Positions 1 to 64,000 of a stretch of DNA of 64,000 nt are shown here, piece after piece. The position numbers were made by a program, and so were the translations under genes. Source of the DNA: Gammaproteobacteria bacterium (GTDB lineage Bacteria > Pseudomonadota > Gammaproteobacteria > HK1); contig JAACFO010000007.1 in the NCBI GenBank assembly GCA_009937425.1, positions 1 through 64,000 of the forward strand, in the 5' to 3' direction. The notes beneath the pieces are model-generated. The model did not search any database. It had not been told where the DNA came from and was given only the letters and a program-made list of their open reading frames with translations. Position 1 is the first letter of the stretch, and the number at the start of each line of letters is the position of its first letter.

Positions 1-2214
1 GGCTGGTGACAGGACCAGCGTCTCGGTGGGCATTGCATGCTCCACGGCCCATGTTTCCGCCACGGTCGCGGGCAGCTTTCTCCACAGAAGATGATTTCGG
101 TGGACCTGCAGGGCTTTGCCGGCAAACTCCGCGACAGCCGGCGTGCCGAGATTACGGTAGTCTTCTACCAGCTTCGCCAGATCCCGGCTCCATCGATCGG
201 CGGGATCGATGGCAATCAACTCTTCCACCATCGCTTGCGCTTCCTCGGCCGCGTCGACTCGCAACAATCCGTAAACCAATCGCTGGCGCGATCGGCGGTC
301 CAGCGGGAATTCCTTCGCCGTTTTTCGATCCAGGGCAATCTGCTCGGAGATTGCGCCGGTAAGCATGTATTCGAGACCAAGCGCGTTGCGCGTCCTCAAT
401 CGGGTGTCGAGGTTTTTGCTCTCGGCCTGGGTAAGCAACTGGTCGTAGTCGGCGGACAACATCGCGCGCTCCATCGCCCAGTCCGGTCGTGCGCGAATGA
501 CGGCGCTCGGGTCCAGACCACGTTCGCGATCGAAGGGAACGCCCTCGGCTGCGTAATAGGCGGCGACGCGGTCCAGATTCTTCCGGTTGGCCACACTGTC
601 GCGTAAATAGATCCCATGACGGAATGAACGCGATATCAACAACCAACCCGGGACACCATCCAGATGGGTGGTTGTGAAAACCGTGTGCCACCATCCCGGG
701 AATCCGATGCCGAAGAATATGTCCACGTCGCGACGATCGAGCACGTCGAGGAATGTTTCGCCGGGTTTTCTGCCGAGCATTTCCGTCACCGCCGAATAGT
801 CCATATATACGTCGTTGCCATAGTGCTCGGCGCGACTGTCGACGAAGGTGCGAAGCTTTGGCGCCAACCAGTATCCCAGGAAGCCGCCCATTGCGTAAGA
901 ATTGAATAGATTGCCCTCGAGCCCGGCCTCGGCGAGAAAATAAACACCCTCGGTATGAAATTTATGGCTGCGAAAGGGCATCGAGAAATATTCGCCCGGC
1001 GTCGGTCCGAAGCGAGCACCGAGGTTGGCAAAACCGTATCCCACCGAGAACCACACAGCCATCGACACGCTCGCGATCGCCATCAACCAGGCCGCGACGA
1101 GAGCGCTTCGAAGTCCCGTGACCTGCAACGGTCTGATGCCATGCAATACGTAAAGCAACGGAAACACGGACATCCAGAGAAAGCGGATGGAAATCAGCAT
1201 CGCCACTATGGCGGCAAGTCCCAAACCGAAGCGCACGCAGTCGATGTCATCGAGCGCCTTGCACGTGGACAGTTTCGAGAAGCGCAGGAAGGCGGTTGTG
1301 GCGACTATCAGAAACGCCAGTATCACTGCGTTGACGACCAGCCACATGGGCCGCGTGATGGTGCTGTGATTGGCGCCGAAATCGAAGGGATAGAAGTGCG
1401 ACCACTCGTCGGTAACCAGCCATATAGCCGTATTCTCCGTGGACGAAAAAAAGGTCAGATGTTGCTCGATGCCCCGTGGATTCAACAGCGCCACGAGCAG
1501 CCCGAGCATGAGCGCCACCGCCAGACGCGTGGCCATCCGCCTTCGCCCCACGGCGTGCGCTTGACTGGCTTCGTCTGCACCATCCAGGAAGTATGCCAAG
1601 CCGCTGGCCAGCACCACCCCCATGAGCGCCGCGATGAGCAGGTTGAGGCTGACAAGAAACAGCGAATGAAAATTGGCCCAGACGCCAATCAGCAACGTGT
1701 ACGCGGCAATGCGAAACCACGACGGCGGCTCATCGGTCTCCAATAACAAGCGGTAGCCTGCAAAGGCCGCCAGCATGCTGACCAGGTCCGGGCGAAGCTG
1801 AAATAGACGAAACCACGCGAGGAAAACGAATACGCAGGTAGCAAAACATGCCGCCACCGGCCACTGGCAACTGCGACGGAACATGGAGAACACGAGCCAG
1901 ATGATCAGTGCCACGGCGACGGTATGAACGACGCGCAGGCCATGGAAGCCCAGCACGCGCTCTAGAGCGTAAACCGACACGCCGAACAACCATTCGTGTT
2001 GAATCGGTGCTTCTTCGCTCGCGGTGTGCAACATCCAGTCCGATTCCGGCCAGGGCCCCTCGGTGGCATACATTTCCCCGGCCTTCAGATGCCACCAGAG
2101 ATCTTCGGTGTACAGCGGTGCACCGGAGAGCAGCAACGCCATGAGCACCAACAACCCCAGCGCGGTCGCCGCGATGATTACCGGGTATCGATGGGGAGAC
2201 TGAGGGGCGTTCAT
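1..2214 (-). CDS. polytopic membrane protein, GT-C-like, 3' end cut by window edge
   Basis: An open reading frame starts with ATG at 2214 and runs without a stop to base 1, so 738 codons are visible and the C terminus lies outside. The first part holds about eight or nine hydrophobic segments. After the first segment comes a loop with the residues EDLWWHLKAGE, of the kind seen in large lipid-linked-sugar transferases and related membrane proteins. The last 250 or so residues are soluble and helical, with a repeat-like (TPR-type) look. The frame was read by hand from the reverse complement. A glycosyltransferase-like role is inference; no catalytic residue can be named. It lies 86 bases downstream of the penicillin acylase gene on the same strand. 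Confidence 0.7.
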   Translation of the reverse strand, partial: MNAPQSPHRYPVIIAATALGLLVLMALLLSGAPLYTEDLWWHLKAGEMYATEGPWPESDWMLHTASEEAPIQHEWLFGVSVYALERVLGFHGLRVVHTVAVALIIWLVFSMFRRSCQWPVAACFATCVFVFLAWFRLFQLRPDLVSMLAAFAGYRLLLETDEPPSWFRIAAYTLLIGVWANFHSLFLVSLNLLIAALMGVVLASGLAYFLDGADEASQAHAVGRRRMATRLAVALMLGLLVALLNPRGIEQHLTFFSSTENTAIWLVTDEWSHFYPFDFGANHSTITRPMWLVVNAVILAFLIVATTAFLRFSKLSTCKALDDIDCVRFGLGLAAIVAMLISIRFLWMSVFPLLYVLHGIRPLQVTGLRSALVAAWLMAIASVSMAVWFSVGYGFANLGARFGPTPGEYFSMPFRSHKFHTEGVYFLAEAGLEGNLFNSYAMGGFLGYWLAPKLRTFVDSRAEHYGNDVYMDYSAVTEMLGRKPGETFLDVLDRRDVDIFFGIGFPGWWHTVFTTTHLDGVPGWLLISRSFRHGIYLRDSVANRKNLDRVAAYYAAEGVPFDRERGLDPSAVIRARPDWAMERAMLSADYDQLLTQAESKNLDTRLRTRNALGLEYMLTGAISEQIALDRKTAKEFPLDRRSRQRLVYGLLRVDAAEEAQAMVEELIAIDPADRWSRDLAKLVEDYRNLGTPAVAEFAGKALQVHRNHLLWRKLPATVAETWAVEHAMPTETLVLSPA

Positions 2215-2300
2215 GACCTGCTGGATGTCGAGGGCGTGCACGCTCAAAGCGTAGCAGCCAGTCCGCTCGTTGCCCGCGGCATAGCCGGACCGCAGCCGGG

Positions 2301-4688
2301 CTATCCGGCTGGCTCGAGGATCAGCCGGTACTTGTCGGGCCCGGGCAGAAACGGCGTCGCTTGTCCTTCGGCCCAGGCACGGTGCCCCGCATCGTAAAAG
2401 GGCGACATGGGATGGCCGCTTTGTCCGCCGGGCATGTGGAAGTAACCAGAGGACTCGCGCCCGGGAGCCACCGCGAATCGCTGGCTTGCTCCCATGGCGG
2501 ATCCCTGCACCCGGGGCATATGAGCGTCCCCGGGCAGGGGCTGGTCGGGAATGTCGAGCCAGTCCGACAGCAACGGTAGTGCGCGGCTGAGGGGATGACG
2601 AATTTTCACCACGTTGGCGTTTCCCCAGGTGCAGCGGGACAACTCGCCATCCTCGCAGGTCCCGGCGGCCGAATCCGCCGCCACCAGCAGCAGCTCTTGC
2701 CAGCTACCGTAGTGGGGATCCAGCAGGTGCATGGGGCGCTCCTGGAGAATCCGCCATAAGGCCCCCTCCCATTGGCGCAGGTTGGATGCAAAGTCACGCG
2801 CATCTTCAGCACCACAGCCCGTCACGATAGCGGCGAACACGCGACCCGCCAGCTCACGGCGGAAGGCGCGCACCAGACGGTATCCCGCGTCGTCTATGTC
2901 GGCTCGCTCGGCGCCGGCTTCCACCAGCCGTCGTAGCTCGGCACGGTGCGCACCACCCGCTAGCGCAGCGGGGTGTAGAGCCTGCAGCAGGAGCCGGCGC
3001 CAACGCGCCAGGAACAGCGCGCGGTTGTCCAGTTGAATATCCAGCATGTCGGCCTCGGTGGCCCCGGTGAGCGTCAGCAGGCTGTCCCGGATCTGCGTGG
3101 CCCGTGCGCCGAGGGCGTAACCGCCATCGCCGATGGCAGCCAGCGCCGTGGCATCGACTACCCGGGCATTGGCGGTCCAGACGGCCCCGGACAGCGGATT
3201 CACAACCCGCGGGTAATCATCGAAGGGCAACCAGCCGAACCAGCCTCGCCCGCGCTCGGCCCAACTGCCCGGCAACAGCGGATCGTAGCCGCGCCGCAGC
3301 GGGATCCTCCCCATGACGGTCCAGGCGACATTGCCCTGGTTGTCGGCCAGAACCAGGTTCTGCGGAGGTATCCCGCTCCTGTGGGCGATGTCCATGGCCT
3401 GGCTGACGCTGCCCGCGGCCTCCATACCCAGCAACCGCATGTTGGTCGCTTCCGGATCATGGGCCAGCCAACGCAACGCCCGCAGCCTGCCTTTTCCGTC
3501 CCTGTCGATCACCGGTCCCCAGATGGTGCTGCGTATCACCTGGGTGCGGGGCGCCCCGGCGCGGATACGGATGGTTTCGGTATGCTCCAGGAAGCGGCGA
3601 TAACCATCAGGCGTGCGGTATCGGTCCGGGTCCAGGGGGTCGATTTCCAGCTCCACCAGGTCGACCCAGTCCCCATAAGCGTTAGTCAGACCCCAGGCAA
3701 CCTGCCCGTTACTGCCAACCACCAGGGCCGGGGTTCCGGCAAGGGTCACACCGGACACATCGATGCTCGCACCGGGGCGGCCGATCTCCGCCACCTGCAA
3801 CCGCAACCGGAACCACGTATTCGGCATGCTCAAAGCCAAGTGCATGTCGTTGGCCAACATGGTCACTCCGCCCCTGGTGCGCCGTGGAGACACGGCCCAG
3901 GCATTGCTACCCACAGGCACGCTCTCCTCGAATTCAGCGGGCACCGGCGCCAAAGCGCCTGCAAGTACGCCGCTATCACCGCGTCGCAGATCACAGACGG
4001 CAACTCCCGGCACCGGCAGGGATGCCATGGGACCACCCACCAGGGGCGCGTCCCATGGCGTGCCCCCTTGAGTGAGAAAGGCGTACATGGGGGACGGCAA
4101 CGCGGCGTGCAAACGACCCAGGCGGGACTCGCCGATGGCGCGCTCGTCGTGGAGGCGAAGAAACATGGACAGCACTACCAGCACGGTGTCCTCGGCACGC
4201 CACGCCGACGGTTGCTCGCGCAGAACCAGGTATTCGAAGGGACGCACTGCCAGGGCATCGACGCCCGCGTTAACACCGGCGGTATAGGCATCGATGATCG
4301 CCCGTTCGTTATCACGCGCGCGCAGGATCACCTGACGCGCGACGTTGCGTAAGCGATGAAGCCTTTGCCGCATATCATGATCGGCAGCGGCCTCTCCCAC
4401 CAGGGCGGCGAGCTCTCCGGCAGCGAAGCGGCGCATCAGATCCATCTGAAAAAAACGCTCCTGTGCATGCACGAAGCCTGTAGCGAGCGCGGCATCGCGG
4501 CGGTCGGTGGCGCGAATGGTCACAACACCCGTCTCATCGCGGCTGATCTCCACAGATCCGGCAAGTCCTGGCAGTGCGCGCTCTCCATCGAGCTGCGCGA
4601 GGCTGGCACGCACCACGAACCACAGGGCCACGGCAGCAACGAGCACCAGAGTTGCGGAGATATAAACGAAACGCTTCAGGAGTCCCAT
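2301..4688 (-). CDS. penicillin acylase family N-terminal-nucleophile hydrolase
   Basis: This 795-residue protein belongs to the penicillin amidase/acyl-homoserine-lactone acylase family, which cleaves amide bonds. A hydrophobic segment at residues 7-27 should anchor it in, or export it across, the inner membrane. The family is made as a precursor that cuts itself so that a serine becomes the N terminus of the beta chain. Here that serine is Ser261 in the string VGSNAWAVS, matching the SN start of known beta chains. Length is normal for the family. The substrate cannot be read from sequence; acyl-homoserine lactones, beta-lactams and peptides are all possible. The membrane protein gene follows on the same strand. 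Confidence 0.9.
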   Translation of the reverse strand: MGLLKRFVYISATLVLVAAVALWFVVRASLAQLDGERALPGLAGSVEISRDETGVVTIRATDRRDAALATGFVHAQERFFQMDLMRRFAAGELAALVGEAAADHDMRQRLHRLRNVARQVILRARDNERAIIDAYTAGVNAGVDALAVRPFEYLVLREQPSAWRAEDTVLVVLSMFLRLHDERAIGESRLGRLHAALPSPMYAFLTQGGTPWDAPLVGGPMASLPVPGVAVCDLRRGDSGVLAGALAPVPAEFEESVPVGSNAWAVSPRRTRGGVTMLANDMHLALSMPNTWFRLRLQVAEIGRPGASIDVSGVTLAGTPALVVGSNGQVAWGLTNAYGDWVDLVELEIDPLDPDRYRTPDGYRRFLEHTETIRIRAGAPRTQVIRSTIWGPVIDRDGKGRLRALRWLAHDPEATNMRLLGMEAAGSVSQAMDIAHRSGIPPQNLVLADNQGNVAWTVMGRIPLRRGYDPLLPGSWAERGRGWFGWLPFDDYPRVVNPLSGAVWTANARVVDATALAAIGDGGYALGARATQIRDSLLTLTGATEADMLDIQLDNRALFLARWRRLLLQALHPAALAGGAHRAELRRLVEAGAERADIDDAGYRLVRAFRRELAGRVFAAIVTGCGAEDARDFASNLRQWEGALWRILQERPMHLLDPHYGSWQELLLVAADSAAGTCEDGELSRCTWGNANVVKIRHPLSRALPLLSDWLDIPDQPLPGDAHMPRVQGSAMGASQRFAVAPGRESSGYFHMPGGQSGHPMSPFYDAGHRAWAEGQATPFLPGPDKYRLILEPAG

Positions 4689-4706
4689 GCTGGCGGCGCG
4701 GCGCGC

Positions 4707-5762
4707 TCAGATTTTCGCGTCCTTCGGGTGGAGCGCGTGGATTTCCACCGGTGCGCTCTTGCCGCGCACACTCATCGCGCCCATGGATTCGATGCGGTAG
4801 TCGCCTCGAAGCAACGACACGGTCTCGGCGGAAATCAGGATGCGCGTGCCGTGCTCCTTATTGAGTTGCTCGAGACGTGCGGCAAGGTTAACGGCGTCGC
4901 CATGGACCGTATAGTTCATACGATCTCCCGAACCCACGTTTCCGGCAATAACTCTGCCTGTCGCGATACCGATACGGGTTTTCAACTGGACGCCCGCGAA
5001 CCGTTTTCCATCTACTGCCTGCTGCATCTCGAGAGCCGCACATGCGGCTCGGTCCGCGTGCTCGGCGTCGGCGACAGGAACATTGAAAGTGATCAACATG
5101 GCATCGCCCTGAAACTGATTGACGACCCCTCCATACTTTTCGACGGGCTCGATTACCGCGGGAAAGTATTCGTTCAACATCTGCACGACCTGCTCCGGAG
5201 GCATGGTTTCGGCGATGCTGGTGAATGCCTCGATGTCGCTGTAAAGGATGGTGGCCGTCGCATGGGTGGGTTTGAGTTGACCCTGATCGGCCACGATCTG
5301 GGCGGCGACACTGGCCGGCACGTATCTGCCGAACACCTCACGGATGACCGCCAGCTGGCGCACCACCTCATCGCGCAGACGTTTTTTCTCGAGAACCGCG
5401 GCGATGCGCGCTCTTAGAAGCGTCGCGTTGAAGGGTTTGGGAAGGTAATCCTCGGCGCCCATCTCGATACAACGCACCACGCTGTCGAAATCGTCAAGGG
5501 CAGAGATGACGATGACAGGCAGGCTTGCGAGACGCCCGGACGCACGCAGATTCTCGAGCACCGAATAGCCGTCCATCTCCGGCATCATGATGTCGAGCAG
5601 CACCAGATCGAAATCGGTTTCCGCCAGCTGCTCCAGCGCCTCGCGGCCATCACCCGCGGCGACGACATCCACATAGCCGTCGCGGCGCAGGCGCCGTGTC
5701 AAGGTATAACGGTTGTCCTCGTTGTCATCGACAACCAGAATCCGGCATCCGGAGGCGTTCAT
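4707..5762 (-). CDS. response regulator with class III adenylate/guanylate cyclase domain
   Basis: The 351-residue protein has an N-terminal receiver domain (residues 6-120) and a C-terminal class III nucleotidyl cyclase domain (about 168-345). The receiver keeps the acidic pair Asp12-Asp13, phosphoacceptor Asp57 and Lys109. In the cyclase, the metal-binding Asp176 and Asp220 and the transition-state residues Asn292 and Arg296 are present. The two positions that normally select adenine (Lys and Asp) are Gln216 and Asn283. It should make a cyclic nucleotide, most likely cAMP, under control of an unseen histidine kinase. It ends 18 bases before the penicillin acylase start on the same strand. 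Confidence 0.93.
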   Translation of the reverse strand: MNASGCRILVVDDNEDNRYTLTRRLRRDGYVDVVAAGDGREALEQLAETDFDLVLLDIMMPEMDGYSVLENLRASGRLASLPVIVISALDDFDSVVRCIEMGAEDYLPKPFNATLLRARIAAVLEKKRLRDEVVRQLAVIREVFGRYVPASVAAQIVADQGQLKPTHATATILYSDIEAFTSIAETMPPEQVVQMLNEYFPAVIEPVEKYGGVVNQFQGDAMLITFNVPVADAEHADRAACAALEMQQAVDGKRFAGVQLKTRIGIATGRVIAGNVGSGDRMNYTVHGDAVNLAARLEQLNKEHGTRILISAETVSLLRGDYRIESMGAMSVRGKSAPVEIHALHPKDAKI

Positions 5763-5797
5763 CGACGCGTGCCGCGGCGCAGATCCCGTGAGCGGCG

Positions 5798-6643
5798 TCA
5801 GTGCGCCATGAACAGCGGTATGGGGGTGTTGTGCAACAAATGCCGTGTCGCGCCGCCGAAGACCAATTGGCGCAGACGGCTGTGCGTGTAGGCACCCTTG
5901 ACGATGAGATCCGCATTGAACTCTTTCGCCTCATCCAGGATCGCCTCACCCACCGAGCGGCTACCGGAGTCCACATTCTTCCCGATGGCCTTGATGCCGT
6001 TTCGCTGCAGGTGTGCAGCCACCTGGTCGCCGCCCGGTCCCGGCACCTGCCAGCCCTCGACGGTCAGGACTTCCACGGACTCGGCCTGCAGCAGAAATGG
6101 CATGCTCAGCGCAATACAGCGCGCGGTTTCGGTGCTCCCGTTCCAGGCCACCACGATGCGATCGCCAATGGAGGCCGGAGTCTCTGAGGCCGCCACGAGT
6201 ACCGGCCGTCCGGTTTCGAACAACGCCGCCTCACACATGACGCTCCAGTCGATCCACGGCTGACCGAAATTACGCCCGATTACAATGAGATCGAACAGGC
6301 GGCCGTAGTCACCGATGACCTGGCCTTCCAAACCCTCGGTCTCCCGCCATCCGGCGCTCACACCCTCGCACGGCGTGCCCACCTCCACCACCGGCACACC
6401 GCGGGATTCGATCGCCGATTGGAAGCGCTTGTGAGCGCTTTCCGCGAGACGGCGTTCCTCGTCCTTGAGCTGCGTCATGTATGAGCCCGCCAGCGCAATT
6501 CCTTCTCCATCGAAAATCTGCGGCGGGCGCATGACGAACAAGGCTTCGACATAGCTCGAGAATCGTTCGGCCACTAACCACGATGTGGCGAGGGCACTCT
6601 GCGCGATATCGTCGTCGTAAAAGGGCACCAGGATTGTTTTCAT
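5798..6643 (-). CDS. tandem universal stress protein (UspA family)
   Basis: The protein has 281 residues and two Usp domains in tandem. The first starts at MKTILVPFYD; the second, after about residue 155, contains RIVVAWNGS. Usp proteins are small cytoplasmic nucleotide-binding or stress-protective proteins. The reading frame is open upstream to 7150, but the extension overlaps the neighbouring transporter gene and has a composition unlike a protein. The ATG at 6643 is therefore chosen because it gives the standard Usp N terminus. No strong ribosome-binding site is visible before it. It lies 35 bases upstream of the cyclase gene on the same strand. Confidence 0.9.
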   Translation of the reverse strand: MKTILVPFYDDDIAQSALATSWLVAERFSSYVEALFVMRPPQIFDGEGIALAGSYMTQLKDEERRLAESAHKRFQSAIESRGVPVVEVGTPCEGVSAGWRETEGLEGQVIGDYGRLFDLIVIGRNFGQPWIDWSVMCEAALFETGRPVLVAASETPASIGDRIVVAWNGSTETARCIALSMPFLLQAESVEVLTVEGWQVPGPGGDQVAAHLQRNGIKAIGKNVDSGSRSVGEAILDEAKEFNADLIVKGAYTHSRLRQLVFGGATRHLLHNTPIPLFMAH

Positions 6644-6729
6644 GGGAACATACGGTGCTGAATGCGAAGGGCTTGGTGGCAAGATTAGCACCGTGAGCGG
6701 GGATTCGCACCCGCCTCTGGAGGTCGCGA

Positions 6730-7608
6730 TCAGGGGCTCATGCTGATAAGCACCACGCCGGGAACCACCAGCAGCACAGCGAGAACCACGCGGCGGGTGA
6801 CGGCTCGTTCGCGGAACAGCGACACGCCCAGAAGCAGCGTGAACAATGGTGAGCAGGCGACAATGGGCGCAACCACCGACAGCCGACCGCAGTTGAGCGC
6901 GCTGTTGAGAGACAGTATCGCGAAGCCGTAGCTGAGCCCCGTCAACACCAGCCAGCCGCAGCCGCGGTCGAGCAGTATGCGCAGGGCGCCGCCACGCCGC
7001 TGATGGTCGCCGACGGCGACCAGAAAAGACACGCTGTATCCCACCAGTCCGACAAAATAGGGGCTCGGCAGGCTTTCCATGCCCAACTTGGCAAAGGCCT
7101 GGGCGACGCTGCGCAGAAGCGCGGCGCCGACGGGCAGCAACAGCGCCCACCAGGGCCAGGCCCGTGAGACCCCGCCCCGCCAGGAAAGCACCACCACGCC
7201 GGCGACGATGGCGGCGGTACCAAGTGCGATGTCCAGGCCCAGATACTCACCCAGCAGCAGCACGCCCAGAGCAACGCCGAACAAGGGCGATGTGGATGCC
7301 AGGGTGCTCGAAATCGTCGCACCCAGATACTGGGTGCCGGCCATGGACAGGTTCGAAGAAAGAAAGGGACGGAACAAACCGATGGCGGCGAACAGCGCAA
7401 TGGCCGGCGAGAGCCAGTAGTGACGCTCCAACCACCAGGGTGACACCACCCAGTAAAGCAATGTGGCGGTACCGATGCTGATCAGGGTTCCCGTACGCGG
7501 GTCCGTATAGCGCAAACCCATGCGGGTGAACTGTATCCCCAGGGCAAAGAGACATGCGGCACACAGGGCGAGCACGACCGGCGTCGCTGGAGTGGAGCAG
7601 ATGGCCAT
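6730..7608 (-). CDS. EamA/DMT-family transporter
   Basis: This 292-residue protein has about ten hydrophobic segments arranged as two five-helix halves, the layout of the drug/metabolite transporter superfamily (EamA domains). It should sit in the inner membrane and export or import a small metabolite. The start MAICSTPATP leads straight into the first membrane segment. Substrate is unknown. It is 86 bases upstream of the universal stress protein gene on the same strand, which gives no functional hint. Confidence 0.85.
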   Translation of the reverse strand: MAICSTPATPVVLALCAACLFALGIQFTRMGLRYTDPRTGTLISIGTATLLYWVVSPWWLERHYWLSPAIALFAAIGLFRPFLSSNLSMAGTQYLGATISSTLASTSPLFGVALGVLLLGEYLGLDIALGTAAIVAGVVVLSWRGGVSRAWPWWALLLPVGAALLRSVAQAFAKLGMESLPSPYFVGLVGYSVSFLVAVGDHQRRGGALRILLDRGCGWLVLTGLSYGFAILSLNSALNCGRLSVVAPIVACSPLFTLLLGVSLFRERAVTRRVVLAVLLVVPGVVLISMSP

Positions 7609-7668
7609 AGCCTGCCAAGGCTATCTCAACAAGGGGCCGGCTTGCGAAGCCTGACGGCGGGGGCGGGC

Positions 7669-9270
7669 TCAGGCAGCGTCGATTGTCAGGGCGCGGTAGG
7701 CGCCGGAATTCTGCTCTTCGACGCGCTCGAAAATTTCCAGAGGCCTTGGCGGGCAGATGCCGTAACCCTGCGCATAGTCGACACCCACCTCACGCAGCAC
7801 TTTGATGATGGCGTCGCATTCGACGAACTCGGCCACGGTTTCCATGCCCATGAGATGACCCACTTCGTTAATGGACTGCACCATGGCCAGGTGAATCGGA
7901 TCCTCGTGGATGTCGCGGATGAACATGCCGTCGATCTTGAGAAAATCCACCGGAAGCGTCTTCAGGTAGGCGAAGGACGAGAGACCGCTGCCGAAATCAT
8001 CGAGGGCGAATCGTGAGCCCAGAGCCTTCAGGGTTCCGATGAATCGGCTGGCATGCTCCAGATTGGCGATCGCCGCGGTCTCGGTAATCTCGAAGCATAT
8101 TTTGCTGGCGGGTACCCGGCTGGTGACGAACAGGTCGACCACGAAGTCCAGGAACTGTTCATCGCCCAGCGAATGGCCGGACAGGTTGATTGCGCAAAGG
8201 CTCAACTCGTCCACGTGGCGCGGGTGCTTATCCAGCCACGCGAATGCCGAGGACAACACCCAGCGATCCAACTTGGTGGATAGACTGTAAAGTTCGGCGG
8301 CCGGCAAGAATGCCCCTGGCGCGACCATGTTGCCGAATTCGTCTTGCATGCGGATCAGAAGCTCATAGTGGACCGGCGGATGCTCGGCGGGGATGACCGG
8401 CGTTATTGGCTGAAAGCTCAACCGGAAGCGATCTTCATCCAATGCCCTGTTGATGCGCGATACCCAGCGCATGTGGCCGTGGCGCTTCGCGAGCTCGGTG
8501 TCGTTGCTGCTGAACATGAACACCCGGTGACCACCCTTGTCCTTGGCGGAGTGGCAGGCGGCATCGGCGGAACTGAGCAGGTTCGATACGTTGCTTTCGC
8601 GATCGGTCAAAGGCACCAACCCGATGCTCGCGCCGACAGCGTAGCGCTTGCCGTGCCAATTGAAGCGCAGCTCACCGAGTAGGTCGAGAAGGTTCTTGGC
8701 AACGTGCTCCGCATGCTCGAGGGAACAGTCACGCATGATGATGCCGAATTCATCGCCGCCGATTCGCGCCAGTGTGTCGTTGTGCCGAACGCGCTTTCGA
8801 AGTAACCCGGCGAGCTCGATCAGGAGTTCGTCACCGGCCGCCGGGCCACAGGTCTCGTTGATAACCTTGAATCGATCGATATTAATGTGGCAGACGGCGT
8901 GCTCGATGGGCTGGGTCGAATTCTGTTTGAGCAATGCCTGCAGGCGGGCCTCGAACTCACGACGGTTCAGAAGGCCGGTAAGAGTGTCGTGGCTTTCCTG
9001 GTAGGAGAGTTTTTCGGACAACTCGTTGCTGACTTCCAGGGCCTGCTGAAATTGCGCGTGGCTCTGGTCCAGCGCCCGACTGATACGCGTGATGGCGAAC
9101 AGCAGCACGGCAACGATCAGGGAAAAACAAAATGCACCGAGGCAGAAAGCGCGCACCAGCTCCCCTTCCACGTGGAAGGCGCTGAGTAGCAGCAAACCGG
9201 ATACGAGCAGTGCCGCCGCCGTGAAGGCGTTCAGGATCTGGCTGAGCTTTGTCTGCTGGTTGCTTTGCAC
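7669..9270 (-). CDS. membrane GGDEF-EAL cyclic-di-GMP enzyme
   Basis: Two N-terminal membrane segments are followed by a GGDEF diguanylate cyclase domain and an EAL phosphodiesterase domain. The GGDEF signature is intact at about residues 171-175. An RHND string sits five residues before it and matches the RxxD product-inhibition site. The EAL domain reads YELLIR, with Ala replaced by Leu. It keeps the later Asn in INLSG, Glu in FEITE, the DDFG pair and Lys in LKIDG. Both activities therefore look possible. The frame is open to 9309, but the GTG at 9270, preceded by GAGGG at a 7-base spacing, is the likelier start and gives 533 residues. Confidence 0.93.
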   Translation of the reverse strand: MQSNQQTKLSQILNAFTAAALLVSGLLLLSAFHVEGELVRAFCLGAFCFSLIVAVLLFAITRISRALDQSHAQFQQALEVSNELSEKLSYQESHDTLTGLLNRREFEARLQALLKQNSTQPIEHAVCHINIDRFKVINETCGPAAGDELLIELAGLLRKRVRHNDTLARIGGDEFGIIMRDCSLEHAEHVAKNLLDLLGELRFNWHGKRYAVGASIGLVPLTDRESNVSNLLSSADAACHSAKDKGGHRVFMFSSNDTELAKRHGHMRWVSRINRALDEDRFRLSFQPITPVIPAEHPPVHYELLIRMQDEFGNMVAPGAFLPAAELYSLSTKLDRWVLSSAFAWLDKHPRHVDELSLCAINLSGHSLGDEQFLDFVVDLFVTSRVPASKICFEITETAAIANLEHASRFIGTLKALGSRFALDDFGSGLSSFAYLKTLPVDFLKIDGMFIRDIHEDPIHLAMVQSINEVGHLMGMETVAEFVECDAIIKVLREVGVDYAQGYGICPPRPLEIFERVEEQNSGAYRALTIDAA

Positions 9271-9456
9271 CAAGGGACCCTCAGAGGCGCAAAAAAATAG
9301 GAACGGCATCCCTGACGTCCCACGGTCCTGTCTAAAGCCATATCGGACGGGGGCATTTGCCCTTTACATGACCCGACCTGTGACGCGACAGAGGTGCCCA
9401 CAAAGTGGGATGACCGTCACAGATACGGCCCATGGGGTGTCTAGCGGGCGGCGGGG

Positions 9457-10284
9457 TTACAAATTTAGTTCCGCGAGCAGATTCTTCCAGTCCGCCCGGG
9501 GGTCGCCGAAAGCCACGAAGGGAGGGTTCTCCAGAGAGGCCGACTCGTTGTAACGCAAGGGCTGCAATGTGCAATCTGTCAGTCCGCCACCGGCCTCCTC
9601 GAGGAGACATTGGCTGGCCGCCGTATCCCATTCGCTTGTTGGACCGAATGCCGGGTACAGGTCGGCAAGCCCCCGGGCCACCAGACACGCTTTCAGCGAG
9701 CTGCTGGCGCGAATTACGCGCACGCCGCCGAGCTTCGCGATCAGCCGGTTCACGTCGTCGCTGCGACGCCTGCGGCTGCGCAGCACGACTATCTGGTGGG
9801 TGGGTAGCCGGCGGGTGCGAATGTTTTCCCGTACGCCGTCGGCGTGCGCGAGCCGCGCACCGCCGGCGCGCACGGCCGCGCAACAAATACCGGAGATCGG
9901 CACTGCCACCACGCCGAGTATCGGCTCACCGTCGCTGACCAGGGCGACGTTGATGGTGAACTCCCCACTTCGCGCGACGAAACCACGGGTGCCGTCGACG
10001 GGATCCACCAACCAGTAGCTCTGCCACCGAGCACGCTCCTCGAACGGGGGAATCGCGCCCTCCTCGGACAGAATCGGCAAGCCGGGCTCGAGGGCCGCGA
10101 GACCCTCGCTGATAATTTCGTGGGCCGCCAGGTCCGCGCTGGTCACCGGCGATTGATCGGTCTTGCTGTGTACCTCGAATTCCGTCTCATAGATGGCCAT
10201 CACGCGACGCGCTGCGACGGCGACAGTCGCCGACACGCCGTCGGCAAGACGCCAGAGATCCGCGGCGGCCGCGACCCGGGTCAT
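9457..10284 (-). CDS. cysQ: 3'(2'),5'-bisphosphate nucleotidase / inositol monophosphatase family
   Basis: The 275-residue protein belongs to the metal-dependent inositol monophosphatase family. It has the metal-binding strings LPILSEEG and LVDPVDGTRGF and a late WDTAA motif. CysQ removes the 3'-phosphate from adenosine 3',5'-bisphosphate made during sulfate assimilation. Length fits CysQ (about 250-275), and the DPVDGTRGF form is that of CysQ rather than SuhB. The gene begins 19 bases from the trmB stop on the same strand. The 186 bases between its stop and the GGDEF-EAL start hold a weak hairpin and no gene. Confidence 0.88.
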   Translation of the reverse strand: MTRVAAAADLWRLADGVSATVAVAARRVMAIYETEFEVHSKTDQSPVTSADLAAHEIISEGLAALEPGLPILSEEGAIPPFEERARWQSYWLVDPVDGTRGFVARSGEFTINVALVSDGEPILGVVAVPISGICCAAVRAGGARLAHADGVRENIRTRRLPTHQIVVLRSRRRRSDDVNRLIAKLGGVRVIRASSSLKACLVARGLADLYPAFGPTSEWDTAASQCLLEEAGGGLTDCTLQPLRYNESASLENPPFVAFGDPRADWKNLLAELNL

Positions 10285-10303
10285 GGGATTGGACCTGTTG
10301 ATA

Positions 10304-10996
10304 TCAGTTCGATGGCCTTCGCTGGAAGCGCAGATCCCAGACCTGGTGTCCCAGCCGTTGTCCGCGCAGTTCGAACTTCGTCACCGGACGATCCCCGCGT
10401 AGTCGGCAAAAATTCCCCTGACCGGCCAGGTTCACGAATGCATCATCCGCCTCCAGCACCGCCAGCATGTGCTCGGCGTAATTCTGCCAGTCGGTGGCGA
10501 GCTGAAATACCCCACCGGGCGCGAGACTGGCCGCGACCAGCTTGACGAAATCCGCCTGCACCAGGCGGCGTTTGTGATGGCGCTTTTTCGGCCAGGGATC
10601 AGAGAACAACAGCAAGACCGTATCGAGGCAGGCAGGGCCAATGCGCTCGCGCAGCACATCCACCGCATCAGCGCGCAACAAACGCACATTGGTAAGGTGC
10701 TTTTCGGCAATGGCCGCAAGAGTCCGGCCGATGCCGGGCTCGTAGACGTCGACCCCCAGATAGTCGCACTGGGGATGGGACTCGGCCAGGGTGATGAGGG
10801 TTTCACCATTTCCGAATCCGATCTCCAGTACCCTGGGGGCCCGGCGCCCGAATACGGCGTCGAGATCCAGCAGGCCCGCGCCCTCCAGGCCATAGGTCGG
10901 CCAGCGGTGCTCGATGGCGGCCCGTTGCGCCGGCGTCATGCGCGCCGAGCGCCGCACGAAGCTGCGCACCGGTCGATGTGAGGCGCCGGCGGTCAC
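10304..10996 (-). CDS. trmB: tRNA (guanine-N7)-methyltransferase
   Basis: TrmB uses S-adenosylmethionine to make m7G46 in tRNA. The 230-residue protein has the family's N terminus (RSFVRRSAR, then RWPTYGLE). It also has the SAM-binding string LEIGFGNGE and the signature FSDPWPKKRHHKRR. A GTG at 10996 is the start, because the conserved N terminus begins just after it. In several gammaproteobacteria trmB follows thiG; here a receiver and an MBL-hydrolase gene on the opposite strand separate the two. Confidence 0.95.
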   Translation of the reverse strand: MTAGASHRPVRSFVRRSARMTPAQRAAIEHRWPTYGLEGAGLLDLDAVFGRRAPRVLEIGFGNGETLITLAESHPQCDYLGVDVYEPGIGRTLAAIAEKHLTNVRLLRADAVDVLRERIGPACLDTVLLLFSDPWPKKRHHKRRLVQADFVKLVAASLAPGGVFQLATDWQNYAEHMLAVLEADDAFVNLAGQGNFCRLRGDRPVTKFELRGQRLGHQVWDLRFQRRPSN

Positions 10997-11166
10997 TGAC
11001 GGGCGCAGGATCCCGTTGGTGGAGCGCGTCTCGACTGCACATGGGAATCATCCGCAAATAAAGGCAAATTGATTAACTCCATGAAAAAAACCTGCTAAAT
11101 TACGGATTGGAGGGGAAATATGCTGGCCCAGTACGGCCGGTCAATAACTAAATTGGTGGGTCCCCG

Positions 11167-11568
11167 GTGCCAGCGAAAACTCCAGAGATCGTCGTCATTG
11201 ACGACAGCCCCACGTCGATTTCCTTATATGAACTCAGCATCGAGTCCCTCGATGTGGACCTGCGATCCTTTCAGTCCGCCTCGAATTCCCTCGAATATCT
11301 CCAGGATCACAGCGCGGATCTGGTGTTTCTGGACGTCCTCATGCGTGAAAAGGATGGTCTCACCCTGCTGAAAAAGCTCAGGGGAATGAAACGTCATCAG
11401 AATACCGTAGTCGTGATGGTGACGTCGAAGGACTACCATCAGGACAGGCACATCGCCAGGGGTCTCGGGGTGCGCGAGTATCTGGTCAAACCACTGCGCT
11501 CCCAGGAAATTCGTGAGATTATCTGCAAGTACACAGACGCCCAGCCAGACGCCGGCCAACAAACATAA
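11167..11568 (+). CDS. stand-alone response regulator receiver protein
   Basis: A 133-residue CheY-like receiver without an output domain. The acidic pair DD follows the first strand (IVVIDDSP). The phosphoacceptor is the Asp in VFLDVLM, and the conserved Thr/Ser and Lys (MVTSKD and YLVKPL) are present. The start is a GTG at 11167, with GGTGGG a few bases upstream. An ATG at 11120 has a good AGGGG site but lies in another frame. The stop is three bases before the start of the MBL-fold hydrolase gene, so the two are almost surely one transcript. A direct partner role with the hydrolase is inference. Confidence 0.9.
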   Translation: MPAKTPEIVVIDDSPTSISLYELSIESLDVDLRSFQSASNSLEYLQDHSADLVFLDVLMREKDGLTLLKKLRGMKRHQNTVVVMVTSKDYHQDRHIARGLGVREYLVKPLRSQEIREIICKYTDAQPDAGQQT

Positions 11569-11571
11569 TTT

Positions 11572-12483
11572 ATGAGCGACAATTACCTGCGCTTCTGGGG
11601 GGTGCGTGGCTCCTATCCGGCCCCATTCGACACTCATTGCAAGGTTGGCGGAAACACTTCCTGTGTAGAGGTGCGCGTTGGCGACCAGATTCTCGTCTGT
11701 GACGCCGGGTCCGGCATCGTTCCCCTTGGAAACGATCTCATGCGGCAGAAGGAGATCCGCGAACTCACGGTTATTCTTACCCACTACCACTGGGATCACA
11801 TCTCGGGTCTGCCCTTTTTCGTGCCCGCCTTCGTACCCGGATGGAAAATTCACTTCTTCGGCCCCGGAGAAACCGAGCACGATATTGCCAAGCACATATC
11901 GGATCAGATGAAGGCACCCTACTTTCCCGTCGAGACGGAAACCTGGCTCGCCGACGTCAAGTATCTGGAATCCGGTTTGAATCCCCTGGATATCGGCCCC
12001 ATCCACATCGAGCACTTCAACGTGCACCACCCGGGCAGCACCTTCGGCTACCGCATTCACGCCGGTGATACCACCATCGTCTATGCATCGGACAACGAGC
12101 TGGCATTCATCGACGAATCAATCGAGCGTCGCAAGCCGGAATTCGACGCCCACGAGCGGGATTTGCTCGACGTCATGAAAGAAGAAGAGCGGCGCCGGGT
12201 GCAGGAATTCATGCAGGACGTGGACGTGCTGATACACGATGCCCAGTACACCCCGGAGGATTACCAGAAGAAGCGCGGTTGGGGACATTCTTGCTACATC
12301 GATACGGTGAACGCCGCCATGGACGCCGGCGTCAAGGATCTGTACCTGTTCCACTTGGATCCGAACTACAGCGACGATCAGGTCGACACCATGCTCGAGC
12401 ACTCCCGGCAGATCATCAAGAAGGCGAAATCAACCATGCGCTGCCATGTGGCGCGCGAGGGAATGCGGATCGATCTGGGTTAG
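11572..12483 (+). CDS. metallo-beta-lactamase-fold hydrolase
   Basis: The 303-residue protein has the MBL metal site HxHxDH at residues 71-76 (THYHWDH), further His and Asp ligands around FNVHHPG and YASDN, and a late GWGHS string. The N terminus with FWGVRGS and GGNTSCVEVR is typical of a PhnP/RNase Z-like branch that contains phosphodiesterases. An acidic and basic helical insert lies at about residues 183-215. It is probably cytoplasmic, as no signal peptide is seen. It probably cleaves a phosphodiester, perhaps a cyclic nucleotide, but the substrate is unknown. It is cotranscribed with the receiver gene and convergent with thiG. Confidence 0.85.
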   Translation: MSDNYLRFWGVRGSYPAPFDTHCKVGGNTSCVEVRVGDQILVCDAGSGIVPLGNDLMRQKEIRELTVILTHYHWDHISGLPFFVPAFVPGWKIHFFGPGETEHDIAKHISDQMKAPYFPVETETWLADVKYLESGLNPLDIGPIHIEHFNVHHPGSTFGYRIHAGDTTIVYASDNELAFIDESIERRKPEFDAHERDLLDVMKEEERRRVQEFMQDVDVLIHDAQYTPEDYQKKRGWGHSCYIDTVNAAMDAGVKDLYLFHLDPNYSDDQVDTMLEHSRQIIKKAKSTMRCHVAREGMRIDLG

Positions 12484-12489
12484 GTGGAG

Positions 12490-12514
12490 GGGGACAGATT
12501 TCAAATCTGTCCCC
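12490..12514. repeat. GGGGACAGATTT inverted repeat (REP-like hairpin)
   Basis: Two 12-base arms (GGGGACAGATTT and its exact complement) are separated by one base. A 12-base string CCCCTAATCAAT then occurs twice, at 12511-12522 and 12525-12536, overlapping the end of thiG. The element sits between the convergent MBL hydrolase and thiG genes. There is no T-run, so it is not a classic terminator, though it may stop or protect transcripts. The GGGGACAGAT core recurs in the large palindrome at 53185-53262. Confidence 0.8.
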
Positions 12515-12527
12515 TAATCAATATCCC

Positions 12528-13352
12528 CTAATCAATCACACCGTCGATGGGTGAGGATGCACTGGCGAAACGCTTGCGCGGCATGCGCCCGGCGAGATAA
12601 GCCTCGCGGCCCGCCCGGATGGCCTTGTTCATTGCCGAAGCCATCAGCACCGGATGTGTCGCCGCCGCGATGGCGGTGTTCATGAGTACACCGTCACAAC
12701 CGAGCTCCATGGCAATAGCCGCATCGGAAGCGGTTCCAACCCCCGCATCCACCACGATGGGCACATTGGCATTCTCGACAATAGTCAGAATGTTGTAGGG
12801 ATTGCGGATGCCGAGCCCGGATCCGATGGGCGCCGCCAGGGGCATTACCGACACGCAGCCCACATCTTCCAGGCGCTTTGCCATGATGGGATCGTCGGTG
12901 GTGTAGACCATCACCTTGAAGCCGTCCTTGACCAGCTCCTCCGCGGCCTCCAGGGTTGCCGTGACATCGGGGTACAGGGTTTTCTGGTCACCAAGCACCT
13001 CGAGCTTCACCAGGTCGTGACCATCGAGAAGCTCGCGGGCGAGTTTGCACGTGCGCACCGCGGAACGCGCATCGTAACAACCGGCGGTGTTAGGCAGGAT
13101 CGTAAACTTCTCCGGCGAGAGAAAATCCAGAAGATTGGGCTCATCCGGATCTTGACCGATATTGGTGCGGCGGATGGCAACCGTGACGATGCGGGCGCCG
13201 CTGGCCTCGATGGCCCGGCGAGTTTCGTCGAAATCCCGGTACTTGCCCGTGCCCACCAGCAAACGCGAGGGGTACTCGACGCCGGCAACCACGAGCGGCG
13301 TGTCGACGGGAGCAACCACCGAACTTCTCTCCAGCTCCTCGACTATCGCCAT
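12528..13352 (-). CDS. thiG: thiazole synthase
   Basis: ThiG condenses deoxyxylulose 5-phosphate, dehydroglycine and the sulfur carried on ThiS-thiocarboxylate to form the thiazole part of thiamine. The 274-residue barrel protein has the family strings [21 protein letters not shown] and VKLEVLGD (with the Schiff-base lysine). It also has PIGSGLGI and [11 protein letters not shown]. It lies 25 bases after thiS, as an operon. The last bases overlap a short direct repeat next to the GGGGACAGAT hairpin. Confidence 0.97.
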
Positions 13353-13377
13353 GAGGACCTCCGCTCGATGCTAACGG

Positions 13378-13578
13378 TCATCCGCCGCCGATAGCCTGCA
13401 CGATTTCCACCCGATCGCCGTCGTGCAGCCGATACTCCGCGTGCTGGCTCCGCGGCACTATTTCTTCGTTGACCTCTATGGCCAGCCGCTTACCGGAGAG
13501 CGCCAGACAATCGATCAGTCCGCGCAGGGTCAGCGCCTCTTCGAGGCCGCGCTGCTCACCATTGAGGACGATGTTCAT
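13378..13578 (-). CDS. thiS: sulfur carrier protein ThiS
   Basis: A 66-residue ubiquitin-like protein ending in Gly-Gly-Gly after EIVQAI. Its C-terminal glycine is adenylated and thiocarboxylated to donate sulfur to ThiG. The start ATG at 13578 gives the normal length. thiG follows 25 bases later. I saw no TPP riboswitch core in the leader upstream of 13578. Confidence 0.93.
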   Translation of the reverse strand: MNIVLNGEQRGLEEALTLRGLIDCLALSGKRLAIEVNEEIVPRSQHAEYRLHDGDRVEIVQAIGGG

Positions 13579-13772
13579 CGGCCTAGATTACGAGGGCACC
13601 GAGGCGAAATCAATACGCGCCAGGGAGCCCCGAGTCCGCCTACCTGAGGCCTGGAGTAGAGTTTGAATGCGCCCCTGGTTACCCTAGAATCCAAGGGGTG
13701 TGCCCATGTGACCACCAGTGCGCCACGGCGAGACAGTGACCAATTGTCGAGCAGGTAACAGAGAAGCACAAA

Positions 13773-13846
13773 GCGGGTGTCGTATAATGGTATTACCTCA
13801 GCTTCCCAAGCTGATGACGACGGTTCAATTCCGTTCACCCGCTCCA
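13773..13846 (+). tRNA. tRNA-Gly (anticodon CCC)
   Basis: A 74-base tRNA starts GCGGGTG and ends CACCCGC-T-CCA, so CCA is encoded. The D arm (TATAATGGTA), anticodon stem-loop (CAGCTTCCCAAGCTG) and T arm (ACGGTTCAATTCCGT) fold by eye. The seven-base anticodon loop TTCCCAA gives anticodon CCC, reading GGG codons. The gene overlaps, on the opposite strand, the last 22 bases of the arsenite transporter gene. Confidence 0.95.
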
Positions 13847-15015
13847 ACCCTTTCGTTTACAGAAGACGGCTCGTGTGGAAACCATCCTTGCGTGCCTAAG
13901 CAGAACTTGACCAACATCAACATGAGAGGCACTTCAATCAGCACACCAACCACGGTCGCGAGCGCTGCCCCGGAGGACAATCCGTACAACATAGCCGCTG
14001 TCGCGATGGCAACTTCAAAGTGGTTGGATGCACCAATCATGGCAGTGGGGGCTGCGTTCTCGTAGCTCAGTCCCGCCAGCTTGGACAGTCCGTATCCCAA
14101 GGCGAATACGAGCACCGTTTGAACAAACAACGGGATCGCAATCCACAGGATCGTCAGTGGATTTTGTACGATTGTCTCGCCCTTGAACGAGAACAACAGA
14201 ACGAGGGTGACCAACAGTGCGGTGATGGTCACAGGCGTCAAAACGCGTAGAAACGTCTCCTTGAACCACTGCTCTCCTTTGGCTGCGATAATCCACTTTC
14301 GAGAGGCGTAGCCGGCCACCAGCGGGAGCGCAACATAGATGCATATGGAAAGTAACAGGGCTTGCCATGGGACCGGCAACTTGCCTACGCCGAGCAGGAA
14401 ACCGCCGAAAACCCCAAACAGGACCAACATGGTCAGCGAGTTGATAGCCACCATCACCAGCGTGTGCCCGTCATTTCCTTTGGCAAGGTAGCCCCACACC
14501 AGAACCATGGCCGTACAGGGCGCGATTCCCAGGAGAATGCAGCCGGCAAGGTAGCTTCGCCAAAGCGGCACTTCGAGCATTTTCACGCCATCGACGAGCA
14601 CCACCTGACCCGCACCATAGGTATCGCCAACCGACAGGTTTGATCCCAGTGGCATCTTGACGAGATCAACCGCATCGGAGCCTATGAATGGCAGGAAAAG
14701 GGTCCCGAGAAAGAAGCTTGCGATGGCATACATCGTGAACGGTTTGACCGCCCAGTTAACGAACAGGGTCAATCCGACCGGGCGTATCGCTTTGCCCGCC
14801 TTGACCACCTCGTGGAAGTCGATCTTGACCATGATGGGGTACATCATGAAAAACAGGCACAATGCGATGGGGATGGAGACTACTGGTGCGTCGTTGATAT
14901 AGATCGCCATGCCGTCCAGCGTTCGGGCGATTTCCGGTGCCACTTTTCCGAGCAGGATTCCGGCGCCAATACAGAGCACGACCCACACGGTCAGAAAGCG
15001 TTCGAAGAAACTCAC
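13825..15015 (-). CDS. acr3: ACR3-family arsenite efflux permease
   Basis: The 396-residue protein has about ten membrane segments and the ACR3 strings [20 protein letters not shown] and [10 protein letters not shown]. These contain the conserved cysteine and glutamate of the arsenite path. It should pump As(III) out through the inner membrane. It follows arsR by 39 bases on the same strand. No arsenate reductase gene is nearby, so the pair may act on arsenite directly or rely on a reductase elsewhere. The last codons (after about NERVGAGER) are read from the antisense strand of the tRNA-Gly T arm and acceptor, so the natural C terminus has been set by the junction with the tRNA. Confidence 0.93.
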
Positions 15016-15054
15016 TGTTGCACTCCCATCAAAGCACGCAGCAGATTCACGACC

Positions 15055-15405
15055 TCAGGCGGACTCAGCGGGGCAGCAACCTGGCAATACTGCGTCGAGA
15101 AGGGAGATGCAGGCTTCGGGTTGGCCCTGGCAACAGTCCTCCAACAAGAACGTGAGCAGCGCTTGCGTCCCGTCGAGATGAACAGCGTAGATAATCGAAC
15201 GTCCTTCGCGCCTGGATTCCAGCAGCCCGGCATTAACCAGGGTCGCCAGATGCGAAGACATGGTGTTCTGCGGCACGTTGACAGCGCGTGCAATTTCCCC
15301 AGCTGCCATCCCACGGGTGCCGCGGCGAACCAGCAGGCGGAATGCTTCCAGGCGTGTTTCCTGGGCAAGCGCTGCGAAGCCACGGGTAGCGACATTAACC
15401 TCCAT
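15055..15405 (-). CDS. arsR: ArsR-family arsenic-responsive repressor
   Basis: A 116-residue winged-helix repressor. The recognition helix lies around [19 protein letters not shown] (residues 44-62). Near the C terminus Cys91, Cys92 and Cys99 form a CCxxxxxxC cluster. This resembles ArsR proteins that bind As(III) with C-terminal cysteines rather than the classical CVC in the DNA-binding helix. Arsenite binding should release it from its operator and switch on acr3. Its start codon lies inside a palindrome that is a good operator candidate, so it probably represses itself. Confidence 0.93.
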
Positions 15406-15427
15406 ATATCGAGATTAATCGATATAT
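15404..15427. promoter_or_regulatory. candidate ArsR operator
   Basis: Nine-base arms ATATATCGA and TCGATATAT are separated by six bases. The element touches the arsR start codon and extends 22 bases upstream, where an ArsR dimer would block transcription or initiation. It is much more AT-rich than its surroundings. The divergent ferredoxin-like gene starts 74 bases further on, so it could be affected too. Assignment is by position and symmetry. Confidence 0.6.
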
Positions 15428-15500
15428 ATACCTGCGACAACCCATTGACGAGCGATGTCTACAATTATTGAATCTCGATGGGAGCTGGAAACTCGGTTTA

Positions 15501-15896
15501 ATGAACACTACAAAGAAACCCGCTGCCGATCGATCGGCGTTTCTCGCGCGCAAGGTCGACGAACTGAACATTCCGACCATGCGCCGGCACATCTTTTTGT
15601 GCGCGGACCAGACGGAGCCGAAGTGCTCACAAAAGGAAGCCAGCCTCGCGTCCTGGAGCTATTTGAAAAAACGCCTGGATGAACTCGGTCTGGTGGGCGA
15701 GGGTGGCATTTACCGCACCAAGGCGAATTGTCTGCGCATTTGCCAGCAGGGACCGGTAGCGGTGGTCTATCCGGACGGCGTCTGGTATCGGGGATGCACG
15801 CCTGAGGTTCTCGAGCGCATCATTCAAGAGCATCTCGTCGGCGGTGCGCCGGTGGAAGAGTTCGTCATTGCCACCAACCCGTTATCGCTGAGCTGA
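15501..15896 (+). CDS. thioredoxin-like (2Fe-2S) ferredoxin domain protein
   Basis: The protein (131 residues from the ATG at 15501) has the thioredoxin-fold ferredoxin pattern: [13 protein letters not shown], then [18 protein letters not shown]. These four cysteines would bind a [2Fe-2S] cluster, as in the COG3411 and NuoE-like families. It is likely a small electron carrier. The frame can also begin at a TTG at 15468, but the conserved part starts well after 15501. Neither start has a clear ribosome-binding site. It is divergent from arsR; a link to arsenic handling is only positional. Confidence 0.8.
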
Positions 15897-15920
15897 CCCG
15901 GGAGCCGGCTTGCCCCGGGG

Positions 15921-16505
15921 TCAGGATCGGACTTCGAGTACCATCACTTTCAAGCCGTTACTCTGCAGCTCCGTGCGTGCCTCGTTCAGGGCCTGCAGAT
16001 TCGTAAACGGGCCAACCCGCACCCGGTGCCACTTCTTCCCGCCCTCGATGGAAACGGTCTGGATCTTGGCCGGCATGCCCACGAGCGCCAACTCAGCCTT
16101 CAAGCGGTCCGCCTGGGTGAGATTACGAAAGGATCCAGCCTGCAGCACGTAGGTAACGTTGTTGTTCTCCCTTTTGCGGCTTGCGACGGTGCTTTTTGCA
16201 GTCAACTCGGCCTCGGGAACCGCGACCTCCATCTCCGGCAACATGGTGTAGAACTCGAAGCGCGGGCGCTTGGATTTTTCCGCGGTCTTGCGCTCCTCAG
16301 CTTCGGCACCTGCTTCGGACCTGTCGCTGCTGGTCGCCTCACGCACCGCCTGGACGACGCCTTCAGCGGAGAAGTACTCCTGAAACTCCGCGAACATCGT
16401 GCCGGCGACGCCGATTAGCAGACCGGCCACGAACCACAGCCAGCCACGGGCCGGCTTGGTTTTCTTGTTGCTCTTTCGCCGGTGCTTGTAATCCTTGGGT
16501 GCCAT
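15921..16505 (-). CDS. SPOR-domain membrane protein (FtsN-like)
   Basis: A 194-residue protein with a short basic cytoplasmic N terminus, one membrane segment (about residues 23-40), a linker of about 70 residues and a C-terminal SPOR domain (from about residue 115). The SPOR domain reads YVLQAGSFRN through WHRVRVGPF. SPOR domains bind septal peptidoglycan. The gene is 23 bases downstream of argS, the position held by the FtsN/SPOR gene next to argS and priA in pseudomonads. It is likely a division protein. Confidence 0.85.
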   Translation of the reverse strand: MAPKDYKHRRKSNKKTKPARGWLWFVAGLLIGVAGTMFAEFQEYFSAEGVVQAVREATSSDRSEAGAEAEERKTAEKSKRPRFEFYTMLPEMEVAVPEAELTAKSTVASRKRENNNVTYVLQAGSFRNLTQADRLKAELALVGMPAKIQTVSIEGGKKWHRVRVGPFTNLQALNEARTELQSNGLKVMVLEVRS

Positions 16506-16528
16506 CGCGTTATGCCTTGTAAGCGAAC

Positions 16529-18313
16529 CTACATTTCTTCCGGGGCCGAAACACCGAGAATCGCTAATCCATTGGCCAATACCTGTCGCGTCGCCGCCAC
16601 CAATGCCAAGCGGGCCGTGCGCAAATCGGCATCATCGACCAGAAAGGTGTGAGCGTTGTAATAGGTATGCAGGTCGTTGGCAAGCTCGCGCAGAAAATAG
16701 GCGAGCTGGTGCGGCTCCAATTCCGAGGCCGCGGATTCGATTACCTCGGGATAGCGAGACAGTGACCGTAGAAGGGCCAGCTCGTGGGGTTCGCTCAGCC
16801 GCGATGCATCGACGGCGGCCTGCTTCGGGTCGAATCCCATTCCCCGGGCCCCGGCTTCACGCAGCACGCTGCAGATGCGCGCGTGGGCATACTGAATGTA
16901 GTAGACAGGATTGTCGCTGGAGCGGGATTTCGCCAGATCCAGATCGAAATCCAAGTGTTGCTCGCATCGGCGCAAGACATAGAAGTAGCGTGCCGCGTCG
17001 TTACCAACGTCGGCGCGCAGCTCACGCAGAGTGATGAACTCGCCACTGCGTGTGGACATTTGCATTTTCTTGCCGCCGCGGTAGAGAGTGACGAACTGCA
17101 TGATCAGCACATCGAAATTATCCGGGTTCTCGCCCAGGGCCTCGATGGCACCCTTTACCCGCGCCACGTAACCGTGGTGGTCGGCACCCCACAGATCGAT
17201 TACGCGTACGAAGCCGCGCTCGAACTTCTCCATGTGGTAGGCAATATCCGAAGCGAAGTAGGTCGGCTGACCATTTTCACGCACGATGACGCGGTCTTTT
17301 TCGTCGCCGAACTCCGATGCACGAAACCAGACCGCACCGTCCTTATCGTAGGCATGGCCGGCCGCGCGCAGACGCGCCGTAGCGCGATCGATAGCGCCAC
17401 TGGTAACCAGTGTTTGCTCCGAGTACCAGCGGTCGAAAACCACCCCGAACTCTTCCAGGTCCTCGCAAATCTCAGCCCGCTGGCTCTCCAGGGTGAACCG
17501 GTGCACGGCCTCGAAGCCGGATGCGCCGAGCAGTGCCTTGGCGCGATCGATGAGCGCATCGATGTACACCTCTTTGTCGCCGCCCCGGGCCTGGTCCTCG
17601 GGCAGATCATTGGTCACGTCCTCGGTAGCACATTTATAAGCGTCGCCGTCCCGCGCCCGCAGCGCCCGACCCATGTCGCGCACGTAATCGCCCCGATAAC
17701 CATTGGCCGGGAACGGCGGGGACTCTCCGCAAGCCTCCAGGTAGCGCAACCAGACGCTGACGGCGAGTATGTTCATCTGACGCCCGGCGTCGTTGAAGTA
17801 GTACTCGCGCTGCACGTCAAAGTTTACCGCTGCAAGCAGGTTGGCCACCGCGGCGCCATATGCCGCGTGACGGCCGTGGCCAACGTGCAGCGGTCCAGTG
17901 GGATTGGCCGAGACGAACTCCACTTGCACGTGACGATTCTCGCCACGGGAGGAGCGACCGAATTCCTCGCCTGCCGCGAGTATCTGATCGATAAGCGTTG
18001 CACGGGCAGTTTCCGCGATGGTGAAGTTAATGAATCCGGGACCGGCGATGTCTACCGCGGCGACCACGGGCGAGGCCTCCAGACGGGACACGATGAGCTC
18101 GGCGATTGCGCGGGGATTCTTACGCGCCGTACGCGCCAGCCCCATTGCCACGGGACTCGCGTAATCGCCATGTGCACCGTCACGGCTGCGCTCGATGGGG
18201 ATCTCGGGCAGCGCGTCCAGGCTGAGCTCGCCGGCATCCACGAGACTCTCCAGGGCCCGTTTCAAAAGAGATTGCAGTGTTTCTTTCAAAAGCTCATCCG
18301 CTTGCATCACCAA
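16529..18313 (-). CDS. argS: arginyl-tRNA synthetase
   Basis: A class I synthetase of 594 residues that charges tRNA-Arg. It has the N-terminal Arg-tRNA synthetase domain, the HIGH motif as LHVGHGRH and a KMSKS-region equivalent MQMSTRSGE. The DALR anticodon-binding domain includes VYYIQYAHARICS. The final residues LGVSAPEEM are typical. Start is ATG at 18313; another Met two codons later is equally possible. Confidence 0.97.
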   Translation of the reverse strand: MVMQADELLKETLQSLLKRALESLVDAGELSLDALPEIPIERSRDGAHGDYASPVAMGLARTARKNPRAIAELIVSRLEASPVVAAVDIAGPGFINFTIAETARATLIDQILAAGEEFGRSSRGENRHVQVEFVSANPTGPLHVGHGRHAAYGAAVANLLAAVNFDVQREYYFNDAGRQMNILAVSVWLRYLEACGESPPFPANGYRGDYVRDMGRALRARDGDAYKCATEDVTNDLPEDQARGGDKEVYIDALIDRAKALLGASGFEAVHRFTLESQRAEICEDLEEFGVVFDRWYSEQTLVTSGAIDRATARLRAAGHAYDKDGAVWFRASEFGDEKDRVIVRENGQPTYFASDIAYHMEKFERGFVRVIDLWGADHHGYVARVKGAIEALGENPDNFDVLIMQFVTLYRGGKKMQMSTRSGEFITLRELRADVGNDAARYFYVLRRCEQHLDFDLDLAKSRSSDNPVYYIQYAHARICSVLREAGARGMGFDPKQAAVDASRLSEPHELALLRSLSRYPEVIESAASELEPHQLAYFLRELANDLHTYYNAHTFLVDDADLRTARLALVAATRQVLANGLAILGVSAPEEM

Positions 18314-18368
18314 ACGACGTATTCTGAGGACTTCTCACCCACCGCAGCAAGCGCGCTGAGCCGGCAAG

Positions 18369-20618
18369 CTACAACATCTCCTGGGGATCGACGTCCAGAG
18401 ACCAGCGCACGCGGCGGCCGGATTTGAGCGTCTCGAGCTCTTCGAGCCACGGCATCAACAAGCCGTGCAGGGGACCGCGCTCATCGGATTGCAGCAGTAG
18501 CTGCGCGCGGAAACGCCCGGCACGGCGCTCCATGGGCGCCGGCACCGGGCCCAGAGCCTGAACGCTCCTGTCTCCCAGGCGAACTGCGCAGGCCCGGGCT
18601 TCCTCGAGGAATTCCATTGCCCGGTCGCGCTGGGGAGCTTCGGCACGCAGCAGCGCCAGGCAGCTGAACGGCGGCAGGGCCGCCTGCTGACGCTCCGTGA
18701 GCGCCGCCTCGCCGAAGTGCCGGTAACCTTCGCGCACCAGCACTCTCAATAAGGGATGGTCCGGGTGGTGGGTCTGGATGAGGACGCGTCCGGGGTGCTG
18801 GCCACGGCCGGCCCTGCCGGCGACCTGCACCAGCAACTGCGCCATGCGTTCGGCGGCACGGAAGTCGGCGCCGAACAATCCGCCGTCCGCGTCCAGAATC
18901 CCCACCAGGGTGACATTGGGAAAATGATGACCCTTGGCGAGCATCTGCGTACCCACGAGGATGTTTATGTCGCCTGAATGAATCCCGTCGAGTACCCGTT
19001 GAAGGGCACCTTTGCGGCGGGTGCTGTCACGATCCACCCGCTCGATTCTCGCATCGGGAAAACGTTCGGCAAGCGCGTCGACCACACGCTGAGTACCGAG
19101 GCCGAGGGCACGCAAATCACCCTCACCGCACTCGGGGCACACTTCCGGCACGGCGCGCTCGGCGGCGCAGTGGTGACAGCGCAAACGTTCGCTGGCCCGA
19201 TGGTAAACCATGTGTGCGTCGCAGCGGCTACAGTCCGCCTGCCATCCGCAGCCATGGCAGATAAGAATTGGTGCGTAGCCGCGCCGGTTGACGAACAGCA
19301 GCACTTGCTCGTCTTCAGCCAGGCAGCGCACCATGGCATTGGCGAGCTTCTGCGAGATGCCTTCCTCGAAGGGCTGACCGCGCAAATCCAGAACTTCGAC
19401 CTGGGGTACCAGTGCCCCCTGGGCGCGCCGGGAAAGCCGCAGACCCTGGTAGCGGCCGCTGGCGACGTTGTTGAGGCTCTCCAACGACGGCGTCGCGCTG
19501 CCCAGCAGCACAGGGACGCCGCATTGGCGCGCCCGCACGATGGTCAGGTCCCTGGCGGAATAGCGAAATCCTTCCTGTTGCTTGAACGATGCGTCGTGCT
19601 CCTCGTCGACCACGAACAGACCCGGCCGCGCCAGCGGTGCAAATACCGCGGAGCGTGTCCCCACGACAACCGCGGCCCTGCCATCACGGGCCGCGGTCCA
19701 GGCCTGTAGACGCTCCCCGTCACTCAGACCCGAGTGCAGCACCGCCATCGGCACCGACAGTCGGTCCCGCAGGCGTTCGACGATTTGCGGTGTCAAACCG
19801 ATTTCCGGGATCAACACCATGGCCTGACGGCCCAGGGCGATGGTGCGCTCGATAAGCGCCAGGTACACCTCGGTCTTGCCGCTGCCCGTTACCCCGTCGA
19901 GCACGAAGCTCTGGAAACCGTCCCGTGCCGCGTACACGGTCTCGATTGCGTGAAGCTGCTCGTCACTGGGGATGAGAGACGCTTCGCCGGCAGCCTGCTG
20001 CACAATGGCACCAACCCGGGTCTGGAACTCCTCGGTCCAGCCCTTGGCTGCCATTGCCGTCAGGGCTGAGCGCCAGTCCCCCTCGAGACTCGCGAGATCC
20101 AGGCGGCTCGCACCATCGGGCCGCCTGCGCAGCAGTTCCCAAACAGCCGCCTGACGGGGTGCCCGGCGAAACTGCTCACTGGCTACCGCGAGTCCCGATT
20201 CCGTCAGCCGCCAGCGCGACTCACCGGCCGCCGGCAAGGGCTTGCCGGCCCGCAGGGCCGCCGGCAGGGTGCCGAGAACCACGTCTCCGATGGGATGATG
20301 AAAGTAATCGCTTGCCCAGCGCAAAAACGCGAGACTCTGTGCGTCGAGAAGCGGCTCGCCATCGAGCACCCGTGAGAGGCGCTTGAGGCGCTGTCGTGGC
20401 ACGTGGGTGTGGTCCACGTGGGCGACCACCATGCCCACCCTCTCGCCCCGCCCAAAGGGCACGACCACCCGCATTCCGGGGAGTGGCAGCACCGCACCCG
20501 GGGCATTCGAGGGCAGGTAGTCGAAAGCCCGGCGAAGCGGTGAGGGCACCGCCACCCGCAACAAGCGCAGCGGCCGCTCAGGAGCGGATCTGGAAGACGG
20601 ACCCGGGGTGTCGGTCAC
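18369..20618 (-). CDS. priA: primosomal replication restart helicase
   Basis: PriA reloads the replicative helicase at stalled forks. The 749-residue protein has the N-terminal DNA-binding region (LRVAVPSPLRRAFDY), Walker A DGVTGSGKTEVY and the DEEH box. A zinc-binding insert (CHGCGW, CSRCDAH, CHHC, CPECG) and the helicase C motif VAGRAGRG are also present. Length is normal. The stop lies 55 bases from the start of argS. Confidence 0.97.
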   Translation of the reverse strand: MTDTPGPSSRSAPERPLRLLRVAVPSPLRRAFDYLPSNAPGAVLPLPGMRVVVPFGRGERVGMVVAHVDHTHVPRQRLKRLSRVLDGEPLLDAQSLAFLRWASDYFHHPIGDVVLGTLPAALRAGKPLPAAGESRWRLTESGLAVASEQFRRAPRQAAVWELLRRRPDGASRLDLASLEGDWRSALTAMAAKGWTEEFQTRVGAIVQQAAGEASLIPSDEQLHAIETVYAARDGFQSFVLDGVTGSGKTEVYLALIERTIALGRQAMVLIPEIGLTPQIVERLRDRLSVPMAVLHSGLSDGERLQAWTAARDGRAAVVVGTRSAVFAPLARPGLFVVDEEHDASFKQQEGFRYSARDLTIVRARQCGVPVLLGSATPSLESLNNVASGRYQGLRLSRRAQGALVPQVEVLDLRGQPFEEGISQKLANAMVRCLAEDEQVLLFVNRRGYAPILICHGCGWQADCSRCDAHMVYHRASERLRCHHCAAERAVPEVCPECGEGDLRALGLGTQRVVDALAERFPDARIERVDRDSTRRKGALQRVLDGIHSGDINILVGTQMLAKGHHFPNVTLVGILDADGGLFGADFRAAERMAQLLVQVAGRAGRGQHPGRVLIQTHHPDHPLLRVLVREGYRHFGEAALTERQQAALPPFSCLALLRAEAPQRDRAMEFLEEARACAVRLGDRSVQALGPVPAPMERRAGRFRAQLLLQSDERGPLHGLLMPWLEELETLKSGRRVRWSLDVDPQEML

Positions 20619-20650
20619 AGAGTGCGAGCGCTAAGAAGACCCGGCACGGG

Positions 20651-21265
20651 TCACGCCGGCTCGTCCGATAACGCCTCCACCGCCTGCAGGGCGGCGCGCT
20701 GCATGGGCTTGCCATCCACCGGGCTCAGGGGCACGCGGCGGCGCGCACGCTCGGCAAATACCACCAGCTCCACGGGTACATCATCAGCCATGAATCTACA
20801 CGTGGGCAGCCGCTGAGTGTCGTCGCTGGCGAGCTTCATATTGCGTTCACCATGCTCGTGGGGAACGCCCTTGTCGAGAAGAAACAATCCCACCTCCTCG
20901 GCGGTCTCGGCAAACAAGTGCAGACAGACCTCGCTGTGCTCGTCAGCGGTTCCGCTCAATACGGCGCCCACCAGGCGCGGTTGAAAGCGTTCCAGAAAGC
21001 GCATGGCGCGCACCGCCGTGGCGCGCAGCTGCGCGAGACGCTGTGGCTGACTATGGGCGCGAAACAGGCGCTGATACTCCAACACGGCCGCCTCTATCTC
21101 TTCATTGCCGGGAAGATGGCGCTGCTCGGGGATACGCAGGCGCTGAAGCGCTTTGCGCTTGGCAAGCTGATAATCGCCAACGCCCGTCTCGCAAATGAGG
21201 CGCGCGGCCTCCTTCGCGATACGCTCACGAACCTGATTCGGCTTGGTGGTGGTGCGTGCAGGCAC
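20651..21265 (-). CDS. conserved protein of unknown function
   Basis: A 204-residue protein I cannot assign. It starts with a helical, basic N terminus (KEAARLICETGVGDYQLAKRKAL). A central segment reads RLVGAVLSGTADEHSEVCLHLF, resembling the core of a nucleotidyltransferase fold. An FMADDVPVELVVF strand follows, and it ends in EALSDEPA. No signal peptide or membrane segment is seen. The N-terminal plan (helical module, then alpha/beta domain) and codon use look like a real chromosomal gene. It sits between ponA and priA on the same strand. Confidence 0.8.
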   Translation of the reverse strand: MPARTTTKPNQVRERIAKEAARLICETGVGDYQLAKRKALQRLRIPEQRHLPGNEEIEAAVLEYQRLFRAHSQPQRLAQLRATAVRAMRFLERFQPRLVGAVLSGTADEHSEVCLHLFAETAEEVGLFLLDKGVPHEHGERNMKLASDDTQRLPTCRFMADDVPVELVVFAERARRRVPLSPVDGKPMQRAALQAVEALSDEPA

Positions 21266-21353
21266 GGTCTGACTACCTGGGGTGAACTAAACAGCTATGC
21301 ATGAAGGAGCGCCCGAGCGAAGCCCCGCTGTATCGCATTTCCGCACTCCAATT

Positions 21354-23798
21354 CTAAAACAGTTGTTCCGGGACGCCGGAATCGGGTGTCGACGTGGGGG
21401 TCGATCCGGGGCTGGTGGATGTCTCCACGAAACTCTGCCGAGGCACGTTCTCGCTGCGGAATGTTTCGAACACCGCGCCGGGCTGCGAGGCGCTGGCACG
21501 CAAACCCGACTCGGGATCGATTCGTACCGTGACCAGACCGTCGGGCTGTGGCAACGGTTCCTCGGCGACACCGTCCAGGGCCACACGCATAAAATCGATC
21601 CACATGGGAAGCGCGGCCCCTGCGCCGGTCTCGCGGCGGCCCAGCGGACCGAGCTGGTCGAAGCCCACCCAGGTGACGGTCACCAGCTTCGGGTTGAAGC
21701 CGGAGAACCAGGCATCCTGCTGGTCATTGGTGGTGCCCGTCTTACCGGCCAGATCGCCACGCTTGAGCCGCAGCGCGCGCCGGCCCGTGCCGCGCTTGAT
21801 GACGTCGCGCATCAGCGAGTTCATCAACCAGACATTCTGCGGGCTCAGTACCCGCGGCGCATGTGCCTGCGCTTCGCCCGGGTCGTCGGCAAGCACGACT
21901 TCGTCGAGTTCCGGGTCAGGCGCGCTGTTCAGCGCGACGCTGTCGTCTTCTTCGCAGTCTCTGCACACGCGTGCGGGATCGGCCTGGAACCACAGTTCCC
22001 CGTCGGAGGATTCGATACGATCCACGAAGTAGGGTTTCACCAGATAGCCGCCATTGGCGAGCACTGCGTAGCCGGTGGCCATTTCCAGAGGCGTCACGCT
22101 TCCGCTGCCCAGGGCCAGGGAAAGATCATGGGGGATGCGGTCCACGTCGAGGCCGAAGCGCCGCAGATAGTCGATAGCGTAATTGATGCCGATGGCACGC
22201 AGCAGGCGGATGGAGACCAGGTTGCGGGACTTGAACAGCGCCACCCGCAATCGTGTCGGCCCGAAGAACTTGCCGCTGTAGTTTTCCGGTCGCCATACGG
22301 CCTCGAGACCGGGATCGTCAAACACCACCGGGGCATCGTTAATGATACTGGCGGCGGTAAAGCCGTAGTCGAGAGCGGCTGAATAGATAAAGGGCTTGAA
22401 GTTGGAACCCGGTTGGCGCTGGGCCTGGGTAGCACGGTTGAACTTACTTCTGTAGAAATCGAAGCCACCGGTCAGCGATATCACCGCGCCGTCTTCCGGG
22501 TCGACCGCCACCAGGGCACCCTCCACCACGGGCACCTGAACCATCCGCCAACCGTCTTCCTGGAGTTGCACGCGCACCACGTCACCGGGCTCGAGAACGC
22601 CGTGGGCAGTCTCGAGCTCAGGGCCTCGGCGGTTTTCATCCACATAGGCACGGGCCCACTCGAGGCCCGGCCAGGGAATCTCGATCTCACCGAAGATCTT
22701 CGCATAGGCAGTGACCAGCTTGTCCTGGACGCCCACGACGACCGCCGGCAAAAGCCCGGCGGTGGCCGGTATATCGGCGAGCACGGCATCCAGACTGACA
22801 CCCGGGTCGTCCAGATTGACGTGGAACTCCGGCGCCCGGAAGCCGTGGCGCTGGTCGTAGGCCAGCAGATTCTTGCGCAATGCCTGGTTTGCCGCTTCCT
22901 GCAGACGGCTGTCGATGGTGGTGTAGACCCGGTAGCCGGCGGTGTAGGCCTCCTCACCGAGAAGCTCCGCGGCGTAGACGCGCACCATCTCCGCCACGTA
23001 TGGCGCTTCCACCTCCACGGACAGGCCGTGCAGCCGCGCCGTTACCGGTGCCGCCACCGCCAGCTGGAATTCCTCTTCGCTGATGGCGTCCAGCTCGCGC
23101 ATGCGTCCAAGGACATAGTTGCGCCTGGTCATGGCACGCTCGGGATTGACGATGGGGTTGAAGCGGGACGGCGCCTTGGGGAGGCCTGCGATCATGGCGG
23201 TCTGGGCGATGCTCAACTCATCCAGACGGGAGCCGTAGTAGACGAGAGCGGCGGCCTCGACGCCGTAGGCCCGGTGGCCGAGGAATATCTTATTGAAATA
23301 GAGCTCGAGAATGTCCTCTTTTGTGAGCTCTTTCTCAATTTTGAGGGCCAGCAGAATCTCGTTGAGCTTGCGCAAATAGGTCTTCTCGCGGCCGAGAAAG
23401 AAATTCCGTGCCACCTGCATGGTAATGGTGCTGCCGCCCGGCCCCTTCTCACCGGTGCGAATCACGTGCACGACGGCCCTGGTCAAGCCCTGCCAGTCGA
23501 CTCCGGGGTGCTGATAGAAGCGCTCGTCCTCCGCCGACAGCACGGCGTTCACCATAAGCTCCGGAATTTGCTCGAATTCCAGCGGCGTGCGGCGCTTCTC
23601 ACCGAACTCCGCGATCAAGCGGCCGTCGCGGGAATAGACCCGCAATGGCTCCTGCAACTGGACGTCTTTCAGGCTGTCGATAGGGGGCAATTTGGGCGCC
23701 AGGTACCAGTACAGGCCAGCCGCACCAATACAGGCCAGAAGACCGGTCACCAGCAGAAACGCACCCAGCACTCGCAGCGCGCTAGATAGGCGAAACAT
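21354..23798 (-). CDS. ponA: class A penicillin-binding protein 1A
   Basis: A bifunctional peptidoglycan synthase of 814 residues. One membrane segment (about residues 9-32) is followed by the GT51 transglycosylase domain with catalytic Glu90 in SAEDERFYQHPG. An OB-like insert comes next. The transpeptidase domain has SxxK in GSNFKPF, SxN at SRN and KTGT in AGKTGTTNDQ. It polymerises and crosslinks the cell wall on the periplasmic side. It is divergent from pilM, the same arrangement as in pseudomonads. Confidence 0.97.
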   Translation of the reverse strand: MFRLSSALRVLGAFLLVTGLLACIGAAGLYWYLAPKLPPIDSLKDVQLQEPLRVYSRDGRLIAEFGEKRRTPLEFEQIPELMVNAVLSAEDERFYQHPGVDWQGLTRAVVHVIRTGEKGPGGSTITMQVARNFFLGREKTYLRKLNEILLALKIEKELTKEDILELYFNKIFLGHRAYGVEAAALVYYGSRLDELSIAQTAMIAGLPKAPSRFNPIVNPERAMTRRNYVLGRMRELDAISEEEFQLAVAAPVTARLHGLSVEVEAPYVAEMVRVYAAELLGEEAYTAGYRVYTTIDSRLQEAANQALRKNLLAYDQRHGFRAPEFHVNLDDPGVSLDAVLADIPATAGLLPAVVVGVQDKLVTAYAKIFGEIEIPWPGLEWARAYVDENRRGPELETAHGVLEPGDVVRVQLQEDGWRMVQVPVVEGALVAVDPEDGAVISLTGGFDFYRSKFNRATQAQRQPGSNFKPFIYSAALDYGFTAASIINDAPVVFDDPGLEAVWRPENYSGKFFGPTRLRVALFKSRNLVSIRLLRAIGINYAIDYLRRFGLDVDRIPHDLSLALGSGSVTPLEMATGYAVLANGGYLVKPYFVDRIESSDGELWFQADPARVCRDCEEDDSVALNSAPDPELDEVVLADDPGEAQAHAPRVLSPQNVWLMNSLMRDVIKRGTGRRALRLKRGDLAGKTGTTNDQQDAWFSGFNPKLVTVTWVGFDQLGPLGRRETGAGAALPMWIDFMRVALDGVAEEPLPQPDGLVTVRIDPESGLRASASQPGAVFETFRSENVPRQSFVETSTSPGSTPTSTPDSGVPEQLF

Positions 23799-24186
23799 TA
23801 TCTACACTTATCCTGGTAGGCGTGGGCAAGGGAGCCCTCTTGTGGCCCGGTATAACCCCGGCCAAACGCGCCAATAGCGTAATCCACCCCTCCGGGGGCA
23901 GCCCATGGGCATCGGAGCCGATGGCGGTATCCGCAGACTCAGTGGCCGGCGCGCGTCGATGGGCAGGACCCAACTTCGCTGCACCCCGCGCCACATATGG
24001 CGATTTGGGAGGCTATAACTAAAGTTCCTCTTAGTATACGCCGTCAATAACAACCACACGACGACTGTTTGTAACCGCCTGGCACCTGTTTGTACTTTCT
24101 GGAAACCGTGTTCTATATTCTAAATTGGCATTTAATGTAAAGAGCCAGCTGTTGGGCCTAAATGCCGACTCCTAAAGGGAAAAATC
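23799..24186. other. divergent intergenic region between ponA and pilM
   Basis: These 388 bases hold no convincing gene. The half next to ponA is GC-rich; the half next to pilM is AT-rich and carries a sigma-70-like promoter candidate. The pilM GTG start is preceded by AAAGGGA. Short open frames here lack coding character. Confidence 0.7.
24090..24119 (+). promoter_or_regulatory. candidate promoter for pilMNOPQ
   Basis: TTGTAC and TATATT boxes are 18 bases apart in an AT-rich stretch about 68 bases before the pilM start. The -35 match is weak, so this is tentative. Confidence 0.3.
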
Positions 24187-25248
24187 GTGGGTTTACTCTC
24201 CAGTAAAGAACTCCCCGTAATGGGCGTGGACGTTAGCTCTACGGCCGTCAAGATCCTCGAGCTGAGCGGCGGCGGGGGCAAGTACCGCATCGAAGCCTAC
24301 GCTGTCGAGCCGTTGCCGGCGAACGCGGTAGTAGAAAAAAACATTACCGACGTGGAAGTGGTAGGCGAAGCCATCGGCAGGGCCATGAAGCGCGCCCAGA
24401 CCAAGAACAAGCTGTCCGCTCTGGCAGTACCGGGCTCCGCTGTCATCACCAAAATCATCTCCATGCCTGGAAATCTCTCCGATGACGAGCTGGCCAGCCA
24501 GATCGAACTCGAAGCGGACCAATACATTCCCTACTCCCTGGATGAAGTAAATCTGGACTTCGAGGTCATAGGTCCTTCGGAGTCGGACCCGGACCGGGTG
24601 GAAGTGCTGTTGGCTGCATCCAGAAGCGAGAACGTGGACGTGCGCGTGGCCGCCGCCGAGCTTGGCGGATTGACCTGCAAGATCGTCGACGTCGAGGCAT
24701 TTGCCCTGGAGAACGCATTTTCACTAATCGCCCAGGACCTCCCCACGGGCGGCATCGGCGAAACCATCGCTCTCGTTGACGTCGGCGCCACCATGACGAC
24801 CCTGAGCGTGTTGAGCGATCTCAAAATTGTTTATGCCCGCGAACAGGTCTTCGGCGGCAAGCAGCTTACCGAGGAAATCCAGCGCCGCTACGGTTTGAGC
24901 TACGAAGAAGCCGGCCTCGCCAAACGTCAAGGGGGTCTCCCGGACAACTATGGTCCCGAGGTATTGGAGCCCTTCAAGGAATCCATGGCGCAGCAAGTGA
25001 ACCGGGCGCTGCAGTTCTTCTACTCCTCCAGCCAGGTTGGTCAGGTGGACCGCATCGTAATGGCCGGCGGATGTTCATCCATAGATGGCGCGGCAGACGT
25101 CATCGCCGCAAAAACCGGATGCGAAGTCAGCATTGCCAATCCTTTTTCCCATATGTCTCTAGCCTCCAAAGTCAGGGAAAACGTGATTGCCAATGATGCA
25201 CCTTCCTTGATGATTGCCTGCGGACTGGCAATGAGGACGGCCGTCTAA
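24187..25248 (+). CDS. pilM: type IV pilus assembly protein PilM
   Basis: PilM is an actin-like cytoplasmic protein that binds the N-terminal tail of PilN and forms the inner ring of the pilus alignment complex. The 353-residue protein has the ASKHA-fold signatures MGVDVSSTAVKILEL near the N terminus, ALVDVGATMT in the second half and VMAGGCSSIDG later. The start is a GTG at 24187 with a purine-rich site upstream. Its stop codon shares a base with the pilN start. Confidence 0.97.
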   Translation: MGLLSSKELPVMGVDVSSTAVKILELSGGGGKYRIEAYAVEPLPANAVVEKNITDVEVVGEAIGRAMKRAQTKNKLSALAVPGSAVITKIISMPGNLSDDELASQIELEADQYIPYSLDEVNLDFEVIGPSESDPDRVEVLLAASRSENVDVRVAAAELGGLTCKIVDVEAFALENAFSLIAQDLPTGGIGETIALVDVGATMTTLSVLSDLKIVYAREQVFGGKQLTEEIQRRYGLSYEEAGLAKRQGGLPDNYGPEVLEPFKESMAQQVNRALQFFYSSSQVGQVDRIVMAGGCSSIDGAADVIAAKTGCEVSIANPFSHMSLASKVRENVIANDAPSLMIACGLAMRTAV

Positions 25249-25835
25249 TGCCCCAAATTAATCTTTTGCCGTGGCGCGACGAGCAACGCAAACGGCGCGA
25301 GAAAGAGTTCATCATCACCGCCGTGATCGCCGCATTGCTGATGGGCGGTGTCGTACTCGGCGTGCATCTGCATTACGAGAGCCGCATTGCCTATCAAAAT
25401 GAACGTAACTCGTTCGTCGAAACCGAGATTGCCGCGCTCGATAAGAAGATCAAGGAAATCGAAAATCTGAAAAAGGAACGCGATCGTCTGATTGCCCGCA
25501 CGAATGTCATTCAGAACCTGCAAGCGGGTCGCCCGGAGATCGTGCATGTATTTGACGAGCTCGTGACTACCTTGCCCGAAGGTGTGTATTACACGAAGGT
25601 CGCCCAGAAGGGGCGGGGACTGAACCTGCAGGGTGTCGCCCAATCCAATGCACGCGTTTCATCACTGATGCGAAGTCTCGATACATCCACGTGGTTCGCA
25701 AATCCGTCGCTGATCGAGATCAAAGCCGACGCCAACAAGCAGGATAACCCGGTGCGCCTGAGCACTTTCAGTTTGAATGTCAGTCAAGCCGCGCAGAAGA
25801 AAGAAGCCGCAGAACAAGCGGGTTCAGGTGGGTAA
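25248..25835 (+). CDS. pilN: type IV pilus assembly protein PilN
   Basis: PilN is an inner-membrane protein that links cytoplasmic PilM to periplasmic PilO. The 195-residue protein begins PQINLLPWRDEQRKRRE, the conserved PilM-binding tail. One membrane segment and a coiled coil (about residues 45-80) follow, then a ferredoxin-like periplasmic domain. The start ATG overlaps the pilM stop by one base (TAATG), pointing to coupled translation. Confidence 0.97.
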   Translation: MPQINLLPWRDEQRKRREKEFIITAVIAALLMGGVVLGVHLHYESRIAYQNERNSFVETEIAALDKKIKEIENLKKERDRLIARTNVIQNLQAGRPEIVHVFDELVTTLPEGVYYTKVAQKGRGLNLQGVAQSNARVSSLMRSLDTSTWFANPSLIEIKADANKQDNPVRLSTFSLNVSQAAQKKEAAEQAGSGG

Positions 25836-25841
25836 CTAATC

Positions 25842-26492
25842 ATGGAAATGCCTGACCTTACAAAGCTCGATCTCGATCCGAACAACATCGGCAATTGGCC
25901 TGGCCCGATGAAAGGGATTGTTATCCTGATCCTGTGTGCTGCAGTTCTGGGTGCGGGCTATTGGTTCGACACCAAAGACCAACTGGTGGTGTTGGAAACT
26001 GCGCAGAAAAAGGAAACTGAATTGAAGAGAGTGTTCGAGATCAAGCAGAAGAAGGCTGCGAATCTCGAGCAACTCCGTGAGCAACTGAAAGAGATGAAAG
26101 AGTCTTTCGGTAACCTGTTGAGGCTATTGCCGAACAAGACCGAGATCGAGGGCCTGCTGGTAGACATCTCGCAATCGGGCCTCTCGGCCGGACTGGAGTT
26201 CGAGCTTTTCAAACCGAGCGCGGAGCAGGTCGAGGAATTCTACGCTATTCAGCCGATTGCTATCCGCGTCACCGGGACTTATCACGAATTCGGTAATTTC
26301 GTCAGTTCCGTCGCCGCATTACCGCGGATCGTCACCCAGCACGACGTAAACATGACCCCAAGGAATAAGGGGGCCGTCGGGGCCGGCGAAGACGAATTGA
26401 TCATGAACATGATTGCAAAGACTTACCGCTACCTCGAAGAAGAAGAGATCGAGGCGGCCGCCGCTTCAAAAAAGAAGGGTAAGCGGCGCTAA
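25842..26492 (+). CDS. pilO: type IV pilus assembly protein PilO
   Basis: PilO forms heterodimers with PilN in the inner membrane. The 216-residue protein has a cytoplasmic tail, one membrane segment (about residues 25-43), a coiled coil (50-88) and a periplasmic ferredoxin-like domain with NLLRLLPNKTEI. The C terminus is lysine- and alanine-rich. It starts six bases after pilN. Confidence 0.96.
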   Translation: MEMPDLTKLDLDPNNIGNWPGPMKGIVILILCAAVLGAGYWFDTKDQLVVLETAQKKETELKRVFEIKQKKAANLEQLREQLKEMKESFGNLLRLLPNKTEIEGLLVDISQSGLSAGLEFELFKPSAEQVEEFYAIQPIAIRVTGTYHEFGNFVSSVAALPRIVTQHDVNMTPRNKGAVGAGEDELIMNMIAKTYRYLEEEEIEAAAASKKKGKRR

Positions 26493-26509
26493 CGCCGGAG
26501 GTTTCTCGT

Positions 26510-27112
26510 ATGCGGCCACTGTCCACATTGGACCCAGCTGGTAACTCCGAATCGAGTCGGCGGAGCAACGTCTTTCGCGCGCTTGTAACACTGTTAGTCG
26601 TTTGCGTGCCGCTGGCAAGCTGCGGGGGTGGCTCGATGGCGGATTTGAGAACCTACATCGCCGATGTCAAAACGCGACCTGGGACTCCTATTGAGGAGCT
26701 ACCGCCCATCGCGCCCTATGTGGTCTATACCTATCCTTGTGATGGCGCCGTCCCGTGTGACGACCCCTTCCAGCCATTCTATCTGGAGCCGCCCGAGCCA
26801 ACCTGCGAACCGGATTGCCCGGTCGCCGGTGACGGGCCTTCCCCGGATTTCGACCGTAACCGTGAAGAGCTGGAGAGTTACCCACTCGATGCCCTTCGCA
26901 TGATGGGAACACTGGAGAAGGGTGAACAGTTCTGGGCGATTTTGCGCGGACCCGACTCCATCATCCACCGTGTCCAGGTCGGCAACTATATTGGACAGAA
27001 TCACGGCAAGATTACCGACATTACCGAGGACAGAGTCGCACTCCTCGAAATCGTTCCCGACGGCCGCGGAGGCTGGGAGGAACGAGATGCCCAATTGGCT
27101 TTGGCCGAGTAA
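26510..27112 (+). CDS. pilP: type IV pilus lipoprotein PilP
   Basis: PilP is an inner-membrane lipoprotein that joins the PilN/PilO complex to the PilQ secretin. The 200-residue protein has an N-terminal hydrophobic stretch ending in the lipobox VPLASC (Cys at about residue 39), a flexible proline-rich linker and the conserved C-terminal domain (GEQFWAILRGPD, VQVGNYIGQNHG). The segment before the hydrophobic stretch is longer than usual, so translation could begin further in. Confidence 0.95.
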   Translation: MRPLSTLDPAGNSESSRRSNVFRALVTLLVVCVPLASCGGGSMADLRTYIADVKTRPGTPIEELPPIAPYVVYTYPCDGAVPCDDPFQPFYLEPPEPTCEPDCPVAGDGPSPDFDRNREELESYPLDALRMMGTLEKGEQFWAILRGPDSIIHRVQVGNYIGQNHGKITDITEDRVALLEIVPDGRGGWEERDAQLALAE

Positions 27113-27131
27113 ACGAATACGGAAGCCCGCA

Positions 27132-29264
27132 ATGATTAAATTGAGCGAATCGTTCTTCGGCGAGGATGCCGTTACCACCTTGCAGACTGCAGCGCATACT
27201 GCGCGTGCACTGCTAAGGGGTTCGGCTGTAGCCATGGTCGCGATTTTCTGGGCAAGCCTCGCCCAGGCACAAACCGCCACGACCCTCGACAAAATCAGTT
27301 TCTCGACACTGCCCGGCGACCGCGTGCAGGTTGTTCTCGAGCTGTCCGGGCCCGTGGACGAGCCGCTCAGTTTTGCAATAGATGAGCCGGCCAGGGTTGC
27401 ACTGGATTTCCCCGGCGTTTCACTGAATTTGCCGCGTAAGACTGAGGACATCGGCGTCGGCATGGCACGTAGCGTCACCGCTGTCGAAGCGGGCGGACGC
27501 TCGCGCGTGGTGCTCAGCTTGGTCAAGCTTGTACCCTACTCTATCGATGTATCCGGCAGTCAGGTGGTGTTAACCCTCGACAGCACCGGCAGCACCGCCA
27601 GCCAGGCGGCCACCAAACGCGCCGCCGGTCTCAAAGGCAGCATCGAGAACATCGATTTCCGTCGCGGCGAGTCCGGTGAGGGACGGATCATGGTGACACT
27701 GTCCGATCCCGCCATAGTCGTGAATACTTTTGAGCAGGGCGACGACATCATCGTCGAGTTCATTGGCGTCGAGTTGCCGGAGAACCTTTCCAGGCGGCTG
27801 GATGTCATCGACTTCGCGACGCCTGTCAAGATTATCGATACAAAGCAGGAAGGCGGGAGCGTGCGCATGGTCATCGAGGCCAGTGGCGTTTTCGATCATC
27901 TCGCATACCAGTCTGAAGATTTGTTCACCTTGGACGTGAAGGCGCTCTCGGAAGTAGAGCAGGAGAAGGCCAGGAAGGATAAGTTCACGTATACGGGCGA
28001 GCGCTTGTCTCTGAACTTCCAGAACATCGAAGTGCGCGCCGTGCTTCAGCTGATCGCCGACTTCACCGGCCTCAACATGGTCGCCAGTGATACCGTGAGC
28101 GGTAGCCTGACGCTGCGTCTGAAGAACGTGCCCTGGGATCAGGCCCTGGACATCATCCTTAAAACAAAAGGCCTCGCGATGCGTCAGACGGGCAATGTGA
28201 TTCTCATCGCCCCCACCGAAGAGATTGCCGCTCGTGAAAAGCTCGAGCTTGAAGCGCAAAAACAAATCGAGGAGCTTGCACCTTTACGCTCGGAGTTCAT
28301 TCAGGTGAACTACGCAAAGGCGTCGGCGTTGGCGACCCTTCTCAAGGCTGAAGAGAATTCATTGATGACCGACCGGGGCCGTGTATCGGTTGACGAGCGC
28401 ACCAACACTCTGCTGATTCGGGATACCGGGGAAGCCATCAACAGTATTCGCGAGTTGGTTGCGACGCTGGACATTCCAGTGCGTCAGGTGTTGATCGAGT
28501 CGCGTATAGTCATTGCCGACGATTCCTTCAATCGTGACCTCGGTGTGCGCTTCGGTGTTTCCTACGCGTGGACCAACGGTAATAATCAGAATTTGATTGG
28601 CGGCGCGCTGCCAGGTGACACGAACTTCGGCGGCGTGATCGGCCCGGGCGACTCGCTCAATACCGGCGGCAACCAGGACTTGCTGGTGGACCTTCCCATC
28701 GGCAATCCGGCGTCGGCAATTAAATTCGCGGTGGTGTCGATTCCCGACTTTATTCTGCAACTCGAGCTTCAGGCTCTGCAACTGGAGGGCCGCGGCGAAG
28801 TAATCTCCAACCCGCGTGTGGTGACCGCCAACCAGAAAGAAGCCACCATCGAACAAGGTACGGAAATTCCGTTCCAGGAGGCGTCCTCGAGCGGCGCGAC
28901 CTCGACGTCTTTCAAGAAGGCCGTATTGAGTCTCAAGGTGACGCCACAGATCACACCCGATGACCGTGTCATCATGGACCTGGAGGTTAATCAAGATACG
29001 GTCGGTCAGGAATTCTCCGGTATCCCCAGCGTGGACACCCGCTCGGTATCCACACAGGTCCTGGTGGACAATGGAGACACGGTGGTACTCGGCGGTATTT
29101 ATGAACAGACGCAACGAGAGGACATCGAGAAGGTGCCCTTCTTCGGCGATCTTCCTTATCTCAGCTGGCTGTTCAAGACCACCTCGGTACGCGACGACAA
29201 GAGGGAGCTGATCATCTTCGTGACACCCAGAATACTGAAGGACGCAGGCACGGCGGGGCTTTGA
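27132..29264 (+). CDS. pilQ: type IV pilus secretin PilQ
   Basis: PilQ forms the outer-membrane gate for the pilus. The 710-residue protein has a signal peptide (membrane stretch ending ASLAQAQ), two AMIN domains that bind peptidoglycan, an STN/secretin N0-N1 region (LSLNFQNIEVRAVLQLIADF) and the C-terminal secretin domain (IEQGTEIPFQEAS, VDNGDTVVLGGIYE). The frame is open from 26922, but the earlier part overlaps pilP. The ATG at 27132 directly precedes the exported N terminus and is chosen. A terminator follows, so pilMNOPQ forms one unit. Confidence 0.96.
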   Translation: MIKLSESFFGEDAVTTLQTAAHTARALLRGSAVAMVAIFWASLAQAQTATTLDKISFSTLPGDRVQVVLELSGPVDEPLSFAIDEPARVALDFPGVSLNLPRKTEDIGVGMARSVTAVEAGGRSRVVLSLVKLVPYSIDVSGSQVVLTLDSTGSTASQAATKRAAGLKGSIENIDFRRGESGEGRIMVTLSDPAIVVNTFEQGDDIIVEFIGVELPENLSRRLDVIDFATPVKIIDTKQEGGSVRMVIEASGVFDHLAYQSEDLFTLDVKALSEVEQEKARKDKFTYTGERLSLNFQNIEVRAVLQLIADFTGLNMVASDTVSGSLTLRLKNVPWDQALDIILKTKGLAMRQTGNVILIAPTEEIAAREKLELEAQKQIEELAPLRSEFIQVNYAKASALATLLKAEENSLMTDRGRVSVDERTNTLLIRDTGEAINSIRELVATLDIPVRQVLIESRIVIADDSFNRDLGVRFGVSYAWTNGNNQNLIGGALPGDTNFGGVIGPGDSLNTGGNQDLLVDLPIGNPASAIKFAVVSIPDFILQLELQALQLEGRGEVISNPRVVTANQKEATIEQGTEIPFQEASSSGATSTSFKKAVLSLKVTPQITPDDRVIMDLEVNQDTVGQEFSGIPSVDTRSVSTQVLVDNGDTVVLGGIYEQTQREDIEKVPFFGDLPYLSWLFKTTSVRDDKRELIIFVTPRILKDAGTAGL

Positions 29265-29330
29265 CGAGCACGCCGAACCTTGCGCGCCTTTTCTATCAGC
29301 CATTTAGTTCCTCTAAAGAATCTCGAGTGA

Positions 29331-29370
29331 ACGGCGGACCCTGGAATCCAGGGTCCGCCGTTTGCTTTTC
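29331..29370 (+). terminator. rho-independent terminator after pilQ
   Basis: A perfect 14-base GC-rich stem (ACGGCGGACCCTGG and its complement) with a three-base loop is followed by TTGCTTTTC. It lies 66 bases after the pilQ stop and before aroK. Confidence 0.85.
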
Positions 29371-29433
29371 TGCGCATCTAACACCTCCACTCATTTGCAT
29401 CGCTGCTCCCGGAGAGGGTAAAAAGCAAGGGAC

Positions 29434-29952
29434 ATGAAAGTCCCCAACAACATTTTCCTGGTGGGTCCCATGGGCGCCGGCAAATCCACAGTGGGACGCC
29501 AGCTCGCCAAGACCCTCGATATGGAATTCGTGGACTGCGATCGCGAGATCGAACAGCGCACCGGAGTCACCATCGCCGTCATTTTCGAAGTCGAAGGTGA
29601 AGAGGGATTTCGCAAGCGCGAGCGCGCCATGATCGAACAGCTTACCGAGCGCGACGGCATCGTTCTCGCCACCGGGGGCGGCGCCGTTCTGGATGAAACC
29701 AACCGTTCACGGCTGCGAACGCGAGGCTTCGCCATTTACCTTAATGCTCCTATCGACCTTCTCCTGGAACGAACTGCGCGGGACAAGCAACGACCGCTGC
29801 TGCAAACCGATGATCCAAAGGCGAAAATCATCGCCCTGGCCACAGAGCGCGAACCACTTTATCAGCAGGTTGCGGATCTGGTCGTCAAGACCGATCGGCG
29901 CACGGCACGGCACGTCGTCAAAGAGATCGTGCGAAGACTTTCCCAGCTATGA
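29434..29952 (+). CDS. aroK: shikimate kinase
   Basis: AroK phosphorylates shikimate in aromatic amino acid synthesis. The 172-residue protein has Walker [12 protein letters not shown], the shikimate-binding [18 protein letters not shown] and TGGGAV strings, and a lid with RDKQRPLL. The ribosome-binding site is AAGGGA. The stop overlaps the aroB start as ATGA. Confidence 0.97.
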
Positions 29953-31034
29953 AAACGCTGAATGTCGACCTGGGTCCGCGCAGCTACTCCATCTTCATCG
30001 GCCAGGGGTTACTTGGCCACGCCGAGCTGTTCGATGCCGGTCTCGCCGGCAACCAGGTCATGGTGGTCAGCAACGAGACCGTCGCACCATTGTATTTGCA
30101 GAGCCTGCGGCAAACCCTGGGAGATCGCGACGTTCGAGTCCTGATTCTGCCGGACGGCGAACAGTTCAAAACCCTCGACGAGGTGGCGAAGATTCTCGAC
30201 GCCCTGGTCGGGGCGCGATTCGCCCGTGATTGCACGCTGGTTGCCCTCGGCGGGGGGGTGGTCGGGGATATGGCGGGATTCGCGGCCGCTTGCTACCAGC
30301 GAGGAGTTGCCCACATCCAGGTACCCACGACCTTGCTGTCCCAGGTAGATTCCTCGGTGGGCGGCAAGACCGGCGTAAACCACCCCCAGGGCAAGAACAT
30401 GATCGGCGCCTTCCATCAGCCGGCCTGCGTAATCGCCGACACCGACACCCTCGACAGCCTGCCGGACCGAGAGTTTCGCGCAGGCTTGGGCGAAGTCATC
30501 AAATACGGACTGCTGTGGGATGAGGATTTCTTCGCCTGGCTGGAAGACCGAATGCCGGAGCTGCTGGCGCGGGACCACAACTGTCTCACGAGGCTGATTT
30601 ATCGGTCCTGTGAAATCAAGGCCGAGATGGTCAGCGCGGATGAAACCGAAGACGGGATCCGCGCGCTGCTCAATCTGGGCCACACTTTCGGCCACGCCAT
30701 CGAGGCTGGTTTGGGATTCGGCACCTGGCTGCACGGCGAAGCCGTGGCGGCCGGATTGTGCCTGGCGGCGGATCTCTCGGCCCGCCTCGGGCGCATCGAC
30801 AGGAGCGATGTGGAGCGTGTCGAGAGGCTGGTAGCCAGCGCCAGCCTGCCGATTCGCGCACCGGGGGAACTGAGTGCCGAGCGCATGCTGGAGTTGATGG
30901 CCGTGGACAAAAAGATCAAAGACGGCAGACTGCGAGTGGTACTGCTGGGAGCCATCGGCAAGGCGGATCTCGACAGTGACTTCGATCGCCGCGCCCTCGA
31001 GGAGACCCTCCAAGAGTGCCGCGACGCAGCTTAA
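29949..31034 (+). CDS. aroB: 3-dehydroquinate synthase
   Basis: AroB turns DAHP into 3-dehydroquinate, the second step of the shikimate pathway, using NAD and a metal ion. The 361-residue protein has the strings [40 protein letters not shown] and [11 protein letters not shown] (metal-binding His). Its ATG shares four bases with the aroK stop, so the two are coupled. Confidence 0.97.
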
Positions 31035-31095
31035 ACCCACGCGTCAAGTGCGTCCAGAAGGCAACGGCGTTACACTTGCCCGACGGCAGAGTCCA

Positions 31096-32247
31096 ATGTA
31101 CGAGTTAAAGGCCTACGCGGCATCCGACGACAGCAGCCGTGGACGACTTCATGAAGAACCTGAAGCGACCATGCGCGGGACTTTCCAGCGTGATCGCGAT
31201 CGGGTTATTCACTCGGCGGCATTTCGCCGCCTCGAGTACAAGACCCAGGTCTTCGTCAATCACGAAGGCGACATGTTCCGCACCCGCCTGACGCACTCCA
31301 TCGAAGTGGCGCAGATCGCCCGCACCGTTGCCCGTGCGCTCAACCTGAACGAAGATCTGAGTGAGGCCATCGCCCTTGCCCACGACCTCGGCCATACCCC
31401 CTTTGGTCACGCCGGCCAGGATTCTCTCAATAAATGCATGCGTGACTACGGTGGCTTCGAGCATAATCTTCAGTCATTGCGTGTCGTGGACGTACTGGAG
31501 GAAAAATATGCCGCCTTCGCCGGCCTCAACCTGAGCTTTGAAACAAGAGAAGGAATTCTCAAGCATTGCTCAATAACCAATGCCGCCGAACTTGGCACGC
31601 TGGGCGAACGTTTTTTGAATGGCGAGCAACCGGGACTGGAAGCGCAGGTGGCGAACATTGCCGACGAGATCGCCTACAACAACCACGACGTGGACGACGG
31701 ATTGCGTGCGGGCCTCGTCGATCTCAACGATTTACAAAACGTGGAAAGCTTTCGGCAACCCTTTGTAGAAGTAACAGATCTCTGGCCTGATCTACCGGAG
31801 CGGCGCACTATTCACGAGGTAATTCGCCGCATGATCAATCGGCAGGTGCTCGATTTGATCGAAACGAGCCAAAAGGCCATCGACGCCTGCGCTCCCGGAA
31901 GCATCCATGAGGTGCGCACAGCCGGCGTACCGCTGATCCTGCTCAGTGAAGAGGCGAATAATCGTCACTTGGAGCTGAAGCGATTCTTGCGTACCAACCT
32001 GTACCGTCACTATCGTGTGCACAGGATGACATTGAAGGCTGCTCGAATCGTCAGGGCGCTGTTTGATGTTTTTTCCGAAGACGCTCGCCTGTTGCCCAAA
32101 GCCGCGGCCGATCACATGGCGGAGCTCGAAAGCGCAAACGGCGCAACGGGCCGTGCCCGCGCCATCGCCGACTACATTGCCGGCATGACAGACCGGTTCG
32201 CGATCGCCGAACACGAACGGATTTTCAGTGCGTCCACATTGACCTGA
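31096..32247 (+). CDS. dgt: deoxyguanosinetriphosphate triphosphohydrolase-like protein (HD domain)
   Basis: A 383-residue HD-domain phosphohydrolase that should cleave dNTPs to nucleoside and triphosphate. It has [32 protein letters not shown] (first His) and [15 protein letters not shown] (HD pair). The length fits the shorter dGTPase-like subgroup. The frame is open from 30976, but the first 40 codons overlap aroB. The ATG at 31096 begins the conserved part (MYELKAYA). It sits between aroB and damX, where many relatives have no gene. Confidence 0.92.
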
Positions 32248-32253
32248 GATCAC

Positions 32254-33846
32254 GTGAAAGCGAAAGAGAAACCTGGATTTGCGCTGGAGGATACTCTGGC
32301 GGTCTTCGGCATCCGCAAAAATCCATTTCCCATCGACGAAACCGATGATCTGTTCTTTTCCACACCAAACCTTACAAAGCAAATCGACCTGCTGCGAAAT
32401 CTGGTGGAGTACAGCGACTTATTGCTGGTCGTCAGCGGTGTCGAAGGTGCGGGCAAGACGACCTTTCTAAATCAGTTTCTCCTGGCCGCCGACCGGCGCT
32501 GGAAATGCTGCCGCATCGATGCGCGCGCGGCCATGACACTCGACGCTCTGGTGGACGAACTACTGGACGGCTTCGGGCTGAAAGCGCGCGGTGACGATGC
32601 CCAGGGTGATGAAACGTTGCTGCACGCATACCTGGCCGATGTGCGCGCCAACGATGATGTCCCTTTGGTGACGGTGGATGATGCCCACCTTTTGCCTCAA
32701 ATTTGCACGGAGTTTCTTCTCGGGCTGGCCCGGGAACGCAAGCATAGTGAGTTACGCCTGTTGCTGTGTGCCGAGCCGGGACGCCTCGGCTTTGCAACCA
32801 ACGATCCCAAGCATGTACACGTTGTGGTTCTGCAGCCCTTCGACGAACAACAGAGCGGCGACTATATCCACACGCGGCTCAGCTACGCGGGCCTCGGCGG
32901 AGACAGCCCATTCAGTGCTTCGGTAATAGACGATATTCACCAGGACTCCGGCGGCTTGCCGGGGACCATCCATTCGTTGGCCCTGCATACCCTGATGGCC
33001 AACACTGACATCTCGCAGCTCGCCTCTACCCCGTCTGTCTTTGGACTCGTCCAGCGGCGCCCATTGAAGTTCACGCGGCCGATGCTGTACCTGGCGGCGG
33101 CGTTGCTCATCGGTGGCGGGGCCGTCATATTTCTGCGACCCGGTCCCGGCCTGGAGCACGTGGCCGGCATGGACACTGAGACGACAGGCAAGCTGCGCGG
33201 GCGGGTAGCCGGCGTGACGACGCAGGCAACCATGGGTGAACCCTCGACGCCCGCTGCTGATGGACAGGGGGCTGGAGGCGCGCAACCCGAGACCGCGCCT
33301 TTCACCGGCAGCGTCACGGCCAAAGCGCCTGCACGGGAGCCGCAAGCGGCAGCCGCCGGCGTCGTCAGGGCACATGCCGGCAGCGACGCCAAGGTGTTCA
33401 CCCTCGGCGAGAGCGGCACATCTACGCGGCCGGCAGTCGCCGTAAGCGCGGCGACCCCAGGCAAAGATGCGGTCTCCGCCAAAGACACCGGTCAGGCAGT
33501 GCGCCTGGCCAGCAACGTCACTCCCACCGCCAGCTCACCCGCCGAGACACAGGCTGGCCGCGACCTGGACTGGCTGCGTAAGCAGGACCCGTCCCACTAC
33601 GTCATTCAATTGGTGGGGACCCGGGATGCGGCGGCGGCGGGCAAGTTTCTCGAGGACCACGAGCTGGGCTCCCGGGGGGCGTGGTTCGTCACCTCCCATG
33701 AGAACAAACCCTGGTACATCGTGGTATACGGCATCTACCCGGATAACAGCTCGGCCCGGACCGCGATTAATGCGCTACCGGAGACATTGCGGGCCCGCTC
33801 ACCCTGGCCGCGCACCGTGGCGAGCGTCGTCGAGAACGCCCGCTAG
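32254..33846 (+). CDS. damX: DamX-like AAA ATPase with SPOR domain
   Basis: The 530-residue protein begins with an ExeA-like AAA domain: Walker A GVEGAGKTTF at about residues 63-72 and Walker B LVTVDDAHLLP. A membrane segment follows at about 273-292, then a low-complexity Ala/Thr/Gly-rich periplasmic linker. A C-terminal SPOR domain (HYVIQLVGT to WYIVVYGIYP) binds septal peptidoglycan. DamX acts in cell division and is found after aroB in many gammaproteobacteria. The start is a GTG six bases after dgt. Confidence 0.9.
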   Translation: MKAKEKPGFALEDTLAVFGIRKNPFPIDETDDLFFSTPNLTKQIDLLRNLVEYSDLLLVVSGVEGAGKTTFLNQFLLAADRRWKCCRIDARAAMTLDALVDELLDGFGLKARGDDAQGDETLLHAYLADVRANDDVPLVTVDDAHLLPQICTEFLLGLARERKHSELRLLLCAEPGRLGFATNDPKHVHVVVLQPFDEQQSGDYIHTRLSYAGLGGDSPFSASVIDDIHQDSGGLPGTIHSLALHTLMANTDISQLASTPSVFGLVQRRPLKFTRPMLYLAAALLIGGGAVIFLRPGPGLEHVAGMDTETTGKLRGRVAGVTTQATMGEPSTPAADGQGAGGAQPETAPFTGSVTAKAPAREPQAAAAGVVRAHAGSDAKVFTLGESGTSTRPAVAVSAATPGKDAVSAKDTGQAVRLASNVTPTASSPAETQAGRDLDWLRKQDPSHYVIQLVGTRDAAAAGKFLEDHELGSRGAWFVTSHENKPWYIVVYGIYPDNSSARTAINALPETLRARSPWPRTVASVVENAR

Positions 33847-34164
33847 CACGCTCCCCGTCCTCCGGCGGGCCTGGCAAATGGCCCAGCGCCCCTGCCGGCA
33901 TCGTGACAGCCGCCGGAGCCGCCGTTATACTGGCCAATCTTCCGCCCGCAGCATTCATGCCCGATATCGGTGCCCGCGCGGGGACGCGTGACCGGCACAC
34001 TGGCCGGCAGGGGGAGTACCCCCGAATCCGGCCATGCCCGCGCCCTCGACTGGCCCTACCCCCTCGGCAGCGACGCCCCCACCGGGCGGCAGGAGAGGGC
34101 TTGCGCAGCGTGCGCAGGATTGGGCGGGGTGGCTGGCCCGGGGGGTAGTGAGGGGGAAAGGGCA
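33847..34164. other. intergenic region and long leader of gltB
   Basis: These 318 bases hold no supported gene. The part near damX has a short GC hairpin (GGGCC-TGGCAAAT-GGCCC). A good sigma-70 promoter lies at 33903-33931, leaving a leader of about 225 bases before gltB. That leader is very GC-rich and has several self-complementary stretches, for example GGGGG-AGTA-CCCCC near 34011. No known riboswitch class was recognised. Confidence 0.6.
33903..33931 (+). promoter_or_regulatory. sigma-70 promoter for gltBD
   Basis: GTGACA and TATACT boxes are exactly 17 bases apart, each one base off consensus. They lie about 235 bases upstream of the gltB start and just after damX. This is the clearest housekeeping promoter seen in the window. 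Confidence 0.65.
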
Positions 34165-40072
<5,908 letters not shown>

Positions 40073-40089
40073 CGACAGAAGAGGACATC

Positions 40090-41154
40090 ATGGGGGAACT
40101 GAGAAACGACCGTCTACTGCGCGCCTTGCTGCGCGAGCCGGTGGACCGTACCCCCGTCTGGATTATGCGCCAGGCAGGCCGTTATCTACCCGAATACCGC
40201 GAAACGCGCCAACGCGCGGGAAGTTTTCTGACCCTGTGCTCCACGCCGGAGTTGGCTTGCGAAGTCACCCTACAACCTCTGGCGCGCTTTCCCCTGGATG
40301 CGGCAATTCTGTTCTCCGACATTCTTACGGTGCCGGCAGCCATGGGCATGGAGCTCAAGTTCACCGAAGGCGAGGGGCCGAGCTTCCCCGGACCCTTGCG
40401 AAGCGCCGCGGATGTGGAAGGTCTCGGCAGTCCGGATCCGGAAGTGGAGTTGCGTTATGTCATGGATGCCGTTCGCCTGGTGCGCCGTGAACTGGACGGT
40501 GCTGTACCGCTGATTGGATTCGCCGGCAGCCCATGGACCCTCGCGACCTACATGATCGAAGGCGGAAGCTCGTCTCACTACCGTTTCACCAAAGGCATGA
40601 TGTTCGCCGAGCCTCGACTCATGCATCGCTTGCTCGAACGCCTGGCGGACAGCGTATGCGCCTATCTCAACGCGCAAATCCGCGCCGGCGCGCAAGCCGT
40701 CATGCTCTTCGATACCTGGGGAGGACTGCTGGGCGCCAGGGACTACGAGGACTTTTCACTGCAATACATGACCCGCATCGTCGCCGGCCTCGAGCGCCGC
40801 GCGGATGAACGTCAGGTACCGGTTACACTGTTCACCAAGGGTGGCGGTGCCTGGCTCGAGCAGATGGCGGACAGCGGCTGCGATGCCGTGGGCATCGACT
40901 GGACAGTGGACATGGGCGACGCCCGCCGCCGCATCGGCCACAAGGTAGCGATCCAGGGAAATCTCGACCCTTGCGCCTTGTACGCACCGCCGGAACGCAT
41001 TCGCGAGGAAGTGGCCGGAGTGCTGGCGGGTTACGGCATGGGTAGTGGTCACGTTTTCAACCTCGGCCATGGCATTCAACCATTCGTCGATCCGGCGCAG
41101 CTCGCCGTCCTGGTGGACGCCGTCCACGCACTCAGCGAGCCTTACCACCAGTGA
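40090..41154 (+). CDS. hemE: uroporphyrinogen decarboxylase
   Basis: HemE removes four acetate carboxyl groups from uroporphyrinogen III in heme synthesis. The protein has the strings [20 protein letters not shown] (substrate Arg residues), [13 protein letters not shown] and [13 protein letters not shown]. The ATG at 40090 has an AGAGGA site five bases before it and gives 354 residues. A GTG at 40069 overlapping the gltD stop is less likely. Confidence 0.96.
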
Positions 41155-41200
41155 CACCGCCGGCGGCTGAAGGGCATGACGCCGCGCTCAATTTCCGCCG

Positions 41201-42124
41201 ATGACGTCGCCGCTCGGCATTTTCGTCAGAGGACTGTGCATGGGTGCCGCCGACGTGGTTCCCGGCGTCAGTGGCGGCACCATGGCGCTGATTCTGGGCA
41301 TTTATAAGCGTCTCCTGGAAGCCGTTCGCTCCTTCGATTCGACTTTGCTGCGTTTGATTGCATTGCGACGCTTTCGCGATGCCGCCGAGCACGTGGACAT
41401 TCTGTTCTTACTTCCCCTTGGAGCCGGCATACTCGGCGCGATCCTGTTCTTTACCCGCGTAGTTTCGCTGCCAAATCTCCTGCGTGAACATCCCGAGCAG
41501 ATCTACGGGTTGTTCTTCGGGCTCATCGTTGGTTCCATCGTTGTCCTGCTGCGCACGCTCGGCCCCATGCGTTGGCGGGATTTCGGCTGCCTGGTGCTCG
41601 GGACCTTGCTGGGTCTCGCAATCGTAAACGTCGTTCCCTTCGAAACGCCGGTTGATGCCTGGTTCATTTTCTTGAGCGGCGCGCTCGCTATCTGCGCCAT
41701 GATACTTCCGGGTATTTCCGGGTCATTTATTCTGCTGCTGTTGCGTAAATATGAGCATGTGCTCGACGCCGTCGGGCATTTCGATTTCGCCGTGATTCTG
41801 CCCTTTGCGCTTGGCGCCGTGTGCGGCTTGATGGTGTTCTCGCGGCTGCTGGTGTGGTTGCTGAAACACTACTACCGGGTCACCCTGACGACCATCATCG
41901 GCATGCTCGTCGGGTCCTTGTGGCTGTTGTGGCCCTTTCAGGCACGTAGTTACGAGCTTGTTCGCGGCAAGCAACAGCTGGTCCACAGCACACCCGTATG
42001 GCCCACCGATCCGAGTGGCGGTGAGGCTCTCGCGGGCGCGCTGTGCATTGCCGGGATCGCGGCGGTTGTCATCATCCATATGCTGGCCAGGCGCACACGG
42101 GCAACCGGACACGGATTGCTCTAA
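41201..42124 (+). CDS. DUF368 membrane protein, candidate undecaprenyl-phosphate translocase
   Basis: A 307-residue protein with about eight membrane segments and the DUF368 signature GAADVVPGVSGGTMALILGIY, with a second related string MILPGISGSFILLLL. DUF368 proteins (PopT) have been reported to recycle undecaprenyl phosphate across the membrane for cell wall synthesis. Assignment here is by family only. It lies between hemE and mutM on the same strand. Confidence 0.88.
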   Translation: MTSPLGIFVRGLCMGAADVVPGVSGGTMALILGIYKRLLEAVRSFDSTLLRLIALRRFRDAAEHVDILFLLPLGAGILGAILFFTRVVSLPNLLREHPEQIYGLFFGLIVGSIVVLLRTLGPMRWRDFGCLVLGTLLGLAIVNVVPFETPVDAWFIFLSGALAICAMILPGISGSFILLLLRKYEHVLDAVGHFDFAVILPFALGAVCGLMVFSRLLVWLLKHYYRVTLTTIIGMLVGSLWLLWPFQARSYELVRGKQQLVHSTPVWPTDPSGGEALAGALCIAGIAAVVIIHMLARRTRATGHGLL

Positions 42125-42149
42125 GCGAAGGCCCGCTCAGGACCGAAGC

Positions 42150-42965
42150 GTGCCCGAACTACCGGAAGTAGAAACGACCTGCAGGGGAATTGCACCGCTT
42201 CTCAGCGGCCGCCGCGTCACGTCGGTGCATGTGCGTAATCCGCACCTGCGATGGCCGGTCCCGCCGGCGCTTGCCCGCGAGCTTCCTGGTCAACGCGTGA
42301 GTGGGGTGACGCGGCGCGCGAAGTTCCTGCTGGTGGAATCACCGGTGGGCCATCTCATTCTGCATCTGGGCATGTCGGGAAGCTTGCGCGTCGTATCCCG
42401 GGACCTGGCTCCGGAAAAGCACGACCATCTGGACGTGGTCATGGACGACGGCCACTGTCTGCGGCTTCGCGACCCGCGACGCTTCGGCGCTGCCCTTTGG
42501 ACCACTGAAGATCCTTTCGAACATCCACTGTTGAAGTATCTGGGCCCCGAACCACTGGAAGACGACTTTAACGCCGAGTGGTTGCACCAACTGTCACGAC
42601 GCCGGCGGGTAGCCGTCAAGTCGTTCCTGATGAACAGCAAGGTGGTCGCGGGTGTCGGCAATATCTATGCCAGCGAAGCACTGTTTCTGGCCGGGATTCA
42701 TCCCGGACGCCCCGCGGGTCGTATTTCCGTGAAGCGCTATCAAGGACTGGTGGGCGCGGTTCGTGAGGTCCTCGAGGGCGCTATCGCCGCCGGAGGCACC
42801 ACCTTGCGTGACTTCGTCGACAGCAGCGGCAATCCCGGGTACTTCTCCCAGAAGCTACGTGTGTACGGTCGCCAGCATGAAGCATGCGAGCACTGCGGCT
42901 CAGCGGTTCGCAGCCGGGTAATCGGACAACGGGCAACCTATTACTGCCCGCGCTGCCAACGGTGA
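42150..42965 (+). CDS. mutM: formamidopyrimidine-DNA glycosylase
   Basis: MutM removes 8-oxoguanine and formamidopyrimidines from DNA and nicks the strand. The protein starts PELPEVE, where Pro2 is the nucleophile and Glu3 is catalytic. A GTG at 42150 supplies the initiator. It has the lysine loop, the MNSKVVAGVGNIYASE helix-two-turn-helix and a C-terminal zinc finger with CEHCG and CPRC. At 271 residues the length is normal. The longer upstream frame overlaps the DUF368 gene and is rejected. Confidence 0.97.
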   Translation: MPELPEVETTCRGIAPLLSGRRVTSVHVRNPHLRWPVPPALARELPGQRVSGVTRRAKFLLVESPVGHLILHLGMSGSLRVVSRDLAPEKHDHLDVVMDDGHCLRLRDPRRFGAALWTTEDPFEHPLLKYLGPEPLEDDFNAEWLHQLSRRRRVAVKSFLMNSKVVAGVGNIYASEALFLAGIHPGRPAGRISVKRYQGLVGAVREVLEGAIAAGGTTLRDFVDSSGNPGYFSQKLRVYGRQHEACEHCGSAVRSRVIGQRATYYCPRCQR

Positions 42966-43011
42966 AGCCTGCGGGGGGGATGGATCCAGGGCGGTGATCC
43001 GGGTGCGATTT

Positions 43012-43039
43012 TTGCTTGGCCGGGAATACCCGCCATACT
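43012..43039 (+). promoter_or_regulatory. weak promoter candidate before the accessory block
   Basis: TTGCTT and CATACT boxes are 16 bases apart, 47 bases before the pyrophosphatase-like gene. The match is modest, but there is no other obvious signal between mutM and the five small genes. Confidence 0.3.
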
Positions 43040-43085
43040 GGATCGATGAAGTGCTACCTGCGCGAAGACTCCTCTGGTGTGCCCA

Positions 43086-43523
43086 ATGATCAAAGTGTTG
43101 ATTCAGGCGCAAGCTGGCTCGACCGACAAGATACGGTACGATGAAAAGACGCTCACGCCCATTGAGGTAGGCAGCGTGTCCCGGCCCTACCCATATGCGT
43201 ACGGATTTGTCGTTGCGACTACGGCCGCTGATGGCGACAACGTCGACTGTTATGTCTTCGGCGACGATGGTCTGAAGTCCGGCTCCATTGTGGACTGCGA
43301 AGTAGTCGGGTTGCTCGACCAAATCGAGTCAGGCGAGCCGGATCACAAGGTGCTCGCCGTCGTCGCTGGCCAACAGGCTGTTCTCCCTGATGGAGTCTTG
43401 GAGGTACTACAGGACTTTATCTACGGCGTATTTTCCGGGTTCCCGGACAGCGCCGTAAGCGTGGGGCCCATCCATTCGCGGGACTCGGCCGTGCGATACG
43501 TTCGCGAGTGTCGAGACTGTTAA
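43086..43523 (+). CDS. divergent soluble inorganic pyrophosphatase-like protein
   Basis: A 145-residue protein with the family I pyrophosphatase signature YPYAYGF followed by ADGDNVDC, keeping the three metal-binding aspartates. Aligned by eye to E. coli Ppa, Asp102 and Lys104 also match. Glu20 becomes Gln, Lys29 becomes Arg and Arg43 becomes Glu. The Tyr141-Lys142 pair is absent, and the protein is about 30 residues shorter. It may hydrolyse another phosphorylated substrate or be inactive. It is first in a block of five small plus-strand genes. Confidence 0.7.
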   Translation: MIKVLIQAQAGSTDKIRYDEKTLTPIEVGSVSRPYPYAYGFVVATTAADGDNVDCYVFGDDGLKSGSIVDCEVVGLLDQIESGEPDHKVLAVVAGQQAVLPDGVLEVLQDFIYGVFSGFPDSAVSVGPIHSRDSAVRYVRECRDC

Positions 43524-43550
43524 TTTTCGTCGCACATATGGGAGAGCGAA

Positions 43551-43955
43551 ATGAAGGTCGATGGCGGATGTCACTGCGGCTACATATCGTATGAAACTGA
43601 AATCGACCCTGATTCAGTTTTCTTATGTCACTGCACGGATTGCCAAACCCTGTCGGGAACCGCGTTTCGCACTGTGGTTCCCTGCCCGGAAAACAGCTTC
43701 GAGCTTCTTGCCGGGCAACTGAAAACCTACATCAAAACCGGCGAAAGCGGTGCTGAGCGTCCGCAGGTTTTCTGCCCCGAATGCGGCACGCAGATTTACT
43801 CGACGTCCGTTGGGCAGGGGCCGAGACAGTTTAATCTCCGAGTTGGCACCATACGTCAGAGGGCGGAGCTCAAGCCAGGTGCGCAATACTGGTTTCGCTC
43901 TGCTCAGAAGTGGGTTATGGATTTGGCTGGCGTCAGGCAAATTGCCAAAGGCTAA
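43551..43955 (+). CDS. GFA-family zinc protein
   Basis: A 134-residue protein of the glutathione-dependent formaldehyde-activating (GFA) fold. It has GGCHCG, CHCTDCQTLSG and CPECGT, the cysteine sets that bind two zinc ions. Many GFA proteins have no proven substrate, so an enzyme role is open. A purine-rich site (GGGAGAG) precedes the ATG. Confidence 0.88.
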   Translation: MKVDGGCHCGYISYETEIDPDSVFLCHCTDCQTLSGTAFRTVVPCPENSFELLAGQLKTYIKTGESGAERPQVFCPECGTQIYSTSVGQGPRQFNLRVGTIRQRAELKPGAQYWFRSAQKWVMDLAGVRQIAKG

Positions 43956-44006
43956 CGTTGGAGTGCCAGTGCCTGACAAGGCGCGGCAGACGGCAGAATT
44001 GACCCC

Positions 44007-44258
44007 ATGAAGTCACTGCGGTTCGACGTCTTCGGACGTGAAATTCTAGTTACGAAGTCCGGGAAAGGATGGGCTGCATACTACCTGGGCGCAGATGGGA
44101 AAAGACGGCCCGCTACGGATATATTAGTGCCTTCAGACATCTCGGAATCCGAAATGCAGCAGTACCTTGGCGACTTGTGCCACGAATGGGCAACCGAACG
44201 GCACCCCAGTGTCAAACGCCTGGACTGGAGTGGGGTAGGCGGCGGTGATTTTGGTTAG
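44007..44258 (+). CDS. small protein of unknown function
   Basis: An 83-residue soluble protein. It starts MKSLRFDVFGRE, has a central YYLGADGKRRPA segment and ends acidic and glycine-rich. The pattern (FDVFGR then YxxGxDGKRRPA then LxDLxHE) looks conserved, but I cannot place it in a characterised family. It sits between the first GFA gene and the glycosylase gene on the same strand. Confidence 0.7.
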   Translation: MKSLRFDVFGREILVTKSGKGWAAYYLGADGKRRPATDILVPSDISESEMQQYLGDLCHEWATERHPSVKRLDWSGVGGGDFG

Positions 44259-44267
44259 TCCTGCGCC

Positions 44268-44843
44268 ATGACGTCGCTGTCGGACTTACTGTCCCAGGTC
44301 CGAGCCTGCCGGATCTGTGAGACGCACTTGCCGCTCGGTCCTCGGCCTGTCGTTCAGTTGGACCGTCACGCGCGCATTCTCATTGTGGGGCAAGCTCCCG
44401 GCAGAAAAGTTCATGACTCCGGCGTGCCGTTCAATGATCCCAGCGGGAATCGTCTGCGCGACTGGCTGGGAGTCACACGGGACGTCTTCTACGACCCGAA
44501 GCAGTTCGCGCTCGTGCCGATGGGTTTTTGTTTTCCCGGCTCGGGTCGGTCGGGAGATCTCCCGCCGCGACCCGAGTGTGCGCCGGCGTGGCGCGAACAG
44601 CTTCTCGGGCACCTTGCTCGCGTGGAGCTTACCCTGGTGCTCGGTCAATACGCGCAGGCCTACCACTTCGGGAAAGGCAAGCAGTCTCTGACCGAACTGG
44701 TGAAATCGTGGCGCACCTATTGGCCACACATGGTTCCGCTGCCCCACCCCAGTCCGAGAAACAACCTTTGGCTGCGACGAAATCCGTGGTTCGACGTCGA
44801 AGTGCTGCCGTCGCTCAGAAAACGCGTAGCCGAATTACTTTAA
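44268..44843 (+). CDS. uracil-DNA glycosylase family protein
   Basis: A 191-residue protein of the uracil-DNA glycosylase superfamily, with motif A GQAPGRKVHDSG and motif B PHPSPRN. Cys14 and Cys17 (CRIC), the Cys in MGFCFPG and the Cys in RPECAPAW match the four-cysteine 4Fe-4S pattern of family 4/5 enzymes. It should act on damaged bases in DNA. The conserved catalytic Asp/Glu after GQAPG is not obvious, so activity is uncertain. It begins nine bases after the small unknown gene. Confidence 0.82.
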   Translation: MTSLSDLLSQVRACRICETHLPLGPRPVVQLDRHARILIVGQAPGRKVHDSGVPFNDPSGNRLRDWLGVTRDVFYDPKQFALVPMGFCFPGSGRSGDLPPRPECAPAWREQLLGHLARVELTLVLGQYAQAYHFGKGKQSLTELVKSWRTYWPHMVPLPHPSPRNNLWLRRNPWFDVEVLPSLRKRVAELL

Positions 44844-44878
44844 CGATTTAGTTCGAAACGCAGCGAGGCGGGAAGCAG

Positions 44879-45313
44879 ATGCGAGAAATTCAGGGCAAAT
44901 GCCATTGCGGCAACATCGCGTACGAGCTCCTATGGCCGGAGTCCGGGAAAATGCTTGCCGTTCGTGCCTGCGGCTGCACATTCTGCACCAAGCACGGGGG
45001 CGTATACACCTCTCATCCCGATGCCCGCCTCGATGCGCGTGTTGCTGACAGCAATTCCGTCAACAGGTACGTATTCGGTACGAAAACGGCGGAGTTCTAC
45101 CTTTGCACCCGCTGCGGTGTGGTCCCATTCGTGACCAGCACCATCGAGAGCGTCGAATATGCAGTGGTAAACGTCAATACCTTCGAGAACGTCGACCAAT
45201 CGGAACTGGATTCGTCGGTCAGCGATTTTGACGGCGAAGACATTGAGGCACGCCTGGGCCGACGAATGCGAAACTGGATTTCCCGGGTCACTGTGCGAGC
45301 CGCTGACAGCTAG
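44879..45313 (+). CDS. second GFA-like zinc protein
   Basis: A 144-residue GFA-fold protein with GKCHCGNIAYE, ACGCTFCTKHGG and LCTRCGVVP, so both zinc sites look complete. It differs strongly in sequence from the GFA protein at 43551 and is not a simple duplicate. It is the last of the five small genes and converges on the ferredoxin gene, with 16 bases between stops. Confidence 0.82.
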   Translation: MREIQGKCHCGNIAYELLWPESGKMLAVRACGCTFCTKHGGVYTSHPDARLDARVADSNSVNRYVFGTKTAEFYLCTRCGVVPFVTSTIESVEYAVVNVNTFENVDQSELDSSVSDFDGEDIEARLGRRMRNWISRVTVRAADS

Positions 45314-45329
45314 CGTGCAGCGACAACCC

Positions 45330-46695
<1,366 letters not shown>

Positions 46696-46826
46696 GCTGG
46701 AAACTGTCCCCGACGTCGACTGTTGCGCAAACGTGATAGGATAGCGCGCGGCCCGGGCGGCGGGCCAGAGACGTTCATTGCACACCAATCCCAACAGGTC
46801 GCCGCCGCCCGTCAGCGCATCTTTCC

Positions 46827-47807
46827 ATGTGGCCATCAGCTAAGTCCAAAACCACAAGCAACGATTCCTCCGCCGAAGGCTCGAAACCCGGATTGCTCGG
46901 GCGTTTGTCCGGCGCCCTCAAACGTACCCGGGGCGCGTTGCTGGGGAGCATCTCTCAGCTCTTCGACGCCAATACCCCCATCGACGAGGATCTGGTGGAG
47001 GAGGTGGAGTCGAGTCTGTTGGTAAGCGATGTGGGTGTGAAAGCGAGCGAGCGCATCGTTGCAGATTTAAAGGTACGCATCGGGCGCCGTGAAATCACGG
47101 AGCCGGAGGCGCTGTTTTCTGCGCTGCACGAGGATATGCTCGCGGTGTTGGAGCCGGTGGCGATTCCGTTGGCCATCCCCGAGAAGTGTGACAAGCCCTT
47201 CGTGATACTGATGGTGGGTGTTAACGGCACTGGAAAAACCACGACCATCGGCAAGCTGGCCAGGCTTTTTCGCAGCCAGGGCCACTCGGTGATGCTGGCG
47301 GCGGGCGACACCTTTCGGGCGGCCGCCATCGAGCAGTTGCAGGCCTGGGGGGAGCGCAACGACGTGGCGGTGGTGGCTCAGCACTCGGGAGCCGACGCCG
47401 CTTCGGTCATATTCGATGCCCTGCAATCTGCCCAGGCCCGGGCAGTGGACGTGCTCATCGCCGACACCGCCGGACGACTGCACACCCAGGGCGGGCTCAT
47501 GGAGGAGCTCAAAAAGGTGGTTCGCGTGCTCACCAAGCTGGACCCCGGCGCGCCCCATGAAACCATGCTCGTGATCGATGCGGGCATGGGTCAAAACGCC
47601 CTGGCCCAGGCGCGCCAGTTTAACGCAGCGGTGAGCGTCAGCGGCATTACCCTGACCAAGCTCGACGGCACCGCCAAGGGCGGCATTGTCTTTGCCATTG
47701 CCGAGGAGCTGGGGATCCCCATTCGTTTCGTTGGCGTTGGGGAAGGTGCCGAGGATTTGCGGGTGTTTCGCGCCGACGAGTTTGTGGGCGCACTCCTCGA
47801 ACGATAG
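46827..47807 (+). CDS. ftsY: signal recognition particle receptor FtsY
   Basis: FtsY is the GTPase that docks SRP-ribosome complexes at the membrane. The 326-residue protein has a short N-terminal region, the helical N domain and the NG GTPase with [23 protein letters not shown] and [10 protein letters not shown]. It lacks the long acidic A domain of E. coli FtsY, as in many shorter versions. It leads ftsE-ftsX. Confidence 0.96.
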
Positions 47808-47864
47808 CGGCGGTCCGCGACCCAGGTCGACAACGCCCGCTCCCATGAGCGCATACCGGGAAAC

Positions 47865-48536
47865 ATGATCGAGTTTCACGACGTTACCAAGCGCTACCCG
47901 AACGGCCACGAGGCGCTGCGGGACGTGAGTCTGCGCATTGAAAGCGGCGCCATGGCCTTTCTCACCGGTCATTCCGGTGCCGGGAAGAGCACGTTGCTGC
48001 GACTCACGACCCTGCTGGAGCGTTGCTCGCGGGGCCAGGTGCTGGTGGGCGGACACAATCTGAACCGCTTGAGCCGCCGGCGCATTCCGTATTTCCGCCG
48101 CAACATTGGCGTGGTTTTCCAGAACCATCGATTGCTGATGGATCGCACGGTATTCGACAATGTGGCCTTGCCGTTGGTCATCGCAGGCTTTTCCCATGGT
48201 GAGGTGGGTCGGCGGGTGCGAGCGGCTCTGGACAAGGTCGGATTACTCGGCAAAAGCCGGGCATTTCCGATAACGCTCTCCGGCGGTGAGCAGCAGCGGG
48301 TCGGTATCGCCCGTGCGGTGGTCCACCGGCCACGCATTCTGCTTGCCGATGAACCGACTGGAAACCTGGATCCGGAACTCAGCCGGGAAATCATGGGGCT
48401 GTTCGAGAGCTTCAACCACGTTGGCGTAACGGTGCTCGTCGCCACCCATGACATCTCCCTTATTGGCGACATGGGTTACGACATTCTCACCCTCAAGGAT
48501 GGCTCTTTCGTGCACGGCGCCGGAGCGGCACTCTGA
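47865..48536 (+). CDS. ftsE: cell division ATPase FtsE
   Basis: FtsE is the ABC ATPase that works with FtsX to switch on septal peptidoglycan hydrolases. The 223-residue protein has Walker [14 protein letters not shown], signature [14 protein letters not shown] and Walker [12 protein letters not shown]. The stop shares one base with the ftsX start (TGATG). Confidence 0.97.
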
Positions 48537-49510
48537 TGACCGATCTGCCGGAGCCGGAAAAGTTTGCGTTGTCCTCAACCGGCGCCGGTCGCCTTCAGTC
48601 CTGGCTCACGCGCCACCTGCAGAGCTTTTTCTACACCCTCGGCTTACTGTCGCGGGCGCCTCTGGCAAGCACTCTGACCGCCGCCGTCATCGGCATGGCC
48701 CTGGCGCTTCCCGCCGGACTCTATGTGCTCCTGGACAACGTTCAGGATGCAACCCGGGGTTGGGACGGCAGTAACCGGATCTCACTGTTTCTGGAGCTGG
48801 AGGTCAGTGACGCCGAAGCCGCGACGATTGCGGGCAGCTTGGGCAAATGGCCCGAGGTAGCCGACACCCGGGTGATCACCCGCCACCAGGCCTTGAAGGA
48901 GTTTCGCGAGCTGTCGGGCTTCGCCGACGTCATGGATGCTTTCTCCAGCGACAACCCGCTGCCAGCGGTGATCATCATCGAGCCGGGCGTTGACGCCGGG
49001 GACGCGGCGGCCATGGAGAAGCTGCTGGGCCGCCTGGGGGAGTTGTCGAAGGTGGAGTCTGCCCAGTTCGACCTGGCATGGCTGAAGCGCCTTTACGCCA
49101 TTTTGGGCATCGTCGAGCGTGGCGTGCTGGTGCTGGCGGCGCTGCTCGCCGCGGGCGTGCTGCTGGTGGTTGGAAACACCATGCGTTTGAGCATCGACAG
49201 CCGCCGCCAGGAAGTCGAAATCGCCAAGCTGTTTGGCGCTACCAATGCCTTCATCCGGCGACCATTCCTGTATAGCGGCCTGCTCTACGGCGCCATGGGC
49301 GGCGTCATTGCCTGGCTGCTGGTGTGGATCTGCTTCCTGTTGCTGGGTGAACCCGTCGAGCGGCTGACGGCGCTCTACTCCGGCGAATACCGGCTCCAGT
49401 TCCTGGCCCCCCTGGCGAGCATTACGCTGGTCAGCGGCGGGGCGCTGCTCGGTCTGCTCGGTTCCTGGTTGTCCGTGGGCCGCCACCTGGCCGCCATAGA
49501 ACCTTCCTAG
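48536..49510 (+). CDS. ftsX: cell division membrane protein FtsX
   Basis: FtsX is the membrane partner of FtsE and recruits EnvC-type activators. The 324-residue protein has a cytoplasmic N terminus, a first membrane segment near residues 40-60, a periplasmic domain of about 110 residues and three more membrane segments. It ends in the conserved GSWLSVGRHL. Translation is coupled to ftsE. Confidence 0.95.
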   Translation: MTDLPEPEKFALSSTGAGRLQSWLTRHLQSFFYTLGLLSRAPLASTLTAAVIGMALALPAGLYVLLDNVQDATRGWDGSNRISLFLELEVSDAEAATIAGSLGKWPEVADTRVITRHQALKEFRELSGFADVMDAFSSDNPLPAVIIIEPGVDAGDAAAMEKLLGRLGELSKVESAQFDLAWLKRLYAILGIVERGVLVLAALLAAGVLLVVGNTMRLSIDSRRQEVEIAKLFGATNAFIRRPFLYSGLLYGAMGGVIAWLLVWICFLLLGEPVERLTALYSGEYRLQFLAPLASITLVSGGALLGLLGSWLSVGRHLAAIEPS

Positions 49511-49596
49511 GGACTCGGAATTGGCGTGTCCGGAACGGCGGATATGCTCCTAAGCCTCTAAAATCAGTGAACTTCCACAGCGGCTAGCACTCTAAC

Positions 49597-49625
49597 TTGG
49601 CGACTGCTAAAATAGCTTTTATCTG
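49597..49625 (+). promoter_or_regulatory. candidate promoter for rpoH
   Basis: TTGGCG and TATCTG boxes 17 bases apart lie 16 bases before the rpoH start. The match is partial. An AGGGG ribosome-binding site follows at 49631. Other sigma factors often add promoters here, but I could not recognise one. Confidence 0.3.
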
Positions 49626-49640
49626 ATTTGAGGGGATCTA

Positions 49641-50492
<852 letters not shown>

Positions 50493-50524
50493 CGCTCCTG
50501 GCTACGCGGCCGATGGTGAAATAG

Positions 50525-50560
50525 AACGCTCCGCCTGGTACAGGCGGGGCGTTTTTTTTT
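50525..50560 (+). terminator. rho-independent terminator after rpoH
   Basis: A 12-base stem AACGCTCCGCCT / AGGCGGGGCGTT (one G-T pair) with a five-base loop is followed by nine T residues. It ends at the stop codon of cyoE, which comes from the other direction. Confidence 0.92.
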
Positions 50561-51458
50561 ACCACAACAGCAGCAGGTAGTGGTCCACCAGCAGGGCGCT
50601 GAACAAGGCCATCAGATAGTAGATGGAATAGATGAAGGTGCGCATGGGCAAGCCATCGTCGCGGCCGCGGTAAAGGCTGATGGCGTAGTACAGAAACACG
50701 CCGCCGAGGATCAAGGCCGCGATCAGATACAACGGACCGCTCATGTGCGTCACGTAGGGCAACAGGCTTACCGCCACCAGCAACACCGTGTAGAGAAGTA
50801 TTTGCAGCCGCGTGTACTCGATGCCGTGGGTTACCGGCAGCATGGGCACGTTGGCGCGGGCATAGTCGCCGCAGCGGTGAATAGCCAGAGCCCAGAAGTG
50901 CGGCGGCGTCCAGGCGAATATAATCAAAAACAGCAGCAGCGATTGCGGGTCAAGGGTGCCTGTAACGGCGGTCCAACCCAACACCGGCGGCATGGCGCCG
51001 GCGGCACCGCCGATGACGATGTTCTGGGGTGTGGCCCGTTTGAGGAAAACGGTGTACACCACCGAATAACCGACCATGGCGGCCAGGGTCAACACCGCGG
51101 TCAAGGTGTTCACTAAGGTCACCAGCAGCACCATGGACAGGGCGCACAGGAGAGCGGCGAAAATCAGCGCGCTCGCCTGGTCCATGCGACCGGCAGGCAG
51201 TGGACGACGGCGGGTGCGCAGCATCAGGGAGTCGGCACGCTGATCGACGATATGGTTGATGGCGGCACCGGAAGCGGCGCCAAGGCCGATGCCGATACTG
51301 CCGAATATCAGCGCCTGCCACGGCACCCAACCCGGTGCGGCGAGAAACATGCCGACCACGGCGGTAAACACGAGCAGCACTACGACGCGTGGTTTGCACA
51401 ATTCGAGGTACTCGCGCCACGAGCGCGCAGGTGCCATGGAAATGGCGCGATTCGACAT
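50559..51458 (-). CDS. cyoE: protoheme IX farnesyltransferase (heme O synthase)
   Basis: CyoE adds a farnesyl group to heme b to make heme O. The 299-residue polytopic protein has the prenyltransferase strings [20 protein letters not shown] and [10 protein letters not shown], with about eight membrane segments. It is the last gene of the cytochrome oxidase cluster. A heme A synthase gene would be expected next to it but is not present here. Confidence 0.96.
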
Positions 51459-51578
51459 GAGCAGCGTTACTCCCCCGGTTCCCCATGGATGTCCCGGGGG
51501 CCATCGGCCCCCGGCGAGCGGCGCCTATGATACACCGGCGCGAGGGACGGCCGGTAGTTGCCTCGGGCGGGCGCCCGG

Positions 51579-52163
51579 TCAGCCGATCTTGGAAATTTTC
51601 AGCAGTCGCTCCAGGTCCGCCAGCAAGCCACGCTGATCGACATCCTGGTCATAGCGCATCATCAGATATCCTTGCGGGTCCACCAGGTAGATGCGCAGAT
51701 TGTGACCTGCCGGGGCTGGCGCAAGGGAAAGCTCCGCCAACCAGTCGCCGTCGGCCGTCGCCAGGGTAACCGCCGGTGGAAGTGTTGCCGTGGACACGGC
51801 CACGGCGGGCTGGAAGACCAGGAGCAGCTGGATGCGCTGCATATCGTCGCCGAGGGCTTGCTGGACCTGATGGCTTCGGGTCAGCGCATCCATGCAGCTC
51901 TGCCGGCAGTCGCCGTCGAGCAGGTGCACGATGGTCCAACGCCCGGCCAGATAGCCTGAATCCAGGGGACTGCCATCCACATGCTCGAGACGCGCGGCGC
52001 TCAGCTGGCGAACCGGTTGCACCAGGGTGCCATGATTGAGGGTGCCGAAAGGGCGCCAGTCCGGCGCGAAAACATTGAGCAGCCAGGCTGCCAGGATCGG
52101 CAGGAAAAAGACCAGAAAGGTTCCGACCAGCAGAATGCGCCTGGGGCGGCGATCAGTGCCCAT
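51579..52163 (-). CDS. SCO1/SenC-like thioredoxin-fold membrane protein
   Basis: A 194-residue protein with one N-terminal membrane segment (residues 9-29) and a periplasmic thioredoxin-like domain. A CxxxC pair (CRQSC) matches the SCO copper site. The usual distal His is not clear. It resembles the short SCO-like protein encoded between surf1 and ctaA in pseudomonad cox clusters. It may deliver copper or act as a thiol reductase for CoxB. Its start overlaps the end of surf1 by 11 bases. Confidence 0.8.
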   Translation of the reverse strand: MGTDRRPRRILLVGTFLVFFLPILAAWLLNVFAPDWRPFGTLNHGTLVQPVRQLSAARLEHVDGSPLDSGYLAGRWTIVHLLDGDCRQSCMDALTRSHQVQQALGDDMQRIQLLLVFQPAVAVSTATLPPAVTLATADGDWLAELSLAPAPAGHNLRIYLVDPQGYLMMRYDQDVDQRGLLADLERLLKISKIG

Positions 52164-52923
52164 GGTGCTGCCGGCGCGTTCGCTTGACGGCGACCCAGAT
52201 ACACAGCGTCAAAAGGGCCGCCGCCAGGGCAAACCACTGCACGGCGTAGCCCACGTGACGCTCCGGCGTGAGACCCGTGCGAAGCTGCCAGTCCCGTGTG
52301 TAGCCTTGCTCGGAAGCCGGCGACAAACGCAACACGAAAGGCAGCAGCGAGCCCCCCAGTTGCGCCTGGATGCGGGCCATGTCCACGCGCTGCACGACCC
52401 GGGGCGAACCCTCGGCATCGTATCCGGAGTCACCGAGCGCGATGCCCGATGACGGCGGCGCCACGATTGTCCCCTCCAGGGCCACCGCCTGCTCTGGCAC
52501 GGTGATGTCCGGAAGCCGTCGGCGATCGGGGCCCACCGGCAACCAGCCGCGATTCACCAGGACGTGCACATCACTGTCGCCCAAGCGAAAGGCTGTCAGC
52601 ACATGGTAACCAGCCATTTGTTTGTGGACGCGGTTGTCGAGAAGATACTGCGCATCACTACGATAATGGCCGGTGGCGCTGGCGCGACGGTGGCGCAGTT
52701 GCGCGAGGCTGGCGGAAGCGGCCAGAGTGGGTTCCAGAATCAGGCTTTGTTTTTCGACGCGGTATGCCTGCTCGACCGCGATGGCGCGTTTCTCCTCGGC
52801 GCGGCGCAGCTGCCAGAGGCCCGCGGACAGGAGTAAGGTGAGCATGAGTAGCGCAGTGACTGCGGGCAGCGGCGCCACGCGCACTTCGTAAGCTCCCACG
52901 ACGATCCTGGCCGACGGAATCAC
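52153..52923 (-). CDS. surf1: SURF1-family cytochrome oxidase assembly protein
   Basis: SURF1 helps insert heme a into subunit I of cytochrome oxidase. The 256-residue protein has two membrane segments, one near each end. Between them is the family's periplasmic domain, with LWQLRRAEEK after the first helix, YLLDNRVHKQMAGYHVLTAF, VNRGWLP and GYAVQWFALA before the second. It is divergent from the DUF2909 gene. Confidence 0.93.
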   Translation of the reverse strand: MIPSARIVVGAYEVRVAPLPAVTALLMLTLLLSAGLWQLRRAEEKRAIAVEQAYRVEKQSLILEPTLAASASLAQLRHRRASATGHYRSDAQYLLDNRVHKQMAGYHVLTAFRLGDSDVHVLVNRGWLPVGPDRRRLPDITVPEQAVALEGTIVAPPSSGIALGDSGYDAEGSPRVVQRVDMARIQAQLGGSLLPFVLRLSPASEQGYTRDWQLRTGLTPERHVGYAVQWFALAAALLTLCIWVAVKRTRRQHHGH

Positions 52924-52974
52924 GCCGGCGATGCCTGGAGTATACTGGCAGGCCGCGTTGTCTCCGGAGATGCC

Positions 52975-53184
52975 ATGCTGTCGAAAGTACTCATCATCGT
53001 GATTTTTCTCGGAATCATCGGCAGTATGGGTTCCGCACTTTTTTTTCTGATCAAGGACAAGGGGCAGTCGGATCGGACACTCAAGGCGTTGACGGTACGT
53101 ATTGGCGTATCCATCGCGCTGTTCGCGCTACTGTTCGTACTCTGGGGTCTTGGATTGATTAGTCCCCACGGCGTACGCCCCTGA
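52975..53184 (+). CDS. DUF2909 twin-transmembrane protein
   Basis: A 69-residue protein with two membrane segments joined by a short loop FLIKDKGQSDRTLKALTVR, the DUF2909 pattern. Such proteins are encoded in cox clusters and are thought to help assembly, without a proven role. It points opposite to the other cox genes here. Its stop is immediately followed by a 78-bp perfect palindrome. Confidence 0.88.
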   Translation: MLSKVLIIVIFLGIIGSMGSALFFLIKDKGQSDRTLKALTVRIGVSIALFALLFVLWGLGLISPHGVRP

Positions 53185-53262
53185 AGATTAAAAGGGGACA
53201 GATCTATTTTTCTTCCGGACGGAACCGTCCGGAAGAAAAATAGATCTGTCCCCTTTTAATCT
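53185..53262. repeat. 78-bp perfect palindrome (GGGGACAGATCT element)
   Basis: Two 38-base arms, exact reverse complements, flank a two-base centre. Each arm contains AAAAGGGGACAGATCTATTTTTC and then TTCCGGACGG, read inward. It fills all but two bases of the gap between the convergent DUF2909 and cox3 genes. The transcript of either strand would fold into a long hairpin ending in a TTTT run, so it can act as a two-way terminator. The GGGGACAGAT core also occurs at 12490-12514. Confidence 0.95.
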
Positions 53263-53264
53263 GT

Positions 53265-54134
53265 CTACAGCCAGTAGACGAAGATAAACAATCCCAGCCA
53301 CACCACGTCGACGAAGTGCCAATACCAGGCGGCCGCTTCGAAAGCGAAGTGGTGCTTCGGCGTGAAATGCCCTTTCATGGCGCGAATGAGCATTACGGTC
53401 AGCATGATGGCGCCGATAGTGACGTGCAGGCCATGAAAGCCGGTCAACATGAAAAAGGTTGAGCCGTAGGCGCCTGATCCCAGGGTCAGATTGAGTTCGG
53501 CGTAGGCGTGGTGGAACTCGAAACCCTGAACAAACAAAAATGTGATCCCCAGAGCGACGGTGGCAAACAGCCAGCCAATCAGGCCTTTGCGGTTATCGTG
53601 CTTGAGCGCGTGGTGGGCGAGGGTAACGGTGACGCCGCTGGAGAGCAGGATCAGCGTATTCAACGCCGGCAACCCGAACGCGGGAATCGTTTCGAAGGCT
53701 CCACCGACAGCGTTCGGGCCGTTCGTGGGCCACACGGCTTCGAAGCCCGGCCACAGGACGGGACCCGTGGCGATGCCGCCGACGCCTTCGCCCCCCAGCC
53801 ACGGGACGGAAAGAACGCGAATGTAGAACAGGGCGCCGAAGAACGCGGCAAAAAACAGCACCTCGGAGAAAATGAACCAGCCCATGCCCCAGCGGAAGGA
53901 CACGTCCACCTGGTCGTTGTAAGTGCCGCCTTCGCTTTCGCGAATAACCGTTCCGAACCAGCCAAACAGCATGTGCATGACGATGAGGGCGCCGGCGATC
54001 ATGAGCCACTTGCCGGCGCTGGAGCCGTTCAACAGTATTGCGAAACCGCCGAGCAGCGTGAACAAACCGATGGATCCGGTAATTGGCCAACGGCTGGGGC
54101 TCGGAAGGTAATAGGAGTCGTGGGTAGCGGCCAT
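53265..54134 (-). CDS. ctaE: cytochrome c oxidase subunit III
   Basis: Subunit III is a seven-helix membrane protein that stabilises the oxidase. The protein (289 residues from the ATG at 54134) has SRWPITGSIGLF near the N terminus, the SEVLFFAAFFGALFY helix with its conserved Glu, and HFAFEAAAWYWHFVDVVWLGLF at the end. The frame is open to 54257, but the extra part is proline- and arginine-rich and not conserved. Confidence 0.95.
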   Translation of the reverse strand: MAATHDSYYLPSPSRWPITGSIGLFTLLGGFAILLNGSSAGKWLMIAGALIVMHMLFGWFGTVIRESEGGTYNDQVDVSFRWGMGWFIFSEVLFFAAFFGALFYIRVLSVPWLGGEGVGGIATGPVLWPGFEAVWPTNGPNAVGGAFETIPAFGLPALNTLILLSSGVTVTLAHHALKHDNRKGLIGWLFATVALGITFLFVQGFEFHHAYAELNLTLGSGAYGSTFFMLTGFHGLHVTIGAIMLTVMLIRAMKGHFTPKHHFAFEAAAWYWHFVDVVWLGLFIFVYWL

Positions 54135-54183
54135 AGCGGTTACCTGGGGTAAATGGGTGTTGTGAGAGCCGGGGCGAGGGCGA

Positions 54184-54729
54184 TCATGACCGCGCCTCGG
54201 CGTTGAAGAAGGTGTAAGAAAGCGTAATGGTGCGCACGTCCGGGGGCAACCCCGCACCTACCACGAAGCGCAACGGCATCTCGCGACCCTCACCGCCGTC
54301 GAACTGCTGCACCGAGAAGCAAAAGCACTCCGTCTTGGTGAAATAGATGGCGGCCTTGCTCGGGGTGATATTGGGTGTTGCCGTGCCGGTTGTGCCCTTG
54401 CGGGAAAGATTCCGGGCGAAATAAGTAGCGTCGTACACGCGTCCTGGATTGACGCGCATCTCGGTGACCGTTGGCCGCACTTCCCAGGGCAGCGAGCTGT
54501 TCACCGTTCCCAGAAACTGGACGGTGACCAGGCGCTCCGTGTCCTCGCGGCCGCTGAGTCGCGATTCCGCGGCGACGGCGGGTTTACCGCCAAGACCGGT
54601 CAACTCGCACACAGCATCGTAGAGCAGCGGCAGAATCGTATAGCCGAAGCCGAACATGGCGACGACCACGACCATGAGCCGCAGGGATAAGCGGCGGTTG
54701 GCCGATTGCAGGTGGGACGGATCAGTCAC
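54184..54729 (-). CDS. ctaG: cytochrome c oxidase copper chaperone CtaG (Cox11)
   Basis: CtaG delivers copper to the CuB site of subunit I. The 181-residue protein has one N-terminal membrane segment and a periplasmic immunoglobulin-like domain with the copper-binding CFCFSVQQF. The start is a GTG at 54729 that overlaps the stop of a 43-residue ORF (GTGA), so the two should be translated together. Confidence 0.95.
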   Translation of the reverse strand: MTDPSHLQSANRRLSLRLMVVVVAMFGFGYTILPLLYDAVCELTGLGGKPAVAAESRLSGREDTERLVTVQFLGTVNSSLPWEVRPTVTEMRVNPGRVYDATYFARNLSRKGTTGTATPNITPSKAAIYFTKTECFCFSVQQFDGGEGREMPLRFVVGAGLPPDVRTITLSYTFFNAEARS

Positions 54730-54857
54730 AGGGCGGCCTTGAGCCAGAATCCCAGGTACAGCGCCAGTGCCACCACCGCGACGATGACGGCGAGACGCAC
54801 ATTGCGGCGACGTTGGCGTTGGGCAATTGTGGGGCGCTCATTTTCGACCACGGCCAC
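54726..54857 (-). CDS. 43-residue single-helix membrane protein in cox operon
   Basis: A short frame on the minus strand starts with GTG at 54857, reads VAVVENERPTIAQRQRRRN, continues into one membrane helix (VRLAVIVAVVALALYLGFWL) and ends KAAL. It lies seven bases after coxA and overlaps the ctaG start by four bases. A basic cytoplasmic tail before a single helix, and its place between coxA and ctaG, match the small oxidase assembly proteins annotated at this spot in other proteobacteria. The exact start among two nearby GTG codons is unsure. Confidence 0.7.
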   Translation of the reverse strand: MAVVENERPTIAQRQRRRNVRLAVIVAVVALALYLGFWLKAAL

Positions 54858-54864
54858 GCCGGCT

Positions 54865-56463
54865 CTAGCGCACCTCTGGTGCTTCCACGAAGGTGTGATA
54901 CGGCGGCGGCGAACTCAGGGTCCACTCCAGACCGTGGGCCCCTTCCCAGACTTCGTCGGTGGCCTGCTCGCCGCCACGAATGGTCTGCCAGATGATATAC
55001 ACAAGCAGAAGCTGGCTGAGACCGAAGACGAAGCCGCCGATGCTGGACACCATGTTCCAATCGGCGAACTGCACCGCGTAGTCCGGTATACGCCGGGGCA
55101 TGCCCGCGAGCCCGAGGAAATGCTGCGGGAAAAACAGCACGTTGACGCTGATGGTGGACAGCCAGAAGTGCCATTTACCCAGGCTCTCGTTGTACATGTG
55201 GCCGGTCCACTTGGGCAGCCAGAAGTAAGCACCGGCGAATATGGCAAACAACGCGCCGGTGACCAGGACGTAGTGGAAATGTGCCACTACGAAATAAGTG
55301 TCGTGGTACTGGAAGTCCGCCGGTGTGATGGCGAGCATCAATCCGGAGAAGCCGCCGATGGTAAACAGCACGACGAAGGCCAGGGCAAACAGCATGGGCG
55401 TTTCGAAGGTCATTGAGCCTCGCCACATGGTCGACACCCAGTTGAAGACCTTTACACCGGTGGGTACGGCGATCAGCATGGTGGTGTACATGAAGAACAG
55501 TTCGCCGGCCAGGGGCATGCCCACCGTGAACATGTGGTGTGCCCAGACGATGAACGACAGGAAGGCGATGGAGGCCGTGGCGTAGACCATGGACTCGTAA
55601 CCGAACAGCGGCTTGCGCGAGAAGGTCGGGATGATCTCCGAGACGATGCCGAAGGCCGGCAGAATCATGATATAGACCTCGGGGTGACCGAAAAACCAGA
55701 ACACGTGCTGGTACAGCACCGGATCCCCGCCGCCGGCGGCATTGAAAAACGACGTATCGAAAAAGCGGTCGGTCAACAACATGGTGACGGCGCCGGCGAA
55801 TACCGGCATGGCGGCCACCAACAGAAACGCGGTGATAAACCAGGTCCACACGAACAGGGGCATTTTCAGCAGCGTCATGCCGGGGGCGCGCATATTGACG
55901 ATGGTGACGATGATGTTGATGGCACCCATGATCGAGGACATGCCGAGCATGTGGATGGCGAATATCATGAAGGGCACGTTGCCGGCGCCCTGCAGCACCA
56001 GGGGCGGATACATGGTCCAGCCGGCGGCAGGTGCACCGCCTTCCATGAAGAAGGTTGAACCCAGGAGGGCGAAGGCAAAGGGGAGTATCCAGAAGCTCCA
56101 GTTGTTCATGCGCGGCAGCGCCATATCCGGCGCGCCCACCATTAACGGCACCTGCCAGTTCGCGAAGCCGACGAAGGCCGGCATGATGGCACCGAACACC
56201 ATGATGAGTGCGTGCATGGTGGTCAGCTGATTGAAAAAGTCGGGATTGATGAACTGCAGGCCCGGCTCGAAGAGCTCCAGGCGGATGCCCATGGCCAGCG
56301 CGCCGCCCACAAGCAACATGATCAGGGAGAACAGCAGATAGAGCGTTCCGATGTCTTTATGGTTGGTGGTGAACACCCAGCGCATGAGGCCGGAGGGTGG
56401 CCCGTGGTCGTGATGCTCGTCGTGAGCGTGTGGGCTGTCGTTAGCGGTGATGTCGCTGCTCAT
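54865..56463 (-). CDS. ctaD: cytochrome c oxidase subunit I
   Basis: The catalytic subunit, holding heme a and the heme a3-CuB centre. The 532-residue protein has about 12 membrane segments. The CuB His and cross-linked Tyr lie in WFFGHPEVYIMILPAFG, the His pair in VWAHHMF, and heme ligands in HFHYVLVTG. The GHPEVY and HHMF forms are those of aa3-type enzymes. It is 24 bases from coxB on the same strand. Confidence 0.97.
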   Translation of the reverse strand: MSSDITANDSPHAHDEHHDHGPPSGLMRWVFTTNHKDIGTLYLLFSLIMLLVGGALAMGIRLELFEPGLQFINPDFFNQLTTMHALIMVFGAIMPAFVGFANWQVPLMVGAPDMALPRMNNWSFWILPFAFALLGSTFFMEGGAPAAGWTMYPPLVLQGAGNVPFMIFAIHMLGMSSIMGAINIIVTIVNMRAPGMTLLKMPLFVWTWFITAFLLVAAMPVFAGAVTMLLTDRFFDTSFFNAAGGGDPVLYQHVFWFFGHPEVYIMILPAFGIVSEIIPTFSRKPLFGYESMVYATASIAFLSFIVWAHHMFTVGMPLAGELFFMYTTMLIAVPTGVKVFNWVSTMWRGSMTFETPMLFALAFVVLFTIGGFSGLMLAITPADFQYHDTYFVVAHFHYVLVTGALFAIFAGAYFWLPKWTGHMYNESLGKWHFWLSTISVNVLFFPQHFLGLAGMPRRIPDYAVQFADWNMVSSIGGFVFGLSQLLLVYIIWQTIRGGEQATDEVWEGAHGLEWTLSSPPPYHTFVEAPEVR

Positions 56464-56487
56464 CAGGCGGCTCTCCGGTAGTAATCG

Positions 56488-57318
56488 TTACTGGGGGGTG
56501 GGGGTTGTGGCGGCCAGCTGAGTTTTCTCCCCAGCCTGATAGGCTGCGACCCACTGCTTGTAGTCGGCTTCGGATCGGGCGTCGACGACGATGGGCATGA
56601 AACCATGATCCTTACCGCACAGCTCTGCGCACTGGCCGCGGTAGATGCCCGGCTCCTCGATCAGGGCCCACAGCTCGTTGACGAATCCCGGTATGGCGTC
56701 CTTTTTCATGCCCAGCGCCGGTACCCACCAGGCGTGAATAACATCGTCCGCGGTCAACAAAAAGCGGACTTTCTTTCCGACCGGCAGGACCAGAGAGTTA
56801 TCGACCTCCAGTAGGTAGTTTTCGACCGCCCAGGGATCGCCGTAGATAGCGGTCCGGCTGCTGGGGGCGAGGCTGCTGTAGAAGCTCACGCCATCTTCGA
56901 TGTATTCGTACTTCCACAGCCACTGATAGCCGGTGACCTTGATGGTGATCTCGGCTTCGCTCGTGTCTTCCATGTTAATGAGGGTCTTGGTTGCCGGGAT
57001 GGCAAATGCCACGAGGATGACGAAGGGCACGATGGTCCAGAGGATTTCGGCGAAGGTGCTGTGGTGAAATTGTGCGGGCTTGTGGCCGGCGGCTTTTCGG
57101 TGCAGCACGATGGAAACGAACATGGCGCCGAAAACGACAACGCCGATAATGACGCAAATCCACAAAATCAGCATGTGCAGGTCGTAGACGTCGCGGCTGA
57201 TGGGTGTCACGCCGACGGGAAGATTGAGTTCCCATGCCGCCATGGCCCCGCTGCTGGCGAACATCGTGAACATGGCTGCCAGGCCCGCGGCCATGGCGCG
57301 GCTAATTTTCGAAAGCAT
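56488..57318 (-). CDS. ctaC: cytochrome c oxidase subunit II
   Basis: Subunit II carries the CuA centre that takes electrons from cytochrome c. The 276-residue protein has a signal-like N terminus, two membrane helices and a periplasmic cupredoxin domain with VIHAWWVPALG and the CuA motif CAELCGKDHGFMP. No fused cytochrome c domain is present. It is the first structural gene of the oxidase operon. Confidence 0.96.
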   Translation of the reverse strand: MLSKISRAMAAGLAAMFTMFASSGAMAAWELNLPVGVTPISRDVYDLHMLILWICVIIGVVVFGAMFVSIVLHRKAAGHKPAQFHHSTFAEILWTIVPFVILVAFAIPATKTLINMEDTSEAEITIKVTGYQWLWKYEYIEDGVSFYSSLAPSSRTAIYGDPWAVENYLLEVDNSLVLPVGKKVRFLLTADDVIHAWWVPALGMKKDAIPGFVNELWALIEEPGIYRGQCAELCGKDHGFMPIVVDARSEADYKQWVAAYQAGEKTQLAATTPTPQ

Positions 57319-57378
57319 AGGTCGCTGTCTCCTGCGTTTCCGTCTTCCCGGCTGCAGCCGAATGGACCTGCGGCGCGC

Positions 57379-57861
57379 TCACTGTCCGCTTTCGCGGATA
57401 GCGCATTGCAATTGTCCGGCCAGCAGCTGTCGCTCTTGTTCGCTCAAGAATCCGCCCAGCTCCAGCGCTTTGCCGTGGGAGCCTAGCACGAGTCGTGACG
57501 GGTACCAGCGTATTTTCGGTGGCAGTAAACGTATTTGTGTCCAAGCCCGCTGCATTTCCCATCGTCGGCTGACTTGCCGACGGCCTTTTTCCACGGCCAC
57601 TTTGTCACCGCCCACCGAAACGACTTCCATTTCCTGGCCACCGCGGGCGGACAGATAAAAGCCGATGCCGACGACAATTACTTCAACCCCGGCGAAAGGC
57701 AGGATGGGCCACAAGCCGATGACGGCGAACGCGCCCGCGATACCCAGACATACAACCGCTATGCCAAAAAAGGCCAGCTGTAGCTGTCGCCGGGTTAACG
57801 AGCGATTCGGCCGAATCACGATTCGCCAGTTGCGCTTGGTGTCAACCGTACTGGAGACCAT
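57379..57861 (-). CDS. DUF2244 membrane protein
   Basis: A protein of 160 residues (ATG at 57861) with two membrane segments forming a hairpin (about residues 28-70). A soluble C-terminal domain follows, with WEMQRAWTQIRL and RLVLGSHGKALELGGFL. DUF2244 genes often lie just upstream of the oxidase genes coxB and coxA, so a role in oxidase biogenesis is likely but unproven. The longer frame to 57963 has no conserved sequence. Confidence 0.85.
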   Translation of the reverse strand: MVSSTVDTKRNWRIVIRPNRSLTRRQLQLAFFGIAVVCLGIAGAFAVIGLWPILPFAGVEVIVVGIGFYLSARGGQEMEVVSVGGDKVAVEKGRRQVSRRWEMQRAWTQIRLLPPKIRWYPSRLVLGSHGKALELGGFLSEQERQLLAGQLQCAIRESGQ

Positions 57862-58040
57862 TTCCAAACTCGTACGGGTCAGTGGATCCCCCCGCCAAAC
57901 GGGGCGAGATGCTACCGCAGGCGGTACGGTGACGCAACTTGGCGGAACGGGAATTCGGTACACAAATGAAACGCTTAGAGATGCCCCGGAAGGACCTTTC
58001 GACGCTGCTGCCGGCGACGGCTCCGGGGATGTGTTTCGCG

Positions 58041-58937
58041 TTAGTTTCTGCCCGCAGGCCGGCCAATGGATTCGGCGGAGACCTCGACCGAGTGCAGGGG
58101 TTGACGCCAGGCGTGCCCGAAGACGACTTCGAAGCTGGCGGGTAGCGTGGTGTCTCGCCGGAAAACTTCGTAAGCGGCTTCCAGGGCGACGAGACTGGTG
58201 GACGTGGTGAGGCTCTTAGAACAACCACTGGCGGCGTTGCTGACGCCCAGTTGTTTCAGTTCACGGGTCAGGGTCGCCAGGTCAGCATAGCGGGCCGTCA
58301 TACGCTCGGTGTCCATCACCACGTCGTGCAGCCCGGCGCGCAGCATCGCGTCACCGAGATCGTGCATGTCGATGAAGGCGTGCACGTGCACGTCGTGGTC
58401 GACGGCCAGCCAGCTTTCGCGTAGCTCGCATAAGGTGTCCGGACCGAGGGTCGAGAACATCAACAACCCTCCAGGTACCAGGACACGCTGGAACTCTGCC
58501 AGTACCGCATCCGGTGACGGGCAGCTGGGTAACATCAGGCTGGACACGATCAGGTCGATGCTCCTGTCTGCCAGCGGCAAGCGTTCGGCGTCGCCGCAGG
58601 CAAAAGCGTGCTTTGTGAACCAGCGGAGACCACGGCCCCGGGCGACCCGCAACATGGGTTTGGAGCAGTCCAGGGAAATCACCCGGGCGGCCGGGTAATG
58701 ACGGCTCAACAGTCTCGTGCAGATGCCGGTGCCGGCGCCGGCATCGAGGATGCGTGCCGGTTGGATGCGGACTGGCTCCAGGTGCTCCATGAGTGCGCTG
58801 GCGACTTCCCGGGGCAACCATGCCGCATCGTCGTAGTGGGGCGCAGCCCGTGCCGCCAGACGGCGTACTCGTGCCTTGTCCAGAGTGTGCGCGGCGACCG
58901 TGGACACGGGGGATGTCAACGCGGGGTCGCCGGTCAT
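58041..58937 (-). CDS. bioC: malonyl-ACP O-methyltransferase BioC
   Basis: BioC methylates malonyl-ACP to start pimelate synthesis for biotin. The 298-residue protein has the SAM motif ILDAGAGTGICTRLL and the BioC-specific FSTLGPDTLCELRESW, HAFIDMHDLGDAMLRAG and LTRELKQLGVSNA. No other biotin gene is in the window. It is divergent from comF. The start at 58937 is chosen because upstream codons overlap the region of the comF promoter. Confidence 0.92.
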   Translation of the reverse strand: MTGDPALTSPVSTVAAHTLDKARVRRLAARAAPHYDDAAWLPREVASALMEHLEPVRIQPARILDAGAGTGICTRLLSRHYPAARVISLDCSKPMLRVARGRGLRWFTKHAFACGDAERLPLADRSIDLIVSSLMLPSCPSPDAVLAEFQRVLVPGGLLMFSTLGPDTLCELRESWLAVDHDVHVHAFIDMHDLGDAMLRAGLHDVVMDTERMTARYADLATLTRELKQLGVSNAASGCSKSLTTSTSLVALEAAYEVFRRDTTLPASFEVVFGHAWRQPLHSVEVSAESIGRPAGRN

Positions 58938-59118
58938 TGGGCTGCCGTCCTCTGCAACGGTCGGCGAATGTCGGTCCGAGCCCCTGCAAAAAGCAGTCTG
59001 TGAGTGCTCACTTTCTATGTGTCTCGTGAATCCTGTGGCCATTGCCAGGGCCTGTTCAGCGATAGGCGGACGGAAGCCGGGACATCAGGTCACCGATCCC
59101 CGTCTCGACAACGCTAAG

Positions 59119-59808
59119 ATGCCACGATCATGGGTAGCCGGCGGAGGGGCTGTCAACTTGCAGGCTTTGCTTTCATGGGGCCGGCTGCGGGCGGCCGTCC
59201 TGCCCGACCTGTGCCTGCTCTGCGACTCAACCGCCGGGTGCGTGCCTAATTTGTGCGCGGACTGTGTCCGGGCGCTGCCCCGTCTGGACCGGCAATCTCG
59301 AAACCGTGTCGTGGCGTTCAGCTACGGGGCGCCCATCAGCACGCTGATTCATTGGATGAAATTCGAGGCCAATCTGGCCGCCGCGCTCAGCCTTGGCGTG
59401 TTGCTTGCCGACAGGGTTTGTGGCGAAACGGGCATGAGGTTGCCGGATGCCATCATCCCGGTTCCCCTGCACCGCGATCGCCTTCGCTCCAGGGGCTTTA
59501 ATCAGGCCGTCGAGCTGGCGCGCCCCCTGTCCCGTCGCCTGCAACGGCCCCTGCTGACAGGGGCCTGCCTGCGTAACCGTGCTACCCAACCGCAATCTGT
59601 GCTTGTTTCCCGGGCGGATCGGAGGCGCAATGTGGCGGGCGCCTTCAGCCTTTGCAAACCGCTACCCGGCCTGCGATACGTTGCCATCGTCGACGACGTG
59701 CTGACCACCGGCGCCACAGCGTGGGAGCTGGCCCGCACTTTGCGGGCGGCAGGTATCGAACAAGTGGTAATTTGGGCCTGCGCCGGCCGGCCCCATGGGC
59801 CACCTTAA
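59119..59808 (+). CDS. comF: ComF-family phosphoribosyltransferase-like protein
   Basis: A 229-residue protein with N-terminal zinc cysteines (CLLCDSTAGC, CADC) and a phosphoribosyltransferase fold with the PRPP loop VAIVDDVLTTGATA. ComF is linked to natural DNA uptake or recombination in several bacteria. The ATG at 59119 gives the usual size, although the frame is open to 58876. It lies beside bioC, as in pseudomonads, and its stop is six bases from the gyrB stop. Confidence 0.9.
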   Translation: MPRSWVAGGGAVNLQALLSWGRLRAAVLPDLCLLCDSTAGCVPNLCADCVRALPRLDRQSRNRVVAFSYGAPISTLIHWMKFEANLAAALSLGVLLADRVCGETGMRLPDAIIPVPLHRDRLRSRGFNQAVELARPLSRRLQRPLLTGACLRNRATQPQSVLVSRADRRRNVAGAFSLCKPLPGLRYVAIVDDVLTTGATAWELARTLRAAGIEQVVIWACAGRPHGPP

Positions 59809-59814
59809 ACGGGA

Positions 59815-62226
<2,412 letters not shown>

Positions 62227-62256
62227 TCAAAAACCCCTCACAGTAAAACCTAAGAA

Positions 62257-63333
62257 TTATACCATTTTCAGTGGCTTGCCGCGTTCCACGTGGAACACTC
62301 GTAATCCCTCCCAATCTGCCGTTTCCACCAGGTCTCTGGAGACCGTGGTAATGAATATTTGCGCTCCCAGGGCGTGCAGTTGCGCGAAAAAGCGCCCTCG
62401 GCTGTCCTCATCCAGTTCCGATGCCAGGTCATCCACCAATACGAGCGGCCGCCGCCCCTGAGCATCCTGGAGGAATCGCGCCTGGGCGAGCACCAGGCCA
62501 ACCACAAACAACTTGCCCTCACCCCGGGACACCACCCGATGGACGGGCGTCCTTTCCGTGGTAAAGCGCAGATCTGCCCGATGGGGTCCGACACCGGTAA
62601 ACCCCCGGGCCCTATCGGTTCCGATGTTGCCGCCCAGGGCCTCCGCCAGGTTCGTCCCTGAGTCCCAGCCCGGCTGATAGTGGATCTCCACCGCCATGGA
62701 TATCAGGTTCTCGAGGGTTTCCGCGTACAGGGGCAGAATCCCCTCCAGGAATCGATCCCGCAGGCGATGGAGCGCATCCCCCGCCTCCCCCACCTCCTGG
62801 TCCCAGGGTGCTAAAGCGCTGGGGCCCACAGCGTCCCTGAGGGCGGCGTTGCGCTGGCGAAGCGCCCGACGGTACCGCTGCAGGACGCCTAAGTAGGTAG
62901 GTTCCACGTGGAACAGTGCCCAATCCATGAGCTGACGGCGCAATATGGCGCCGTCGGTGAGTAAACGCTGACTATCAGGCGTGATAACCACCAGCGGTAG
63001 TCGCCGGGCCAATTCCGACGCATTACGGATCTCATCCCCCGCCAACCGTATGCGCAGCCCTTCCGCCCCTTTTTCCACCCCGACGGTCTCTGCTGCCCCG
63101 TCTTCGCCCCGGATCACCCCCCGCGCCCTCAGCCAGGACTGGTCGCGGGAAATCAACTCCCCCAAGCGGTGAGTGCGGAAAGAGCGACCGCTGCCGAGAA
63201 GATGGATGCCCTCCAGAATGCTCGTCTTGCCGCTGCCGTTTGCCCCCACGAACACATTCAAGCGCTCCCCGGGGGTGCAATCCAGCTCGGACAAAATCCG
63301 TATATTTCGGACCTCTAACTGGTCCAGGCGCAT
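62257..63333 (-). CDS. recF: DNA replication and repair protein RecF
   Basis: RecF loads RecA at gaps together with RecO and RecR. The 358-residue protein has the start MRLDQLEVRNIRIL, Walker A GANGSGKTS, the ABC-type signature around SRGEGKLFVVGL and Walker B LVLVDDLASELDE. It lies 30 bases upstream of gyrB and 49 bases after dnaN, as an operon. Confidence 0.97.
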   Translation of the reverse strand: MRLDQLEVRNIRILSELDCTPGERLNVFVGANGSGKTSILEGIHLLGSGRSFRTHRLGELISRDQSWLRARGVIRGEDGAAETVGVEKGAEGLRIRLAGDEIRNASELARRLPLVVITPDSQRLLTDGAILRRQLMDWALFHVEPTYLGVLQRYRRALRQRNAALRDAVGPSALAPWDQEVGEAGDALHRLRDRFLEGILPLYAETLENLISMAVEIHYQPGWDSGTNLAEALGGNIGTDRARGFTGVGPHRADLRFTTERTPVHRVVSRGEGKLFVVGLVLAQARFLQDAQGRRPLVLVDDLASELDEDSRGRFFAQLHALGAQIFITTVSRDLVETADWEGLRVFHVERGKPLKMV

Positions 63334-63382
63334 GGGGGAACCATCTGTCGCTGGGGACCGCTGCCGGCCCGGGGCACGGCGG

Positions 63383-64000
63383 CTACAGCCGCATTGGCAT
63401 GACCACGTACTGGCACTCGCCGTCGCCCTTCGGGGTAATCAAAGCGCTGCTGCTGGAATCCCCCAGGTGAATCACCGCTTCCTCTCCCGGCAGGGCGGTC
63501 AGCGCATCGATGAGGTAGGAGACGTTGAAGCCTATTTCAAGACTTTCCCCATCGTAAGCCACCTGCACTTCGTCCTCAGCCTCTTCCTGCTCAGGGTTTT
63601 TGGCCACGACCCGCAGCGCGTTGGGCTCCAGACAGAGCCGCACCGCCCGATACTTATCGTTGGACAGGATCGACGCCCGGGACAGGGATTGACGTAGCAA
63701 CTCCCTATCCACCACCACGGACTTGTCCGTGGTCTCCTCTTTGGGCACCACCCGCCGGTAGTCGGGAAATTTCCCATCGATGAGTTTGCTGGTGAGGCGT
63801 ACTTCCGGCAGCGTTACCTGGATGGCGTTGCTGCCCAGTTCGATGACCACCTCGTCCTCGCCGCTGCCCAACAACCGCAGCAACTCGCTGATACCCTTAC
63901 GCGGCACGATAACCTGGCGGGCATCATCGCTCGCCTCCACTGGAATCTCCGCAATGGCCAGACGGTGACCATCGGTGGCCACGGCCCGCAGATGCCCTTC
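63383..64000 (-). CDS. dnaN: DNA polymerase III beta clamp, N-terminal part cut by window edge
   Basis: The last 205 residues of the sliding clamp that holds polymerase on DNA are visible. The frame reads out of the window at base 64000, so about 160 N-terminal residues are missing. Typical strings are ATDGHRLA, DGKFPDYRRVVP and the C-terminal VVMPMRL. With recF and gyrB this is the dnaA-dnaN-recF-gyrB order, placing the origin just beyond the right edge. Confidence 0.96.
   Translation of the reverse strand, partial: EGHLRAVATDGHRLAIAEIPVEASDDARQVIVPRKGISELLRLLGSGEDEVVIELGSNAIQVTLPEVRLTSKLIDGKFPDYRRVVPKEETTDKSVVVDRELLRQSLSRASILSNDKYRAVRLCLEPNALRVVAKNPEQEEAEDEVQVAYDGESLEIGFNVSYLIDALTALPGEEAVIHLGDSSSSALITPKGDGECQYVVMPMRL

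Follow-up and report, generated by a model that had tools for sequence, protein, structure and literature searches.

The 78-base palindrome at positions 53185 to 53262 of the 64,000-nucleotide stretch analysed here (the window) is very probably a short non-autonomous mobile element of the TIRYT/RAYT-like Y1 (HUH) kind, apparently now stranded, whose arms may be kept perfect by template switching. The palindrome itself is real, exact and far beyond chance. Its two 38-nt arms (53185–53222 and 53225–53262) are 100% complementary and enclose a two-base centre, AA, at 53223–53224, as the initial annotation had described, and in the 64 kb window no other perfect inverted repeat with a short spacer reaches 18 nt. 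The TGA stop codon of the DUF2909 gene (52975–53184, + strand, domain assigned by Pfam) ends at 53184 and abuts the palindrome, and the stop codon of the convergent cox3 gene (ORF 53265–54257, − strand, COX3 domain by Pfam, likely start near 54134) begins at 53265, two bases beyond it. The palindrome thus fills the intergenic gap save two bases, and the annotated occupancy of the whole gap between the two stops was borne out. Folding of the palindrome as RNA gave −65.7 and −66.0 kcal/mol for the two strands, with z of about −13.9 and −13.6, and 0 of 200 shuffles were as good.

The element is composed of two inverted GGGGACAG ends together with complementary inner and outer arms. A 17-nt end, GGGGACAGATCTATTTT, occupies 53194–53210 on the + strand, and a second, inverted copy of it lies at 53237–53253 on the − strand. 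Between them, the self-complementary and copy-specific inner arms TCTTCCGGACGG and CCGTCCGGAAGA surround the central AA (53211–53236). The left outer arm, AGATTAAAA (53185–53193), is also copy-specific, and the right outer arm, TTTTAATCT (53254–53262), is its complement. A second, compact GGGGACAG palindrome (GGGGACAGATTTCAAATCTGTCCCC) is present in the window at 12490–12514, and a GGGGACAGATTTGAAATCTGTCCCC copy was seen on contig C186.

The genome of origin is a draft MAG of 4.87 Mb in 320 contigs (96.5% complete, 5% contamination). A blast search with the palindrome returned many partial matches in it, and a pattern search for the 17-nt end with at most one mismatch gave 14 copies in each orientation, against 0 for the control, the same pattern read backwards. 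These resolved into 13 palindromic copies, on contigs C13, C35, C50, C137, C141, C184, C199 (the copy in the window), C202, C208, C227, C256, C301 and C303; the matches outside them are solitary ends. GGGGACAGATCTATTTT is common to the palindromes and exact in 12 of the 13, with C13 retaining it at one end only, the other being shortened, and C184 being one base off, with AATTT at the end. The inner and outer parts vary among the copies. By simple ORF calls, four of the copies sit in gaps between convergent genes and most of the rest in gaps between tandem genes, a stop codon usually being only a few bases away; these calls gave no clear placement between divergent genes. The copy at C256 9198–9281 ends exactly at the contig end, where a fold-back in the assembly may have produced its outer arm; the arm statistics leave this copy out.

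Outside this genome, ends of the GGGGACAG type were found in several genomes to flank, in inverted orientation, a complete Y1 gene of the RAYT type, about 230–250 codons long, and loci with a Y1 transposase gene flanked by such ends comprise L113, L122, L124, L206, L207, L208, L215 and L258. An intact RAYT gene lies between GGGGACAGACCTATTTT and GGGGACAGATCTATTTT in L206. In L208, GGGGACAGATCTATTTT stands on both sides of a RAYT whose frame is broken by a stop, and a P. aeruginosa plasmid record contains three 789-bp elements with GGGGACAGATTTATTTTCCC ends. A tree was built from 46 RAYT proteins, labelled by the sequence that follows GGGGACAG in their flanks. The ACCACGG-flanked proteins formed one clade (98/95), and most AT[CT]TATTT-flanked proteins grouped together, apart from the RAYT of the palindrome's own genome. 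The end label was clustered on the tree, with 7 changes compared to 14.8 in shuffles and a better fit than all 500 of them; since seven changes remain, the correspondence between end type and clade is strong but imperfect rather than one-to-one.

No intact partner transposase was found in the own genome at its 96.5% completeness. The only intact RAYT there (L008, on C178) has a DnaA_C-like C-terminus and belongs to a clade without GGGGACAG flanks, and it was rejected as the partner on account of its unrelated flanking repeats and its position in another clade of the tree. The different repeat that flanks it, of the TTGACTTATT-GGGGG type, may be a family of its own. A profile search with the AT[CT]TATTT group gave a second, short match of 26 aa on C312, MPRTARIVLLNTPHHVIQKGHDKHAH (E 4.8e-5), which adjoins the degenerate ends CGGGACAGATCTATTTT and CGGGACAGATCGATTT and has its best matches in or beside the AT[CT]TATTT group. 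From this sequence likeness, we read the C312 relic as the probable remains of the autonomous partner transposase. As the sole intact RAYT is not the partner, the palindrome family looks orphaned, and the genome would then be a documented case of elements that have outlived their transposase, now decayed. At the same locus (L039, C312 807–1703) the degenerate ends and the relic adjoin a toxin-antitoxin pair of BrnT/BrnA-like type, recognised by eye, and the brnA stop overlaps another element end.

The 17-nt motif, with at most one mismatch, was absent from the congener and from the 15 family members searched. Of 369 genomes of the class, 29 had looser palindromes of the form GGGGACAG-N20-50-CTGTCCCC, whose extensions are specific to each genome and include ATTTATTT, ACCACGGTTT, ACCCCTTTTT and TATACTTATTT. 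A search for the ATCT form with the same 16-nt arms returned 48 stretches, which come from about 26 genomes of several phyla, the groups including Gammaproteobacteria, Desulfobacterales, Nitrospirae, Acidobacteria, Planctomycetota, Omnitrophota, Pseudomonas and Cupriavidus. The ATTT form gave no match in E. coli genomes; among the plasmids searched it was near-absent, and the ATCT form was found in none. In Chromatiales MAG-239 (L140, L154, L161, L168 and L174), ATCT palindromes lie in or beside REPs of the GTAGGAGCGGCTTCAGCCGC type.

At the syntenic junctions of six copies, C13 (purD-hisH), C35, C141, C184, C202 and C227, the congener (G001) carries neither the element nor a matching palindrome. 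The aligned flanks of the two genomes are about 70–87% identical, a divergence at which the intergenic bases are not alignable and old and new arm bases cannot be polarised. At the window's own junction, cox3 was not found in the congener. The dispersed family, the occurrence of identical ends beside complete transposase genes in other genomes, the tracking of the phylogeny by these ends, the six empty sites and the decayed relic together argue for an element of mobile kind. A mobile origin had been proposed in the initial annotation, with a unique copy, no RAYT gene and nothing similar elsewhere named as the outcome that would speak against it. That outcome did not arise, and the mobile origin is supported by some 13 copies, by ends that flank RAYT-family genes in other genomes, by a relic of the right clade and by the congener sites. 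Of the genome search that it had suggested, the copies were recovered and an intact RAYT exists, but by its flanks and phylogeny this gene is not the partner.

We therefore place the palindrome in a known but little-studied kind of element. Literal motif searches of the literature returned nothing relevant, and the link to TIRYT was reached through RAYT reviews. The terminal inverted repeats of TIRYT/TIRtron elements have GGGGWSAS ends and occur as dimers (Di Nocera et al. 2013, PMC3733652). Both GGGGACAG ends fit GGGGWSAS, ends of this type flank Y1 transposase genes elsewhere, and the 13 palindromic copies form a dispersed repeat family of dimers at moderate copy number. The present family differs in the ATCTATTTT extension of its ends, in the lack of an intact partner transposase among the genes found in its own genome, and in its long, perfect, copy-specific arms, which are not described in the text of PMC3733652 and are the part likely to surprise a specialist. 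The flanking repeats of TIRYT members have the consensus GGGG[AT][CG]A[CG] (Quentin et al. 2018, PMC6006769), which the ends studied here have in common with them; the same work treats TnpAREP subclass 2.1 and other REP-type Y1 proteins. A DnaA_C-like C-terminus is reported for subclass 2.1, and it is lacking in the L206 protein of the AT[CT]TATTT clade and present in the non-partner RAYT of the own genome. REPINs, or REP doublets, are thought to be moved in trans by RAYT (Bertels and Rainey 2011, PMC3116915) and likewise consist of two inverted short repeats that form one long extragenic hairpin. Here, however, neither end forms a REP hairpin by itself, and copies number about a dozen, not hundreds. 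Membership of the GTAG REPs or REPINs was rejected, the GTAG/GTGG tag being absent from the 78-nt element, and a cognate RAYT with flanking REPs was not found in the own genome, where the sole intact RAYT has unrelated flanks. The likeness to RAYT-mobilised repeats that had been annotated thus holds for the RAYT-family link, but the kind is TIRYT/TIRtron and not GTAG REP. The assignment moves an otherwise unexplained palindrome into a poorly studied family that spans many phyla with transposase-specific ends.

In the proposed mechanism, the two GGGGACAGATCTATTTT terminal inverted repeats enclose a few tens of bases, in the way of elements that TIRYT/RAYT-like Y1 single-strand transposases move. 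The family would have spread in the lineage by single-strand excision and insertion while its partner was active, and may have been stranded when the partner decayed. Since then, template switching between the arms of the hairpin during replication would have preserved its perfect pairing and probably extended it in both directions, inward and outward, which would leave arms that differ between copies and are complementary within each.

Such a pattern was observed. Among the own copies, the left and right outer arms pair over 7–21 nt within a copy (n = 12), whereas cross-pairs (n = 132) reach at most 6, and 0 of 100,000 permutations matched this. In a set of 91 copies drawn from many genomes, outer pairing averaged 6.4 within a copy and 1.7 when cross-paired (0 of 2,000 shuffles). 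The outer pairing is in part not specific to a copy, since some outer bases (AAAA/TTTT, AACC/GGTT, TTTC/GAAA) apparently come with the terminal repeat or the target. The inner arms of these 91 copies likewise pair more strongly within than between copies. Longer outer arms go with shorter loops (rho −0.34, p 8e-4), and outer arm length rises with inner arm length. Between C199 and C208, four inner positions differ per arm, and all four are compensated. Two apparently orthologous copies, L137 and L144, differ in a two-base arm extension, with local rearrangement. Perfect stems can arise and persist through template switching (PMC8794818), and for the arms of most copies we favour template switching across the hairpin after insertion, at roughly even odds against the two other mechanisms taken together.

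The first of these has the insertion, or an early event after it, copy the flanking host DNA inverted across the element, the 3′ end of the element hairpin being the primer from which synthesis runs back along the flank of the target. Coding ends fall within the outer arms of C13, C184 and C35; the 21-nt arms of C13 take in the last codons and the stop of both purD and hisH, which are convergent. In Planctomycetota, L141 and L164 have identical interiors with different but perfect outer arms. Complete transposase-bearing elements, in contrast, showed outer matches of only 0–7 nt in a small and partly redundant control set, mostly a short motif that is apparently part of the end or target, so the long arms look tied to the hairpin form and not to insertion. 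Flank copying is a tentative reading, at perhaps one chance in four. The cited literature describes no inverted target duplication for elements of the IS200/IS605 type; such a duplication, if true, would yield long palindromes with perfect arms, the outer ones derived from the host and different at every site.

A little less probable still, and unlikely overall, is insertion into the centre of pre-existing palindromes that supplied the outer arms. Nested cases of this sort do occur, ATCT palindromes being found within ATTT palindromes in L159 and L169 and within GTAG-REP-like doublets in L140 and L154. At the six syntenic congener sites, however, no such palindrome is present, although the intergenic bases there have diverged, and the convergent gene ends at C13 are unlikely to have shared 21 nt, last codons and stop included, beforehand. 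Copies with the same ends and different arms offer a natural data set for weighing template-switch building and upkeep of hairpins against inverted flank copying at insertion.

It is improbable that the palindrome arose in place between the two convergent genes as an ordinary intrinsic terminator acting in both directions. Its position between convergent stops and its symmetry of A-tract, GC stem and T-tract would suit this origin, and in four family members (L180, L183, L186 and L187) the same DUF2909-cox3 gap holds an unrelated hairpin of terminator-like form. An in-place origin does not sit well with an invariant 17-nt end shared by about 13 copies or with identical ends flanking transposases in other phyla, and several copies lie within tandem gene pairs near a start codon, where a strong terminator would be costly. 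The GC-rich stem is present, but the T-run is paired inside it, and the terminator scan did not flag the site. For the mobile element in the window, termination may be a secondary role; it sits at a place where related genomes often carry a terminator-like hairpin, and may act as a two-way terminator. An assembly artefact (fold-back chimera) is scarcely credible: the assembly is a draft MAG and the C256 copy lies at a contig end, but other copies run through with congener synteny on both sides, and identical ends recur in many independent assemblies.

A search of Pseudomonas for empty sites gave no clean one, the homologous left flank breaking inside an apparent IS remnant. The Pseudomonas copies sit in toxin/immunity cassette arrays. 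Cassettes of the toxin/immunity type surround GGGGACAGAT[CT]TATTT palindromes or complete elements in L153 (Pseudomonas cyclaminis) and in L258 (the P. aeruginosa plasmid record), and in L153 a CdiA-like gene is close by.
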